Shown one piece after another: positions 1-64,000 of a stretch of 64,000 nucleotides of DNA. The notes under the pieces were generated by a model, which was given only the letters and a program-made list of their open reading frames with translations, was not told where the DNA came from and did not search any database. Positions within the stretch are counted from its first letter, which is position 1; each line of letters opens with the position of its first letter. The position numbers were made by a program, and so were the translations under genes. Origin of the DNA: Spinacia oleracea (taxonomy: Eukaryota > Streptophyta > Magnoliopsida > Caryophyllales > Amaranthaceae); the NCBI RefSeq assembly GCF_020520425.1, contig NC_079487.1, positions 106,612,141 to 106,676,140 on the forward strand, written 5' to 3'.

Positions 1-39
1 GTCGTTGTTGCATTGACATGTACTCCACATTAGGGAGTA

Positions 40-221
40 CTCCCTTTGTCTCTAAAATAAAATATTGTCCATGTACCACAATTAGATGTACGTATTTATT
101 TGTCTCATAACTTATTTATTTTGTGATCCTCAATTCCTCATACTCCATTTGCTTTTAATTATACCCAACTTTTAATAAATTAAAATTTTCCTATGAAACA
201 ATTTTTTAAAGACGGAGATAG
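40..221. mobile_element. Stowaway-like MITE
   Basis: About 180 bp bounded by imperfect inverted ends (CTCCCTTTGTCTC on the left, the reverse of CTATCTCCGTCTTT on the right) and flanked by TA dinucleotides, the target duplication of Tc1/mariner-class elements. It has no coding capacity. The ends are diverged, so this is probably an old copy. Confidence 0.5.
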
Positions 222-786
222 TACATAACTACTTAGTGTCCTTTAAACGGAGAGCACCATTTGTGCCTGCACGAGAAAATAGGGAGAAAATGGAAAACTA
301 CTTTGGCAGTTGGTATTTTATGTTGTTTGTGTGTCATTGTGTGTGACGGGGGAGGGAGGGATGAAGCCATGAAGGTGGTTGAGAAGTCAATGTTGATTGT
401 TCATGTTGAAAACAATTACTCCACTTTGTAGGACTAGGTACTATGACTAAAGAGAAACCAGAATGATTTTATCTGTAACAATGTCGTGGTGTGACACCAA
501 TCAATGCCTTAAAGTTAAATGTTCCCCGCTAAATACACGCGGACTAGTACCAACCGATTCCTTTGAAACACTCTCCAATATACCCTTCGGTGTACGATGA
601 ACAATCATATTAAGAACACCCTTAAATAAGCAATAGATACGTAAAACACTCATTTTACGATCCAAAAATATAACGGTCCACACCCGTGAATGCACAACGC
701 CACACGCCCTCGCCCAGTCCCGATGCACGTGTGTGTGGAGACTAGACCCACATCTCTTGTCTTCTAACAAATCATTACAGTGTGGT
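222..786. other. intergenic, nothing recognised
   Basis: AT-rich sequence. A 102-codon minus-strand frame at 501-809 has no recognisable domain or codon structure, and I treat it as chance. Confidence 0.5.
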
Positions 787-803
787 ACTATGTGAGGTAA
801 AAA

Positions 804-969
804 AATCAATTGCCTGTTGGTTCAGTGGTGATTAGTGTTGAACTTGGTAGGGAGAACTCGTGTTCGATCCACCGCAACAACAATTAGGAGGGGACTGAAA
901 CCTATCCACCCATAACTCGCCCCGAATTTGGATTAGCCCTAAGGGTGAATCGGATGCTAACACCAAAAA
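804..969 (+). mobile_element. tRNA-derived SINE
   Basis: The 5' part carries an RNA polymerase III internal promoter. The A-box-like TTGGTTCAGTGG lies near 817-828 and the B box GTTCGATCC at 862-870, at tRNA-like spacing. The body ends in a short A run (caccaaaaaa). It is flanked by a 17-bp direct repeat, actatgtgaggtaaaaa, at 787-803 and 970-986, the target-site duplication expected from LINE-mediated insertion. The sequence beyond the B box is not tRNA-like, so this is a SINE and not a tRNA gene. Confidence 0.82.
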
Positions 970-986
970 ACTATGTGAGGTAAAAA

Positions 987-2064
987 GAGTAAGTTTCTTT
1001 TTTTTTTTCAATTTGGGAACCGATCATATATATGTGTGGGTTTTGTGCTATATGTGGATCATGCGGATGGAACTTGGAAGGTCCCATGAATTTATTATTC
1101 TCTAAAAACTTGGGCTAAAATATGAACCTTATAGTTCAAAATTCGTCCGACCCAAAAAATATTACGTATACATTTCAGTCCAAATACGAGTCCAGCCCAA
1201 TCCAAGAATTTTGACCATCGAGCCCATAATTTATGGACAAAGTCGCTTCGCCCCATATCTTAATCTAGAATAGAGTCCTTATTACCCTTACGATAATTAT
1301 TGGGAAGGCAAGAAAGTTAGAAAGTACAGTACAATCAACATTTTTAGTTCCTGTCAAAAAAAAAAAAACATCTTTAGTTATTCTCTTTTTTCTTTTTGGA
1401 GGGAACTTTAGTTATTCTTTTCCCTCGTTCTTGAATGCCTTTTTTTTCCCCTCATTCTTGAATGCCCTTTTTTTATTTATCGAAACCTCATTAATTCTTC
1501 AATGCATCTTAAACTTTTGTTGTTCATTTGTCTGAAACAATGGATTTATAGGTGCTTTATTGTCATGTTCTATCCGAAAAAAATCAATTGAGATTGTTTT
1601 CAAAGATCTTATACATGCAAATTTGCAAGCTGAAAATTCAACAAACTTTTTATGAAATTATATGTGTGAAATAGTGAAAGCACCTAAAATGACTTTATTA
1701 CGACTAAATAGGCAAATAGCGCATTGTTAATTGTTCACATACAAAACAAGTAAAATGCATTGGGTTCAAACTTCAAAGTATCTCGCAAACTCCCTATATT
1801 AAAATCATCTTATGCTTATCTTATTTTCAGTTACTTGCGTATTTTAATATTAATAAGTTCGTTTAAGGTTAATGAACTCAAACAATTTAAAATATTTTCA
1901 TGCCTCCCTTATTTTCACCTACTTTTAGGAAATTAATTTGGATAAGATAGATTCCAGAAAAACAAGGTGCTCAACAAATTTAATTTTCAAATGTATCCCA
2001 GTTTCAGATGAACAAAGATTACTGAAATATGAAAATGTAACGTGTAAGCCTCTTTTAAAACTTA
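987..2064. other. intergenic, nothing recognised
   Basis: AT-rich sequence with poly-A and poly-T runs and a short duplicated phrase (attcttgaatgcc) near 1428-1470. No gene is supported here. Confidence 0.5.
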
Positions 2065-2677
2065 CTAGATTTTACCCCGTGCGATGCACGGATTCTATTA
2101 AATTGTTATGTATATACCAATTTTATATACTTCGTATTACATTAAATTAGTTTTTGATTTTGTATTAAATTTCATTTTATTTAAAAATAAATAAATTTAT
2201 GAGAGTGTTTGTTTTTGGATGAAATTGTATATGCGTAATATTATTAATTAATTAATTAAAATATCTACGTGGCGTTTAACTATTTATCTACGTGGCACTC
2301 GACTTTTTTAATTCAAAATTGATTTTGAAATCTTATTTTTCATTGGCCGAAACCATTAGATTCTCTACATGGCGCTCTAATATTGGATAATGAATTTTAT
2401 TTATTTTATTTTAGATTAGTGTTTGATTTTTAATGAATTTTGTTTTAGATTTTTTTTTAAATTATTATAGTGTTTGATTTAAGATGGAGTTCTATATATT
2501 AGTAATTAATTAATTAAAATATGTATGTGGCACCTAATTAATTATCTACATGGCAATCGATTTTTTTAATTCAAAAATAAATTGGAAATCTTATTTTTCA
2601 TTGGCCGAAACCATTAGTAATCCTAGGTGGCGTTCTAATATTTCAGCAAATACGCCTCCTTTATATATATATATATA
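2065..2677 (-). mobile_element. Helitron-like element (short)
   Basis: Read on the minus strand it ends in CTAG followed by T. The CTAG is preceded by a hairpin with a 6-bp stem and 3-nt loop (CCGTGC-ATC-GCACGG, 2077-2091), the canonical Helitron 3' terminus. The body contains the module seen in the other Helitrons of this window: a gcgccacgtag-like phrase, then ttcggccaatgaaaaataag, then a run of alternating AT. The 5' end abuts the next element and shows no clear TC start, so it may be truncated. It is non-coding. Confidence 0.65.
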
Positions 2678-5657
2678 CTAGATTTAAGCCCGTGCGATGC
2701 ACGATTTTTTTTAAATATGATTTGTTAATCGTTCTTAGAACTATACTCACTTACTATTGTGATCAAGAATTGCGTTAATCATTTATTTTATTTTATTTTA
2801 ATTGTGAGATCCAATTTGTACTTTTATTTTTTTAACTCTTATTAGTTATTACTATGGATAAATAACAAGCTAAAACAACTACTCCCTTTGCCTCTAATGT
2901 TACACTTTCGAATGTTAACGGTATTCATAATTGAAGAGAATCTACTAAACTCTTTCCAATACTTAAGAAAAAACATATTCATGTAGGGTCTTGTTTGATC
3001 CATTTTTATGGGTACATTAAGAATATCAATGTTATTATTTTGTCTAATGTATTATTAGAGATTAAAGTGATACAAAATACGTATTGGCAAACATGAAAAA
3101 TAGAAACTGTAATGTCTGATTATTTGTTAAAAAACAATTTAAAGAATTTCCTAGATCATTTTTCTAAATAAACCCGCCAAATCATTACAACATGTGTTAT
3201 CATATATAAATAGGTGTTTTATAAATTACACATATAATAGAAAGTTAAAATAGATCCCTATTCAAGTTAGAATATAAATATTTTCTTAACATTGAAAATG
3301 TTTATGCATAAGAGTCTCATAGAAAAACCGAGTTTATAAAATGGTTAGTTCAATAATGGAAAAACTCGAGTTAGTTATTCATGTGATGCTATTAGAACTC
3401 TATTAAATACTTAATAATAATTATCATAATTAAAATTTATGATATGAATTGATCCAAATATCAAACGTTTAATATAAATAAAACTCTATTACATGCTTGA
3501 TAATTATCTAAAAATAGAAGTTAATCGTATATCATGTGTATGTTATCGCACTTTTATAATAATGTATTAGTAAAGTAATTGTCATTACCTACTTGTTACC
3601 AGCTTTGAAACATTAGTTGTTGTTTTCTTGGTAATTTCGTGCTTAAATACTGTATACGACTATAATAATGTATTAGTAATTGTCATTTGAATTAATTATT
3701 CGCATCTAGCACTTGAAGAGTTGTAGTCTTGTAGGGGTTTAAATCACGGGTTACACTCTATGTTACGAATATCAAAGGCTTAATGTAAGTAAAACTCTAT
3801 TATGTTAAAAAGTAGAAGTACGTAGGATAAATTTACGTTGAAAATCTACTATCATTTTGTTTGTTATCATCTTTTCAAATATTTATCTTATCACTATGGA
3901 TAATTTACACGTAGTACAAAACATGGAAGAGATAGAATATGATAAATTTTCGTTAGGATATTTTATTCGTATGGGGTATTTTAAAGATAATTAGAATGCT
4001 ATTTTAGTTATCATCTTTTATAATATTTATCTTATCATTACGGGTAACATATATAGAATATAAAGCATGGAAGAGATAGAATATGATAAATTTTCGTTAG
4101 AACATTTTTCATATGGAATATTTTAAAGATAATAATGATGCTATGTTAATTATAGACTCCTTAAAAAAGTATTAGCATTATCTGACTCAAATTCCAACTG
4201 AAAAACGCAATCCAAACTGGGAAAAAAAGTTGGATCATAATCACACCATACATTAGAGAAGTGAATACTTATTAAAAATTAATTAGAAGCTATCACACCA
4301 TGCATTATTTTTAATAGTTCGTCTATTGTTTCAGTATAAGACCCCAAATTTAGATTCGTTTATGTTCAGGCTGACCATTATTTTGGTTTAGTATAATATG
4401 TTGGAGCCAACTATTAAAAACAACGTTGTTAATAGCTTAAAGTGTAGCCTAAACTATATCAATTAAAGTTGTTACCGTTTAGGCTAAAATTAAATTGTGT
4501 TTACGTATTGGTTTACTTGTTTACCTCTTTTCATCCATCACCTCTCACGGTTGTGATTAACGGTTTTATGTGTGATATTAGGGTAGAGTTCACCTTGCTT
4601 TTGTAGTGTACATCTTATATACGGAAAACCTATTGTTGCAGCATTAGTTTATATATGCAGCACATGATCTTGAATCTGTTTTTGTTCTCTCTTTACAGTG
4701 CTTAAACAAATACAAATTGTTTATCTCCAACATAATGGACTTGCTTAAAAAAGGAAATATCCAGATATCTAAACATCTAAAGAATAAGAGGGATCTGAGA
4801 AGGTAGGAGGAGAATTGAAAAAATGAAACAATTGAGGAGTTTGGCCAAAGTCTTCCTCCTTAATTGAACCTAAGGGAATTCTATAGTATTTTAAAGGAAA
4901 AGGAAATGCAAGCAATTAAGGAGAGAACCAATTTACTTTTATTAATCATCAGCACAGTTTTAGGATTATACTTCATATAAACTCTAATTCAAGTCACGGC
5001 ATTTATAACGCAACTTCAACTAAAATTGTGAAGGCTATTAAGATGAAAGCTTCAAACACATGAAGGTTCCTTTGAACCATGCAAACTACTTCGTATACCA
5101 TTATATAATAACGAAAATACTCAGTATATAATTGTGTGCTCGTATATTAATTACGGCTACACGGACCTAATTAACTAAAATTATACCATCAACCGTGAGT
5201 TTTTGTGGATTGTTGAAGTAGGATTTTTGGTAGCCATGAGCTTATATGTATATATATACAAAAAGGTAAAAGAAAAGTAAGATAATTTTTTGTTGAAATC
5301 TATCTTTATCATATTATGTATCTATCTTTTTTTTTAATTATAATGTAAATAAAATTCTAATGTAAATGTAAATAACCTTCTAACGAAATTTTTAGGTGTT
5401 AGCACTCTTATGGTGTTAGGATTCTTAACATAAAGTAAGATTTTGATACCTAACATTCCAACGGAAACTTTGATCCAATGGAAATTTTAATTTATCCTTT
5501 TTTTTAATTAATTAAAATATATTAATAATGATTTTGTTTTAATTTATCTTTTTTTTTAATTAATTAAAATATATTAATAATGATTTTGTGACTGGACATT
5601 CCTACATGGCGCTCCGAATGCTCTCCAAAAAACTCCCCTTTATATATATATATTAGA
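2678..5657 (-). mobile_element. Helitron-like element (~3 kb, non-autonomous)
   Basis: On the minus strand it starts TCTAATATATATAT after an A and ends CTAG before a T, with a terminal hairpin (CGTGC-ATC-GCACG, 2691-2703). This fits insertion between A and T by a rolling-circle element. I found no Rep-helicase coding sequence, so it would need an autonomous partner. The interior is AT-rich and contains a tandem duplication (3866-4152) and a smaller one near 5490-5590. Confidence 0.65.
3866..4152. repeat. two-copy tandem duplication, ~145 bp unit
   Basis: Units at about 3866-4009 and 4010-4152 share phrases such as catggaagagatagaatatg and ataaattttcgttag in the same order. The copies have clearly diverged. 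It lies inside the larger Helitron-like element. Confidence 0.7.
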
Positions 5658-5784
5658 TTAGATTTCCCATTCTACATCAACATGAAACTTATTTACCAAA
5701 CTATTGTCCACGTAGGCTAGGTTAAAGTTAATCCGTTTTTATTATTTATTTTTCCAAACTAAAACTAGCGGTTATACCAGTAAA

Positions 5785-6146
5785 CCACTATCTCAGATAG
5801 CGGTTATACCAGTAAAACTGCTATCTCATATATCGGTTTTGGTCAAAAAGCTTCTACTAGAGATGGTTATTTTTTACTTAAACCCGCTATCTGAGATAAC
5901 GGTTATACTATTAAACCGCTATTTGAGATAGCGGTTTTGGTTTGCAAGCCGTTGTTCTGGGTAAAAGTATTGTTATCTGAGATAGTAGTTATATTGGGTC
6001 AAACCGCTATTTTAGGTAGCGATTTTACTGGGTGTAACCGCTATCAGAGATAGCGGTTTTAGTCAGGAAAACAAATTAAATGTAACTCCGATCCTACGTG
6101 GACCGCAATTTGGATTATACTATTAAACCGCTATTTCAGGTAGCGA
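5785..6146. repeat. array of short palindromes (AACCGCTATC/GATAGCGGTT)
   Basis: Eight units, each a near-perfect inverted repeat of the form CCGCTATCTGAGATAGCGG, are separated by short linkers such as ttatactattaaa. Several are perfect palindromes of about 19 bp. The array sits about 550 bp upstream of the MICU start codon. No TIR or target duplication is evident. Confidence 0.75.
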
Positions 6147-6695
6147 TTTTACTGGTTGAACATTTATTGAAAATCTAATGAACATAGAGAATCATTTTAA
6201 TGTATATGTACTAGTGAAATATTTAAATTATATGTTCATTGGCTATATGTTATTTGGGTATGAGATATATGTTCTTTGTATTTGAATTACATGTCCATTT
6301 AAAAACAGGGTGCACAGTGAGCATTGTGCACCCGGGGTACATAAAACATATTTTCTACATGGACGGTAATTTGTAAATAAATTTTATTTCGACGGGGAGA
6401 AATAAGTTTTAAAATGTCATTACTTAAAAAGGCATCTAAATTTAATTTACACGGAAAATGATATAACTTGAAGTACTCCGTAATAAGTTTGGATAAATTC
6501 GGATAAGGAATTAACAATATATCAATTAAATTCTGTGGGTTTGGTTCACAGAATCGCAGCCGCGACCCCAAATTCTGTGGTCTGATAGTCATCTTCTCAA
6601 GAAATAAACTCCATCTCTCCTACCCACACATTTCAACCAACACCATTTCAATCCCCCCAATTCCCACCAGTCAACCGCCATCATCAAACCTTACA

Positions 6696-9600
6696 ATGTC
6701 GTCCTCTTCGATTCTAAGAACAGCCAAATCATCAATTAATTTAATCCCCACCACCCAACGCCTCCCTGTCCGCCATCTATCCACCGCCGCGAGTGGTGGC
6801 GCTATTCAGGGGGATCCACAACCGTCTTCCTCCGAAACCAACCCCAGATCATGGGTTCTGAAATTGGTTTCTGGAATTGCAGTTGGGTCAAGCTTAGGGG
6901 CTTTATTTTACCCAGTTTCGCCTAATCATGATTGCGATGTTAATGATAATGTTTCATCTTCTTCCTCATCTTCTGTTTTTGATTATTTTAAAGGAAAATC
7001 AATGTTGACTTTTGCTGATTGGTCATCTGCTCCCACAGAAGCTACTTCCATTTCTTCTTTGGATTCCGTACCTCGTTCTCTCTCCTTGAAGAATTCCAGA
7101 TTTCTCTTTCCGGGTATGTCTTCTATCGTTTTGTTTTTTTTTGTTTCTATTTCCGGATTTCGCAGTCATGATCTATAATGTTTTACGTGGAAAAATGTTT
7201 TTAGATTGGGTGAAGGATTCTAGGTTTTGTTTTGGTGTATAGGAGCAATGATGTAGGCGGGATTTGACATCGGGTTTTAATTAACACCCACAAGTCTTTA
7301 TTTCTTTAAACGACTATTGACTTGTTTTGTTGTATTCCATATTGGGGCATTGTGTAGTTTGCGTTGATGCTACCTGAAACTGGTCTTGGTTATGTTTGAT
7401 ATTATGATAGGGAAATCATAGTGCAATATGGGTTTCATAGTACAATTGTGGATGTGTCATGTTTGCTCGAATTGCGTTGATCATGGCTTCATGGTGTTTT
7501 GTTGAATTTCGCAAATTGAGAATTGTTGAATTAGGTATGTTTAATTGCAAAATGAATTCTTCGGAAGGAGTGAATACAGTAAAATGGGGGGAAGATATCG
7601 CGGTTTATCCATGTTCAATTGTTAATGATGGAATACTGGATTACTTTAGGAAGCTATCTTTGTGGTTTCATGCGAAATGTACTTAAGAAACTGCAATTTC
7701 TTGACAATTTTGAAGGAGAGGTGTGTAAATTGAAATGGCTGATCTGCAATGTCCTGACTATCTTTGTTTATGGTGCTTGCTTGTTCCACTCCTTTTTTGG
7801 CTAACCCATCGCAGCTTTTTTTGGCCCCTCGAAAGGCGTGCTCTACTGGAATAGTTCAATCTTATTTTCTAACAACATCTTGCAGTAGTTCACTGTGTGC
7901 ATCACCACAATGCACACATCCTCCACATTCATTTTATGTAGGAGGCCTTGGCTGTTTAGCTTAACTATATTCCTCGACGTAGCCAAGAACCCAGTTGAGA
8001 ATATTCTCCCCCCCCCCCCCCCCCCCCCCCCGGAATTGGTCAATAGGAGAATTATTGCTTGTACTTATCCTCAAAAATATTTTGTTCAAGAAAAATGCAC
8101 TGATCTGCCTCGTAGAATGGGTACATTAAGCTGCAAATCAATGCCTGACAGAGGATTAAATTGGTGGACTTTGCTGCTTTATTGGGTTAGAGAAATTTCT
8201 TTGGAGCTGAACCTGAGTAACAAAATGCATCTCCATCGTATAACTGGAATTTCCCCCCTTATCATTCATTATTGTTGTTGTCTTATTGTCTTTCCATACT
8301 ACAGTATATTGTACACTTACACAGTGACTACAACCGCAACCTTTTATTCTGTTAATATAATGGTAGGCGCTGAGGTTTTTAAGGCTTTCCATTTTTCTTA
8401 ATTTAGGGAATAATGCACTGTGAGACTCTTTCCTTGGTTCCAGTTAAGTTCTATTTTTTTTCGTATGTGTGTGTCTGAGAGAGAGAGATACTACGCTTGT
8501 TCCATTGCAGAGAAACCCTTTGGAGCCTTTTGGAATTGCAAAGAGGTTGTTTCCATTATTTGGATTATTGTCACCTGCTTTGCTTTCCAATTCAAACATA
8601 GTGCTTGGGGTTGATTCCCTCATTCATTTTATTAGGATAGGTGCATGATATTTTATTTTAAATTTCAATTTGTGTAATACCTTTGATACTCATTTAGTTC
8701 CTCCTTTTGTTTTTTTTTCTTTCTTTTCTGGCAGATGCGTTTAGGAGGAAGGTCTTTTTTAAGTATGAGAAACGTATGAGGATGCGAAGTCCTCCAGAGA
8801 AGGTATCTATGAAAGATCATATGATTCTTCTAGAAGTAGTTTTCTTGGAAGTTTGCTCTAATTTTATGTTCTTTCTTTGCATTTTGGACGACGAGATAGC
8901 CAAACAACCAAACGTCGTACTATAGACTATTGTGAACTAATTGATAAAATTGTTACTCTTGTTAAGGAAGCTTTCACTGCTGGTTTGTGATTTTGGGGTT
9001 AAGACATTGAAACAAGGTTTAAAATGTATTCCCTCTAAAAAAAAAACAGATTTAAAATCTCTTGTGCAGCTATCTACCGGAGTAGTTTAAAATATAATAT
9101 GCCAAGCTATTATTAGGAGAGGAATTGTGTGCATGGAGACAATGTATTGCACAGGATGACCTCTGGAGCTCCTTAATTGGTCAGTCTTTGGTTGTTCATG
9201 CCTTCTCAAAGGATTTAAATCAAAGACCTTGGCTAAGTTTCTTAATTTTCTTTAGGCATCATACTAATTCCAGTAGCCAGAGTCTGAGTGAGGTCTCTAA
9301 TGGTCTATCCCATAACATAAACTATATAATTATCCAGTTATAATTTTGTAACTTTTGATGAGGCGTGTTATCAGTCCTCCATGTGGTTTGCACTTAATCT
9401 TAATTCACTTTTCTTGTCATGCACTGTATGAAGGTGTTCGAGTACTTTGCATCTGTTCAAAGTTCTTCTGGAGAAATACTGATGACGCCATCGGATTTGA
9501 TGCGAGCTGTTGTCCCTGTTTTCCCCCCATCTGAGTCAGGTCTAGTCCGAGATGGGTACCTTTCAGGGGAGAGGTGTCCTGGCGAGTTAAGATGTCCTGC

Positions 9601-11359
9601 TTCTGAGTTTTTTATGCTGTTTGACGTGAATAATGATGGACTAATTTCTTTCAAAGAGTGAGTTGTTCTGATACTTCTCAATGTGTAAGAATTCTCAGTA
9701 GTTTTGTTTACTTTTGTATATTCGTGAATTTTATTCGTCCAGTCCATGTACTCTATTTCCTGCCAATTCTTTGATTTGAGATGGGTAAGAATTGTTCTGA
9801 GATGTCATTGTGTCAGGTACATATTTTTTGTGACCCTACTCAGCATTCCTGAATCAAGCTTCTCTGTGGCTTTCAAGATGTTTGATCTTGATAAAAACGG
9901 GTGAGTATATGTCGTTTGTTCTGCATTGCACTCTGCTTCCGATTTGAAAAATCGCCCAAATAGTTAACCATTTACTATACATTAACCGGGTGTGTATGTT
10001 TATGGTTTTAGAGAGATTGACAGGGATGAATTCAAAAAAGTCATGGCTCTGATGAGAAATCAAAACAGGCAAGGATCTACTCACCGTGATGGGCTTAGAC
10101 ATGGTTTCAAGCTAGGAGGTTCTGTGGAAAACGGGGGCTTACTTGAGTATTTCTTTGGCGAAACTGGTGAAATGCAGTTACATTATGACAGATTTGTCCG
10201 ATTTTTAAGAAAATTACATGATGAAGTAAGCCAATTGTATATGACTACACATCTCCATTTTTTAATTTTCTATTTTTGTTTTTTTGAGTATTGAAATGTG
10301 CCAATGATCTATGTTGCAGATTGTGAGATTAGAGTTTTCCCACTATGATTATAAATCACAAGGGACTATATCAGCAAAGGATTTTGCTCTCTCCATGGTA
10401 GCTTCTGCTGATTTAAATCATGTAAACAAGTTGCTTGAACGGGTTGATGAATTAGACAATTGCCCAGAGCTTAGCAGTACACGCATCTCAGAGGACCAAT
10501 TCTGCAAATTTGCAGAACTACGTACAAAGCTGGAGCCTTTTTCTTTGGCCTTGTTGGCATATGGTAAAGTTAATGGTTTACTGACAAGAAAGGACTTCCA
10601 ACGAGCCGCATCTCAGGTATTGCATTGCTGACTCCTGAGTATTGTGTCCATGAATCTTGACGATTCTGATATATTTTTTTTGTTGGTTTTGTGAAACTAG
10701 GAATCCTAGAAATTTAGAAAATGTTCAATTAGTGAATGTCGCTATATACATGTTTTGTCTGCACTCTGCAGTATGATTTACGTTGAAAAGACAACTAATA
10801 CTGCGACAGAAAGATGAATTGTTAATCAACAGCCAGAACTAGACTAATAAGACTATAGATAGTATTCAAATATAACCCACGAGTACACAAAAGACAACAG
10901 CATACATTAAGAAACCCATATTTCCTGGCAAGGGATGCCAAATCCGGGTTTCACATATTACAACCGACAGAGCAAGGAAAATATGGTACTACTGTCATGA
11001 TTTGTTGATTACTACTCCATTACTTGGGCAATGAAGAAGTTGATAAGCTTGATTTAACGCCCCAAGTGATACAATTTGAGATTTTATGTAACCTATTTCC
11101 TTTTCCGGATGTTTGATGTACTTTTTTGGGTTTGGGATGCCAGGTGTGTGGTGTTGATCTGAATGACAATGTGGTGGATATCGTTTTCCATGTTTTTGAT
11201 GCAAACCGTGATGGGAACTTGTGTGCCGAAGAATTTCTGAGAGTTCTTCAGAAACGGGCAAGAGACATTGCCCAACCAAATGAGACTGGAATTTTGGGCT
11301 TTTTGTCATGCTGCCGTAACTGTGCAAATAATTGTTCCTTCTCCCGGCTATTTTCTTGA
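6696..11359 (+). CDS. MICU: mitochondrial calcium uptake protein, MICU family (7 exons)
   Basis: Coding exons 6696-7113, 8735-8802, 9434-9657, 9817-9900, 10012-10225, 10320-10616 and 11144-11359 give about 506 aa, close to the ~500 aa I recall for plant MICU. The start is an N-terminal Ser/Arg-rich presequence (MSSSSILRTAKSS..., RHLSTAAS) followed by one hydrophobic segment (WVLKLVSGIAVGSSLGAL), as expected for mitochondrial import. Three canonical EF-hand loops are visible: DVNNDGLISFKE, DLDKNGEIDRDE and DANRDGNLCAEE. MICU proteins sense Ca2+ and gate the mitochondrial calcium uniporter in the intermembrane space. All introns are GT-AG; the exon 3 acceptor (AAG) is non-consensus. The basic stretch in exon 2 (FRRKVFFKYEKRMRMRSPPEK) matches the family's conserved start of the core. 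Intron 1 is 1.6 kb and holds a 24-C run. Confidence 0.93.
8008..8031 (+). repeat. poly(C) tract of 24 in MICU intron 1
   Basis: An uninterrupted run of 24 C, likely length-polymorphic. The proline- and glycine-rich reading frames across it are artefacts of the run. Confidence 0.9.
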
Positions 11360-12601
11360 TTCAAAACTGAAGTTCTGGATGTCACGGACTGCAAAATGAA
11401 GCTTCAGTTCCATGACATAGAAACCCGGTGTGGAAACTTTGAACCTAGCCTCACTGATCTGTCTGACTGCTGAAAGAAAGTGACAATAGGTAGTCGAGGC
11501 TTAAGAGGTACAGAAAGGCAGGAGAAGGTGGTCATCATATCCCGTCTTTTTTTAACCACGGATATAATCTAGATTAATACCTAGTTGTATACTTGTAATC
11601 TGACGAAGAAACCATAGCTCGTGATGATATACAAGTCTCTACCATCATAATACAGGTGGTTGTAAATTTTGTTCAAAACGGTAGTGTAAGAAATACTAAG
11701 AATACTTAGTTTTGCAGATATATCCTTGTTCATGCATTTCCCTTGCAACCAGGTTTAAGCATGTAACTGTTTTACGTTCAAGCCGTTAAAGTAAATGGCA
11801 TATATAAATATAGTTCTATTTTCATCCATGCTTCCCTGATTTTATTGTTTTTTAGCCACTTTTTTTCTCTACTGTTCTCACTTCTCACCTTCTGGTTTCT
11901 AAAGTGCCTTAAAAAAACACCTGCAAAAAATGACCGTATTCCTCAAGACTCTGTAGTTTGTACCGAACAACTTCGTTGACGGTTCACATCTTCCATGGAA
12001 TCTTGCAAGACGAAGAAGAAATGCCTTTGTCTTTGTCTTTGTCTTTCTTGATGTTATTGTGGTCAACTTTCTCATCTTGCGTGAAAGTGAACACTAGACT
12101 TGGTCCAGTCTCCGGTGGCTTATTTATTTTTTTCGATTCATTCTTTGCGATATTCAAGTACTTCGCTATTAAATCCTTGCTTTCTTAAGTTTTCGCGAAT
12201 AACTAAAGGGTTAGTTTGGTATTACGGTCTGTTTTCAGTTTTTGGTTTTAAGGGACATATGATTTTGATTGAATCATGAATTATAAATTAGTCATACTTA
12301 TAATAATCATATTGATTTTGAAAACTGACAACAAAAATCTGGAAAATATTTTTTGTAGTTTTCATATTTTGATTTTTAGTCTTATAGGAAACTAGAAACA
12401 AAAAACGATAACGAAGCGGGCCTAAATTAATCACAAGACGAGTACTTCTCATGAAATTGAATAGGTTTATTTGAGATAGGCGAGTCTACAAGTGGCAAAC
12501 GAGTTGTTTTTTTTTTGAGGGCAGGCAAACGAGTTGTTCAGATGGGGTCATTGTGGAGATTTCTATGAAGGGTACGAGTTCATTTGCAATCGTTAACTGC
12601 T
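11360..12601 (+). other. MICU 3' region and spacer
   Basis: This probably includes the MICU 3' UTR (to roughly 11.6-11.8 kb, judging by AT-rich AATAAA-poor sequence). The rest is unremarkable AT-rich spacer in which I see no gene. Confidence 0.4.
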
Positions 12602-14043
12602 GTACCCGGGTATAGCCAGCTCTGGCTGTACCCCCTAAAACGACGCGCTCATATTGTTTGTTCATTCTTGTCGACAGTTTGTTCTTTTTTATTGTACCCT
12701 TTGTTCATTCTTATTGTACTGTTTGTTCTTTCTTGTTGTACTGTTTGTTCTTTCTTGTTGTTTTTTAAATTCATCATCAAATTTTCATAATTGTTGTATT
12801 TTTTGTTCTTTCTTCTGGAATTTTATGTTCTTTTTTATATTGTTTGTTCTTTCTTGTTTATTTGTTTGTTTATAATAATCATATGGTTAATGTTCATAAT
12901 TAAACTCTTCATTAATCTTTTTATTCTTTCTTTTTGTATTGCTTGTTCTTTCTTGTTGTACTGTTTGTTCTTTCTTGTTGTTTTTTAAATTCATTCATCA
13001 AAGTTATTGTTGTATTGTTTGTTCTTTCATGTTGGCTTTAAAATTCATCATAAAATTGTTCATAATTGTTGTATTGTTTGTTCTTTTTTCTGGAATTTTA
13101 CGTTCTTTTTTATATTGTTTGTTCTTTTTTGTTGAATTATTTGTTCTTTTTTGTTTATTTGTTTGTTCACAATAAATATATGGTTAATGTTCATAATGAA
13201 ATTGTTCACTTCATTGGTCTTTTATGTTTTTACAAGCGCCTATATTGTTTATTTCCAAATAAATGTTCATTTCCAAAATAGTAAATGTTCATTCCAAATA
13301 AATAAATAAATGTTCATTTCCGAAATAGTAAATGTTCATTTTTGTAGTTTATTTCCAAATAAATAAATAAATGTTCATTTCCAAAATAGTAAATGTTCAT
13401 TCCAAATAAATAAATAAATGTTCATTTCCGAAATAGTAAATGTTCATTTTTGTACCAGTATTTGTTCTTTCTTGTTGTATTGTTTGTTCTTTCATGTTGG
13501 CTTTAAAATTCATCATAAAAGTGTTCATAAATGTTGTATTGGTTGTTCTTTTTTCTGAAATTTTATGTTCTTTTTTATATTGTTTGTTCTTTTTTGTTGA
13601 ATTATTTGTTTTTTCTTGTTTATTTGTTTGTTCACAATAAATATATGGTTAATGTTCATAATGAAATTGTTCACTTCATTGGTCTTTTTATGTTTTTACA
13701 AGCGCCTATATTGTTTATTTCCAAATAAATAAATAGATGTTCATTTCCAAAATAGTAAATGTTCATTCCAAATAAATAAATAAATGTTCATTTCCGAAAT
13801 AGTAAATGTTCATTTTTGTAGTTTATTTCCAAATAAATAAATAAATGTTCATTTTCAAAATAGTAAATGTTCATTCCAAATAAATAAATAAATGTTCATT
13901 TCCGGAATAGTAAATGTTCATTTTTGTACCAGTATATTAATGTTCATTTTAAACAACACAAAACGACATCGTTCTGGATAGGGGTACAACCAGCTTTGGC
14001 TATACCCGGGTACAGCCAGCTTTGGCTATACACGGGTATAGCC
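12602..14043. mobile_element. foldback-type element filled with T-rich tandem repeats
   Basis: The left end GTACCCGGGTATAGCC (12602) is matched in inverted orientation at 13981-14013, with a further copy to 14043 (ctatacccgggtac, tatacacgggtatagcc), giving ~33-bp imperfect inverted ends that are themselves partly palindromic. The interior is almost entirely tandem arrays. The first type repeats ttgttctttcttgttgta units (12655-13180 and 13455-13640). The second repeats tgttcatttccgaaatagta plus aaataaataaa units (13255-13450 and 13735-13930). Two ~480-bp halves (about 12980-13455 and 13456-13930) are duplicates of each other. The long hydrophobic frames here merely reflect the T-rich repeat. 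Confidence 0.6.
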
Positions 14044-14941
14044 AAAAATTTGCGGTTCACTTGAGTCCATTCTGATTGGGTTTCAATTTTGGGTCTATTA
14101 AAAATTAACCCACTGTTAGAAACTAGTCCATTTCGAGTACATATTATTTTTGTCGAGTCGATAGGTTAGGATGTGTTCGAGTCATCTAGTATCGAACATA
14201 AGTCAGGACAAGTCAGATTAACTTCGGATACTGATCGAGTAATTAGGTCGAGTCAGTTTTTACCCTCGTTTATTTAAACAAACTAAGTCAAAGGTCCAAT
14301 CTTGAAAAGAACCTAATACTCTTATTATCTTATACAGAAATTCATTATCATAGACAACAAGATCATTCCTACACAAAGTGAGGATGACAACATAAAAATA
14401 AAATAAACCATTGAATATTGTGGAAAAATGGAGAGACTTGAACAGGTAGCCAAGGTAGATAATTACGCAATTGGCTCAATGATTAAGACAGCTTTGGGGG
14501 GTTTGGCCCGTTTGGGCCATCAACTTTTTGGCAAAATCTCAGTAGTGGAGCTAATGAGCTACTATGAGTTGGGCAAGCCCACTTACCACATAACAAAGCT
14601 TAACCTAAATTAAAATGAAGCATATATTATATGCTTATGTCATGGGGTGGTGGGATATTCCTTTTATTTTATAATAATAAAATCTTATTTTAAGGGTGAT
14701 TAGTGATTTATATTGTCGGTACTAGTGGACCAAAAATGAGGTTTAACGATTTCAAACCTCACCAAACCCAAACCCTAAAAGAAACAAAAATAATTTTAAA
14801 AAAGGTGGGGAATGGTGTGTTGTAGAATCAGGCTGTAACTTGTCTCCAATACTCTGGCTTTATCATTCTTTTGTTCATATTGTTGTTTGGATCATCAATC
14901 GTCTCTCTTATGGCGCGTGCGCCTCTTGTAGAGTTGTAGTA
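14044..14941. other. intergenic, nothing recognised
   Basis: No open frame, repeat or terminal structure that I can support. Confidence 0.5.
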
Positions 14942-15207
14942 ATCCCTCTGTCTCGGAATACTCGTAATGTTTTGGCTGGATACGCTTGTCAATGCACAAC
15001 TTTGACTATTAATATTTTTAATTATATATTATAAAAACTTATAAAATATTAATATTTTAAAAATATATATTAGGATGAACTCAACAATACATTACGGAGT
15101 ATATGCTAACACTTGTTTTCATATACTATAAATAAAATAAGGTCAAAACAAATTATGTGAATAGTGTAAAAAGTCAAACCGTTTCGAGTATTACAGGACA
15201 GAGGGAG
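14942..15207. mobile_element. Stowaway MITE
   Basis: The left end (tccctctgtctcggaatact) is the inverted match of the right end (gtttcgagtattac...gacagagggag). A TA lies before the element and the middle is AT-rich. About 266 bp, non-coding. The 3' TA is not preserved (CA). Confidence 0.65.
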
Positions 15208-15284
15208 CATGAGTTTTCAAGTTGCCGTATCTATTTTGTAAAAAAGAAAAAAAAATCACTCCCTCAGTCCCATATTAAATGCTA

Positions 15285-15536
15285 CTTCCTCCGTTCTCAT
15301 TTACATGACACAATTGAGTTTTTGACACTATTCATACAAGTTTATTTGACTTCCTTTGTGATTTATACATAAGAAAAAACATAGTCATGTGAGATCTTAT
15401 TAGATTCGTATCAATAAATAGTTTTTAATTATCAACTTTTTATAATTTTTTATTTTCTATAATGAGAGATAATGATGTTTGAAGTATTGACAAACATGTC
15501 TAAATAATTGTGTCATTTAAAAAAGAACAGAGGAAG
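15285..15536. mobile_element. Stowaway MITE
   Basis: 252 bp with inverted ends CTTCCTCCGTTCT and AGAACAGAGGAAG, flanked by TA on both sides (15283-15284 and 15537-15538). The subterminal phrases acatgacacaatt and aattgtgtcat continue the inverted repeat. Confidence 0.75.
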
Positions 15537-16284
15537 TATAATTGAACTTTGACATAGGATATTCTTTCTCATTTACAGTCTACAATGTTTTTTGTTGTTG
15601 TAAATTTACAGTCTACCATGTCACTGTGGCTAATTCGGACATTAGGAACGAATCAAGGAGGAAAAAGTTTCCACACGCATGAATTATCGCGTGGGTCCGA
15701 AAACTGCGTTTAGTTGACATTTCTTGTTGAAAGAAGAAAGAACCCTAAAACAGTAGCTTCAAGTTTTGGTCTTTCTTGCGCAAATTAATTAAATTCCCAT
15801 TTCTTTATACTTTCTTCTTCCCACCAAGATAGCAAAATCCTCATTTTTATCTGGAATATCAAACAAAAACTGTTTATTTTATTCATTCTCATTTGAATTC
15901 TTCTGCAAAACCGGTGGTAGCTGCTTCTCTGTTTTATCACTTGTAATCATTTCCCCTCTTTTTCCCTCCAAAAATCCCCTGTTTAATTACTTCTTGAATT
16001 CTGTTATTATAGTTTGAGCTCCTGTTTTATTGCTTCTGTTAAATTTCTACTGTTCTAATTGTTCATGTTTGTTCTGCTCAAACTATAGCTTTGTTGTTCT
16101 TCTAAGTTGGTATTTTTCTGCTACTTTTAGCAGTTTTAGGTTGTGGGGTTTTGGGTATTTTGCCCAAAACTTGAAATTTCTGTGTTTTTTGTGCATATTT
16201 GGTTGATTTCGGAATTTGGGTATTGGTTATTATCTTGATTAGGGTATTGGGTAGAGCTCCAATTGTTGAGTAGTTTGTTTAGTG
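15537..16284 (+). promoter_or_regulatory. upstream region and 5' leader of the PHOX-like gene
   Basis: CT-rich stretches (tctttcttgcg, tttcttcttcccacc at ~15765-15830) resemble a plant transcription start zone. The T-rich, gene-like leader runs to the start codon at 16285. I did not identify an unambiguous TATA box, and a 5' UTR intron is possible. Confidence 0.4.
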
Positions 16285-18672
16285 ATGGGGAAGCCTATTG
16301 GTAAGAAGAAGCCTGAATCTGATCCTAAGCAAGGGAGTTCGACGAAGGCGAGCAAGGGCTCTGATAGAAGTTCGAAAGCGTTTGATGAAGATACAGCAAT
16401 CTTCATTAACATGTCTCAGGAGTTTAAGGATGAGGGTAGCAAGTTGTTTCAGAAGCAAGACTATGAAGGGGCCATGTTGAAGTTTGAAAAGGCCCTTAAA
16501 TTGCTTCCTAGTAATCATATAGATGTAGCTAATTTGAGGACAAACATGGCTTCTTGTTATATGCAAATGGGTTTAGGAGAATACCCGAGGGCGATTAGTG
16601 AGTGTAATTTGGCATTAGAGGTTGCACCTAAGTATAGCAAAGCTTTTTTGAGGAGGGCTAAGTGTTTTGAGGGTTTGCATAGGTTGGATTTAGCTTGGAG
16701 GGATGTGAGTGTTGTGTTGAATATGGAACCTAATAACCAGACCGCTTTGGAGCTCAGTGATAGCCTGAAGAAGACCATGGATGAGAGGGGTATTGAACTG
16801 GATGAGAAGGAAATTGCTTTGGCCATTGAACACACTCTTTCCCCTAGTGGCACACCTACTCGCAAAATTGCAAAAGCGAAGACATTAACAAAGGAGAAGT
16901 CATCGAAGAAGAAGAGGAGAAGCATGAGAGTTGAGGATGCTAAGGATGATCTTGTTGAGGCGAAGAAGGTGGAGGATGAGCCTAAACCTGAACAAGTTGT
17001 GGAGAAGAAGGTGCAGCCTAAGTCAACCGGTAAACAAGTTAAGGAGAAGAAGGTGTATGCTAGGTCAAAACGTGAACAGGTTGAGGAAGATGTGCCAAAA
17101 TCTGAGGATAAGGAAGTTGTTCAAGAAAAGGTTGTGGTTAAAGAAGCGAAAATGGTTGCAAGTTCTGTCAAGTTAGTTTTTGGTGATGATATAAGATATG
17201 CTCAATTACCTATCAACTGTAGTGTATTATTGATGAGGGATGTTGTCCGTGATCGGTTTCCGAGTTTGGAGGGTTTCCTTGTGAAATATAAGGACCAAGA
17301 AGGTGATTTGGTGACTATTACCACTACAGATGAATTGAGGAAAGCTGAAGGGTCTGGGGATCAACATGGTTCTCTCAGGTTATACATTTCAGAAGTTAGC
17401 CCTGACCAAGAACCTACTTATGAAGGCGGTGATGACTGGGATGTTTCCGAGGTTAAGAAGAAAGTTTACGATGACATAAAGAATGAAGAATCCAAAAATG
17501 GTGATAGCAAGGAGAAGGATTCAACTACAATAGACAGTTGGATTATCCAATTTGCTCAGCTCTTCAAAAACTATGCTGGGTTTGATTCTGATGCATACTT
17601 GGACCAACATGAGATTGGAATGAAGCTATATTCAGAGGCAATAGAAGACACTATTTCAAGTGAAGATGCTCAACAACTTTTTGACATTGCTTCTGATAAG
17701 TTTCAAGAAATGGCAGCTTTGGCTCTGTTCAATATGGGCAATGTTCACATGTCTAAGGCAAGAAAGCAGGTTCCTGTTTCAGAGGACACTTCTGGTGAAT
17801 CGATGGTTTTACAGATTAAATCAGCTTATGAATGGGCAAAAAAGGAGTACACAAAGGCATGCTCGAAATATGAAGAAGCCCTTAAGATTAAACCCGATTT
17901 CTATGAAGGTCATCTTTCTCTTGGGCAGCAGCAGTTTGAACTGGCTAAGCTTTGCTGGCATTATGCACAAAGGGACAAGGTTGATGTGGATTCTGGTATA
18001 ACTCAGGAGATTCTTCTTCTTTATAATAAAGCAGAGGATAGCATGGAAGCAGGTATGCAGATATGGGAGGAAATGGAGGAACGCCGTTTGAATGGACTCT
18101 CCAAGGAAGAAAAGTACAAGGCTAAGCTGCAGAAATTGGGATTGGATGGTTTGCTGAGAGATTTATCTGCAGATGAAGCTACTGAACAGGCTTCAATTTT
18201 GAGATCACAAATATATATTTTATGGGGTACACTGTTATATGAGCGCTCAATTGTCGAATTCAAGTTGGGTTTACCATCTTGGGAAGAATGTTTAGAGGTT
18301 GCAGTTGAGAAGTTTGAACTTGCCGGTGCTTCCCATACCGATATAACTGTTATGATAAAGAATCATTGCTCGAACCAAGCTGCACCAGCAGGTAAATAAC
18401 CTCTTGAGTCTTGACTATTACTTGTACCTTTGTTTTTATGACTTGAAATAATGCAAGATGTAATTTATACTAAGTATTTAATATGAAGACTTAAGCTTTA
18501 ACAATATTTTGCTGTAACTTTAGGTCTGGGGTTCAAAATCGATGAAATTGTTCAGGCATGGAATGAGATGTATGATGCAAAGAGGTGGCAGCTTGGAGTT
18601 CCATCTAACAGGTTGGAGCCATTGTTTCGCCGGCGAGTTCCTAGACTTCATCAAGTGTTGGAGCATCTTTGA
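16285..18672 (+). CDS. TPR and PB1 domain protein, PHOX/CLMP1 family (2 exons)
   Basis: Exons 16285-18391 and 18524-18672 give about 751 aa. The start at 16285 (MGKPIGKKK) is the first ATG, one codon after an in-frame GTG. A TPR block at about residues 40-170 is recognisable from [20 protein letters not shown] and [17 protein letters not shown] Lys/Glu-rich linker (190-290) follows, then a PB1 domain (about 292-375: [14 protein letters not shown] and the acidic OPCA-like [20 protein letters not shown]). The second half is helical and TPR-like, ending [23 protein letters not shown]1 proteins of this plant family are HSP90/HSP70-associated co-chaperone-like factors, one of which (CLMP1) affects chloroplast distribution. 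The N-terminus looks closer to the PHOX2/PHOX4 branch than to CLMP1. The second exon supplies the conserved C-terminal 50 residues. Confidence 0.9.
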
Positions 18673-18855
18673 GCAAGTTGGTAAAGATTTGCAATGTTTA
18701 GACATGGCAAATTAGGGTCAGCTTGCTGACTGCTGTTCCTTAATAGAATAGGTAAGCTCTTCATTCTTGATCCACTCTTTTTTGTTTACCTATTGAATTT
18801 CCCCTGTTCCCCACTTTGAACTTGCCTGTTGGGGCATTGGTTTGGTTGGCACTTT

Positions 18856-19207
18856 GGCTCCGTTTGATTGAGCGTAAAACATTTTCAGTGTAAAATGATT
18901 TTCATGGAAAACAATTACAATGGAAAACACAATTCCAAAATTAGTTTTCCGTTGTTTGGTTCCATGTAAGAAAACTGGTGAAATGAAAGGAAAATGAAAG
19001 GGAAAGTAAGCAGGCAGTGAGAGGAGTGTACAAGAGAGATAAGGAAAAGGAAGGAAAACCATTTTCCCTTCAAAAGTGAAATTGGGAGAGCAATTTTGCT
19101 CCTAGGGAAAATGGTTTTACACTCCTTTGCAAACCAAACAATGTAAAATTGAAAATAGTGGAAAACTGTTTTCCATGAAAATGTTTTACACCCTAACAAA
19201 CGGAGCC
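18856..19207. mobile_element. Tourist/PIF-Harbinger-like MITE
   Basis: 352 bp with inverted ends GGCTCCGTTTG and CAAACGGAGCC and good subterminal inverted homology (gtaaaacattttc and gaaaatgttttac). The 3-bp flanks are TTT and TTA, a plausible but imperfect TWA-type target duplication. Non-coding; it lies just downstream of the PHOX-like gene, possibly within its 3' transcribed region. A related end (accaaacggagcctaa) occurs at 41236-41251. Confidence 0.65.
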
Positions 19208-21120
19208 TTAATGTTGTACATGTTCCTGAAATATAGTCAAAGATGCACTAGAAACAAATCAAATTTCTAATGTTTTTGTGCCTGGATAATGTTATTTGTT
19301 CCCCCCTTTTCTTCGCATGTCAGTTCTAGCTTAAGGGTTCTTTCTCTTAGAAACCTTTGTGAGATGATTTTAAATGGATAGTTGGCCTGTCTCTCTTAAT
19401 TGACTATTGGTTCACTTATGTAACAACTCTATACTCCATAAGGAGAAATAAATAGTTAGAGCTTTACAGTATCCTTTCTTCCACCTCTCTTATGAGTTGT
19501 CAACCGTTGAACATCTGTGGGCGTGTTCATGCAAATTTTGAGAACTAAGTTGGTCATATAAGGATTGTCAGTCATTCGACCAATTCTCATGGTTAAATAG
19601 CGACCACCTCAGGTTATGGGTCTCATATAGATGATAAGCCCTCTTGAATTATTATTCAATAAAGATTACTTTGATGATTTGTTGTAAACATTACTTGGAT
19701 TGAGTTGTGTGCTTTTGCAGAGTGATTGATGATTATCATGGCATTATGACACCATTACATCAGTGACAGTATCTAAATTTCCCCCAATGCTTCTATATTG
19801 GTTTCTTTTTTGGGTTAAGGGGAGTATGCCGCCTTACCCTGTCAATCAAGAGGCTGTTCCCAATCGACCATTGATCTGATATGTACGGTACACCTTGACA
19901 TTAGTGATAATTGAATGATTTTGTGCTATCTGGAATCTACCTTTTCCCCTTGTTGAGCCACTTGCGGCATCAAGTATTTGTAGTGGAGGTGAAGTGATTT
20001 TGTCATATCTATTGTGAGAGCACAAGAAACTGTACCTAACTCACATAGAGGTGCCGTGTGCCAAAATCAGTTTCCGGAATGGAGCTATGTTGTCTGATGG
20101 ATTTTGATAAGAAGTCGGTCACTTTTAGTTGGTTCTTCAAATTTTAGACTATCTGATTCCAAAAAATTAGGGAGGTGAAGGTTATTCTGGCATTTTTTAA
20201 ACCCTTTTTTCTACTTGACTTTGGCTGATCTATATATTACAGAAACTTCAGTACTGACTATATGTGCTTTACCATAAATCAATTCTCTATTCCTTTTCGA
20301 GTAATGTACAATTCGGTTTTGTAGGTTTTTGTGGTCAAGGAGCAGGACAATATTTTTGTTGTCCATGGCTTTTTGGTTTGTTAGCGTATACAAGGCTACA
20401 AGCGTTGGTCGTAGCATTGGTGTAATTGAAGTGTGTGGTCGGGCTGCGGCGCCAGTTCGTAAAAGCTTGCTGTTTCCTCACAGGATTACAGAAGAATGGC
20501 ACAGATATTTTGTGCTTTATAGATGATTTGTTGTCATAGTTTGCATACTACTTGAGTCAAAAATTGAAATTTGTAAAGTCATTCATGGAAGATTTGCATA
20601 TAGGATTTTGGAAGTGGTTCTGGTGTTATTCTTTTCATTCATTTTTGTCAAATTGCTGGTTTCACATAGCAATTTTATAGATGATTTGTCAATTGTAATG
20701 CAACAATGTATCAGTGAAAGGGTTCCACTTAGTATTATGCTTTTTATTTAAGATTCATGTTGCCATTTCTCATTGATTTTTATTCAACTTTTTTTTGACT
20801 AGTTTACTTTTTTGATAGAAAGCCACAAAGGGCAATACAATAAATGGTGTAGACGGAATTGGATCTCAGGGTATCACTGCTCAAGATTTTACCAACTAAG
20901 ATAGTTAACATTCACATTATTCATTTTCTTAAACAATACGAACGAAGACTATAAACGCTATAACATTAATTTGTATTTGAAAAATACACATTTAGACTAA
21001 TCTAACAATAGCATATATTTCTATATTAGTAAGAAAACGTCATCAACGTTAATGCATGAATACTGCAAAAGTCAAACTGTTGCAAATATTAAAAAATGAG
21101 AGAAGTACAATAAAGGTATA
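19208..21120. other. spacer, possibly 3' UTR introns of the PHOX-like gene
   Basis: A donor-like aggtaagct (18749-18757) and acceptors tttttgcag (19713-19721) and tttgtag (20318-20324) would allow an intron-containing 3' UTR. No convincing protein-coding frame is present; the 65-codon frame at 20329-20526 has no recognisable domain. Confidence 0.35.
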
Positions 21121-21125
21121 CCTAA

Positions 21126-21643
21126 TGTTAGAATCCAACCTTCCTTTACTTGTATTTCTCTTTTCTATTTCTTTCTAGGATTTTTCTAATAGTGCTCTAG
21201 GCTTTAGAGAGAATTATTATGTTACTGTAATTCCAGTGTTCACTGGCAGTTTTAAGCTAATTCAAAATAAACCTCTATGAGGGGTATGGACCAATACCTC
21301 TCATCAGAAGTTGTTTTTGCTTAACCACTTGCGTTGTTGCTAGCCTTTAAAGATATTGTGATGTCGCATGTTTTTAAGCTTTCTAAGACTCAACAAAGTC
21401 TCCCTCAAAACATATACATTCTTGTCGTCGATCCCTCTTGTCACTGTTGTGCGCACACAAGGGCCCCGCTCGATCCTCGACCCTCGCTCTTGTCGCCCAT
21501 AGGCAAGAGTGCCCCTTCTAAAGCAAGCATCCGCTCGTGCCTCGAGCATTGAGATTCACTTTCCACACAAGGTTTGCGTCCTTTCCGCCCCATATGCAAG
21601 AGTGCGACGCACGATCCGGTGTCAAAACACTCGGACCTTGACA
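21126..21643 (+). repeat. 5' LTR
   Basis: 518 bp, TG...CA ends, directly followed by the primer-binding site. It matches 23659-24175 along its whole length. Confidence 0.9.
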
Positions 21644-21645
21644 GT

Positions 21646-21660
21646 TGGTATCAGAGCCAA
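21646..21660 (+). other. primer-binding site (initiator tRNA-Met)
   Basis: TGGTATCAGAGCC starts three bases after the LTR. It is the complement of the 3' end of plant initiator tRNA-Met, the usual primer of many plant LTR retrotransposons. Confidence 0.9.
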
Positions 21661-21703
21661 GGTTCAAACTTAAGCATCGAGAGACCCGAGCAAGCAATTT
21701 GAG

Positions 21704-22588
21704 ATGGAATTAATCGAAGAAAGACTAGCCTGGCTAGAGGGCAAGTCAGAGAACTGGACCCGACTCGAGGAAATTGTGATTAGCCAAGCCAAAGAAATAG
21801 AGAGACTCGAGAATGCAGTCGAGGAGCTCATGCAAGAAAGAGAAGGACTGCATGAGCAGCTTAGTTTTGTCAAAGGGCATGTTGAAGACGCCCAAGACAA
21901 GTGCACGACCCTGATGCGCGTTGCAAGGATTGACTCGAGTGGAGGGGGTGCGATGAAAATCAAACCTCCAAAGCCTCGAGACTACAACGACGCTAGAGAC
22001 TCGAAGGAAGTTGATAACTTCCTCTTTGACATGGAGCAGTATTTCAAAATTTGTCAGCTGAGTTACAATCTAAAAGTGGATACCACGACCATGCATTTGT
22101 CTGATGATGCGAATCTATGGTGGCGCACAAAGCACGCCGATATCAAAGAAGGGAAAGTAAAGAAAGACACATGGGAAGAGTTCAAGAAGGAACTCAAGGA
22201 TCAGTTTTACCCCGAGAACACCGAGTTTGTTGCAAGAATGAAGCTACAAGAGATCCTCCACAAGGGCTCCATACGCGACTATGTGAAGGAATACTCGACC
22301 TGTATGTTGGACATCCGAGACATGAATGAGAAGGATCGGTTGTTCAACTTTGTTCACATGTTGAAAGAATGGGCGCAGCGTGAAGTCCTGAGGGCGAAGG
22401 TTGACACCCTCTCGGCCTCCATGACTGTTGTAGAGCGACTAATGGACTACTCGGCAGGGAAGGGTCATCGCTCGGAAGAAGAACCAAGGGGGACGCCTGA
22501 AAGTTTGGAGGGCCCAACTCCAAGCTCACCCAAGAGTGCGATAAGTGACTCAAGGGTGTCGTCCAGCTCAATCGAGGGATTCAATTAA
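21704..22588 (+). CDS. retrotransposon gag-like protein
   Basis: 294 codons from the first ATG after the primer-binding site. The N-terminal 75 residues are a Glu/Lys/Leu coiled coil (EIERLENAVEELMQEREGL). A retrotransposon gag (capsid-type) domain follows at about 105-215, with WWRTKHADI, TWEEFKKELKDQFYP and a KEYSTCMLDI segment. It would form the particle shell. The frame stops where a CCHC zinc knuckle is expected; only damaged traces (Cys and HKWWE-like) remain between 22589 and 22765 in mixed frames, so the nucleocapsid part is broken. Confidence 0.8.
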   Translation: MELIEERLAWLEGKSENWTRLEEIVISQAKEIERLENAVEELMQEREGLHEQLSFVKGHVEDAQDKCTTLMRVARIDSSGGGAMKIKPPKPRDYNDARDSKEVDNFLFDMEQYFKICQLSYNLKVDTTTMHLSDDANLWWRTKHADIKEGKVKKDTWEEFKKELKDQFYPENTEFVARMKLQEILHKGSIRDYVKEYSTCMLDIRDMNEKDRLFNFVHMLKEWAQREVLRAKVDTLSASMTVVERLMDYSAGKGHRSEEEPRGTPESLEGPTPSSPKSAISDSRVSSSSIEGFN

Positions 22589-22765
22589 GGAAACGGGGGA
22601 GGAGACTCGCAGAAATCATGACCATCACCTTCCTTATCCACAAAGGAATCCAAGATCAGCACGCCCTCGGGAAACATTAGTAGACTTAACTGATTGCTAT
22701 GTCGAGGCCTACACAAATGGTGGGAGTGAAAGCACAAAGGGGAGATCGACAACCTACAGAGGAAG

Positions 22766-23311
22766 TTGTCGGCCATGTCCGTGGAGGAAACCCCGAAAGA
22801 GACAGAAGAAGAAGCATGCAGTGAGGACGATGAGCCCCGCAGAATGAGCTCCGTCTACATGATGTATGCAATGGGGAAAGAATCCTTGAAGACAAGAGAG
22901 GGATCCGCAAACATGATGTATGTGGACCTCGTGGTGAATGAGAGGAATGCTCGAGCCATAGTTGACACCGGCACCTCTCACAACTTTGTGACCGAAACAG
23001 AATCCCGAAGATTGGGGTTGTTACTCAAGAAAGGAGGCGGTAGCATGAAATCTGTCAACTCTAAAGCCAACCCGATCCTCGGTGTGGCAGAACAGGTGGA
23101 AACAAAGTTGAGAGACTGGGAAGGAAAAATGAACTTCACTGCCGTCAACATGGACGACTTCAACCTTGTACTTGGATTGGAGTTCCTCCGCACCAGCAAA
23201 GCAGTTGTAATGCCTCACTTAAATTATTTGCTTGTAGCAGGTGGACAAACTTGTCTGGTTCGAAGCACAGGTACTCCCACAGAAAGAAAAGAGAAGGGCC
23301 GATATCTTTAG
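22766..23311 (+). pseudogene. retroviral-type aspartic protease domain, detached from gag
   Basis: The reading frame is the same as gag, but stops lie in between. The catalytic motif D-T-G-T-S is visible at about residues 67-71 (AIVDTGTSHNFV). The second half of a single-lobe aspartic protease fold follows (LGLEFLRTSKAVV). It processes the gag polyprotein in intact relatives. No reverse transcriptase follows; after 23311 the sequence runs as non-coding to the polypurine tract. It is probably inactive because of the break from gag. Confidence 0.7.
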
Positions 23312-23645
23312 GCAATGCGAGTGATGGAGCCCCATAAGAAGGCGACATCTCAAATGCCCCCTTGCCACAAACCTAAGAATCAAGATGCAAGCTCAAGCCC
23401 AGCAGCTCCGAGCAACAAACCAAAAACAAAGAATGCTTGAATTCACAAGAAGCACTAACTCCAAAAAGAAACACTCATTAAGACTCCCACAAGAAATCAC
23501 CAACCAACCAAGACACAACAAGGTTCAAGAAGACTCTAGCAACCGCCATCAACCAACGGCGCGAAAGAGACTGCAGAATTTAGGATATGAGATTTTTCTT
23601 TTATCTATTGCAACTCTTGTAAGTCGACGAGGGAGTCGACAGCTT

Positions 23646-23658
23646 AAGTGGGGGAGGA
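23646..23658 (+). other. polypurine tract
   Basis: aagtgggggagga directly precedes the 3' LTR, the position of the plus-strand primer. Confidence 0.8.
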
Positions 23659-24175
23659 TGTTAAAATCCAACCTTCCTTTAATTGTATTTCTCTTTTATA
23701 TTGCTTTCAAGGATCTTTCTAATAGTTTTCTAGGCTTTAGAGAGAATTATCATGTTACTGTAATTCCAGTGCTCACTAGCAGTTTTTAGCTAATTCAAAA
23801 TAAACCTCTATGAGGAGTATGTACCAATACATCTCATCAGAAGTTGTCTTTGCTTAATCACTTGCGGTGTTGCTAGCCTTTATAGATATTGTGCTATCGC
23901 ATGTTTTTAAGCTTTCTAGGACTCAACAAAGTCTCCCTCAAAACATATACATTCTCGTTGTCAGTCCCGCTGTGCCTGTTGTGCGCCCACAAGCGTCTCG
24001 ATCGACCCTTGACCCTCGCTCTTGTCGCCAATAGGTAAGAGTGCCCCTTCTAAAGCAAGAATCCGTTCGTGCCCTGGGCATTGAGATTCATTTTCCGTAC
24101 TAGGCTTGCGCCCTTGCCACCCCGTAGGCAAGAGAGCGCCGCACGATCCGGTGTCAAAACACTCGGACCGTGACA
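23659..24175 (+). repeat. 3' LTR
   Basis: 517-bp copy of the 5' LTR, starting TGTTAAAATCC and ending TGACA. Confidence 0.9.
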
Positions 24176-24630
24176 CCTAGCATAAACATTAAAAATTGAT
24201 TATATAAGTGGCATTTACATTTATTCGTGTAATTTTGTCATAAATTTCTAAATTACAAGTAATACTCTATGCCATTTAAGAAATATTTTTGGTGCTTATA
24301 AGTAAGGCTTAATAACGATTTGGAAAAGAGGTCTAATCCATACTTGATCCCTAATCGATTTGATCTAAAAGGCAACATGGTGAACAAAATCCAAAAGTGA
24401 TCCGACTCAAACGAACATAACCTATGCTTGAACCAAGCACCCTATTTGAAACATTATAGGGTCGCGTTACTTGCGTATATCAAGGTCTTGTTCTATACAC
24501 CTAAACTGGTCTGAATTTTCTAATTTCTGATCTAGACTGATCTCATTTAATAAGCAATAAGAACAAAGCCTGTAATGGGGTGAAAAAGTGAAAAAGAAAA
24601 GAAAAAGAAATCACAAATTCTTATTTACAA

Positions 24631-24965
24631 GGGTTGTACAATAAATATTGTACACCGGAGTAAAAGTTAACTCAAAATACTTAAAAGTTAAGCTTATATA
24701 TGTAAAAGTTGTCTATTTTTAGTGAATTTTTTTTCATTTTAATAAAATTTATTTCTTCAAAATCACTAATAATGTATAAAATTATTTATTTAACCCTTTA
24801 AAATGTTTATCTATCAACTTAAAATGTTTATTTAACCCTTTAAAATGTTTATCTATCAACTTTTTTTACTAATATAAAAGTTAATCAAAACTAAGTTAAA
24901 GTTACAAAAAAAGAGTAAAAGTTATCTTGGTGTAAAATAAATTTATTGTACACCTTGTGCGCGCA
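24631..24965. mobile_element. small TIR element (unclassified MITE)
   Basis: Inverted ends of about 25 bp built around ttgtacaataaatattg (left) and tttattgtacacc (right), with inverted aaaagtta phrases inside. Non-coding and AT-rich, with two repeated ttaaccctttaaaatgttta phrases. The target duplication is unclear. Confidence 0.45.
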
Positions 24966-25447
24966 AGACCTTTTGAACCAAAATAGGGGAAAAACTTGCA
25001 AATTTGTTCTTGTAGTTGAAGAGAGGAGTCATTTGGAGCCTTTCCGAGTTAATCTCATTGATTGGAAAATTTTGAATGGCATTTTCGTAAATAATTGATG
25101 ATTTTATTACGAAAATGCCATTAAATGTGGGTTAAAGTACAGTGACATGTCATCAAAGGTGGACCACATGTACGGTCATTATTGTATTTTCTTAACACAT
25201 CAACAACTATATAATATACAGTCAACAGCTTACAATATACAATAAGCTTCTACTAATAAACAATCTACAACTGTAAATATACAGTCAATCACTTACCAAT
25301 AAACAACATTGTATTTTAGTAATTCATCAGCAATCATAAAATATACAGCCAACGACAAGTGGTATACAATCAACAATGAGTAATATATAGTGAATAACTA
25401 CAAATAGTCAATTTTTTTTTTTTTTTGAAAGGTAAGGAAAAAGAAAC

Positions 25448-28400
25448 TTAGGAACCCCTCCGCACGAGGGTGCAACCTAAGTAGTCACTATTTACAATCT
25501 CCTCTAATTTTGGGCTAGAACTAGTAGTAATATACATAGTGTCAACAGTTAAATGGCCTACATTTGCGATCCAATCTGCAGCTCTATTTGCCTCCCGAAA
25601 GATATGCTGAATATGAACCGAGTTAAACTGTTGAAGAAGAGTTTTGCAGTCCTGAATAATGTTGTGAAGCTTCCAGGGCGTTTTCCAGATTCCTTTTAAA
25701 GAATTTATAACAAGTAGATTATCCCCTTCGATGTAGATCTCCTTAATACCATTGTTGATGGCCTCTTGAATGCCTTTATGGAGAGACATTGCTTCAGCCA
25801 TGAAAACCTGGGTGCTACCAAGGTTGAAAGTTCGGGCTGAAATGGTCTTCCCATTACAATCTCTGATGATGATGCCCGCTGCTGCTGATGAAGACTTGCA
25901 AGAACCGTCGAAGTTAAGTTTGAAGGCGCCCATCGGGGGCGGAAACCACCTAACCAGAATGGGAGTTGAAGTGGTTGGGAGAGTGATTGAATGGCTCTGG
26001 TTGGTGTAGGGGGTACCTCTAAGTTGGTGGGAGTCCGTAAGAAGTCTGAGTTCCCATTCTTTGAAGGCATGAGCAGCCTTAAAATAGCAACGACAGGGTG
26101 AGACTTGGGTGTTAGAAAACACTAGCGCATTTTGTTCTTTCCAGATTGACCAACAAAGGTAAATAAATTTCTGAAGGACTTTCTTGTATCGTCTGATATA
26201 TTCTAAGGTATCGAAGAAGTTAACCATAGGTAAGTTACATCCTAACCAGGTTTTAGTTAGCCTATGCGACCAAACATTTTTGGAGTGTTCACAAGCGAGG
26301 AAGGTATGATCAATCGATTCACTGTCTAAATTGCAACGTGGGCAACAGCTATAGGGGATCACTTTCCTGTGGAAGAGGACTTCTTTTACCGGGATGCTTT
26401 TATGACAGATTTGCCACAAAAAGATTTGTAGCTTGGGAGGGATGTTAATCTTCCATATCCATTTAAAGTCCCATTTTTCACAAGGAGTAGGGAGTTCATG
26501 GGCCAGCCAGGTGGCTGATTTCACAGAGAACTCTCCCGAGTTTGTACATCCCCAGATAGGGCTGTCAGGAAGGTCGCAAATAGGAATGGGAATTCCTTTA
26601 ATTTTGCGGACGAGGTCAGGAGGGAGAATAGACGAAAGTTTTCCCGTATTCCATTTTTTCCTTTCGTCTATGAATTGGGCTACAGTTTCTTCCCTGTCTA
26701 TACTATTTTGGGGAGTGGTAGTGAGATCTTTTAGGGCATACTGTCCAATCCAGTTATCATGCCAGAAGTTGATAGATTTGTCATTACCTAGTTTCCATCT
26801 TATGCCTTTACGTAGGATTTCACGTTGATTGAGGATTTGATTCCATACCAGTGAATCCCGTGATTTCTTTTTACAAGTAAAGAAAGAGTTGTTATTCTGC
26901 AGATACTTTTTCCTCATTATATTAGCCCATAAATTATTATTATCTGTGAGTATTTTCCAGCCTAGCTTTGCAATGAAGGCTCTGTTTAAAGGGTAGGTTC
27001 TTCTTAACCCCAGTCCACCTTGGTCCTTAGGTTGGCAGATCTTTCTCCATGCAATCATTGCGAAAGCTTTGCTTTCCTTAGACTGTTTCCAAAAGAAGTG
27101 ACGATGAATGTTGTCTAGTTGTAGACACGTTTTCCTAGGTAGGAGAAAGGACGAGCAAATATAAGATGGTAAAGCTTCAAGATTGCTCTGAATGAGAGTC
27201 GTTCTTCCCGCTTTAGAGAGCAGATTAGCTTGCCAAGAATTGATTCGGTTTTCGTTTTTTTGCATTATACGGGCGAAGTCTAATCGAGTAGGGGTGAAAC
27301 TTGAAAAGTGTGCGCCCAGATATCTACCAAGGGCCATAGACTTGGTCATGTTAAAGATGCTAGATAAAGCATCTCTTTTTGCGTGAGTGATGTTTTTCGA
27401 GAAGATTATTGCAGACTTGTGGAAGTTGACAAGTTGACCTGACAACTTACAGAAGTCTGAAATGACTTTCAGAAGATTTTGGCACGCAGAGTTAGTAGCT
27501 TTACATAGGAGAAGACTATCATCCGCGAACATAAGGCATGGGATTTTAGTAGTTTGAGGGGCCACTTTAAAGCCCAAGCCCATGCTGGGGTTAGCACTCA
27601 CTTTGCTTAGCATGATGATAAAAACTTCCATGCAGATTATAAACAGGTAAGGGGACAGAGGGTCTCCTTGTCTTAATCCCCTCGAAGGGGTAAAAATGTT
27701 CGTGGTAGCGTTGTTAACTTTAATGGAATAGGAGATCGATGTGACGCATGCCTTAACCCAATTGATCCATTGGGTAGGGAAACCCAATTTGAGAAGGGCT
27801 GCCCAGAGGAAACCCCATTCAATTCTATCGTAGGCCTTTTTCATATCAAGTTTTAAAGCACACCAACCAACTCTAGATTTTGATTTCTTAAATACGTTTA
27901 GTATTTCTTGAACTAGTAAGAGATTATCATGAATGGACCTTCCTGGGGTAAAAGCATTTTGGAAGGGGCTAATATGTTGTTGCAGAATAGGACTTAGTCT
28001 TGAAACTAATAACTTTGAAATGGCCTTGTAGATAGTGTTACACAGGCTAATCGGACGGAAATGATTAGGGTTTTTCGGGTTTTCATTTTTTGGAATGAGA
28101 GCAATAAGAGTGTGATTCAGGAAAGGGGGAAGCCTACCGTGAGAAAAGAAACTCTTGACAGCTGTTGATACTTCAGTCCCAATGAACTTCCAATAGGCTT
28201 GATAAAATTTTGGCCCGAAGCCGTCCGAACCTGGAGCTTTTAGAGGATTCATGTTGAAGAAACTGTCTTTTATTTCTTCATCAGAGAAAGGGGCAATAAG
28301 GCTTTCTACTTGAGCACCAGTAATGAGGCTTGGGAGGAAGTCCAGGTTGATACTACGGCCATGTGTCACTGCCGATTTGAATCTATTTTTAAACGACTCA

Positions 28401-29026
28401 TAAAGAATTTCTTTAATCTTGTCTTGTCCCTCTTCCCATTGGTTTTCCGAGTTCTTAAGCCTGAAAATATGGTTCCTGGCTGCTCTATGCTTCATAATTT
28501 GATGAAAAAATCTAGTATTTCTATCTCCTTGGTTTAACCAAGTTTTCTTGGCCTCGTTTTTCCACCTATGCTGCCTAAACAAAAGAATTCTTTCTCGTTG
28601 CTTAAGCATTCTATGCAGGTGACTTTGCCAGATAGGGTTAAAAGATTGTTTAACTAGTTTATCCTCCAATTCTTGAATTTTATTTTCATTTGCAATTAAT
28701 TGTGTAGTCTTGAAAGTGAACTTTTGTTTAGCCCAACATTTTAATTCAATTTTAATGTCTTTAAGCTTCGAATGAATTCTAAAAAACCTGGAACCTTGAG
28801 TATTAACATTCCATTTGGCCTTAATAATTTTAATTGGTTCCTCTTCTAAGGTCCAAGAGTTTTGAAATTTAAACATTCGGTTGGTCGGTAATGTCTCGCT
28901 ATTGGAGTCAAAGAACATTGGAGCATGGTCTGAACTTGTGAACGTTCCATACTTTACTGTTGCATTTGAGAACTTATCAAAAAAACTATTGCTAGCAATA
29001 GCTCTATCTAGCCGTTGGTAGAGGCC
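25448..29026 (-). CDS. LINE ORF2, 3' part: end of endonuclease, reverse transcriptase, zinc-binding and RNase H domains
   Basis: The open frame continues beyond the nested insertion, starting with LYQRLDRA. It opens with the terminal endonuclease motif SSDHAPM. It continues with non-LTR reverse transcriptase: KAPGSDG, LIPKNENPKNPNHFRPISL, LKLDMKKAYDRIEW and RGLRQGDPLSPYLF, with the catalytic FADDSLLL. A zf-RVT Cys/His segment follows (SCCPRCNLDSESIDHTFLAC). The last ~130 residues are a plant-type RNase H (RVT_3) with FDGS, AEAMSL, EGDN and AADWIA carrying the four acidic residues. Archaea-like RNase H domains at this position are known from a subset of plant L1 elements. About 1190 codons. 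Confidence 0.92.
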   Translation of the reverse strand, partial: GLYQRLDRAIASNSFFDKFSNATVKYGTFTSSDHAPMFFDSNSETLPTNRMFKFQNSWTLEEEPIKIIKAKWNVNTQGSRFFRIHSKLKDIKIELKCWAKQKFTFKTTQLIANENKIQELEDKLVKQSFNPIWQSHLHRMLKQRERILLFRQHRWKNEAKKTWLNQGDRNTRFFHQIMKHRAARNHIFRLKNSENQWEEGQDKIKEILYESFKNRFKSAVTHGRSINLDFLPSLITGAQVESLIAPFSDEEIKDSFFNMNPLKAPGSDGFGPKFYQAYWKFIGTEVSTAVKSFFSHGRLPPFLNHTLIALIPKNENPKNPNHFRPISLCNTIYKAISKLLVSRLSPILQQHISPFQNAFTPGRSIHDNLLLVQEILNVFKKSKSRVGWCALKLDMKKAYDRIEWGFLWAALLKLGFPTQWINWVKACVTSISYSIKVNNATTNIFTPSRGLRQGDPLSPYLFIICMEVFIIMLSKVSANPSMGLGFKVAPQTTKIPCLMFADDSLLLCKATNSACQNLLKVISDFCKLSGQLVNFHKSAIIFSKNITHAKRDALSSIFNMTKSMALGRYLGAHFSSFTPTRLDFARIMQKNENRINSWQANLLSKAGRTTLIQSNLEALPSYICSSFLLPRKTCLQLDNIHRHFFWKQSKESKAFAMIAWRKICQPKDQGGLGLRRTYPLNRAFIAKLGWKILTDNNNLWANIMRKKYLQNNNSFFTCKKKSRDSLVWNQILNQREILRKGIRWKLGNDKSINFWHDNWIGQYALKDLTTTPQNSIDREETVAQFIDERKKWNTGKLSSILPPDLVRKIKGIPIPICDLPDSPIWGCTNSGEFSVKSATWLAHELPTPCEKWDFKWIWKINIPPKLQIFLWQICHKSIPVKEVLFHRKVIPYSCCPRCNLDSESIDHTFLACEHSKNVWSHRLTKTWLGCNLPMVNFFDTLEYIRRYKKVLQKFIYLCWSIWKEQNALVFSNTQVSPCRCYFKAAHAFKEWELRLLTDSHQLRGTPYTNQSHSITLPTTSTPILVRWFPPPMGAFKLNFDGSCKSSSAAAGIIIRDCNGKTISARTFNLGSTQVFMAEAMSLHKGIQEAINNGIKEIYIEGDNLLVINSLKGIWKTPWKLHNIIQDCKTLLQQFNSVHIQHIFREANRAADWIANVGHLTVDTMYITTSSSPKLEEIVNSDYLGCTLVRRGS

Positions 29027-30508
29027 TGACAGGCTAAATCGCACTCCTATCAAAGATAAACCTAACGTTCACCAACTAAAAATATAGCAAGGGAAGCAGG
29101 GATCGTATCCACAGGGAAACAATGTTCTTTCTACTATTAATTAACTAATCTAGACTACTGGTAATAAAGAATTGGATTGGTTTGTATATTAAGCTAAGGC
29201 AAATAATCAAACTGGAATATAACAATATTAAGGGAATTTAGGGCAGCGGTTCACCACAAATGCAGAGCAGGATTGGACAACGGACAATAACAATCAATGA
29301 ACAATCATAATTAGGAAAACATGCATCTCTCGAATCTTATGAATTCCTTAGGATACAACAACTAGCGGGCTCTCGCTACGTACTAGAAATAATTCCTATC
29401 TAATAGCCACAGACCAAAAAACATCATATTTATACCTCTCGGCGCATAATCTAAGGTTAATCAAACTCAAATCAAAATAGTCCGGCCGAACAGAACTGAC
29501 GAGCAATAATAATAAGCTATAGAAATTATAATCAATCAATCAATTAATCAAGTCCATATATAATCCCAATCATGCATTCATGGATCCCCTAAACCCTAGA
29601 AATTAAACTACTCACTCATGATAATAAATAACAAAGCAATTAACATAATAGAAAACATGATCAAGCAATAAGATAAATTAAAGCAAGAAACAATACCGAC
29701 TTGAAGAACAATGGAATAATAAAGCTTGAATCTTTGATAAAAATTAAAACTAAGTGTTTGGAGAAAATAGAGAGAACTAAAATAGACTAAGTAATTAGAA
29801 AACTAGAATAAAAGATGTCACTAAAAATATAAGGGGCTAGTATTTATAGTTTGCCCAAAATAGAGCCCAAAATCGGAAATAAAATCTCGCGAAATACGAT
29901 GGAGGTTGGCGTGGCCCGATCGGGCGACGCTTGGCCCGATTGGGCGATGTGCTCGATACTCGGCCCGATCGGGCGAAATTCCGCCCGATCGGGCGGTTGC
30001 AAAATGCCCAGAACAGCGCCCAGAATGACCGCCCGATCCGGATCGGGCGAAGCCCGCCCGATCGGGCGCGTGTTGAAACTGCACGATCCTCTATCTTAAA
30101 AACACCATATCTCCTTCGCTATAAGTCGGAATTAGGCGAATGACCACTCGTTGGAAAGCTCTTGAAGTCTAGAATCCAACCCAATTTGAATCGCTTCATT
30201 TGGAGTTGTATAACTCGAGTTATGATCAAAAGAGTGGACGATATTCAGTTTTCTACTTCTTTCACTATTCGCTTTGCATGAAAATTCTTCCAACTCAATG
30301 TTTGCGCTCTCGAAAGTATATAATCTCTTGTATTGATTCAAATGAGTAGGAAATGCACAAAAATATGCTAATTCCTACAATGATGAACCTGAAACTACAA
30401 ACACACTACAAGGAGCACATTAGTACTAAAATCGCTCCGAAGAGCTTATTTGAGATCAAAAAGTACTAAGGGACGGGGGTAAAAACTCTATATAAAACGC
30501 ATATATCA
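29027..30508 (-). mobile_element. LTR-like insertion (probable solo LTR), 1482 bp
   Basis: TG...CA termini (TGACAGGC on the + strand, ATATATCA at the other end) are flanked by the 5-bp duplication AGGCC (29022-29026 and 30509-30513). It interrupts LINE ORF2 between two codons that become adjacent again if the insertion and one AGGCC copy are removed. It has no coding region, primer-binding site or internal LTR pair, so a solo LTR is the simplest reading. The minus strand carries TATAAATA (29841-29848), which suggests its transcriptional orientation. Phrases such as ccctgtggatacgatccctg near the minus-strand 3' end resemble Ty3/gypsy (Tat-like) LTRs; that lineage call is tentative. Confidence 0.82.
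29913..30068. repeat. cluster of GCCCGATCGGGC palindromes
   Basis: Six copies or near copies of a 10-12 bp GC palindrome lie within ~155 bp of the LTR-like insertion: ggcccgatcgggcg, ggcccgattgggcg, ggcccgatcgggcg, cgcccgatcgggcg, cgcccgatccggatcgggcg and cgcccgatcgggcg. The block is a GC island in AT-rich surroundings, just upstream of the minus-strand TATA box. Confidence 0.85.
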
Positions 30509-31083
30509 AGGCCCGGGTGAGATTGTGACTTCCAGGAGAAGGTTTGTTGAAGACAAGCAATGTCCGTAGCTCCTGTCCGAGCGAGAAAACGAGGGAGTCT
30601 TTGACACTGATTCATAGTGATTGGATTGCCCCCGATTTTGTCCGTCGGATTTAATAGCTCGTTGAAATCCCCGACTAGAACCCAAGGGAGGTGAATGTTT
30701 TCATAGAAGATGGACATTGATTCCCAGAAGGGATCTTTATCAATATTTTGTGCTGGGAAATAAGCTCCTGATACTAGGAATTGTTCATTCGTGGGTTTAA
30801 ATAAAACGTTTAAGTGCGCACATCTATCAGCTAAGGTGAAGTTCTGTACTAGAATAGAATCGTTATTCCAGCATACCCAAATACCACCACTATGATTAAT
30901 AGGATCAATGATTAGGGTTTTTTGAAATCGAAAACCCCTAGTTACGGTCTTACTCGTGGAATTTGAAGTCATTGTTTCTAACACAATTAGTATGTCAGGT
31001 TTAAAAGTAGTAACATGCTGTTTAATGTCTCCGATTGCTTGGAGTTTCTTACCTCCTTGAATATTCCAAGTGAGTATTTTCAT
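30509..31083 (-). CDS. LINE ORF2, 5' part: AP-type endonuclease
   Basis: It starts at the ATG at 31083 (MKILTWNIQGG), whose A-T-G overlaps the TGA of the preceding ORF. It contains L1-endonuclease motifs: TWNIQG, LVGDFNELL and the LETMTS catalytic Glu region. It is interrupted after FSWKSQSHPG by the LTR-like insertion. The remaining SDH motif lies in the 3' part at about 28930. Confidence 0.88.
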
Positions 31084-32060
31084 ATACAAGATTTAGAAAA
31101 AATAAGGGCCTTATACCCGAAAAGTTCCAAGCGGCTCAAAGGCCGGTTCCAATATTTACAAAGAGAATACAGGACTACACAAATAAGCAAGGAAAACATT
31201 AATTTCCAACTAGGGCCATGCTGGTAGCAACCCAGTAAAACAAGTAAAATGACAAAAAAGTATGTAGCCATGTTAGAACACTTCGAGCAGCAGAAGAAGT
31301 CCCAACATTGAAATGATCCACTCCCACCAGTACACCAAGAGCTGACACTGAGAGGGAAAGAGAGCATTATTTCGATTAGGCCACAAGGCCAAAGCAAGTA
31401 GGGAAAAAGAGAGGCTACAGCAATAAAAAAGTTCCTTTGAATATGATTAAACTTCGTCCTAAAACTGAAAGTCACAAGGATAGAACCAAGAATAAAAAAG
31501 GAGATAGACACAAAGTCCTCAGGTAAGACACTTAGGAGGTATCTTACATCATCATTGGAGTTGGACCAAAGGTCCCCTTTGGCTCGAGTTGCAGAGCCCC
31601 TCACAGAGAGCTTCCTTGTCAAAAGGTACCTCCATCTGGTTGGGGTCTTACAAGCAGGCCAAAGTAATACCATAACTCGAACCAAGGCAAGTAAACTGAT
31701 CTTAAAACAGTAATAAAAGATATCATGAACCATATGGACACCATAGCCACTTGAAACTAAGATAGAGTCAAAATAAGAAGGAACAACATAATTATCATTG
31801 CAATAAGAGTAAAGAGTTACACTTGAAAACTGCATCAGCAGAGTAACTATTACAGTAGTGCTATACCAACCTACACAAATAACAACAGGCATACAAAAGC
31901 TGGAAGATAACAGCCTGTGAACATACATGAAGGAGAAAGTATAGTGAAGAATAGCACTACTAAACCCTAAAGGCATAAGCAACCAAAAAAGTCTGGTTAG
32001 AAAGGACCCAAAAACCAACCACCAACCCAAAAACAAGTGTAACTGGAAGCACCTAATCAT
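31080..32060 (-). CDS. 326-codon middle ORF of the LINE, hydrophobic, unknown
   Basis: It runs exactly between ORF1 and ORF2. Its ATG overlaps the ORF1 stop (ATGA at 32060-32057) and its TGA overlaps the ORF2 start (ATGA at 31083-31080). Several hydrophobic segments look membrane-spanning (LGWWLVFGSFLTRLFWLLM, YFFVILLVLLGCY, LMFSLLICVVLYSLC). A polar central segment (about 130-170) contains TPTRWRYLLTRKLSVRGSATR. I recognise no family. The sense strand is T-rich and A-poor, which lowers stop frequency, so a chance open spacer is a real alternative; the two exact junctions argue against it. Confidence 0.45.
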   Translation of the reverse strand: MIRCFQLHLFLGWWLVFGSFLTRLFWLLMPLGFSSAILHYTFSFMYVHRLLSSSFCMPVVICVGWYSTTVIVTLLMQFSSVTLYSYCNDNYVVPSYFDSILVSSGYGVHMVHDIFYYCFKISLLALVRVMVLLWPACKTPTRWRYLLTRKLSVRGSATRAKGDLWSNSNDDVRYLLSVLPEDFVSISFFILGSILVTFSFRTKFNHIQRNFFIAVASLFPYLLWPCGLIEIMLSFPLSVSSWCTGGSGSFQCWDFFCCSKCSNMATYFFVILLVLLGCYQHGPSWKLMFSLLICVVLYSLCKYWNRPLSRLELFGYKALIFSKSCI

Positions 32061-33478
32061 CCTGCTGAAGGTGAGGGAGAGATATCACCATCATCTCTCT
32101 TTCTCCTTTTTGTGTTCTCTGCATCACTTGGAGGAATACATTCTGAGAAGATAGGGTCATTTTCATCAAACCCATCTCCATCATAGATTTCCAAGTCCAT
32201 GTCCAAGTCCTGATCACCCTGGGCATCCTCCACAACTTGAGTGGTTAGATCAATGGGGTCAAAATCAGGCAGCACATCCTCAAAAGGCTGCACCATTGGA
32301 GGGTTTAAAGTAATGGTATCACCAGTAGAAACTTGGAACTCTTGTAGACTCTGAAAACTGTTGGCAAGAGGAATGACAGGCAGACCAGCTTCAGAACCAT
32401 GACTAGGGGAAGGCTCAGGTCTAGCATGGCCAACACTGGGGTGGGTTTTGAAAGGTTTAGATTGATTTTTTCTCACATTTGCTCTAGGTTTAGCCCTCCT
32501 TCTAGGAACCACAGCTAACCAATCAGTAGGAGCAGCTTGGCCTTCATTCCTCCCAGCCATATTGACAGACAAATTAGCCTCATCAAATTGAGCCACTACC
32601 AATTCCATACAAGGTGGGGGTCTTTTGGGGCAAGCATTGAGGAAATGGTTAGGGTCACCACACAAAGGGCAGACTTCCCACACTCCTTCATAAGACAAGA
32701 AAAACTCTTGGATATCATAACCAAAATTAAGGGTGATAGACCTAGGCACATGCTTAGTTATGTCTAGGTTGAGGCAAACTCTAGCAAATTGACCCTTATC
32801 AGCATTTTCAGAGGTGAACTTGTCAAGCTTAATAGGTTTCCCTACACAGCTAGCAATTTGGTTCAGATAGTGCCAAGTCCAATATTCTGTGGGGAGGAAG
32901 GGGATCTTAACCCATTGGTCAACATGAGTTATGGAGTTAAACTGAGCTTTGAAAGATGGTTTCCAAGGCACTAACACAAAGTTCAGCCCCTGGACAAACC
33001 AAGGTCTATTCTCCCAAACTTCATCCTTATCAAGAGGGTTGGCAAACTTAATAAGAAACCAACCATTACCAATGAATCTAAAAGACACTTCACCCCTTAG
33101 AAAAACCCAATCCTTTTTCATCCTAGAAGTGACAGCAGCTTGAGGTACAAACTCCCCCCAGACTTTCCCAAAAAAACAAGTAGCAGACATGAGTTGGATT
33201 TGGTCATGATCAAGCTTAGGGGCATCTAGGGTGATGGTGGCGTTATTCGAACTAGGAACCTGTGGTGTAGAATGGTATGGATTGTCCTTAGATGGGGAAT
33301 TGGTATCATTATTAACACTGCAACCTCCCAGGAGAACGGAGCTATGGGGGGGGTGGCTGAAGAAGCTGGGAGAACTTGAATTACCAGGTAGGCTGGCAGG
33401 TCTAAGTTCATTGGAAAGTGGAGCTGGGTTCTTCTTAAGAAGTGAGGCATAGCTAGGATTATTAGAGTTGTTTGACAT
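32057..33478 (-). CDS. LINE ORF1: DUF4283/zinc-knuckle RNA-binding protein
   Basis: 473 aa from the ATG at 33478 (MSNNSNNPSYASLLKK). A plant LINE/gag-type DUF4283 domain lies at about residues 80-220 (FFGKVWGEFV, RFIGNGWFLIKF, VWENRPWFVQGLNFVL). It is followed by a CCHC knuckle CPLCGDPNHFLNACP, then a basic and then acidic C-terminal tail. It coats LINE RNA. The frame stays open another 303 codons upstream through the whole 5' leader, but the start at 33478 fits family members, which begin just before the ASLL motif. Confidence 0.85.
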   Translation of the reverse strand: MSNNSNNPSYASLLKKNPAPLSNELRPASLPGNSSSPSFFSHPPHSSVLLGGCSVNNDTNSPSKDNPYHSTPQVPSSNNATITLDAPKLDHDQIQLMSATCFFGKVWGEFVPQAAVTSRMKKDWVFLRGEVSFRFIGNGWFLIKFANPLDKDEVWENRPWFVQGLNFVLVPWKPSFKAQFNSITHVDQWVKIPFLPTEYWTWHYLNQIASCVGKPIKLDKFTSENADKGQFARVCLNLDITKHVPRSITLNFGYDIQEFFLSYEGVWEVCPLCGDPNHFLNACPKRPPPCMELVVAQFDEANLSVNMAGRNEGQAAPTDWLAVVPRRRAKPRANVRKNQSKPFKTHPSVGHARPEPSPSHGSEAGLPVIPLANSFQSLQEFQVSTGDTITLNPPMVQPFEDVLPDFDPIDLTTQVVEDAQGDQDLDMDLEIYDGDGFDENDPIFSECIPPSDAENTKRRKRDDGDISPSPSAG

Positions 33479-34736
33479 TAAAGACAGACCACCAAGGCAC
33501 ACCAGATCAGAAGAGCTAACTATAGAGAAATAAGGAAAATGTGAACTAGAGCTGAACAAGGCTGAGAGATTTGGACTAGGAATGGAATTGGAAGTGCAAG
33601 AAGTGGAGCTTCTAAGTCCGTATTTATAGTAGCAAAGTAGAAGGCAGGGGAGATCAAAGAGCAAAGAGCAAGTAAACATAACACCAAGTCTAAGATAGGA
33701 AGGATCTAGAAAAACACAAAGCAAATGAAAAAAACCAGAAGTAATCATCACCCAGAAACAAACTAAACGCAAAAAAACAACATGCATGCATTGAAACACA
33801 GCAAAAACAAGCAATAAATGACAGAACTTAAATGAAAAAGTAAAACAAAGCTTGGAGAGAGACTTCCCTGGGGAAAATCTTGGGAAAACAGGAGATCTTA
33901 CAACTTCCATCTTGGATAAGCAAACCTCATTGGCCCAATTAAGACGGTGGATAAGGGTTAGTGGAGTAAACCCTTTACTTAACTCACTAAAGTCATCATT
34001 ACAGCTGCAAACCCCAAAATTAGGTGACTCAGCATCAATCACAACCCTTGGATCAGCGATGACTTGCTGATTAAGCCAAGATGTTAATCGGAAAAGAAGA
34101 ACTTCGCCTCGATACAAACAAAGCACCAACCCATTTCTTGAGAAGCTATAATTACCCCTATTAAAGCTTGGTCTAGAGATTAAATGGGGAATCTCATTCA
34201 GATCTAAGGACAAGAAGGAAGACGAAGCGTTTTGCAGAGCAAAACTAGCAAGGGAAGGCAAGAACGGCTTGGGAAAGGGGCTGGGAAACCCTAGGTTTTT
34301 CTTTCTCTCTCTAGAAAACTTGGGCCTCTCATGTTTCTCTCTCATGTTTTTAACATGTCGGATTAATTTACTTGTACAAATAGTCAATACCTACAAATGT
34401 ACAGTCAACACTTAACATTATACCATATACAGTTTTCGAGCATAATATTTACGAAAATGCCATTTTAGTGGAAATTTTTTCCAATCACGACATTAACTCG
34501 GAATTTCTCAGTCATTTGAGCGTTTTAGAGTTTTAGGTAGAGAGGAATTAACTGTACTATTGTAATCAATCAACAAGGCAACTCAGAGTAAAAAAGAAGC
34601 ATCTTTAATCTTCAACACTTGTTCAGCTATTCCTGCTCACTCTCTAAATCAAACCACCAAATTTTGATTCTGATTCTCTTTAGGGTTCTTTTTCATCCCT
34701 AAATTTCTATCTCTCTTTCTCCTCGTGAATTCGGCA

Positions 34737-37700
34737 ATGGAGATTGCAAGAAGAGCCTCCCACGCTGGTTCATGGTACACCAACAACCGTATGTTTCATC
34801 TTTCAATCTCAATAATCTCAAAAGTTATAATATTTTGTTGTTTAATCCTTTTTTTTTTTTCTGGGTTTGGTTTTGTTGTTCATATAGTCCCCCTTTAATG
34901 CTGAAAAACTGTAGTAAAACGCAAAAACTTCAACTTTGATTGAAAATTTATTCTGGGTTCAATTTAAATTTTTGGGTGTTTCTGGGAATCTGTACGTTGG
35001 AGCTGTTGTTTTGTTGCAAATATTTTGTTAAGCTGATCAGCTTATAATTTGAGAGATTAAGAAATTGGGGATGGTGATAAATTGATAATGAAATTTAGGA
35101 GCTAGTTTAAGACAATTAAGATGCTCAGATTATTGAACTTTGATATGCCTGTTAGGACAGAGAAGATCAAACTGTTGATAATCGCCATAACTGCTGTAGA
35201 ATTTGATCATCTGTTCATGAAGCATTAAATTATTGTAGTAACTAGTAAGTAATTGAATTTGACATGAGTTTTTGGATTTTGCTGAAGTTAGTGTGGAACT
35301 TATGATTCCTTTCCTCTGAGTTAGTTTTGATTGTTTATGTGGGTCGAGAACATGCATTATTGCAAACTGATTTAAATTGTTTCGTCAGTCCTGCTTGATT
35401 TCTCAATTTCAAGATAGGTTCTTGTAGCAAATTGTTCCAATTAAGATTGACCATGGCGATAGAGGAGAACCACTTATGGAGCCTCTTCTTGTTCTGATCT
35501 TTTTGTTCAATCCTGCTTAATTTCTCCACTTTAAGATAGGTTGTTGTAGGCTTGTAGCAAATGGTTTCAATTAAGATTGGCTGTGTCAATATAGGAGAAC
35601 CCTTTATGGATGTTTGATATACAAACAATATGTTTGGATAGGCATTTAGAAGGGAAAGTGAGGGGAGGGAAGGAGAAAACAAATTCCTATGTTTGGATAG
35701 AAAAGAGCATGATGGAAGGGAAGAAAAGGGAACATTGTTTGAGTTTATTTTGCTTTCAATTTACCCTTGCTAATTCACACATACCATCAGTGGAGGAAGT
35801 AGCCATTGAAATAGAGCTCAGAAAAACTGATCAATCAGATTTAATACTCCAAATTCACCATTGCCTTCGAATCTCCTCTCACTCCTCTAATTCCCCACAG
35901 ACAGAGGTTAGGGCACCGATCAAATCGCCTTTGACCACTATCTCTCCGACATGAGTGTTAATTGCATCAAATATTTCGTCTTAATGTCGGCAACATGATT
36001 TCTTGATCAAATATGAAATTGAAAATTTTAATATGTATTGGGGAAGTATTTCGATTCTCAATTGTAGAGCAGGGGAGAGAGAAAGTGGCAAGGAATTTGT
36101 GGATGAACGAAGAATGAAGAACAAAACAAGAGAGTGAGAAATAGCTGTGGAAGAACAATGGAACTAATTAGGGTATAAGTCATTTCATCATTGTTATGCC
36201 TAATGTTTCCATTTTCCTTTCAGATATTTTCAATTTTGGAGTTTAAACAATGAAGCTAATAAATTCCCTCCCTTTCATTTCCCCCAACCCCCCAATTTGC
36301 TATCCAAACAAAGGAAAATGTATCCCTCCTCCCTCCTTTTTCCTCCAAATCCTTCTATCCAAAGAAGCTGTAAAGCAGAGGTACATATTGGAGAGATTTA
36401 TCTTTGATGTTTGGCTAATGTTCTAACTCTATCATGGTGCTTGCACTAGTGATTACGATTGCCTTCTTTTTTGTGCTGAACTAGGATACATCATTCTCTT
36501 GAATACGATTCCCTTCTTTTTCCCCTCTTCGAGCAGCTCCGCCAGGCTACCTAATAGCTAGCTCTGAAAACCCGAGGTATGTAATCGCTAAAGCTCTGCT
36601 TTTTGGGGGAAGGCTAAGTCCTGGTGTTTTAGTTAGTTAGTAAATTAGGAAAAGGCGTAACTGTTCTTGTCGGAAGGGCTTTTTTTGTGGCTTTTATTAT
36701 TTTAAGCTTGTGATATTTCCCAAATAGGGTGATGATTGTGAGAATGATATTGTTGATTGAATGGTTAGAAATTTGATTTCTATAATCATGCCTTGCTGTT
36801 TAAAGTCTTTCACATCTTTATTTTTTGCTTTTGTGTTTAAATATTTCATCTTTTCTAAGCAGATTTTTATGTCTCTTTTTCAGCTAGCAAGTTAGCTGAA
36901 GAACTTGAAGGCTGGCTAAATGAAGCTGGCCTCAGCAAATCTTCTGATGTCCGAGGTGTTATTGCTCCGTAAGTCTTTTTTTCACCATCATTGTAACGGC
37001 ATTTTAGTACTGGGACGGATATAATCCTCACTTTTTGAAATGCCATATGATCAGGCATGCAGGATATTCATATTCGGGCCGCGCTGCAGCCTATGCATTT
37101 GGAAACATAGACCCCACAAACATGTGAGTGTTTTCTTCAAATTTCAATAGTTTATATGTATTTTCACCTTTTTATGTCTATATTATACTGAAAAGGGAAG
37201 TAAATCTTTCAGATTGATGAGAACAACAACCTAGTTATGTGATCATGCATTAAATGCTTTTTTGGGTGTGGGGGCTTACTATGTATAAGCTGCTTTTAAA
37301 GAATTTTATTGTTCCAGTTCACGAGTGTTCCTTCTGGGTCCCTCGCATCACTACTATACCCCAAAATGTGCTCTTTCAAGCGCCACTGTCTACAAGACCC
37401 CTATAGGAGATCTTCCCATTGATTTGGAAGGTATGATAAATCACTTCATACATTCTCTTCTTTTTTTTCTTATTTCCTGGAAACTTTTGCCTTGAAATAT
37501 ATAGATACATTGGAAAAAAAAACATATCTCCAGAAGCATGGGATACCCTTGGTTGAAGTGTACCTCTAAATATTTGCTACCTTCTTAGGTTTCCTAAGAA
37601 ACTTGCTAGAAAACTAAATAACCTAAAGGGTGTTGATTTTGCTAAGAAAAAAAAAAAATCCCATATCCAAGGAAATATTGGTGCCCCCTGACCATATATT

Positions 37701-39015
37701 CTTTATTTATTTTTAATAACTTATATTTGGGGATCGAAATTAGTTTTGAACCTCTTTGATGGACTGATGGAACTGGAATAGTAATGGTGTTGTTTTGAAC
37801 CTCCCTAACGCGTATCTTGTGAATTTTATGGAAGGCTGGTCTATGTGGGGGGGTGGGTTCTGACTTCTGAGGGCGTAGAAGTAGAATCGCTGGAGGTTTT
37901 CGGAAAAGGAATTTGTGTAACACCATCTTTTCAATATTCTTTGGCTAACTTGTTTGCTTGGATGGTTTCCAAGAGTTGTTGTCATTTTAATTTTTTCGCA
38001 CTTGCCGTTTCTATACCTTGTGTCAAATTTCTCACATAAGAATATATTAATATATGCTTGTGTGTATTCACATTTGTATCCTCTTTCTTTTTCAACCAGT
38101 CATTGAGGAGCTTAAGGCAACTGGGGAATTTGAAATGATGGATATTCGGGTTGACGAGGCTGAACACAGCATGGAGATGCACTTGCCTTATCTTGCTAAA
38201 GTATTTGAAGGGTACCTTTTATTTATATGTCAGTCCCTTCCATGGACCAAACTATCTGCTTTGTCGAGTCTCATCATCTGATAATAATAATATTGCAGAC
38301 ATCCAGTAAAAGTTGTTCCCATCTTAGTTGGTGCTGTTGGTGCCGAAAGTGAAGCGATGTACGGTCAATTGCTGGCTAAATATATTGATGATCCCAGTAA
38401 TTTTTTCTCAGTATCGTCGGACTTCTGTCACTGGGGGTCTCGGTATGTCCATTCACCCGTTTCTTACTTCACTTTTGCTGAATATGATGCAGGATTTTTC
38501 TCATTAATTTTATCCTTGAGTCTGTTTCTAAATACTTATAGCACGTAGTTTTTCTTCCTTGGTTTAGCTTCAACTACACTTACTATGACAAGAAGCATGG
38601 AGCCATCCACAAGTCTATTGAAGCATTGGATCATATGGGGATGGATATTATAGAAACAGGAGATCCAGATGCATTCAAGAAGTATTTATCCAAATATGAC
38701 AACACTATTTGTGGTCGTCATCCAATTAGTGTTTTCCTTCATGTAAGTCCCTGTTATGAGTATTACTTCATCTTGGTGGCAGTTCCTTTTTCTTCTCTTT
38801 TATATTACTGCTAAGATATCAGTCTTAATGCTTGATGTATCGCTTCACTGTCTACTTTCTCTTATTATCTATATCTTTGAATTTTTCAGATGTTGACGAG
38901 TTCTTCAACGAAGATAAAGATTAAATTCTTGCGGTATGAACAGTCAAGCCAATGCAAGAGCATGAGAGACAGTAGCGTAAGTTATGCTTCAGCTGCAGCC
39001 AAGGTAGAAGATTGA
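34737..39015 (+). CDS. MEMO1-family protein (8 exons)
   Basis: Exons 34737-34788, 36884-36968, 37055-37123, 37318-37430, 38100-38211, 38299-38442, 38568-38742 and 38890-39015 give 291 aa, the size I recall for plant MEMO homologues. All splice junctions are GT-AG and keep frame. Conserved blocks are [69 protein letters not shown] and [15 protein letters not shown]. The His/Asp/Cys set of these motifs lines the pocket that in MEMO1 binds metal. Human MEMO1 acts in ErbB2-linked motility and copper/iron handling; the plant role is not established. The 2.1-kb first intron holds a MITE, and the LINE nest ends only ~360 bp upstream of the start codon. Confidence 0.93.
35633..36363. mobile_element. 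MITE-like element in MEMO intron 1
   Basis: The inverted ends tttggatag (35633) and ctatccaaa (36355-36363) are followed inward by purine-rich (agggaaagtgaggggaggga) and matching pyrimidine-rich stretches. Internal copies of the tttggatag/ctatccaaa motif occur at 35692 and 36300. The superfamily and target duplication are unclear. Confidence 0.45.
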
Positions 39016-39704
39016 AACCTCAAGGACTAGCCACCCATCTCCTGCTATATGCATTTTAGGTTGTTTTGGAAGTCTGTTATCTGTTCATACTTTATTTCTA
39101 ACCTTCCTTTTTCAAAGCCAGAACTCAGTTTCCATTTGTACTGCAGTTGAAAGGTTTATCATCAATAATGAAATTTTTTCCAGAAACTGGAGTATCTATT
39201 AATTTTGGTTTATATCAGTTCCTGCAAAAAGATAAGAAATTTTCAGATAGCTGCATCTGTTGGAACCTTGCTGGATTGGTGCATTCGCAGAATTATTCAG
39301 CAGACAAGTAAAGCTGAACTCGAATATACCATCTGGCTCGGTAGAACTGTGTCTGTGTAGCAGCTCAGAATGTTTACAACATTTGTTATTTTGTTATTTT
39401 GTACGGAGTACTACTATTACCAAACTCAACTTCTAGATGAAATTACAAGTTTATCATCCATGAAACAAGTAGAATGTCATTCTTCCAAAATAAAATACAC
39501 TATATATCAGGCTTTTCAGTTTTCACCCTGGGGGCGTGGAGATGAAGCTAAGATTGTTTTCAGCTGTTCTACTACATAGCTTATAGTTATAGAAAATCTT
39601 ACAGAGTAGTTGAAGTTTGAAGCATCAAATACTCCCAGAGTAGGATAACTGTTTTATCTGCCAAAAAATATTATCGGATGTTTGATATTGGATTTACATA
39701 GTAA
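39016..39704 (+). other. MEMO 3' UTR and spacer
   Basis: Gene-like 3' UTR sequence to about 39.4 kb, including caataatgaaat (39161-39172), then spacer. No further frame is supported. Confidence 0.4.
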
Positions 39705-39940
39705 GGCCATGTTCTCTACACCTTGTCATTGTTACTTATTAGATCAGACCTTATTAAATCAGACCAGACCAGACCAAATCAGACCAGACCAGACCAGCAT
39801 GAATCAGACCAGTCCAGGCCAGACCAGCAAAATGAAAAATCAGACCAGACCAGACGAAGAGAACAGAGCCTAAGACGGATATCAGGCTTCTATAGGCGTT
39901 AGGCGTTGGTTACGACCATTTTCCACCCTAATAATCGAAC
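39663..39940. repeat. degenerate copy of the 3' end of the gene at 40293-40733
   Basis: Outside the MITE, the phrases ggatttacatagtaa, gacgga and ggcgttggttacg recur in order at about 40289-40337 (gaatttacatagtaagacgg, ggcgttggttacg). This is a small partial duplication of the sequence around the stop codon of the 146-codon minus-strand gene. Confidence 0.65.
39705..39870. mobile_element. Tourist-like MITE filled with an AGACC minisatellite
   Basis: 166 bp with ends GGCCATGTTCTCT and AGAGAACAGAGCC (imperfect inverted repeat) and a TAA target duplication (39702-39704 and 39871-39873). The interior is a run of cagaccagacc units interrupted by aaat and gcatga. The insertion is supported by an unoccupied paralogous site at about 40300-40312. 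Confidence 0.75.
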
Positions 39941-40292
39941 AACACATATTTATTTTAAGGGGAATATGAGTGCATTATTCATAAACTGAACTACTGAAGT
40001 CAGCTAACATAATTATAGTACAGCAAACGAAGGGAGAAAGGAAGTTCCTGATCTGTATAATCTCATTCATATAACAATATGTTTTTATGTTACACCAATA
40101 TGCAGCAAGCTGAAAATCGTCTCCATTCGAATGTGCAAAGTACAGGCCCAAAAATTACAGAATTTTCTTTATTCAAGCTAAAACAATAATACTCCCAACA
40201 TATGAACTGAAAAAGCTCCAAAAGTATATATATATATATATGGGAATATTATGGATCTGCCAAAACTATACTCAGATGTTTAACCTTTGAAT

Positions 40293-40733
40293 TTACATAG
40301 TAAGACGGAGAGCAGGTTTCTCCAGGCGTTGGTTACGCTTAGACTTGACCATCTGGCTTAAGGCCTTAACATACCCCTTGACTATTTTTTTGAGTTTCAC
40401 TCCTTGGCGCCCATCTTCTTTAGGCTGTTTTATGACCAGCTGAAGCTGCTTTTCATCAGCAAAATATTGACCAAGTTCAGCCCTACCTTTATCAGATGAC
40501 TCGTCGTCTGCTTTGCTATCAACATTGATAAACTGCTTCAGCTTTACACGCTCATGCTTCTCCTTCTCACTGGTCTCAGTTTGATCATTTTCGTTCTTCT
40601 GATCTGAATCTGGTAAAGGATTTGGAGCGATGACATCTTCCTCAACTCTGGTCAGATACAATGTCGTTCTTCTGGTTCGCTTTGACTTACTGATATCAAA
40701 CAAGTGCTTTCTGGAAATATATTCACTTTCCAT
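40293..40733 (-). CDS. hypothetical basic protein, 146 aa
   Basis: Single ATG-initiated frame with a Ser/Arg-rich start (RKHLFDISKSKRTRRT), an acidic Glu/Asp/Ser middle (SDQKNENDQTETSEKEKHE) and a Lys/Arg-rich conserved-looking end (VKLKKIVKGYVKALSQMVK). I do not recognise the family. The balanced composition and a partial genomic duplicate of its 3' end suggest a real gene. No membrane segment or signal peptide. Confidence 0.5.
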   Translation of the reverse strand: MESEYISRKHLFDISKSKRTRRTTLYLTRVEEDVIAPNPLPDSDQKNENDQTETSEKEKHERVKLKQFINVDSKADDESSDKGRAELGQYFADEKQLQLVIKQPKEDGRQGVKLKKIVKGYVKALSQMVKSKRNQRLEKPALRLTM

Positions 40734-41260
40734 TTTGTATAATCAGATTAAGAAAAAAGAAGTATAAGAGACTAATCAAAGATAATGCAAATGGTTAGTT
40801 TAAGAGGGTAATGGACAATGTATTGCTTAAACAACAAATAATGAAGGGTAATTAGCCCTTGTGAAAGGTAACCCATCAATTTGTAGGCTTCCTGTCATAT
40901 ATAACCATAGAGAAATCTAGAGATTATATGATTACCTTAGAGAACTAAAAGCATAACTTTCTACCAAATACAGATTTCAGATGCTTAATTATTAAACCTT
41001 TTCCTATTAGTCTCTTTTCACAGTGTAATTAATGGTGTTACTAACCATCATTTCCTGAAATTAGCTGCCTTTCTAGTCAACTATAAATTAGGTATTATTC
41101 TCCTTTCTACGCTATCGCAGTCCTTTTCTTTTCACAGAAAAGCATATCAATGACAGTTTCTGAATTCTGATCAACTGCGAGAATCCATCAACCACAACTT
41201 CATCATCTCATTTCCCATAAAAAATGTACGCCCTACCAAACGGAGCCTAATTGTCACTCC

Positions 41261-41512
41261 CTACTGTGAAAAACATCCATGATGAGTTTTTATCCAACGG
41301 AAAACAAAAAGCTCCTTTCCTGACAGAGTATTTACTAGTTCCTTCCCCCATTTTTCGTAGTCAACAAATGCATATACTAGAACTCCGTGTCTACCTTCAA
41401 ATTCAATAGTAAGTGTGGAATGCCAAAGAATCTTACCTTTCAGTTTCTCATTGAACAGTCTAGTGAAAGAGTGAGCTACCTTCAAATCTATTTTCTTGCA
41501 CGACGTATCCAA
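41261..41512 (-). CDS. possible exon or gene fragment, unknown
   Basis: 84 codons with protein-like composition (FTRLFNEKLKGKILWHSTLTI, WGKELVNTLSGKELFVFRWI). I recognise no domain. Its 5' part overlaps a two-copy tandem repeat, so it may be a pseudogene remnant or the last exon of a minus-strand gene whose start I cannot locate. Confidence 0.25.
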   Translation of the reverse strand: MDTSCKKIDLKVAHSFTRLFNEKLKGKILWHSTLTIEFEGRHGVLVYAFVDYEKWGKELVNTLSGKELFVFRWIKTHHGCFSQ

Positions 41513-41580
41513 AATCCATTCAACAGTCTAGTGAAAGAGTGAACTACCTTCAAATCTATCTTGTTGCACGATGTATCCAC
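41454..41580. repeat. two-copy tandem repeat, 68-bp period
   Basis: Units starting at 41454 and 41522 share aacagtctagtgaaagagtg, taccttcaaatctat and ttgcacga(c/t)gtatcca with few differences. Confidence 0.8.
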
Positions 41581-43249
41581 ATCAATCTCACTGCCTCACT
41601 GGTCATCTTCCATCCCCGGCTCGGTGGGCACAATGACTTGTATCTGTTAGTTACAAATACAAAGAAAAAACAATAAGAAAAAGGTACACGTATTCTGCCA
41701 ATTGCCAAGAGATAGAAGTATATGCAAACTTCCTTTCTGGTAAATGTTCTGAATTGGACTCTCCGGAGCACTTTAAGTATGACTCTAATATGGTGCCACA
41801 AACCAAGTAGAGATGATTACTACCAGTTTGAAATCAGTAAGATATGTGTTCACAGGAAATTTCTTTTAATTTTGACTTGTCTGATTGGGGTAATGGTGGT
41901 AATAAATAATAATGTTGATGAGTTCATATTTACTTTTGCAAGGAAATTTCCATTTCAATGTCTATGGTTATGCAATTCCACCCCTAAATATGTTTTTTCG
42001 TTCTTCATAAGAATCATTACCATTTTAGAGGTGGTAAAGAAAACATGTGAAGAAAAACACGTAGTTTGCCATCGAATTTGCCATTGACTCACAGAATTTC
42101 CCTTACAAAACTAACCTCAATATAATGGTCAATATCTTTACCGTCCTGCCATATCCCTAATTTTCGGCATCACTATTATACACCATTTACTTCAATTTAC
42201 AATCAACCTCTCAAGTCCAAACGTACACCAAACATATTGAGAGATTTACTCAATACTTCCTAGAGAAAATGAGTAATAGTGTAGTGATTAGATCCCTTAG
42301 CAGGTTACCTTCTATAATTGATGTACAACAATCAACTTAGCTTTGCTTTCTATTCCATGAGCAAAACTAATTAATTAGTCATGAAACACCAATTTCCTAA
42401 ATTAAGCAACTAGTTCACATTAAAGAATGTCACATTTCACCTTCAATCGAGAAAGTAGAATCACATTGTCCTACTTCTCCAAGCCCGAACAAATTATCTT
42501 CTTACTAGTTCAAATTACACTATCAACGTGACTATTTAATTATCCATAAACCAATTTTAAACCAATAATTAGAAGTTACAACTATAATGTTCTTACTAAG
42601 TGATTTGAGATTTTTTTTTTACCCAACTGAACCTAATTGAATTGCTTATTCTCAAATAATAACCAGAATTAGTACCAAATTAAATTCTGATTCCTGCAAT
42701 TAAACATCAAGTTATCACAGGGTAATTCACTAAAGCAAAACCTACGTCATAATTTCAGTAAAACAAAAACAAGTAGAGAAATTTAATACAGAAAACTATG
42801 AATTACTCAACCTTTAAACTCAAAATCAGCATTAATTCAAAATTACCAACTAAGTAGACACTAATTAAGGAGAAAGAAACTTGTTAAAGAAGGAGGGGAA
42901 TTGCTTACGGAGTACTCCATGAGGGGTAGAGAATCATCCACCAACCAATATCAACAATTGAATTTATACTATGTTGAACTAAATAATTTATCGTCGCAAA
43001 AGTGTGGGAAGATGATGGTTGCTTGTTCTGAACACATTTTCGTCGGAATTTTAGTGGAAAAATATTTCGGAATCGGGTGATCAAATACCGAAGTACAAAC
43101 AGTTAGACCATCGTACGGAGTAACTTGTAGTGTCGCAGCAGTAGAGGGGAGAAATAACGATTTTAAACGATTTTGGACCAGATCATCCGACATGATGCTT
43201 TAGGTTATTCTTTTATTAGAGAACTAGTATAGTATCACACGGTTTATAA
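41581..43249. other. spacer; possible minus-strand first exon at 42969-43193
   Basis: Mostly AT-rich and uninformative. The 74-codon minus-strand frame at 42969-43193 (MSDDLVQNRLKSLFLPS) begins plausibly but shows no domain, and I could not connect it to a downstream exon. Confidence 0.3.
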
Positions 43250-44476
43250 TCTAAAATTAAAAGGAGACATATTTGCTGAATTATTAGAGCACACGTAGAT
43301 TATTATTGGTTTCGGTCAATGAAAAATAAGATTTCTAATTTAATTTTGAATTAAAAAATTCGAGTGTCACGTAGATAATTAATTATGTGCCAGATATAAA
43401 TTTTAATTATTTAATTACTAATATATACAACTCCGTACAAAATCAAACACTCTAATAATTAAAATAATATATAATATAGCAGTTGGTGTAATTAAAAATA
43501 ATTAACAATCACTAATCTAAAATAATATATTAATAATTAAAAATAATTAACAATCACTAATCTAAAATAATATATAATATAGCAGTTGGTGTAAGAGTTT
43601 TATTTTAACTTAACAAATTAATAAAAACCGTGCATCGCACAGGCTAAAATATAAAGGAGACATAGTTGCTGAAATATTAGAGCGCCACCTAGAATTACTA
43701 TTGGTTTCGGCCAATAAAAAATAAGATTTCTAATTTATTTTTGAATTAAAAAAATCAAGTGCCACGTAGATATTTTAGATAATTAATTAATAATATGTAC
43801 AACTCCATCCAAAATCAAATACTACTAATTTAAAAAATTCTAAAATAAAATTTAATCCAAAATCAAACGCTAATCTAAAATAAAATTTTGTCCAATGACA
43901 AACACTGATACAAATAATATTAGAGCGCCACCTATGAAATCTGATGGTTCGGGCCAATGAAAAGTAAGATTTCTAAATTATTTTTGAATTAAAAAGGTCG
44001 AGTGTCGCGTAAATAAATAATTAGGTGCCACGTAGATATTTTATTTAATTAATTACTACTCCCTCCATTCCTTTTTGTTGTACCCATAAGGAATGTTGGG
44101 GGTATTTTAAGAAAACTGAATCTTGGGTTGTATTGGGATATGGGTAATGATTGGGTGTAAGAATAATGATTGTGTGTAAGAAAAATAATAAAGTAAAGAG
44201 AGAGAAAGTATTAAATTAATTGGGGAAAAAGTAGATATTTATTAAAGTATTGAAATAAATCAGCAAATAAATTCAGTCACATGGGGCCATGGGACCCATC
44301 TGAGATTACATGGACCAATAAGAAAGCAGCAAACAATGAATCACGTTTTTTTGGCTGGAAATTTTGGCCAAACTGTTGACTTTCACTTTTCCCTCCAAAA
44401 TTTTCCCAAAATAAAAAAACAGGGGATTACATTTTTCCCTCCAAATTTTTGAGGGGTTGTAAAAGTGAATTCCCTT

Positions 44477-44484
44477 TATAAATA
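44477..44484 (+). promoter_or_regulatory. TATA box of the mariner transposase gene
   Basis: TATAAATA in tccctttataaatagggtc, 110 bp upstream of the transposase ATG, at a distance consistent with an ~80-nt leader. Confidence 0.6.
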
Positions 44485-44594
44485 GGGTCACTTTCTCCCA
44501 CAAAAGAACAAAATCTGACTAAAACCAAGTTCAATAAATACACCAAAAATTCTTCCTCAATTCAGCATTAAAGAGCCAAAAAACAGGGGACTTA

Positions 44595-46241
44595 ATGGCT
44601 TCAGATCAAGAGGATGACGATTTCCTCGGTTTTTCTGATGATGAAGGCGACGGCATTAACTCCGATTCTGACTCGGAGGAAGGTGATGATGCTGCTGACT
44701 TGGTACAAGCTTCTCAAAATACTGCTGCTGAATTTGGGGACATTGGGTTTAATGAAGATGTACCAAACAGCACTGAATATGTACAGCAAGTACCAGAAGT
44801 AGAAGGGGAAGGGCAGCAGCAAACTACCAACTTTCAAGAGGTACCCTTTCTTTTTGATTTGAACTTTCCACCACCATCAGAAAATGCATCACCTCATCAT
44901 CATCAAACAGCAACACACACAACAGATCATCACAAGCCAAGGACTCCAAGAATAAATAATGAATTGAGGCTAGAAATATTGGTGTTCCTGCTCAATAGAA
45001 AGATTCCAGATTCAGAAACTTTGTTGTATGGGGCAATAAGGGATGCAGTCATAGAATATGATTACACCAGAAAAACCATAGGCAAAATATGGGACAAAGC
45101 AAAGAAACAGAAGGCAGCAATGAATTCATATATTGTGCAAAGCCAATATCACAGATGTGGAAGGAAAAAGGTTCAAGTCTCCTATGACTCAATTGCAAAA
45201 ATAGGCATGGGGGACAGAACATGCATCGTAGATCTTGCAAGAATGCTGAATTTGGGACCAACAACAGTATGGAGGCTCATCAAGAGGAAAATTATAAAGC
45301 CACACTCAAGTCCCTTGCATCCAGGCATTTCAGAAGCATGCAAAATGGCAAGGATAAGGTGGGCAATCAGACTGATAATGGACTACACTATACCACAAGA
45401 ACCAACATATTACAGCATGTATGACTTCATTCATATTGATGAGAAGTGGTTTTATTTGACTCAAAAAAACCAGAGAGTTTATCTTGCAAACAATGAACCC
45501 TATCCACACAGAAGTGCAAGTTCAAGAACCAAGATACCAAAATTCATGTTCATGGCAGCAGTAGCCAGACCAAGGTGGGGTGAAAATGGGGAATGTGAAT
45601 TTGATGGTAAAATAGGCATATTTCCATTCACAAATGCAATTGCAGCCAAGAGGACATCAAAAAACAGACTCAAGGGGACCATTGAAACAAAGCCAGTGAA
45701 GTCTGTAAATCAAATAGAGACAAGGGCAATGATGATCAACAACCTACTTCCAGCAATCAAGGCCAAGTGGCCACCACATGAAGGGGAAAAGGTCATCTAT
45801 ATCATTCAAGATAATGCAAAGGCACATATATTGCAAAGTGATCCTGAATGGCAACTACACTACAAACAAGATGGGTTCACTTTTGTGTTGACTCAACAGC
45901 CAGCAAACAGTCCAGATTGCAACATCTTGGACTTGGGATTTTTCAGGTCAATACAATCACTTATGCACAAGAAAATGCCTAAAACTGTGGAGGACTTAAG
46001 TGGAGCAGTGTATGATTCTTTTAATGAGTTGCATCCTAAGACATTGTCTAATGTGTGGATGACATTACAGTTTGTTTCTAATGAGATTCTAAAACACAAA
46101 GGCAACAATGATTACCAACTTCCACACAACAAGAAGAAGATTTTAGAAGATGAAGGCAGACTGCCAGAGCAAGTCAAAGCACCTATATGGGCAGTTAATG
46201 AATGCATGCAACTCTATGATGAATGGAAAGCAAACCAGTGA
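44595..46241 (+). CDS. mariner-like transposase (DD39D)
   Basis: 548 aa, uninterrupted. A very acidic N-terminal ~65 residues is followed by a His-rich linker (about 100-118). A DNA-binding region with helix-turn-helix segments lies at about 120-265 (RLEILVFLLNRK, CIVDLARMLNLGPTTVWRLIKRK). The catalytic core has D282 (FIHIDEKWFYL), D406 (IIQDNAKAHI) and D446 (NILDLGFF). The spacing D-x39-D is diagnostic for plant mariner-like transposases. It cuts and pastes the element at TA sites. The ATG follows a TATA box and short leader; no intron is needed. All catalytic residues are present, so it is probably functional. Confidence 0.95.
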   Translation: MASDQEDDDFLGFSDDEGDGINSDSDSEEGDDAADLVQASQNTAAEFGDIGFNEDVPNSTEYVQQVPEVEGEGQQQTTNFQEVPFLFDLNFPPPSENASPHHHQTATHTTDHHKPRTPRINNELRLEILVFLLNRKIPDSETLLYGAIRDAVIEYDYTRKTIGKIWDKAKKQKAAMNSYIVQSQYHRCGRKKVQVSYDSIAKIGMGDRTCIVDLARMLNLGPTTVWRLIKRKIIKPHSSPLHPGISEACKMARIRWAIRLIMDYTIPQEPTYYSMYDFIHIDEKWFYLTQKNQRVYLANNEPYPHRSASSRTKIPKFMFMAAVARPRWGENGECEFDGKIGIFPFTNAIAAKRTSKNRLKGTIETKPVKSVNQIETRAMMINNLLPAIKAKWPPHEGEKVIYIIQDNAKAHILQSDPEWQLHYKQDGFTFVLTQQPANSPDCNILDLGFFRSIQSLMHKKMPKTVEDLSGAVYDSFNELHPKTLSNVWMTLQFVSNEILKHKGNNDYQLPHNKKKILEDEGRLPEQVKAPIWAVNECMQLYDEWKANQ

Positions 46242-46460
46242 AGCAAAGTGAAAACAATTAGATAACTTTTTGTGTTTTGGGGACATGTTTTTAAATTGAC
46301 AAGTAAAACCAATGTGTCACTTTTGTAAGCTTAAATGCAAGCATAACATGTAGGCAAAACATTTTGTAAGCATATCTTTTGGAAGCATCAATGAATGAAT
46401 CTCATGTTTAAGTTTAGTAAAGTTTTTTTCTTCATTCTTATTCACATCAATATAGAGTAA

Positions 46461-46588
46461 TCAAGGCAAGGCAATAAACAAGGCAGCATTGGCAGAAAAA
46501 GTACAAGGCACAAGAGGTAAGGCAGCATTGGCAACACTATAAACAAGGCAGCATTGGGTTCTTAAGAACAAGGCAGCATTTGCAATAT
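46461..46588 (+). repeat. acaaggcagcattggca short repeats
   Basis: At least four copies of (a)caaggcagcatt(t/g)gca at irregular spacing lie between the transposase gene and the first hairpin; another aacaaggaagcaatgaacaagg stretch lies at 47078-47098. Confidence 0.6.
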
Positions 46589-46697
46589 CACAACTCTAAA
46601 CACATCGGCTTCAAAATGGAAATAAATAATAATATCACATCATTTTCAGATGGAAATTATTCCCATTCTGAAACCGATGCGTCAAAAGATGTAATTT
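46589..46697. ncRNA. foldback A1 (pre-miRNA-like)
   Basis: The 5' arm 46602-46625 pairs with 46657-46679, with about three mismatches in 23. The loop is about 31 nt, and weaker pairing extends into a lower stem (ctctaaacacatcgg with ccgatgcgtcaaaagatg). It shares its outer scaffold and loop (tatcacatcattttcagatgg) with A2 but has different arm bases. Transcription and processing are inferred, not seen. Confidence 0.5.
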
Positions 46698-46766
46698 TGA
46701 CAAAAACAATCAATTCATCATTGATAACACATGGAATATGCCTCACATAAACAAAGAATCATAAAT

Positions 46767-46914
46767 ATCTCAGAATGTCCCCAAAAATCATTGAATCAAA
46801 CCCTTTCCAATTAAACTTAGCTCCTGAAAAACATCATGGATGCTAATGGTGCATGAGTTTGATTGAAAAACAAAGGGTTTGACACTCATAAAATGAAGAC
46901 TCATCACAGATCAC
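46767..46914. ncRNA. foldback B1 (pre-miRNA-like)
   Basis: The 5' arm 46793-46819 pairs with 46855-46883: TCAAACCCTTT with AAAGGGTTTGA and CAAT(T)AAACT with AGTTTGATTG, with an asymmetric bulge in the 3' arm. The scaffold is shared with B2 and B3: atctcagaatgtcccc at the left, gatgctaatggtgca near the loop, gactcatcacagatca at the right. Confidence 0.5.
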
Positions 46915-46941
46915 AAGGCATAAGTACAAAAACTTTATCAC

Positions 46942-47050
46942 ATCACATCTCTAAACACATCGGCATCCAAATGGAAAGAATGCATATCACATCATTTTCA
47001 GATGGAAATTCTTCCCAATTGGATGCCGATGTGCCAAAAGATGTAATGGA
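46942..47050. ncRNA. foldback A2 (pre-miRNA-like)
   Basis: The 5' arm 46956-46981 pairs with 47008-47033, 24 of 26 positions complementary, loop 26 nt. The lower stem extends outward (ctctaaac with ccaaaagatg). Relative to A1, the ATCC/GGAT pair replaces TTCA/TGAA in the same position of both arms. Confidence 0.55.
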
Positions 47051-47140
47051 CAAGGAAACAAGAACAAAGCAGTAAAAACAAGGAAGCAATGAACAAGGCA
47101 ACATCATTGACTCTCAGTTAAGTTGTTTTACATCATTGAC

Positions 47141-47275
47141 AGATTTGTTTCTAAATGATTTACAACCTCACCACCAATTCACCAAAGGGGATACTAGATC
47201 AATCAATGATGTGACATGATCTGTATTCCCTTTGCTGATTGGTGGTGAGGGACATGTTTAGAATCAAATATCTCA
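47141..47275. ncRNA. foldback C (pre-miRNA-like)
   Basis: The 5' arm 47166-47194 (starts cctcaccaccaatt) pairs with 47223-47250 (ends attggtggtgagg), with about three mismatches and one bulge over 28 positions. The loop is 28 nt. A lower stem pairs gatttgtttctaaa with tttagaatcaaat. Confidence 0.55.
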
Positions 47276-47388
47276 GGTTATCAACACATACATCACAGAA
47301 TATCAACACTAACATCATTGAATATCAGAAACACATTATACATGTTTTGCAATACATGAATTGCCTCTCCTGTCTAACCTGACATAAG

Positions 47389-47534
47389 ATCTCAGAATGT
47401 CCCCAAGCATCATTGACACAAACCCTATCCCCTAACACTTAGCTCCGGAAGAGCATCAATGATGCTAATGGTGCACAAGTGTTATTGGAACATTGGGTTT
47501 GAGTCTCAGCAAATGAAAGACTCATCACAGATCA
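47389..47534. ncRNA. foldback B2 (pre-miRNA-like)
   Basis: The 5' arm 47415-47441 pairs with 47476-47505: CAAACCC with GGGTTTG and TAACACTT with AAGTGTTA, with a 3'-arm bulge as in B1. Same outer scaffold and loop phrase as B1 and B3. Confidence 0.5.
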
Positions 47535-47555
47535 AGCATAACAATAACAATCAAC

Positions 47556-47657
47556 AATGCATCAGATCACCATGAACTGATCAAAACATAGGGTTTGAAC
47601 CTCATCAAATGAAAGACTCATCACAGACCTCCACTGATTCATGGGACATGAAGCATT
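47556..47657. ncRNA. foldback E (weaker)
   Basis: The 5' arm 47556-47580 (aatgcatcagatcaccatgaa) pairs imperfectly with 47632-47657 (ttcatgggacatgaagcatt). The loop contains a stray B-type 3' half (catagggtttgaacctcatcaaatgaaag...), so this may be a rearranged B module. Confidence 0.35.
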
Positions 47658-47740
47658 AAACAGATCATTAACATGTAGGGTTTCATTTCTCAGACATATT
47701 GACACACATCATTGATCAAGTAGTTTCAATACTATCATAT

Positions 47741-47830
47741 CTTTAACATTCTTCTGCCGAACGGAATGATTGATATTCACATTCCATTGTGTGAAATGAC
47801 ATTCACTCCGTTCGACAAAAGAAGTTAAAG
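47741..47830. ncRNA. foldback D (pre-miRNA-like)
   Basis: The 5' arm 47741-47770 (ctttaacattcttctgccga...) pairs with 47801-47830 (ccgttcgacaaaagaagtta...), about 25 paired positions with a few mismatches and a 2-nt offset. The 30-nt loop has its own small stem (tattcaca with tgtgaaat). Confidence 0.55.
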
Positions 47831-47902
47831 GACAATTATCAAAACAAAGATCTCAGAATATCAACAATCACATCATTGAAGATCACAAACCTCCTAATAT
47901 TG

Positions 47903-48052
47903 ATCTCAGAATGTCCCCAAGCATCATTAAAACAACTCCAAACCACAAACACTTAGCGCCCGAGAAATATCATTACTGATACTAATGGCAGCACGAGCAT
48001 TTGTGGTTAGTTGGACTTGTTCCTCAGCAAAAAAAAGACTCATCATCGATCA
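47903..48052. ncRNA. foldback B3 (pre-miRNA-like)
   Basis: The 5' arm 47931-47953 pairs with 47996-48021: AACAA.TCCAA with TTGGA.TTGTT and ACCACAAA with TTTGTGGT, with a 3-nt bulge. It has the same scaffold as B1 and B2 but an almost wholly different arm sequence. Confidence 0.5.
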
Positions 48053-48544
48053 CAACAAATAAAGGGACATTATTGTATCCTAAAGGGACATGCTTGGACA
48101 TTAAGCATTCAACACCAGGCCACACTGAGAGGACTGAAATAACCCAAACCCTATCCCCAAATTATGATCATTTCATGCCCTGACTAATCCAAAACATAGT
48201 TATACTGATCAAATCTCATACTCACCAAAGCATCATATTTATCATACACAAAACATACCATAAAACAGGGGACATTAAGCCATCAAATCATGTTCATCAC
48301 ACAGACAACATTCCACAAAATTTCATAACCATATGGAAACACCATCATCCAATCATCATTATCAATATCAATTCCATAACATCAATATCTAACATCAACA
48401 TCCATACAACTAATCACAACATCATCATCCAAACAACAACACCCCTGGCCAACAACAGATCACAGTTGTTGGCATCCACCTTATGACTCCACAGCTAGCC
48501 AGCATTCAATAAAATGAAAAAAGGGAGAAAGGAGACAGACTTAT

Positions 48545-49641
48545 CTAAGCATCATCAGACGCTGAAGCCGATTTTTTTCCCTTCCCTCCTTTCTTTGAGG
48601 AGGGATAACCAGATGAAAGTTGTCCTGGAGACCCAACAGCATCACCATTCTCATTTTCACACTCTCCAACATACACCAGATCAAATGAATCAGACCCACT
48701 TGGTTCCTTGCAATCAACAGGGGACAAACAACATGATTAGTGCCCTCATAAAATAACAGGGGACCATGAATTAAAATCAGATTTAATCAAACAACTCAAA
48801 ATAAAGTTCCAAATAATTTCAGATCACCATGGTTACCACATGCAATGAGATAAATGAGAGCAAATACATCCAGATCCCATTTTTAACCACATGCAATGGG
48901 AAATCAGATCAACAAAACACAGGAATATTCCGATTTTCTTCAAATAATTTCCAAATACCTCCAAATAAAATCAGAACTCAATTTTAACAACATGCAATGA
49001 AAAAACAGATCACAAAATACCCATAGAACTCAATTTTAACAACATGCAATGAGAAAACAGAGCAAAGAATAACATAAAAAGCCCGAATGAATCCAACAGA
49101 TCTCCAAAAAATTCTTTTAAATTTCGAAATAATACCAGATCTGCATTTTTAACACATGCAATGGGAAATCGGACCAACTTATCCAAAAAATAATCCGAGT
49201 TTAATGAACAATACTCCAAATAAATCCAACATTTATCAAATCCCACTTTTTTACACATGCAAACAATCATCAAACCATTTTATTAAAACCGACATCAATA
49301 ACCCTTAAAAAATCGCAAAAAATCAAAAGTAATACCTCATCGGAATCTCCTTCACCGAAAAAACGCAGATCTGAGGGAGTGGGTTTCCGATCGTCATATT
49401 TTGACTCAACCTCCTCTCCTGGCTCCACTTCCCTCTTCCGAAACCATTCTTCCAAATAGTTTCGAGTACTCGTATTTTCTTTTTGGGCCAAATACAGATT
49501 GTTTTTATATTCGGCGGAGTAGGAATGCTCGTTATTGGGACAGTTGCACTTGGATCCCCAATCACAGTTGGAATCGGGGATTCTTTGACCAGTAGTTCCC
49601 ACCCCAGAATCACCTCGAGTTCTAGAAAAAGAAGAACCCAT
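48545..49641 (-). CDS. second gene of the mariner-like element, unknown protein (2 exons)
   Basis: Exon 1 (49641-49336, ATG at 49641) ends at a GAG|GTATTAC donor. Exon 2 (48706-48545) joins in frame after a CAAG acceptor and ends TAG, giving about 155 aa. The protein starts MGSSFSRTRGDSG and has two Cys pairs (NCDWGSKCNC). A charged YLEEWFRKREVEPGEE segment and an acidic exon end follow, then a Lys/Ser-rich basic tail (KKGGKGKKSASASDDA). I recognise no family, though the short Cys-rich N-terminus recalls small zinc-finger accessory proteins. The upstream minus-strand leader is TC-rich with aaccctaggttttcc-like plant leader sequence. It converges on the transposase across the hairpin array. 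The acceptor is weak, so exon 2 is tentative. Confidence 0.5.
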
Positions 49642-49844
49642 AACGTACCAGAAAAACAAAGATCAGCGACGATTAGGGACCAAAAAGGGGACAAAAATAG
49701 AGGGGATCTGATCGGAAAATCAATCCGAGTAATTTGTATGAAAGTTTTTCGGCAAAAACGTTTCAGATTTGTGAGATTTGGAGAGGAAAACCCAGATCAG
49801 AGGCGGAAAACCTAGGGTTTTCTCAAGAACAGGGGAGGGATTTT

Positions 49845-49935
49845 AAGAGAGAGAGAGAGTGAAATAAGAGAGAGAGAGAGATCCGAAGAGGTGAGAGAGA
49901 GAAATCAGAATGAGAGAGAGAGAGATCAGAATGAG
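49845..49935. repeat. (GA)n microsatellite, TC-rich leader of the antisense gene
   Basis: Imperfect gagagaga runs. On the minus strand these are CT runs upstream of the 49641 ATG, a common feature of plant 5' UTRs. Confidence 0.75.
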
Positions 49936-50671
49936 AGAGTGAAATCAGAGGGATGAAAGGGATGGGTAATAAAGGGAGGGGGGGTAGGGTTAGGTTAAAT
50001 AATTAAATAAGGTGGGTGGGGTAAAAGTGGGTGGGAAAGGGTAGAATCTTAGGGTATTTTTTGTAAATATTGGGGAATCTTAGGGTAAATTGGTAAAAAA
50101 ACTATGGCCAAAAATAGTAAAGATTCAGTAGGGGAACAACAAAAAGAAACGCCAAAAAAGGAAATGGGAACAACAAAAAGGAATGGAGGGAGTAATATAT
50201 ACAACTCCATATAAAAACAAACACTCAAATAATTAAAAAAAATCTGAAATAAAATTCATCCAAAATCAAACACGTACTAATCTAAAATAAAATTCAATCC
50301 AAATTAAACATTAATCCAATATTAGAGAGTCACGTAGGAAATCTAATGGTTTCGGCTAATGAAAAATAAGATTACAAAATTATTTTTGAATTAAAAATGT
50401 CAAGTGCCATGTAGATAAATAATTAGGCGCCACGTAGATATTTTTATTAATTAATTATTAATATTACGCATATGCAATTTCATTCGAAATCAAACACTCT
50501 AATAATTAAAAAATAAATATAAAATGAAAAAATTCAATCCAAAATTATAATATAACAGTTAATATAAATAGGAGTTTTACTTTAACTTAACAATTTAATA
50601 GAATCCTTGCATCGCACGGGCTAAAATCTAGTCTAAATATAACTTTTTATGAAATCTGGTAGACAATCTAA

Positions 50672-51472
50672 TCTAATGTATATATATTATATATAAATGA
50701 GGCATATTTGATGAAAAATTTGAGCGCCACCAAGGATTACTATGGGTTTCGGCCAATGAAAAATAAGATTTCTAATTTATTTTCGAATTAAAAAAATCAA
50801 GTTCCACGTAGATAAATAATTAGGTGTCAAGTATATATTTTAATTAATTAATTAATACTCCACAATTCCATCCAAAATCAAATACTTTAATAATTAAAAA
50901 AAAAATCTAAAAAAAAAAATTAATCCAAAATCAAACACTAATCTAAAATAAAAATTTGTCCAAAGTCAAACACTAAATAAATAATTAGGTGCCAAGTAGA
51001 TATTTTAATTAATTAATTAATAATATATATAACTCCATCCAAAATCAAATACTCTAATAAGTAAAAATAAATCTAAAATAAAATTTAATCCAAAATCAAA
51101 CACTAACGTACCTATATAAAATAAAAATTTGTCCAAAGTCAAACACTAATCCAATATTAGAGCGCCACATAGGAAATCTAATGATTTCGGCCAATAAGAT
51201 TTCTAAATTGTTTTTGAAATAAAAAAGGTCGAGTGCCATGTAAATAAATAATTAGGTGTCACGTAGATATTTTAATTAACTATTTACTTATATATACAAC
51301 TCTATCCAAAATCAAACACGCTAATAACTAAAATAAACAAATAAATAATGAAATTCAATTCAAAATCAAACACTAATTTAATCTAATATTTAAAATATAG
51401 CAGTTGTAATAGGATTTTTATTTTAACTTAACGATTTAATGAAATTCGTGCATCGCACGGGCTAAAATCTAG
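50672..51472 (+). mobile_element. Helitron-like element, 801 bp
   Basis: It starts TCTAATGTATATATA after an A and ends CTAG before T (51473). The terminal hairpin CGTGC-ATC-GCACG is at 51447-51459. It contains three repeats of the window's Helitron module (gagcgccac...ttcggcc...aggtg(c/t)ca(c/a)gtagatattttaatt). Non-coding. Confidence 0.75.
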
Positions 51473-51763
51473 TATCATCAATCAATACCTAGTATTTAAA
51501 AAACATAACCATCATCATTTCAATGACACACAAGAACACCATCTTGAAGACACGTGTCCATACCTTATTAATTTTTCTATTTATTTTTTGTTTTTGCTAA
51601 TTGTTCATGTTCTCAGTATTTAGACACGTGTCCATACCTTATTAATTTTAGACACGTGTCCATAACTTATTAATTTGTTCATTATTCCGGCCACTTTATT
51701 GCCATTAGTTTTCATGTAGTATACTACTACTAATCTCCGTCTCTTTAATTTATTAGAATTATA

Positions 51764-52798
51764 CTCCCTCCGTCCCATATTTATACCCATGTTGACTAAA
51801 AACACGGGATTTAAGAAAAATGGAATATAGTACAGGAAAAATTGGAATATAGTACTCCATCCGTCCCTTAATACTCGCACCGGTTTGACCGATTCGGAGG
51901 TTAAGACACTTGAATTGACTTATTAATTTAATGGGCGTTAGAGCAAGATTAGCGGTAGTCTGAGCAATAGTATGAGCAATAGTCTTATTGAGTATTAACT
52001 TAAGACCTCCCATTTAAGTGGAAGAGTATGACAAAAGTTTGAGCAAGAGTCTTGGAATTCCAAGACTCTACTTAAGACGTTTAAACAGTATATCCAATCT
52101 TAATTATTATTATTTATTCTTTTTTATTTTATTATTTTCATAAGTTTGAGGAGTCTTGAATGAGTACGAGGGGTGAAGTGGAAAAATTAAGTTTGAAAGG
52201 GTCTCAACAAGAATCTGATTAATTAAAAATTAATAAAAATTAATAAATAAAATGACGTGGAAGTCTTAGCTTATACTAGCGCTAATCTTGATCTTAGCTG
52301 ATGGTGAGTTGTTTTTTTAATATAGTTAGTGGGAAATGTGTAAGGGGTGGGGAGTGGTGAGTGGGGTTGTAAATTTTTAAATGAATTTTTTTGTAGGGAG
52401 TAGGGGTGTAGGTGGGTTAGTATGTTGATAAATAATATAATATTGGTAAAAATTTCCATTTATAAAAGCGGTGCAAGTATTAAGGGACGACTCGAATTGA
52501 AAAGGAAAGCGATGCGAGTATTAAAGGACGGAGGGAGTACATTGATAAACGGAGGGAGTACATTGATAATTGATTTGTATGATAAAGTGGAATATAGTAC
52601 ATAGAAAAGAGAATATAGTATATAAAGAATTGAAATATAGGACATGGGGAAAAGTTTTGTTGGATTTTCAATGCATTTTAAATTAATATATTACTTGGGA
52701 AAGTGGAAAATTTAATGGCCAAAAATAGAAACATGCATGACCATAATTTTGGAACGCTAAAAATAGAATTTTTTTTTATAAAAATGGGACGGAGGGAG
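51764..52798. mobile_element. Stowaway-like MITE containing another MITE
   Basis: The ends CTCCCTCCGTCCCAT and ATGGGACGGAGGGAG are inverted matches, flanked by TA on both sides (51762-51763 and 52799-52800). Removing the inner element leaves about 350 bp. The phrases tggaatatagtac recur on both sides of the inner insertion. Confidence 0.75.
51855..52537. mobile_element. Stowaway-like MITE nested in the previous one
   Basis: 683 bp with inverted ends CTCCATCCGTCCCTTAATACT and the reverse of gagtattaaaggacggaggg, TA on both sides. The inner subterminal agcggtgcaagtattaaggg (52467-52486) is a second copy of the terminal motif. A short duplicated tail (acggagggagtacattgata) follows at 52528-52568. 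Confidence 0.7.
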
Positions 52799-53560
52799 TA
52801 CCAAAAATTAGGATTAATACTTAACTTGATTTTGCCTAAACAACCGTCCCCTACCTCATATTCCCGTTCTTCAACTTCCCATTAACTCCCCAACCTTAAT
52901 TATTTTCAATGTCAATTTAATTTAATCCCCAAATCTTCTACCTATCTCCTGTAGCATTCATTCAAAATTTAATCTCCCACTAATATACTTTTTAACTGGT
53001 CCGTTTTAAAACGACAAGATATTATAGGGTGTTTTAATTCAACATTTCGATTGTTTATTTTCATGCATGCAATTCAAGTTGTATTACCACCTCTCTCCCC
53101 CACACCCCGCGCTATCCCTCTCTCTCTAAGCACATTGTTCTTGACTTTTCTTAATTTTGGGACGCTCAAAATAGAAATAGGAATATAGAAATGAGATGGA
53201 TGGAGTACCAAAAATTAGTATCGATAATCAACTTGATTATTCCTAAACAACAGTCCCGTTTTTCATCATCCATTAACTCTCCAACCTTAATTATTTTCAA
53301 TGTCAATTTAATTCAATCCCCAAATCTTATCTCATTCTCCTGTAGAGTTCATTCAAAATTTAACCTCCCACTAGTAGAATTTTGTACTGATCCTTTTTGA
53401 AACGGTAGGAGGTTATATATAGGGTGTTTTAATTCAACATTTTGATTTTTTATTTTCATGCATGCAATTCAAGTTGTAGTACCACCTCCCCCCCCCCCCC
53501 CCCCACCCCTCTCTCTCTCTCTCTGCACGTTGTTCTGGTTTTTTCTTAAGCATATTGGAA
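52743..53560. repeat. tandem segmental duplication, ~408-bp period
   Basis: Units at about 52743-53150 and 53151-53560 share ggagtaccaaaaatta, ccaaccttaattattttcaa, tgtcaatttaattcaatcc and catgcatgcaattcaagttg in order. The second unit carries a 17-C run (53488-53504) where the first has only a short C-rich stretch. Confidence 0.75.
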
Positions 53561-53659
53561 GTATATATGTTGTTTATTTTTCTTGCTTAATTAGTTGCAA
53601 TTCATTTTGTAGAGAAGGAGAATATTATAATGTATGGTTTCTATGTAAAAATGATTAAA

Positions 53660-54198
53660 GGTGGGCAAATCGTCTTCAACATTTTGAGAATTTTAGGTGG
53701 TTTATTTGTATATTTTTGTTGTTAGAGAACTTATATTTAGTTCTCCTATAAGAAATTTTTTGTCAACATAGTTTAATAGTTAGAATTTGTTAAGCCTTTC
53801 CCTTAATTGGATATCATGAGTATAGTCGTACAGTGTAACAATTTTATTTGATTTTTGTACAAATGATATGTTATTGGTGGTAATAAGTGATTTAAAGTGG
53901 GTCTATTTTTTCAGGGGAGATGAACATACGTAGAAAAATGTAATGATTAAAAAGACAAGACTACATAGGTCGTAAAGTTTTATTATTGTCATTTGGGTTA
54001 AACACCTTCTAACACCTGCTTAAAAACAACAGAACTTTTCAACTCCATTACACTACCAACATATAACCTACTTGTTCATCGAACGGACCCAAAAACTAGT
54101 TAATACTTAAGACATACGACAGTTACGACTATAGCTATCAACATTTGTAAAAATACATGTAGGGTTCTTTTTCAACCTCTAAAAGAAATTAAATAGTA
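53660..54198. other. intergenic, nothing recognised
   Basis: AT-rich sequence without a supported frame or terminal repeat. Confidence 0.45.
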
Positions 54199-54500
54199 CT
54201 CACTCTGTTCCTAAATGTTCTTCCAATTTTCCTTTGGCACATTTGTCAATGCACATTTTATATCCTTAATATCTCTAATCATGTGTAGTTAAAAATTATA
54301 AAATTTTTAAATTGTTAAGGTATTCATTGAGACAAATCTATCTCTAATCCCGTGTAATTAAAAATTATAAAAATTTCATATTGTTAAGGTATTCGTTGAA
54401 ACGAATCAAACAAGACCCAACATGACTATGTTATTTTCTTATACATTGGAAAAAATCTAAAAAAATTCTTCCGTGGGAAGAACATTAAGGAACAAGGGAG
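54199..54500. mobile_element. Stowaway-like MITE
   Basis: 302 bp, ends CTCACTCTGTTCCTAAATGTT and the inverted aacattaaggaacaagggag, TA on both sides. It contains an internal duplicated phrase (taattaaaaattataaaa, around 54290 and 54360). Confidence 0.7.
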
Positions 54501-54647
54501 TAATATAGATTAAAAGAAATGGGGAGAATCTTTATGTAACACGTAAAACACAAATTAGAAAATTAGCAGAATTTCACAATGATAAATGTAGTTAAATAAA
54601 CTCGAATGGAATAAGAAAAATTATAAATACAGGTGCTTTAAATCGTA

Positions 54648-55077
54648 CTCCCTCCATTTCTTTTTGATGTATCCATTTGGAATCTGGTGTGGTTTTTAAT
54701 AAAATTGGAATATTGGTTTGTATGGGTATAAGTGTAATGATTGGGTGTAAGAGAAATGATTGGGTGTAAGAGATTATAATAAATAAAGGAGTGAGAAAAT
54801 AATAAAGAAATAAGGTAAGAGAGAGGAGTGATAATGATGGGTGATAAAGGAGGTGAGAGAGTGGGTATATGGGGAAGGGAAAAGAATTAAATATTATGGG
54901 TGGGGAAAATTAGGTGGGAATATGGGTAGAATCTTTAGGTATTTTGGTAATTAGATAGAAATGTAAGGGTATTTTAGGATAAAATGTATGTCCAAAAATA
55001 GAATAGATTCTAAATGGATACAACAATATAAAACGCTTAAAATGAAAACGGATACAAAAAAAAAGAAACGGAGGGAG
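54648..55077. mobile_element. 430-bp MITE derived from the mariner-like element family
   Basis: The ends CTCCCTCCATTTC and GAAACGGAGGGAG are flanked by TA. The left interior repeats the 44.1-kb element's gggtgtaag...atgattgggtgtaag phrases. The right interior repeats gggtagaatctt(a/t)ggtattt, aggataaa and ccaaaaata(g/gt)...gattc found at 50040-50130. It looks like an internal-deletion derivative. Confidence 0.8.
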
Positions 55078-55079
55078 TA

Positions 55080-55949
55080 ATTTGGTAAATAAGGGTTGAT
55101 TATAAGTATACCAAGGTACAAGATAGAGATGTTGTGATCTGAAATATTATTTGAGACTATAGCTACATACGTAGTAATACTTAGATTGATTACATATCAA
55201 CCCTTTATAAACCTTACTAAACAAAAATTAAACAAGCTAGGCCTAGGGTACAATATTATAATTAAAAAAAGGGAAAAGTCATAGTAATGACATAGGGTGA
55301 TAAAGATAATTAAAGAAGATAAGTAGTAATTAACGTTGATAATTGCAAGATGATAAATGAGTCAATTATGGGATTAAGAATAAGATGACATGTACATCCA
55401 TTGGTAGCCACATACATCAGTCATCCATTTGATAAACTTTTTAATAACGTTAATGATGTTAATTAAAATTAGCTTGGATAACTGGATAAGCAATTAGCTC
55501 GATTTTCATACAAACACCTTAATTATCTAATTATTTATTTATTTATTAATTAGCTTGGATAATCAACCCTTTATAAGTGTAATGGATGAAGTAACTTGCT
55601 TATAATTTCAATGACCTATTTATAAACGAACGTGTTACTTTGCGTATATGTAAAGAAATTGTTCCTCTACTTCCAAAATTAATCTCGCAATTTATTTATT
55701 TTTTAAAATAAAATAGTTGCATATTACTATTACATAACTACACATAAATGCATAACAATCTTAACACATACGTTAAAACAACAATCAACATCTCCAAAAT
55801 ATGAGATAGAGTTATCTTAATTAACACCGTACGTACTTTAAAACAAGAATCAAAATAGCTATCCTATAGAATAAAATATCATATGAATATGAGATAGATT
55901 ACAGAAGTTTATAGGACTTAGAAAACCTAAGCACGTTGTCTTTCAATCT
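55080..55949. other. intergenic, nothing recognised
   Basis: AT-rich. Only a short duplicated attagcttggata phrase (about 55470 and 55550) stands out. Confidence 0.45.
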
Positions 55950-56291
55950 TCATTGCTCTTTATTTAGTAAGGCTTCCAAAGTAGTTTCGAGTCTGTATAC
56001 CCTCTTACGCAAATCATCAATTTCTTCATGAGCTCTTTTCTCAGACTTCTGAAGCAAATCCTTTTCACGCTTTACAACATAAAGCTCCATGTTCAATTTC
56101 CGTGTGAGTTCCTCAGCTGTGTTCACAGATTCAGCACTTTCCCGCAGCTTCTTTTCGTACCCAACTATGAGCTCAATGTTCCGTGCTAAAACTCCATTCC
56201 TTTCCTCCATTAGATCGATGATCAAATTCTTCCCTAAACCTCTTGCTAAAATATGGGGGAAACTATATTTGATTTGCCTCCTGTTATTCAT
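55950..56291 (-). CDS. small coiled-coil protein, 113 aa, unknown
   Basis: ATG at 56291. After a short N-terminus almost all of it is a heptad-rich coiled coil (YEKKLRESAESVNTAEELTRK, LYVVKREKDLLQKSEKRAHEE, LRKRVYRLETTLEALLNKEQ). It is codon-like and stop-free in an AT-rich background, which supports expression. The 730-bp gap to the divergent FAR1-type gene may be a shared promoter. I do not recognise the family; it may be an accessory gene of the adjacent MULE-type locus or a fragment of a larger coiled-coil protein. Confidence 0.5.
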   Translation of the reverse strand: MNNRRQIKYSFPHILARGLGKNLIIDLMEERNGVLARNIELIVGYEKKLRESAESVNTAEELTRKLNMELYVVKREKDLLQKSEKRAHEEIDDLRKRVYRLETTLEALLNKEQ

Positions 56292-56769
56292 GAGTGTACG
56301 CCTCTATTTATATTACAAACTAGATTCCTATGTCATATAGACTTCTATTCATTGTAGGTTTCCTAAGTTTCTATACAATTCTACCTATCGTAGGTTTCCT
56401 AAGTCTTATAGATTTCGGAGTGCCACATAGGATGACCATGTCATTAAATATATTTTAAAATAAATATTAGATAAAAATTAAAATAATATTAATCATCCAA
56501 ATATTTAAAATAATGCTATTTTAGATTTAAATTTTAATCCCATGTAAGATTGCTTAAGTGAAAACAACCAATGAAGTATTTAGTACCCTTTGGGTATATG
56601 TAAAGAGAAAGTCTTGGACTATACCTACTAGAGGCTTTAAAAACTATACCAAGAATATAATAATAATAAACTTTAAAGTGGGGCAAAAACAACAGAAAAA
56701 AAAAAAGGAAACCATGATATTACCTGGCGCTAACTCAAAGTTAGTGAGAGAAGTAAAATTTCGTCCAAA

Positions 56770-56805
56770 GCGCCAAAATTCCAGTCCAATTGTTTGGCGG
56801 CAAAA
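56770..56805. promoter_or_regulatory. paired E2F-type sites
   Basis: GCGCCAAAA (56770-56778, reverse of TTTTGGCGC) and TTTGGCGGCAAAA (56793-56805, whose complement begins TTTTGCCGCC) both fit the plant E2F consensus TTTSSCGC. They lie 20 bp apart and ~215 bp upstream of the FAR1-type gene's proposed ATG. Confidence 0.45.
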
Positions 56806-57019
56806 ACAAGGTGAATTGTAATCCACATATTCTTCTTCTTCATCAATCTGATACAATCAACCATTTCTGGAACTCAAATTTCTCAAATTCCCTTAGATTC
56901 GTGATGAGGGTTTGTCACAAAAAAATCCCAAAACAATCGATGGAGGAACTCTTGATTTAGTCTCCTCGAATTCAATAAATCTATCGATAACCGTTCTGTG
57001 AGTGAACTCTGTGTTATCA

Positions 57020-60000
57020 ATGGCGAAAGACGCTGTGGGCGGCGGAAGGAGAAGATTACAGCTAGATAATCAGGTATGGATGAACAAATTAATTATATTT
57101 ATGTTTCCATACACAACAGATATTACATCAGTTCTTTCTTGTTAATTATTGTTATTACTAATCAATAATAGGGTTTAGGGTTTGGGGCAACTGTAAATGT
57201 GTATTATTAGGGATAATTAGTACATACATAGTTGAAACATTAATTAAAATCATTTCGTTGGTGTACGAGTAAATGAATTGATAACTAATATATAATAATG
57301 ATGACATTTATACGCTCTAAATTTGATGGAAATTATGGAAATTATTTTCAGTGTTTGTACCAAGTAAAACCAAACTTGATTAAAAAGTGTAAGTTGGTAT
57401 AGGAAAATTAATATGATCTAACTTATTTGGTATTGTTTAATCATATCAATTTTATGAATATTGCAATTTGGTATAGTGTTTGTATTGGGTGAACAATGTG
57501 AATTTGGTATTAGATTATTTTGATGTGCTGTTGGTAACTTAAACTTCCATGTTCCCCAAGGCTGATGATAGTGAACTGGATGAAATGACATTCCAAGTGT
57601 TGGGTGAACAATGTGATATATCTAGTGATGAAGGTGTTGATGAAAGTGGGGATGATTTAGCCGATGAAAGTGGTGAAGGTGTTGATGAAAGTGGTGATGA
57701 TTTAGCCGATGAAAGTGGTGAAGATTTAGCCGATGAAAATGGTAATGGATACAGAAAGGTGGATGAAGAAGACGCTGAAGATGAATGTGGTTATGAATCT
57801 TATGATTATGATAGTGGGGATGATTATGATGAGGAACTGGATGTGGGAGAAGATTTGAATGAGGAAGTTTTCATGGGTAATGACGATGACCTTAAAGAGG
57901 ATAATGCTGTTGATGCTGAAAATCAAGCTGAAAATGATGTTGATGGAGAAGAAAATGACTCATTAGTAGGAGAAGGTGTGGGTAATGCTGTAGGACAAGG
58001 TAGTGGATTGAAAGGAAATATTTCTGGAGTGTATACAACCCCTACAAGGAGGAGAGAAGGCCCTGCATTAGCCAGCCCTGTAGTTGGAATGTCATTTCCT
58101 AGTTGGGAAGGTATGAATAACTATTACCGTTTGTATGGGGAACAACAAGGATTTGGTGTAGTCTGTGTAGGGGGAAGAAGTTGTCCCAAATTAAAACAAG
58201 AAAATGGGAAATCAAATTCCCTAAAAACTTATGTGTGGAGGTGCGAGTGTTACGGAAGAACCACTTACAGGCGCATGGTCAATGGGAAAAAAGTGAGTTT
58301 GGCCTTGGATCCACTTGTGAAGAAGAAGTCCAAAAAGTGTAATTGCCCTGCTATGTTGTATGGTGCTCGTGAGCAGGATAATAGTTGGGTGGTGAAGAGT
58401 GTTGTAAACGAACACGTGAATCACAATCCAACACCTACAAAGTCTAATCATATATCGATGTATAGGGTGAAGAAAATTACTGATACAATTTTAAATCAGA
58501 TTGTAAATGATCATGATTCAGGGGCGCCAATTACACAGATTTTCAACAACTTAGCTGGTAGACGGAACGGGGTTGAGAATATTGGGTTTACCAAAAAAGA
58601 TATGCATAATATTTTGAATAAGAGGATGCGATTGAGGCTTAGAGACGGAGATGCTGCGGCAATGATAAACTATTTAGATAGAATGACCAAGGACAACCAA
58701 AAAAATTTCCATCTGCACCGCGTAGATAAATCAGGGAAGTTGAGGGACGTTATGTGGGTTGACGCTCGTAGTAGAGAAGCGTATAAGTATTTTGGGGATG
58801 TGGTTTGCTTTGACTCGACCTACCTCACAAATAAGTATGAGTTGCCGTTTTCGAACTTTGTTGGGGTAAATCACCATGGGCAGACCATATTATTAGGATG
58901 TGCTTTATTATCCCACGAAGATGCAGAGACATTTGTGTGGTTGTTTCGGTCGTGGTTGTCCTGTATGGGGGGAAAAGCGCCAGCAGCAATGATGACTGAC
59001 CAAGATGCTGCAATGAGGAAGGCGATTCGGATAGCAATGCCAATGCCACAAACTCGACATCGCTGGTGCATGTGGCACATAATGCAGAAGTTTAGCCGGA
59101 AACTAGGGTCGTTGAATGATTTCCCCCAAATAAAAGTTGCGTTACAGAATGCCATATACAATAGTTTAACTCCTGTTGAGTTTGAGGAGCAATGGGCGGT
59201 TGCTATCAAAACATTTAAACTCGACACAAAGGAGGAGACAAAGAAATGCTATAAGTGGCTTGAAGGTATGTTAATTTCCAAAATTTTGAATTTCATGTGC
59301 TAAGTAGATGTACCAAACTCCGTTATTTGTGTTGTTTGGTACATATTTTTGTTGTACTCCCTTATATATATAAGAAGTTGGTACTTCAAATTGTGATTTA
59401 TGAAAATGCAGACTTTGTCTCTTACATTTTGGATCCCTGGCAGGTTTGTACAACCAGAGAGAAATGTGGATACCGGCTTATGTGAAACATATATTTTGGG
59501 CAGGTATGCAGACTACTCAAAGGGTGGAGAGCATAAATAGTTTTTTCGACGGCTACTTGAAGAAGAACACGAGGTTGTATCAGTTTGCTCCAAGATATTG
59601 CAAGGCAATGGAAAGTAGGGCGAATGATGAAAGAGCTGCGGATGTGAACTGTAGTCGTTTCAGTAGACCGTTAGTGGGTGAGTTTGCTGTGGAAAGAAAG
59701 TTTCAGAAGATATACACGGACGCGAAGTTTGTTGAAGTTCAGCTACAGTGCATGCGCGTATGCTATGTTTCCCCCATAAGTTCGAAACCGATTTCTGACG
59801 TGGAGGTGGAACACCTTTTATCAGACAAAGTGTGGGTGTGGTCCAAGTTTCTGAAGAAGGAAATATCCTTGTCTGGTAGAAAGCGTACATATGTTGTACT
59901 CTTCAACAAAGAAACGTCAGTTGCGAAGTGTGATTGCAAACACTTTGAGTGCCATGGCATAGTGTGCCGGCATATAATCAAGGTACTGGACGTGGAGAAT

Positions 60001-60375
60001 GTGGAAACAGTACCTGCCGCTTATATTGTTGATCGTTGGAGGAAAGATATCCAACGTAAGCACACCCTTGTCAAGGTTGCGTATCATGATCCAGAGAAGA
60101 CTGAGGAAGTTAAGCGATACGACAAAATTATGAATGCCATAGAACCGGTTGCTCTGCGTGGTTCCCTCGCAGAGCAAAAAATGGACATTGTTATTGAGAT
60201 GATTCAGAAAACTGTGCTACGTTTGGATGAGAGCGATGTACTTACATCAGCAGTGGGCGATAACGAAGGCGGTGGTGCTGCTTCTGTTGGCAACAGAAAG
60301 AGCAGCGATGCTCCTCTAACTCCTGGGTCTGTTAACAAACCTCCCAACAGTCTTCTCTGGATGCTGCCAACATAG
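57020..60375 (+). CDS. FAR1-related / MULE-type transposase
   Basis: Certain exons are 57549 or 57561 to 59265 and 59444-60375 (last codon TAG). A first exon 57020-57073 (MAKDAVGGGRRRLQLDNQ) ends at CAG|GTATGG and joins 57561 in frame, giving about 896 aa; starting at 57549 gives 882 aa. The N-terminal ~140 residues are acidic with a duplicated block (VDESGDDLADESGE). Next come a FAR1-type zinc domain (about 180-300: SWEGMNNYYRLYGEQQGFGV, WRCECYGR, KCNCPAML, VVNEHVNHNP) and the MULE DDE core (VVCFDSTYLTNKYELPF, MTDQDAAMRKAI, HRWCMWHIMQKF). A SWIM zinc finger follows (CDCKHFECHGIVCRHII). No stop or frameshift is seen. It could be an active MULE transposase or a domesticated FRS-like factor; I found no terminal inverted repeats to decide. 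Confidence 0.88.
57630..57740 (+). repeat. in-frame coding repeat in the acidic N-terminus
   Basis: The unit gatgaaagtggtgatgattt / agccgatgaaagtggtgaa repeats two and a half times, encoding VDESGDDLADESGE-type peptides. Confidence 0.8.
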
Positions 60376-60439
60376 GATTTAGCATTCAATAAACTGGATC
60401 AAACATAACGTATATTAAAGACCTAGTTTTAGTACTCAC

Positions 60440-63400
60440 TGCAAACATAGAGTCAAGCATAAGTCTGCGACAACTCTTTGGAAATTCACTAGCCCACTCC
60501 CGGTTGTAGAGATATGCAATTGTACGAACATACTGGGAATTCACATAGGACCTGGGGTGAACAACCGAGTAACACATCTGCTGGTTTGCGTCGTTCCCAT
60601 CACATTCAATCAACATAGCCCCTCTGCAAAACAACAACGATTTAGTAGATTTCAACAAACAGTGGGGTAATTATCATCTTTTAGAGAATCGAACATACCC
60701 TGCTTTCTTTTTGGTGTCGTAAGCCTCTACGTACTTCAAAATAGAACTGTCTGCCGTCGTCATTCTAATACCTAGTCGTTGACGAGCTGTTCTCATTGCT
60801 ATTGCCTTCTCACTAGGCTTACGGGATCTCTTTGTCGCAGTGCGGGGTTTGGGACTAGGTTTAGGCCTTGCTGCCTTTATTCTTGTTCTCACCTGACCAT
60901 CACCACCTGGTTCAGCACCATCAAAATCTTCAGGATTGGAACCATGAACAGCACCATGGTCCAAACCTTCACCCCCACCCCTTGTATTCTCGGTCCCATC
61001 GGCACCCGGACCCTCTGCATTATCTGCACCTTCAGCTTCACCCGCAACCGGACCCGTTGTACCACCATTTGCTCCTTGGTTCTCATCATCATCATCACCA
61101 GGTTTATCTTGATCCGCGGTATTACCAACATCTTCTTCATCTTCGTCACCTTCCTCGCCATCTTCTTCATCATCTTCCTCGCCATCTTCTTCATCACCTT
61201 CCTCGCCACCTTCTTCATCACCTTCCTCTTCATCTTCTTCATCTTCGTTTTCGGGGTCCTCCAAAACATCATTTTGTGGCTCCACAAAATCATGTTGTGG
61301 TGGCTCTTCTACTGGGCCCTGGGGGTCTGCCTCTTGCTGCACAACAGGCACCACTGGCCCTTCTTCTTGTGGTCCGCCTTGGTCTCCCTCGGTATGACCT
61401 TGCTGGACAGGCTCATGACGTGGCTCTTGTTGTGGCTCGTGTTGCGGCAGTGCCTCCATAGGCTCATTCTGCATGGCCTCCAAGTGCTGCACTAGCTCAA
61501 CCACTTGTTGTGGGGGGGCCTGCTGCACTTGCTCTGCCTCCTCCATAGGCTCATTCTGCACGGCCACCACTGCTGGAACATGCAGAAACTCAAACACGGG
61601 CTGCTCCACAGGCAAGGACTGGTAATTCACAAACACATTTTCTTCACCTCCCAATGGTTGTTCCACTGTGTGTTGCACATTGTCTGTTTCATCCTCCTCC
61701 AGTACAATGACATCTAACTCACTCAGGACCTTGTTGACCGACTTATCCACCGCCATTGGCTCACCATCCACGTTAATATAAGCATTATCGCTGATTTGGC
61801 GATGGGAACTGCTAGCAGGGGAGGGATCTTTTTCAGCAACACCAGGGGAGGGATCTTTTTCAGCAACACTTTCCTTTGCCCCCAGCCTGCGTATGATTAC
61901 TTGTTCTCGTATCACGGCACGGAGGTCTTGCAGTAAGGGGGCCATCCTTTCCATAACCTAATACCAAGGTCAAACAAATAGGACGCTTTAGTCTAATACA
62001 TTGACACAATATTATTAATAATGAACAGTCTATAAAAATGCAAATAATACCGTTTGGTACACGTTCAGTATTTACAAATATATTCCAGTTTCTATTATTT
62101 GGTACACAGTCCGGTGTACCAAATTTCTTAACCACCATGACACTCATAAGTCTTTCATCTGCTTTAAAAGACTTCACAATAATACTTTGGGGGATTAAGC
62201 AGTCCTTAAATGAAAGAATCACCATTCTTTCATTGTCATTGGACTACAGAATCCTCCCAAGGTATTATTATAAGCTTTCTGAAGCTACACTTGTACACTT
62301 GTATATCGTCCTTCAAACAACAGCATATAGAATGTGTTTAATACCAATACCAGAAAAATTGATATCAAACTACTGCTACTCATACCAGATCAGCAACCTC
62401 TTCTGCCAATGGCCTTCTTTCTCCAAATAGAGGATGGGGCTCCCGGTAAACAACATCAACCGTCTGTTGAAATGAAATAAAACCAAGAATATATTTAAGA
62501 AGTACTAATAACAATGTCATATTTAAAGCAACAAACACCACATATATTGATCACAGGAGAATACACACCGATAACCTCCCATAGTCTTCAGTAGGCTTCC
62601 TATCATGAAGTTTCACCTTCTCCACTTCCTCCTCAGTCCAGACTTTTAGTCTGGGGAACTCGTCCCAACGGACAGGAAGCCGACATAAACGATCTAGATA
62701 AAAAACCTGCCAGAAATGGATAACTAATTAAAACATGCCAGAAAAGGACTACAACATACAACACTTATAATGAACATACTTATTAAATGTCAATTTCAGG
62801 AGAGCACTCACCAACAAAAACAAAACACAACCACCAGTCCCAGCCGCATAACCCTGAACTTCTAGCTTCCGCTGGCATGTGATCGCGTAGTCTAGCAGCC
62901 ATTTGTGACAAAACTCACACCAGTTATACTGATCTGCGTCCTTTGCAACACATACAACACCTAGCAGTTTCGTCGACATGTTTGCACCATCAGTAGAAGG
63001 ACAAAGAATCTGTCCCATTAGCACAATCATGAAGTTCTCCATGAACTCAGTCCTTTGACGTTGATTTGCGAGCGGCACTAAGTTGCCGAGCTTGTCCAAG
63101 GGACCTAACAACACGCGAGTTGCGTTGGATATCAGTACTGTGGTCTTGTTGTTTGCAGGGTTTTTCTCACCATACTTCACTGCATACACTAGAGCTTTTC
63201 CAGCCGGCAAATCAGAATCCTTTTCAGGGACGGGAAGCCCGCTGTTCCTCAAACCAAACACATCTTCCCAATGGCCAGGTGTGATCGGCAACACATGCCC
63301 GTCACCACCTACCAGATAACTGTTGACTCCGTCCAATCTGGTCATCAGCCAATAACAAAGCTGCCTCGGAAGCTTGGATATTTTCAACTCCAACAATCCT

Positions 63401-64000
63401 CCAAACCCCATTTTTTGCACACAGGCTCTTCTAGAGTCATCAAATCCAGCAATGATCTTTGAGAAAGCATCAGTGCGGCATATAACACTCGGTTGCTACC
63501 AACATGCCATTAAGTAAGTCAGAACCTAACATAATATCTGCTTCACAATCACATAATCATAATCTCAAGAATTAAATTACCATATACCTTGCGATCGCAA
63601 TTAGCCCTTTGGGTAGCAACTACAACATCATGACACTTGGCATATTCACCCCTAGATATTGGATGTTGGGGGATTGGAACCTGATCAGAGGGTACAACAA
63701 CATATTATTAAACAACTAGTTGATACTAATTTAATGAATACATATTAAAATAACGGTATAGATGTCATTCATACCCGCAGAAACACTCTCCTATTCTTGC
63801 CTCTCTTAGTCATTCCCTTATCTTTAAGAGGAGACTTTCCTTTTCTACGCTCTTTATCAACAATCTTACCAACCTTTTTCTTTAGCAACAACTTCTTCTT
63901 CACAGGCTTCCCCTGTTCTTCCTCGTCATCAGTATCCCCACGACGCCTCTTCCTAATCACCTTCAAATGTTTCTTCCTCAACCCATGTTGTTCATCTTCT
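60440..64000 (-). CDS. Ulp1-protease-like, TE-associated protein, 5' incomplete and probably C-terminally truncated
   Basis: Exons (minus): from beyond 64000 to 63775, then 63680-63588, 63495-62812, 62706-62569, 62463-62386, 61957-60699 and 60623-60440, all GT-AG and in frame. Order: a Lys/Arg-rich N-terminus; a conserved module (KMGFGGLLELKISKLPRQLC, GHWEDVFGLRNSGLPVP, MGQILCPSTDG, NWCEFCHKWLLDYAITCQ) of the kind preceding the protease in plant TE-borne Ulp1-like proteins; a Pro/Gln/Glu-rich and very acidic linker; a basic patch; and the start of a Ulp1-like domain (SYVNSQYVRTIAYLYNREW). After FA a GTGAGT donor at 60439-60434 faces the FAR1-type gene, and no exon with the catalytic His-Asp-Cys follows. 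Ulp1-like proteins are linked to MULE or CACTA elements. The gene runs off the window edge. Confidence 0.6.

Follow-up and report, generated by a model that had tools for sequence, protein, structure and literature searches.

An array of predicted hairpin RNA units with a box C/D-like frame in a mariner-like transposon of spinach

The window, i.e., the whole 64,000-nucleotide stretch of Spinacia oleracea DNA analysed, carries a transposable element with two convergent genes, between which lies an array of foldbacks. The main features are the following.

44059–50192, no strand assigned: complete mariner-like element of the DD39D type, 6134 bp, with the terminal inverted repeat (TIR) CTCCCTCCATTCC... 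(inverted repeat I2) and flanked by TA target duplications
44595–46241, plus strand: transposase open reading frame, 548 aa, with relatives identified by protein comparison
49336–49641, minus strand: exon 1 of gene 2, starting with MGSS..., splice site read from the sequence
48545–48706, minus strand: exon 2 of gene 2, including the stop codon, splice site read from the sequence
46591–48054, minus strand: array of hairpins, downstream of gene 2 and in its orientation (putatively transcribed), strand assigned from G-U pairs and folding energies

The original prediction had described a complete mariner-like element at this site, and this description was borne out by its 6134-bp length, the TIRs, the flanking TA target duplications (44057–44058 and 50193–50194) and a transposase gene facing gene 2. 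In the transposase, 39 residues separate D406 from D446 (DD39D); TIRs, TA duplication and DD39D transposase together place the element among the plant mariner-like elements. Relatives of the transposase occur in Spinacia (72–73%), and also in Beta and Amaranthus. In a profile search, HTH_17 scored 21.5 bits in the transposase, below the 27-bit cut-off, and a transposase scan over viral contigs gave no confirmed match. Gene 2 lies on the minus strand, convergent to the transposase gene, and its joined exons encode a protein of 155 aa that matches over its full length (97%) an uncharacterized S. oleracea protein of the same size (P0121). Fold prediction of the gene 2 protein gave a mean pLDDT of 45.8 and was unusable.

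The array is composed of the following stretches, given in the order in which they would be read on the minus strand.

47897–48054, minus strand: unit B3, a frame of stem, boxes and hairpin
47690–47875, minus strand: unit D, with modules at 47875 and 47711 flanking a hairpin at 47741–47829
47555–47690, minus strand: stretch E, no significant hairpin (z = −1.5)
47383–47536, minus strand: unit B2, with a frame identical in kind to that of B3
47114–47295, minus strand: unit C, with modules at 47295 and 47135 flanking a hairpin at 47160–47257
46946–47045, minus strand: hairpin A2, with the apical loop CTGA-AAA-TGATG
46761–46915, minus strand: unit B1, in which the D' and C' boxes, as well as one pair of the stem, are degenerate
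46591–46693, minus strand: hairpin A1, recognised by its fold and by covariation

Plus-strand folds of the two halves of the array have z scores of −13.8 and −5.1 relative to dinucleotide shuffles (20 each). Single hairpins were scored on the minus strand against 100 mononucleotide shuffles, with z scores of −9.0 for A1, −10.7 for A2, −9.3 for C, −9.4 for D, −2.9 for B1, −3.8 for B2 and −3.7 for B3. Folding energies below those of shuffled sequence, as expected of genuine foldbacks, are thus found both in the array halves and in seven hairpins. The original prediction had counted eight foldbacks at 46589–48052; seven of them (A1, B1, A2, C, B2, D and B3) stand, while E does not, as its fold is not significant and lacks a 21-nt duplex. 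Judged by eye, E is a decayed fragment of a B unit.

Folding of both strands had been called for and revealed a marked asymmetry. A G-U pair in one strand corresponds to an A-C mismatch in the opposite strand, and an excess of G-U pairs therefore points to the strand that may act as RNA. The numbers of G-U pairs on the minus and plus strands are 6/0 in A1, 5/2 in B1, 6/1 in A2, 1/2 in C, 7/1 in B2, 6/2 in E, 5/1 in D and 10/1 in B3, i.e., 46 versus 10 over the eight stretches, with the minus strand ahead in seven of the eight. Folding energy is likewise lower on the minus strand in seven of the eight stretches, as exemplified by A1 (−46.6 versus −25.6 kcal/mol) and B3 (−51.3 versus −32.9 kcal/mol). 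C is the sole exception by both measures (−52.3 kcal/mol on the minus and −55.0 kcal/mol on the plus strand). This bias points to the minus strand as the probable array RNA, downstream of gene 2 and in its orientation. Pre-miRNAs on the plus strand were considered and rejected on the basis of G-U pairs and energy, only C folding slightly better in that orientation. The original prediction had overlooked three features, i.e., the strand of the array, its link to gene 2 and the kink-turn (box C/D-like) frame described below.

Other copies of the element were sought in the 894-Mb genome. The array is complete, with 99–100% identity, in all 40 scored copies, which are the best 40 of 293 candidates, the array query being covered from base 1 or 3 through base 1521. 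In 30 copies, the array features 69 substitution columns over 1471 bp, 55 of which are private to a single copy, indicating that the element family of the window is young. These counts were restricted to the array, as the alignment beyond it was unreliable and was excluded. In these young copies, polymorphism is only a little lower in the hairpins, with 46 substitution columns in 1074 bp, than in the spacers, with 23 in 397 bp.

Sister families were searched with the transposase of a relative (P0003), and 79 of 685 candidates were scored. With the family of the window designated as I, family II is that of P0003 itself, family III is 75% identical to P0003 and family IV is represented by one copy at 88%. 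At least two spinach subfamilies have at least 30 copies. The arrays of families II, III and IV were each taken from one copy (L032 with L063, L061 and L062, respectively), and the reading of hairpins covered L032 with L063, L059, L060, L061 and L062. Arrays contain 7 hairpins in family I, 8 in III, 9 in II and 11 in IV. The kinds of hairpins are common to the families, whereas their number and order differ; for instance, hairpin types F and G, which are not found in the window, are present in families II and IV, and type H in family IV. By eye, the family III array closely resembles that of the window.

The transposase genes of families I and II share 74.8% DNA identity overall and 51.9% at 133 four-fold degenerate sites. 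Between the window and the family II copy L032, hairpins A are 86.7–87.7% and B2 83.2% identical, in local alignments that retain only matching stretches and are thus biased in favour of the hairpins. Identity is 73.8% in B3, 72.8% in 353 bp around A1–B1 and 72.2% in 230 bp at C. Compensatory changes were counted in alignments of units. In the B alignment, which comprises 9 of the 12 B units found (three L061 units were left out), changes on both sides occur at 18 of 30 pairs, and 92.6% of cells are paired; the covariation score is 0.494, versus 0.183 for shuffles (none of 500 reach the observed value) and at most 0.138 for slid versions. In the A alignment (11 of 11 units), both-sided changes occur at 7 of 36 pairs, 97.5% of cells are paired, and the score is 0.206, versus 0.104 for shuffles (0/500) and at most 0.060 for slid versions. 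The A and B folds were scored on the very alignments that yielded them (the terminal stem by eye), which gives them an advantage over slid versions. In the D alignment, which comprises 7 of the 8 sequences (L061:2082–2170 was left out), both-sided changes are found at 4 of 28 pairs. Five C sequences were also aligned, the pair counts covering A, B and D. Covariation events are not independent, because the units are in part paralogs within one element. Both-sided pair changes, together with the identity of A and B2 above that of four-fold sites, argue for a selected RNA rather than for nested MITEs. The array is, on this reading, a set of selected hairpin RNAs encoded by the transposon, which would produce structured non-coding RNAs of its own.

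Four hairpins of the window array are bracketed by a short module. The sequence TGATG-N12-14-CTGA occurs eight times on the minus strand of the array, two modules each flanking B3, D, B2 and C. The motif was spotted first and then tested: with a spacing of N9-15, the shuffle mean for the window array is 0.72, with a maximum of 4 in 300 shuffles, and the motif is found 12, 7 and 7 times in the arrays of families III, IV and II, versus shuffle means of 1.03, 0.64 and 0.59, respectively. None of the four arrays has it on the opposite strand, and in the window outside the array it occurs 0 times on the minus and 4 times on the plus strand. One module of the D unit in family II, present in the sequence, was missed when bracketing was examined, because of a 9-base overlap at the array join. 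Bracketing is incomplete in families II and IV, in which the A, F and H hairpins and the C2 and D hairpins of family IV lack two flanking modules. Some boxes are also altered in these families. The G unit of family IV has CTTA instead of CUGA. C and D are less unrelated to B than the original prediction had it, since UGAUG...CUGA modules flank all three kinds of unit.

In the B units, the frame is also closed by a terminal stem. B3 starts with a GATC stem strand, followed by the box-C-like GATGATGA, a D'-like CTGA and the hairpin; the hairpin is followed by a C'-like ATGATGC, a D-like CTGA and GATC. The terminal stem of B units (GATC/GATC, CATC/GATG or GGTC/GACC) is fully paired in 8 of 9 units and covaries. 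Next to it come three loop bases and GAUGA, and CUGA directly precedes the other strand of the stem in 8 of 9 units. RUGAUGA and a CUGA beside a terminal stem were found in the nine B units, the presence of RUGAUGA in 9 of 9 being largely by construction, since the pattern by which B units were selected holds those letters (GATGAG, or GCTGAG, and TTGGGGACAT). Terminal stems and CUGA are independent evidence, unlike the letters of the pattern. RUGAUGA and CUGA with an adjoining terminal stem constitute the layout of the box C/D kink-turn (K-turn), and the B frame is, by its predicted pairing, such a layout, with a second box pair where the long hairpin begins. Both modules are present in the C and D units of the window (the terminal stem was scored in B units only), and the loop of hairpin A contains CTGA-N3-TGATG in 11 of 11 sequences. 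The spacers between boxes pair with each other within units (−7.8 kcal/mol in D, −5.1 in B and −3.4 in C; a mixed C × D pairing also reaches −8.6 kcal/mol). Since spacers pair mutually, the units differ from true C/D RNA guides, and a role as rRNA guides is unlikely. An Rfam scan of the array returned no family at threshold, neither miRNA nor snoRNA. Of the 32 sub-threshold matches, 30 are to miRNA families, one is to BTnc060 and one, to the archaeal C/D family snoPyro_CD, lies in B2 at 47506–47534 and is weak (17.3 bits, E = 2).

Plant MIRNA hairpins are expected to have no more than about 5 unpaired positions in the 21-nt duplex and an energy below that of shuffled sequence. In the best 21-nt window of each predicted fold, A1 has 0 unpaired positions, A2 1, C 2 and D 0, and these four hairpins, as modelled, conform to the structural rules for plant pre-miRNAs. 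The duplexes of B1 (5 unpaired), B2 (4) and B3 (4) are marginal, and E fails. No described miRNA family was found in the array at the gathering score; the best match, MIR1509, scored 38.7 bits, versus the 87 needed. Searches for 14–15-mers of six A2, C and D arms, in U spelling, found none of them in the main texts covered, and the results and tables of a report on spinach flower miRNAs (PMC9029227) contain no miRNA sequences.

If A, C and D acted as guides, the antisense of their 3p arms would be expected to resemble target codons. When 3p arms are read in this way, changes lean to synonymous third positions in A (TSASKW), D (FNILLPNG) and F (VVLPKGI). Permutation p values are 0.027 for A, 0.057 for D, 0.13 for C, 0.15 for A-5p and 0.30 to 0.82 for B; the signal was spotted first and then tested, and the statistics are weak. 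The joint p for A, D and F is about 0.02, with the best frame picked and columns counted by hand, and 0.0017 in a version without replacement, for windows picked after looking.

Host sites for the 3p arms of A, C, D and F were searched over the genome with codon-degenerate or mismatch patterns, excluding array flanks. Sensitivity is limited, as flank exclusion loses part of the true sites and more-mismatched sites are missed. No host gene was identified among the inspected sites of A-3p, C-3p, D-3p and F-3p, which correspond to other arrays, to stretches without an evident gene or, by eye, to Ty3/Gypsy-like sequences. The exact A pattern has 7 matches, 2 in array copies (one at C5:18186815, in L016) and 5 without an evident gene. 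With up to 2 mismatches, A has 140 matches, versus 1 in the backward control; among the matches listed, most repeat known arm sequences, and six could not be assigned, four of which start with TTA and two with GTC. Two of the 4 C matches lie beside an A match, one is 0.3 kb off an F match and one has no open gene. Of 3 D matches, two resemble, by eye, Ty3/Gypsy gag in another frame, and one has no evident gene. F has 23 matches, versus 1 in the control; the three inspected are array hairpins, and nine further ones are no more than 1.5 kb away from an A match with up to 2 mismatches. F codons have 3 matches, one of which is 1.8 kb away from a transposase of family II and one array-like by eye. 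None of the matches listed for the 3p arms of A, C, D and F lies in the RDR loci identified, the silencing genes to which this comparison extended. The proposal that the array is directed against host silencing genes thus found no support among these sites.

Targets within the element were sought with 14 guides against 4 texts. No self-target is clear in the transposase or gene 2 except for B2-5p on the transposase (score 4.5, control minimum 6.0), while C-3p scores 3.5 on the minus strand of the remaining window (control minimum 4.0). Self-targeting was set aside, as nothing clear emerged apart from these two scores.

In our cautious judgement, the transposon probably encodes the array as a polycistronic non-coding RNA, made of separate K-turn/hairpin units that would act through their structure or as guides. 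This reading builds on observed features (predicted structures, their strand, conservation, compensatory evolution and module order). On the minus strand, the array would form the 3' part of the gene 2 transcription unit, and its RNA would fold into separate units. B2, B3, C and D (B1 being degenerate) each carry a K-turn-like box C/D motif (RUGAUGA...CUGA), in a predicted frame that also comprises a short helix formed by the two 12–14-nt spacers, a 20–30-bp hairpin and, as an inverted second motif, C'/D'. B units are additionally closed by the short terminal stem, and A units are long predicted hairpins with CTGA-N3-TGATG in the loop. The units may bind a K-turn protein of the SNU13/15.5K type and may be cut out as stable RNAs, the hairpins of which would be offered to Dicer-like enzymes. 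Hairpin RNAs could then serve the element either by guiding in the manner of miRNAs or by acting as decoys for the silencing machinery of the nucleus. For B units, we would favour a structure-driven action, as decoy or RNP, because the arm sequence drifts while pairing stays; for A and D units, guide action is possible. Plant RdDM factors gather in the nucleolus or Cajal body. A bolder version, which we consider unlikely, is that an autonomous DNA transposon encodes polycistronic box C/D-like RNP RNAs with Dicer-type hairpins, and that a snoRNA-style K-turn address (nucleolus or Cajal body) delivers double-stranded decoys or guides against host silencing.

The array might instead be a miR820-like miRNA cluster, with hairpins diced to 21–22-nt guides that cut host mRNAs, those of silencing genes especially, an explanation that we regard as possible, if doubtful. 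The well-paired 21-nt duplexes of A1, A2, C and D, the predominance of miRNA families among sub-threshold Rfam matches (30 of 32, with 25 on the minus strand), the codon lean of the A and D 3p arms and the precedent of miR820 in rice (PMC3459959) speak for it. However, the codon signal was spotted before testing and has higher p values in C, A-5p and B, the inspected sites of A, C, D and F include no host gene, the transposase and gene 2 offer no clear self-target other than that of B2-5p, and the B arms drift in sequence.

Location fits with a cis-acting structured 3' region between convergent genes, since the array lies downstream of gene 2, in the same sense, and is convergent to the transposase gene. 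Such a region would stabilise the gene 2 transcript, retain it in the nucleus or end it, and would keep read-through from forming double strands with the transposase mRNA; variation in unit number from family I to IV would be expected if bulk structure matters. Arm covariation, the conserved A loop, the boxes and the bracketing nonetheless exceed the needs of a generic stem, and make this explanation distinctly unlikely. Transposons often carry inverted repeats, and this, along with the similar polymorphism of hairpins and spacers in young copies, could be taken to indicate nested MITEs or functionless neutral palindromes. This is hardly credible in view of the compensatory changes, the G-U strand bias, the identity of A and B2 above that of neutral sites and the presence of the array in all 40 scored copies (the best 40 of 293). 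Nested MITEs, already doubted in the original prediction, were rejected on the basis of covariation and strand bias, and the sister families carry homologous arrays.

The usual picture of a plant DNA transposon is that of a transposase flanked by inverted repeats. Related spinach subfamilies keep an array of predicted structured RNA, in which compensatory change preserves pairing and parts of which are better conserved than silent sites of the transposase. Which non-coding RNA a transposon needs is a question now testable in a crop with small-RNA libraries, and the array offers a many-copy natural test of RNA-based counter-silencing by transposons. If the K-turn frame is true, box C/D particles and Dicer hairpins would be joined in one mobile element. 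A literature keyword search, which covered few subscription papers, retrieved no such array in mariner-like or other plant DNA transposons.

Plant polycistronic box C/D snoRNA clusters comprise several units with boxes in the order C-D'-C'-D and a spacing of about 12 nt. The spinach units resemble them, by description only, in having RUGAUGA and CUGA adjacent to a terminal stem, in box order and in spacing. In contrast, a 20–30-bp hairpin replaces the short D'-C' link in the spinach units, the spacers pair mutually, Rfam yields no snoRNA match at threshold and the units are transposon-borne. In MITE-derived miRNAs, the foldback is the transposon itself, whereas the spinach array consists of several units inside an autonomous element, which the original prediction describes as not flanked by TA duplications. 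Common to both are foldbacks of transposon origin that resemble pre-miRNAs (PMC10004981). The Drosophila TART element has been reported to act against host silencing, i.e., the piRNA machinery (PMC7785250), but it is an animal telomeric element that involves piRNAs, while the spinach elements carry structured hairpins. The nearest precedent is miR820 in rice CACTA elements, the sequence of which is described as having co-evolved with its site in OsDRM2 (PMC3459959). In both cases, a plant DNA transposon carries a foldback besides its own genes. Whereas miR820 is a miRNA with a demonstrated target, OsDRM2 (PMC3459959), and the searches with the spinach array found none, the spinach elements differ from it in having 7–11 hairpins each, a K-turn-like frame and a second conserved gene.

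The D-E-B2 stretch of the hairpin array is present twice in L061, a family III element, and the second B hairpin is truncated in the extra copy. This duplication, with its truncated hairpin, may exemplify how arrays grow and decay. Hairpin types F, G and H, which are absent from the window, were found in sister families (L062, a family IV element; L063, part of a family II copy; and the further loci L074-L077). F hairpin variants of other elements feature paired changes in both arms, as judged by eye.

Recurrent motifs and gene 2 map within the window element as follows:

44736-44742, plus strand: GGGGACA, recurrent motif
about 46279, plus strand: GGGGACA, recurrent motif
about 48268, plus strand: GGGGACA, recurrent motif
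B units, minus strand: TTGGGGACA
46470-46560, minus strand: short TGCTGCCTTGTT repeats, downstream of the array
48545-49641, minus strand: gene 2, encoding a small protein

The element carries GGGGACA repeatedly, on each of its strands, and the motif is a possible protein or RNA binding site. TTGGGGACA is present in the nine aligned B units, but is part of the pattern by which those units were selected. Repeats similar to the short TGCTGCCTTGTT repeats occur in families II, III and IV.

The small gene 2 product begins with MGSS, carries the motif CDWGxxCxCPNxEHSYS and features an invariant EVEPGEEVES. Of four relatives, three keep 67-69% identity; the remaining one, at 84%, represents the same type as the window's protein, with a reading that runs into the intron. 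Pfam yielded no domain above its cut-off for this protein, and fold prediction with five sequences gave no usable result.

The strongest foldback of the whole window lies outside the element, at 29941-30070; folding in 130-nt windows gave -75.1 kcal/mol for one strand and -77.5 kcal/mol for the other. The element itself seems to be nested in a cluster of repeats, and is surrounded by members of family D8:

43570-43653: D8 repeat, ending in GCATCGCACGGGCTAAAATCTAGT-like sequence
50547-50630: D8 repeat, ending in GCATCGCACGGGCTAAAATCTAGT-like sequence
51388-51471: D8 repeat, ending in GCATCGCACGGGCTAAAATCTAGT-like sequence

These ends are Helitron-like.
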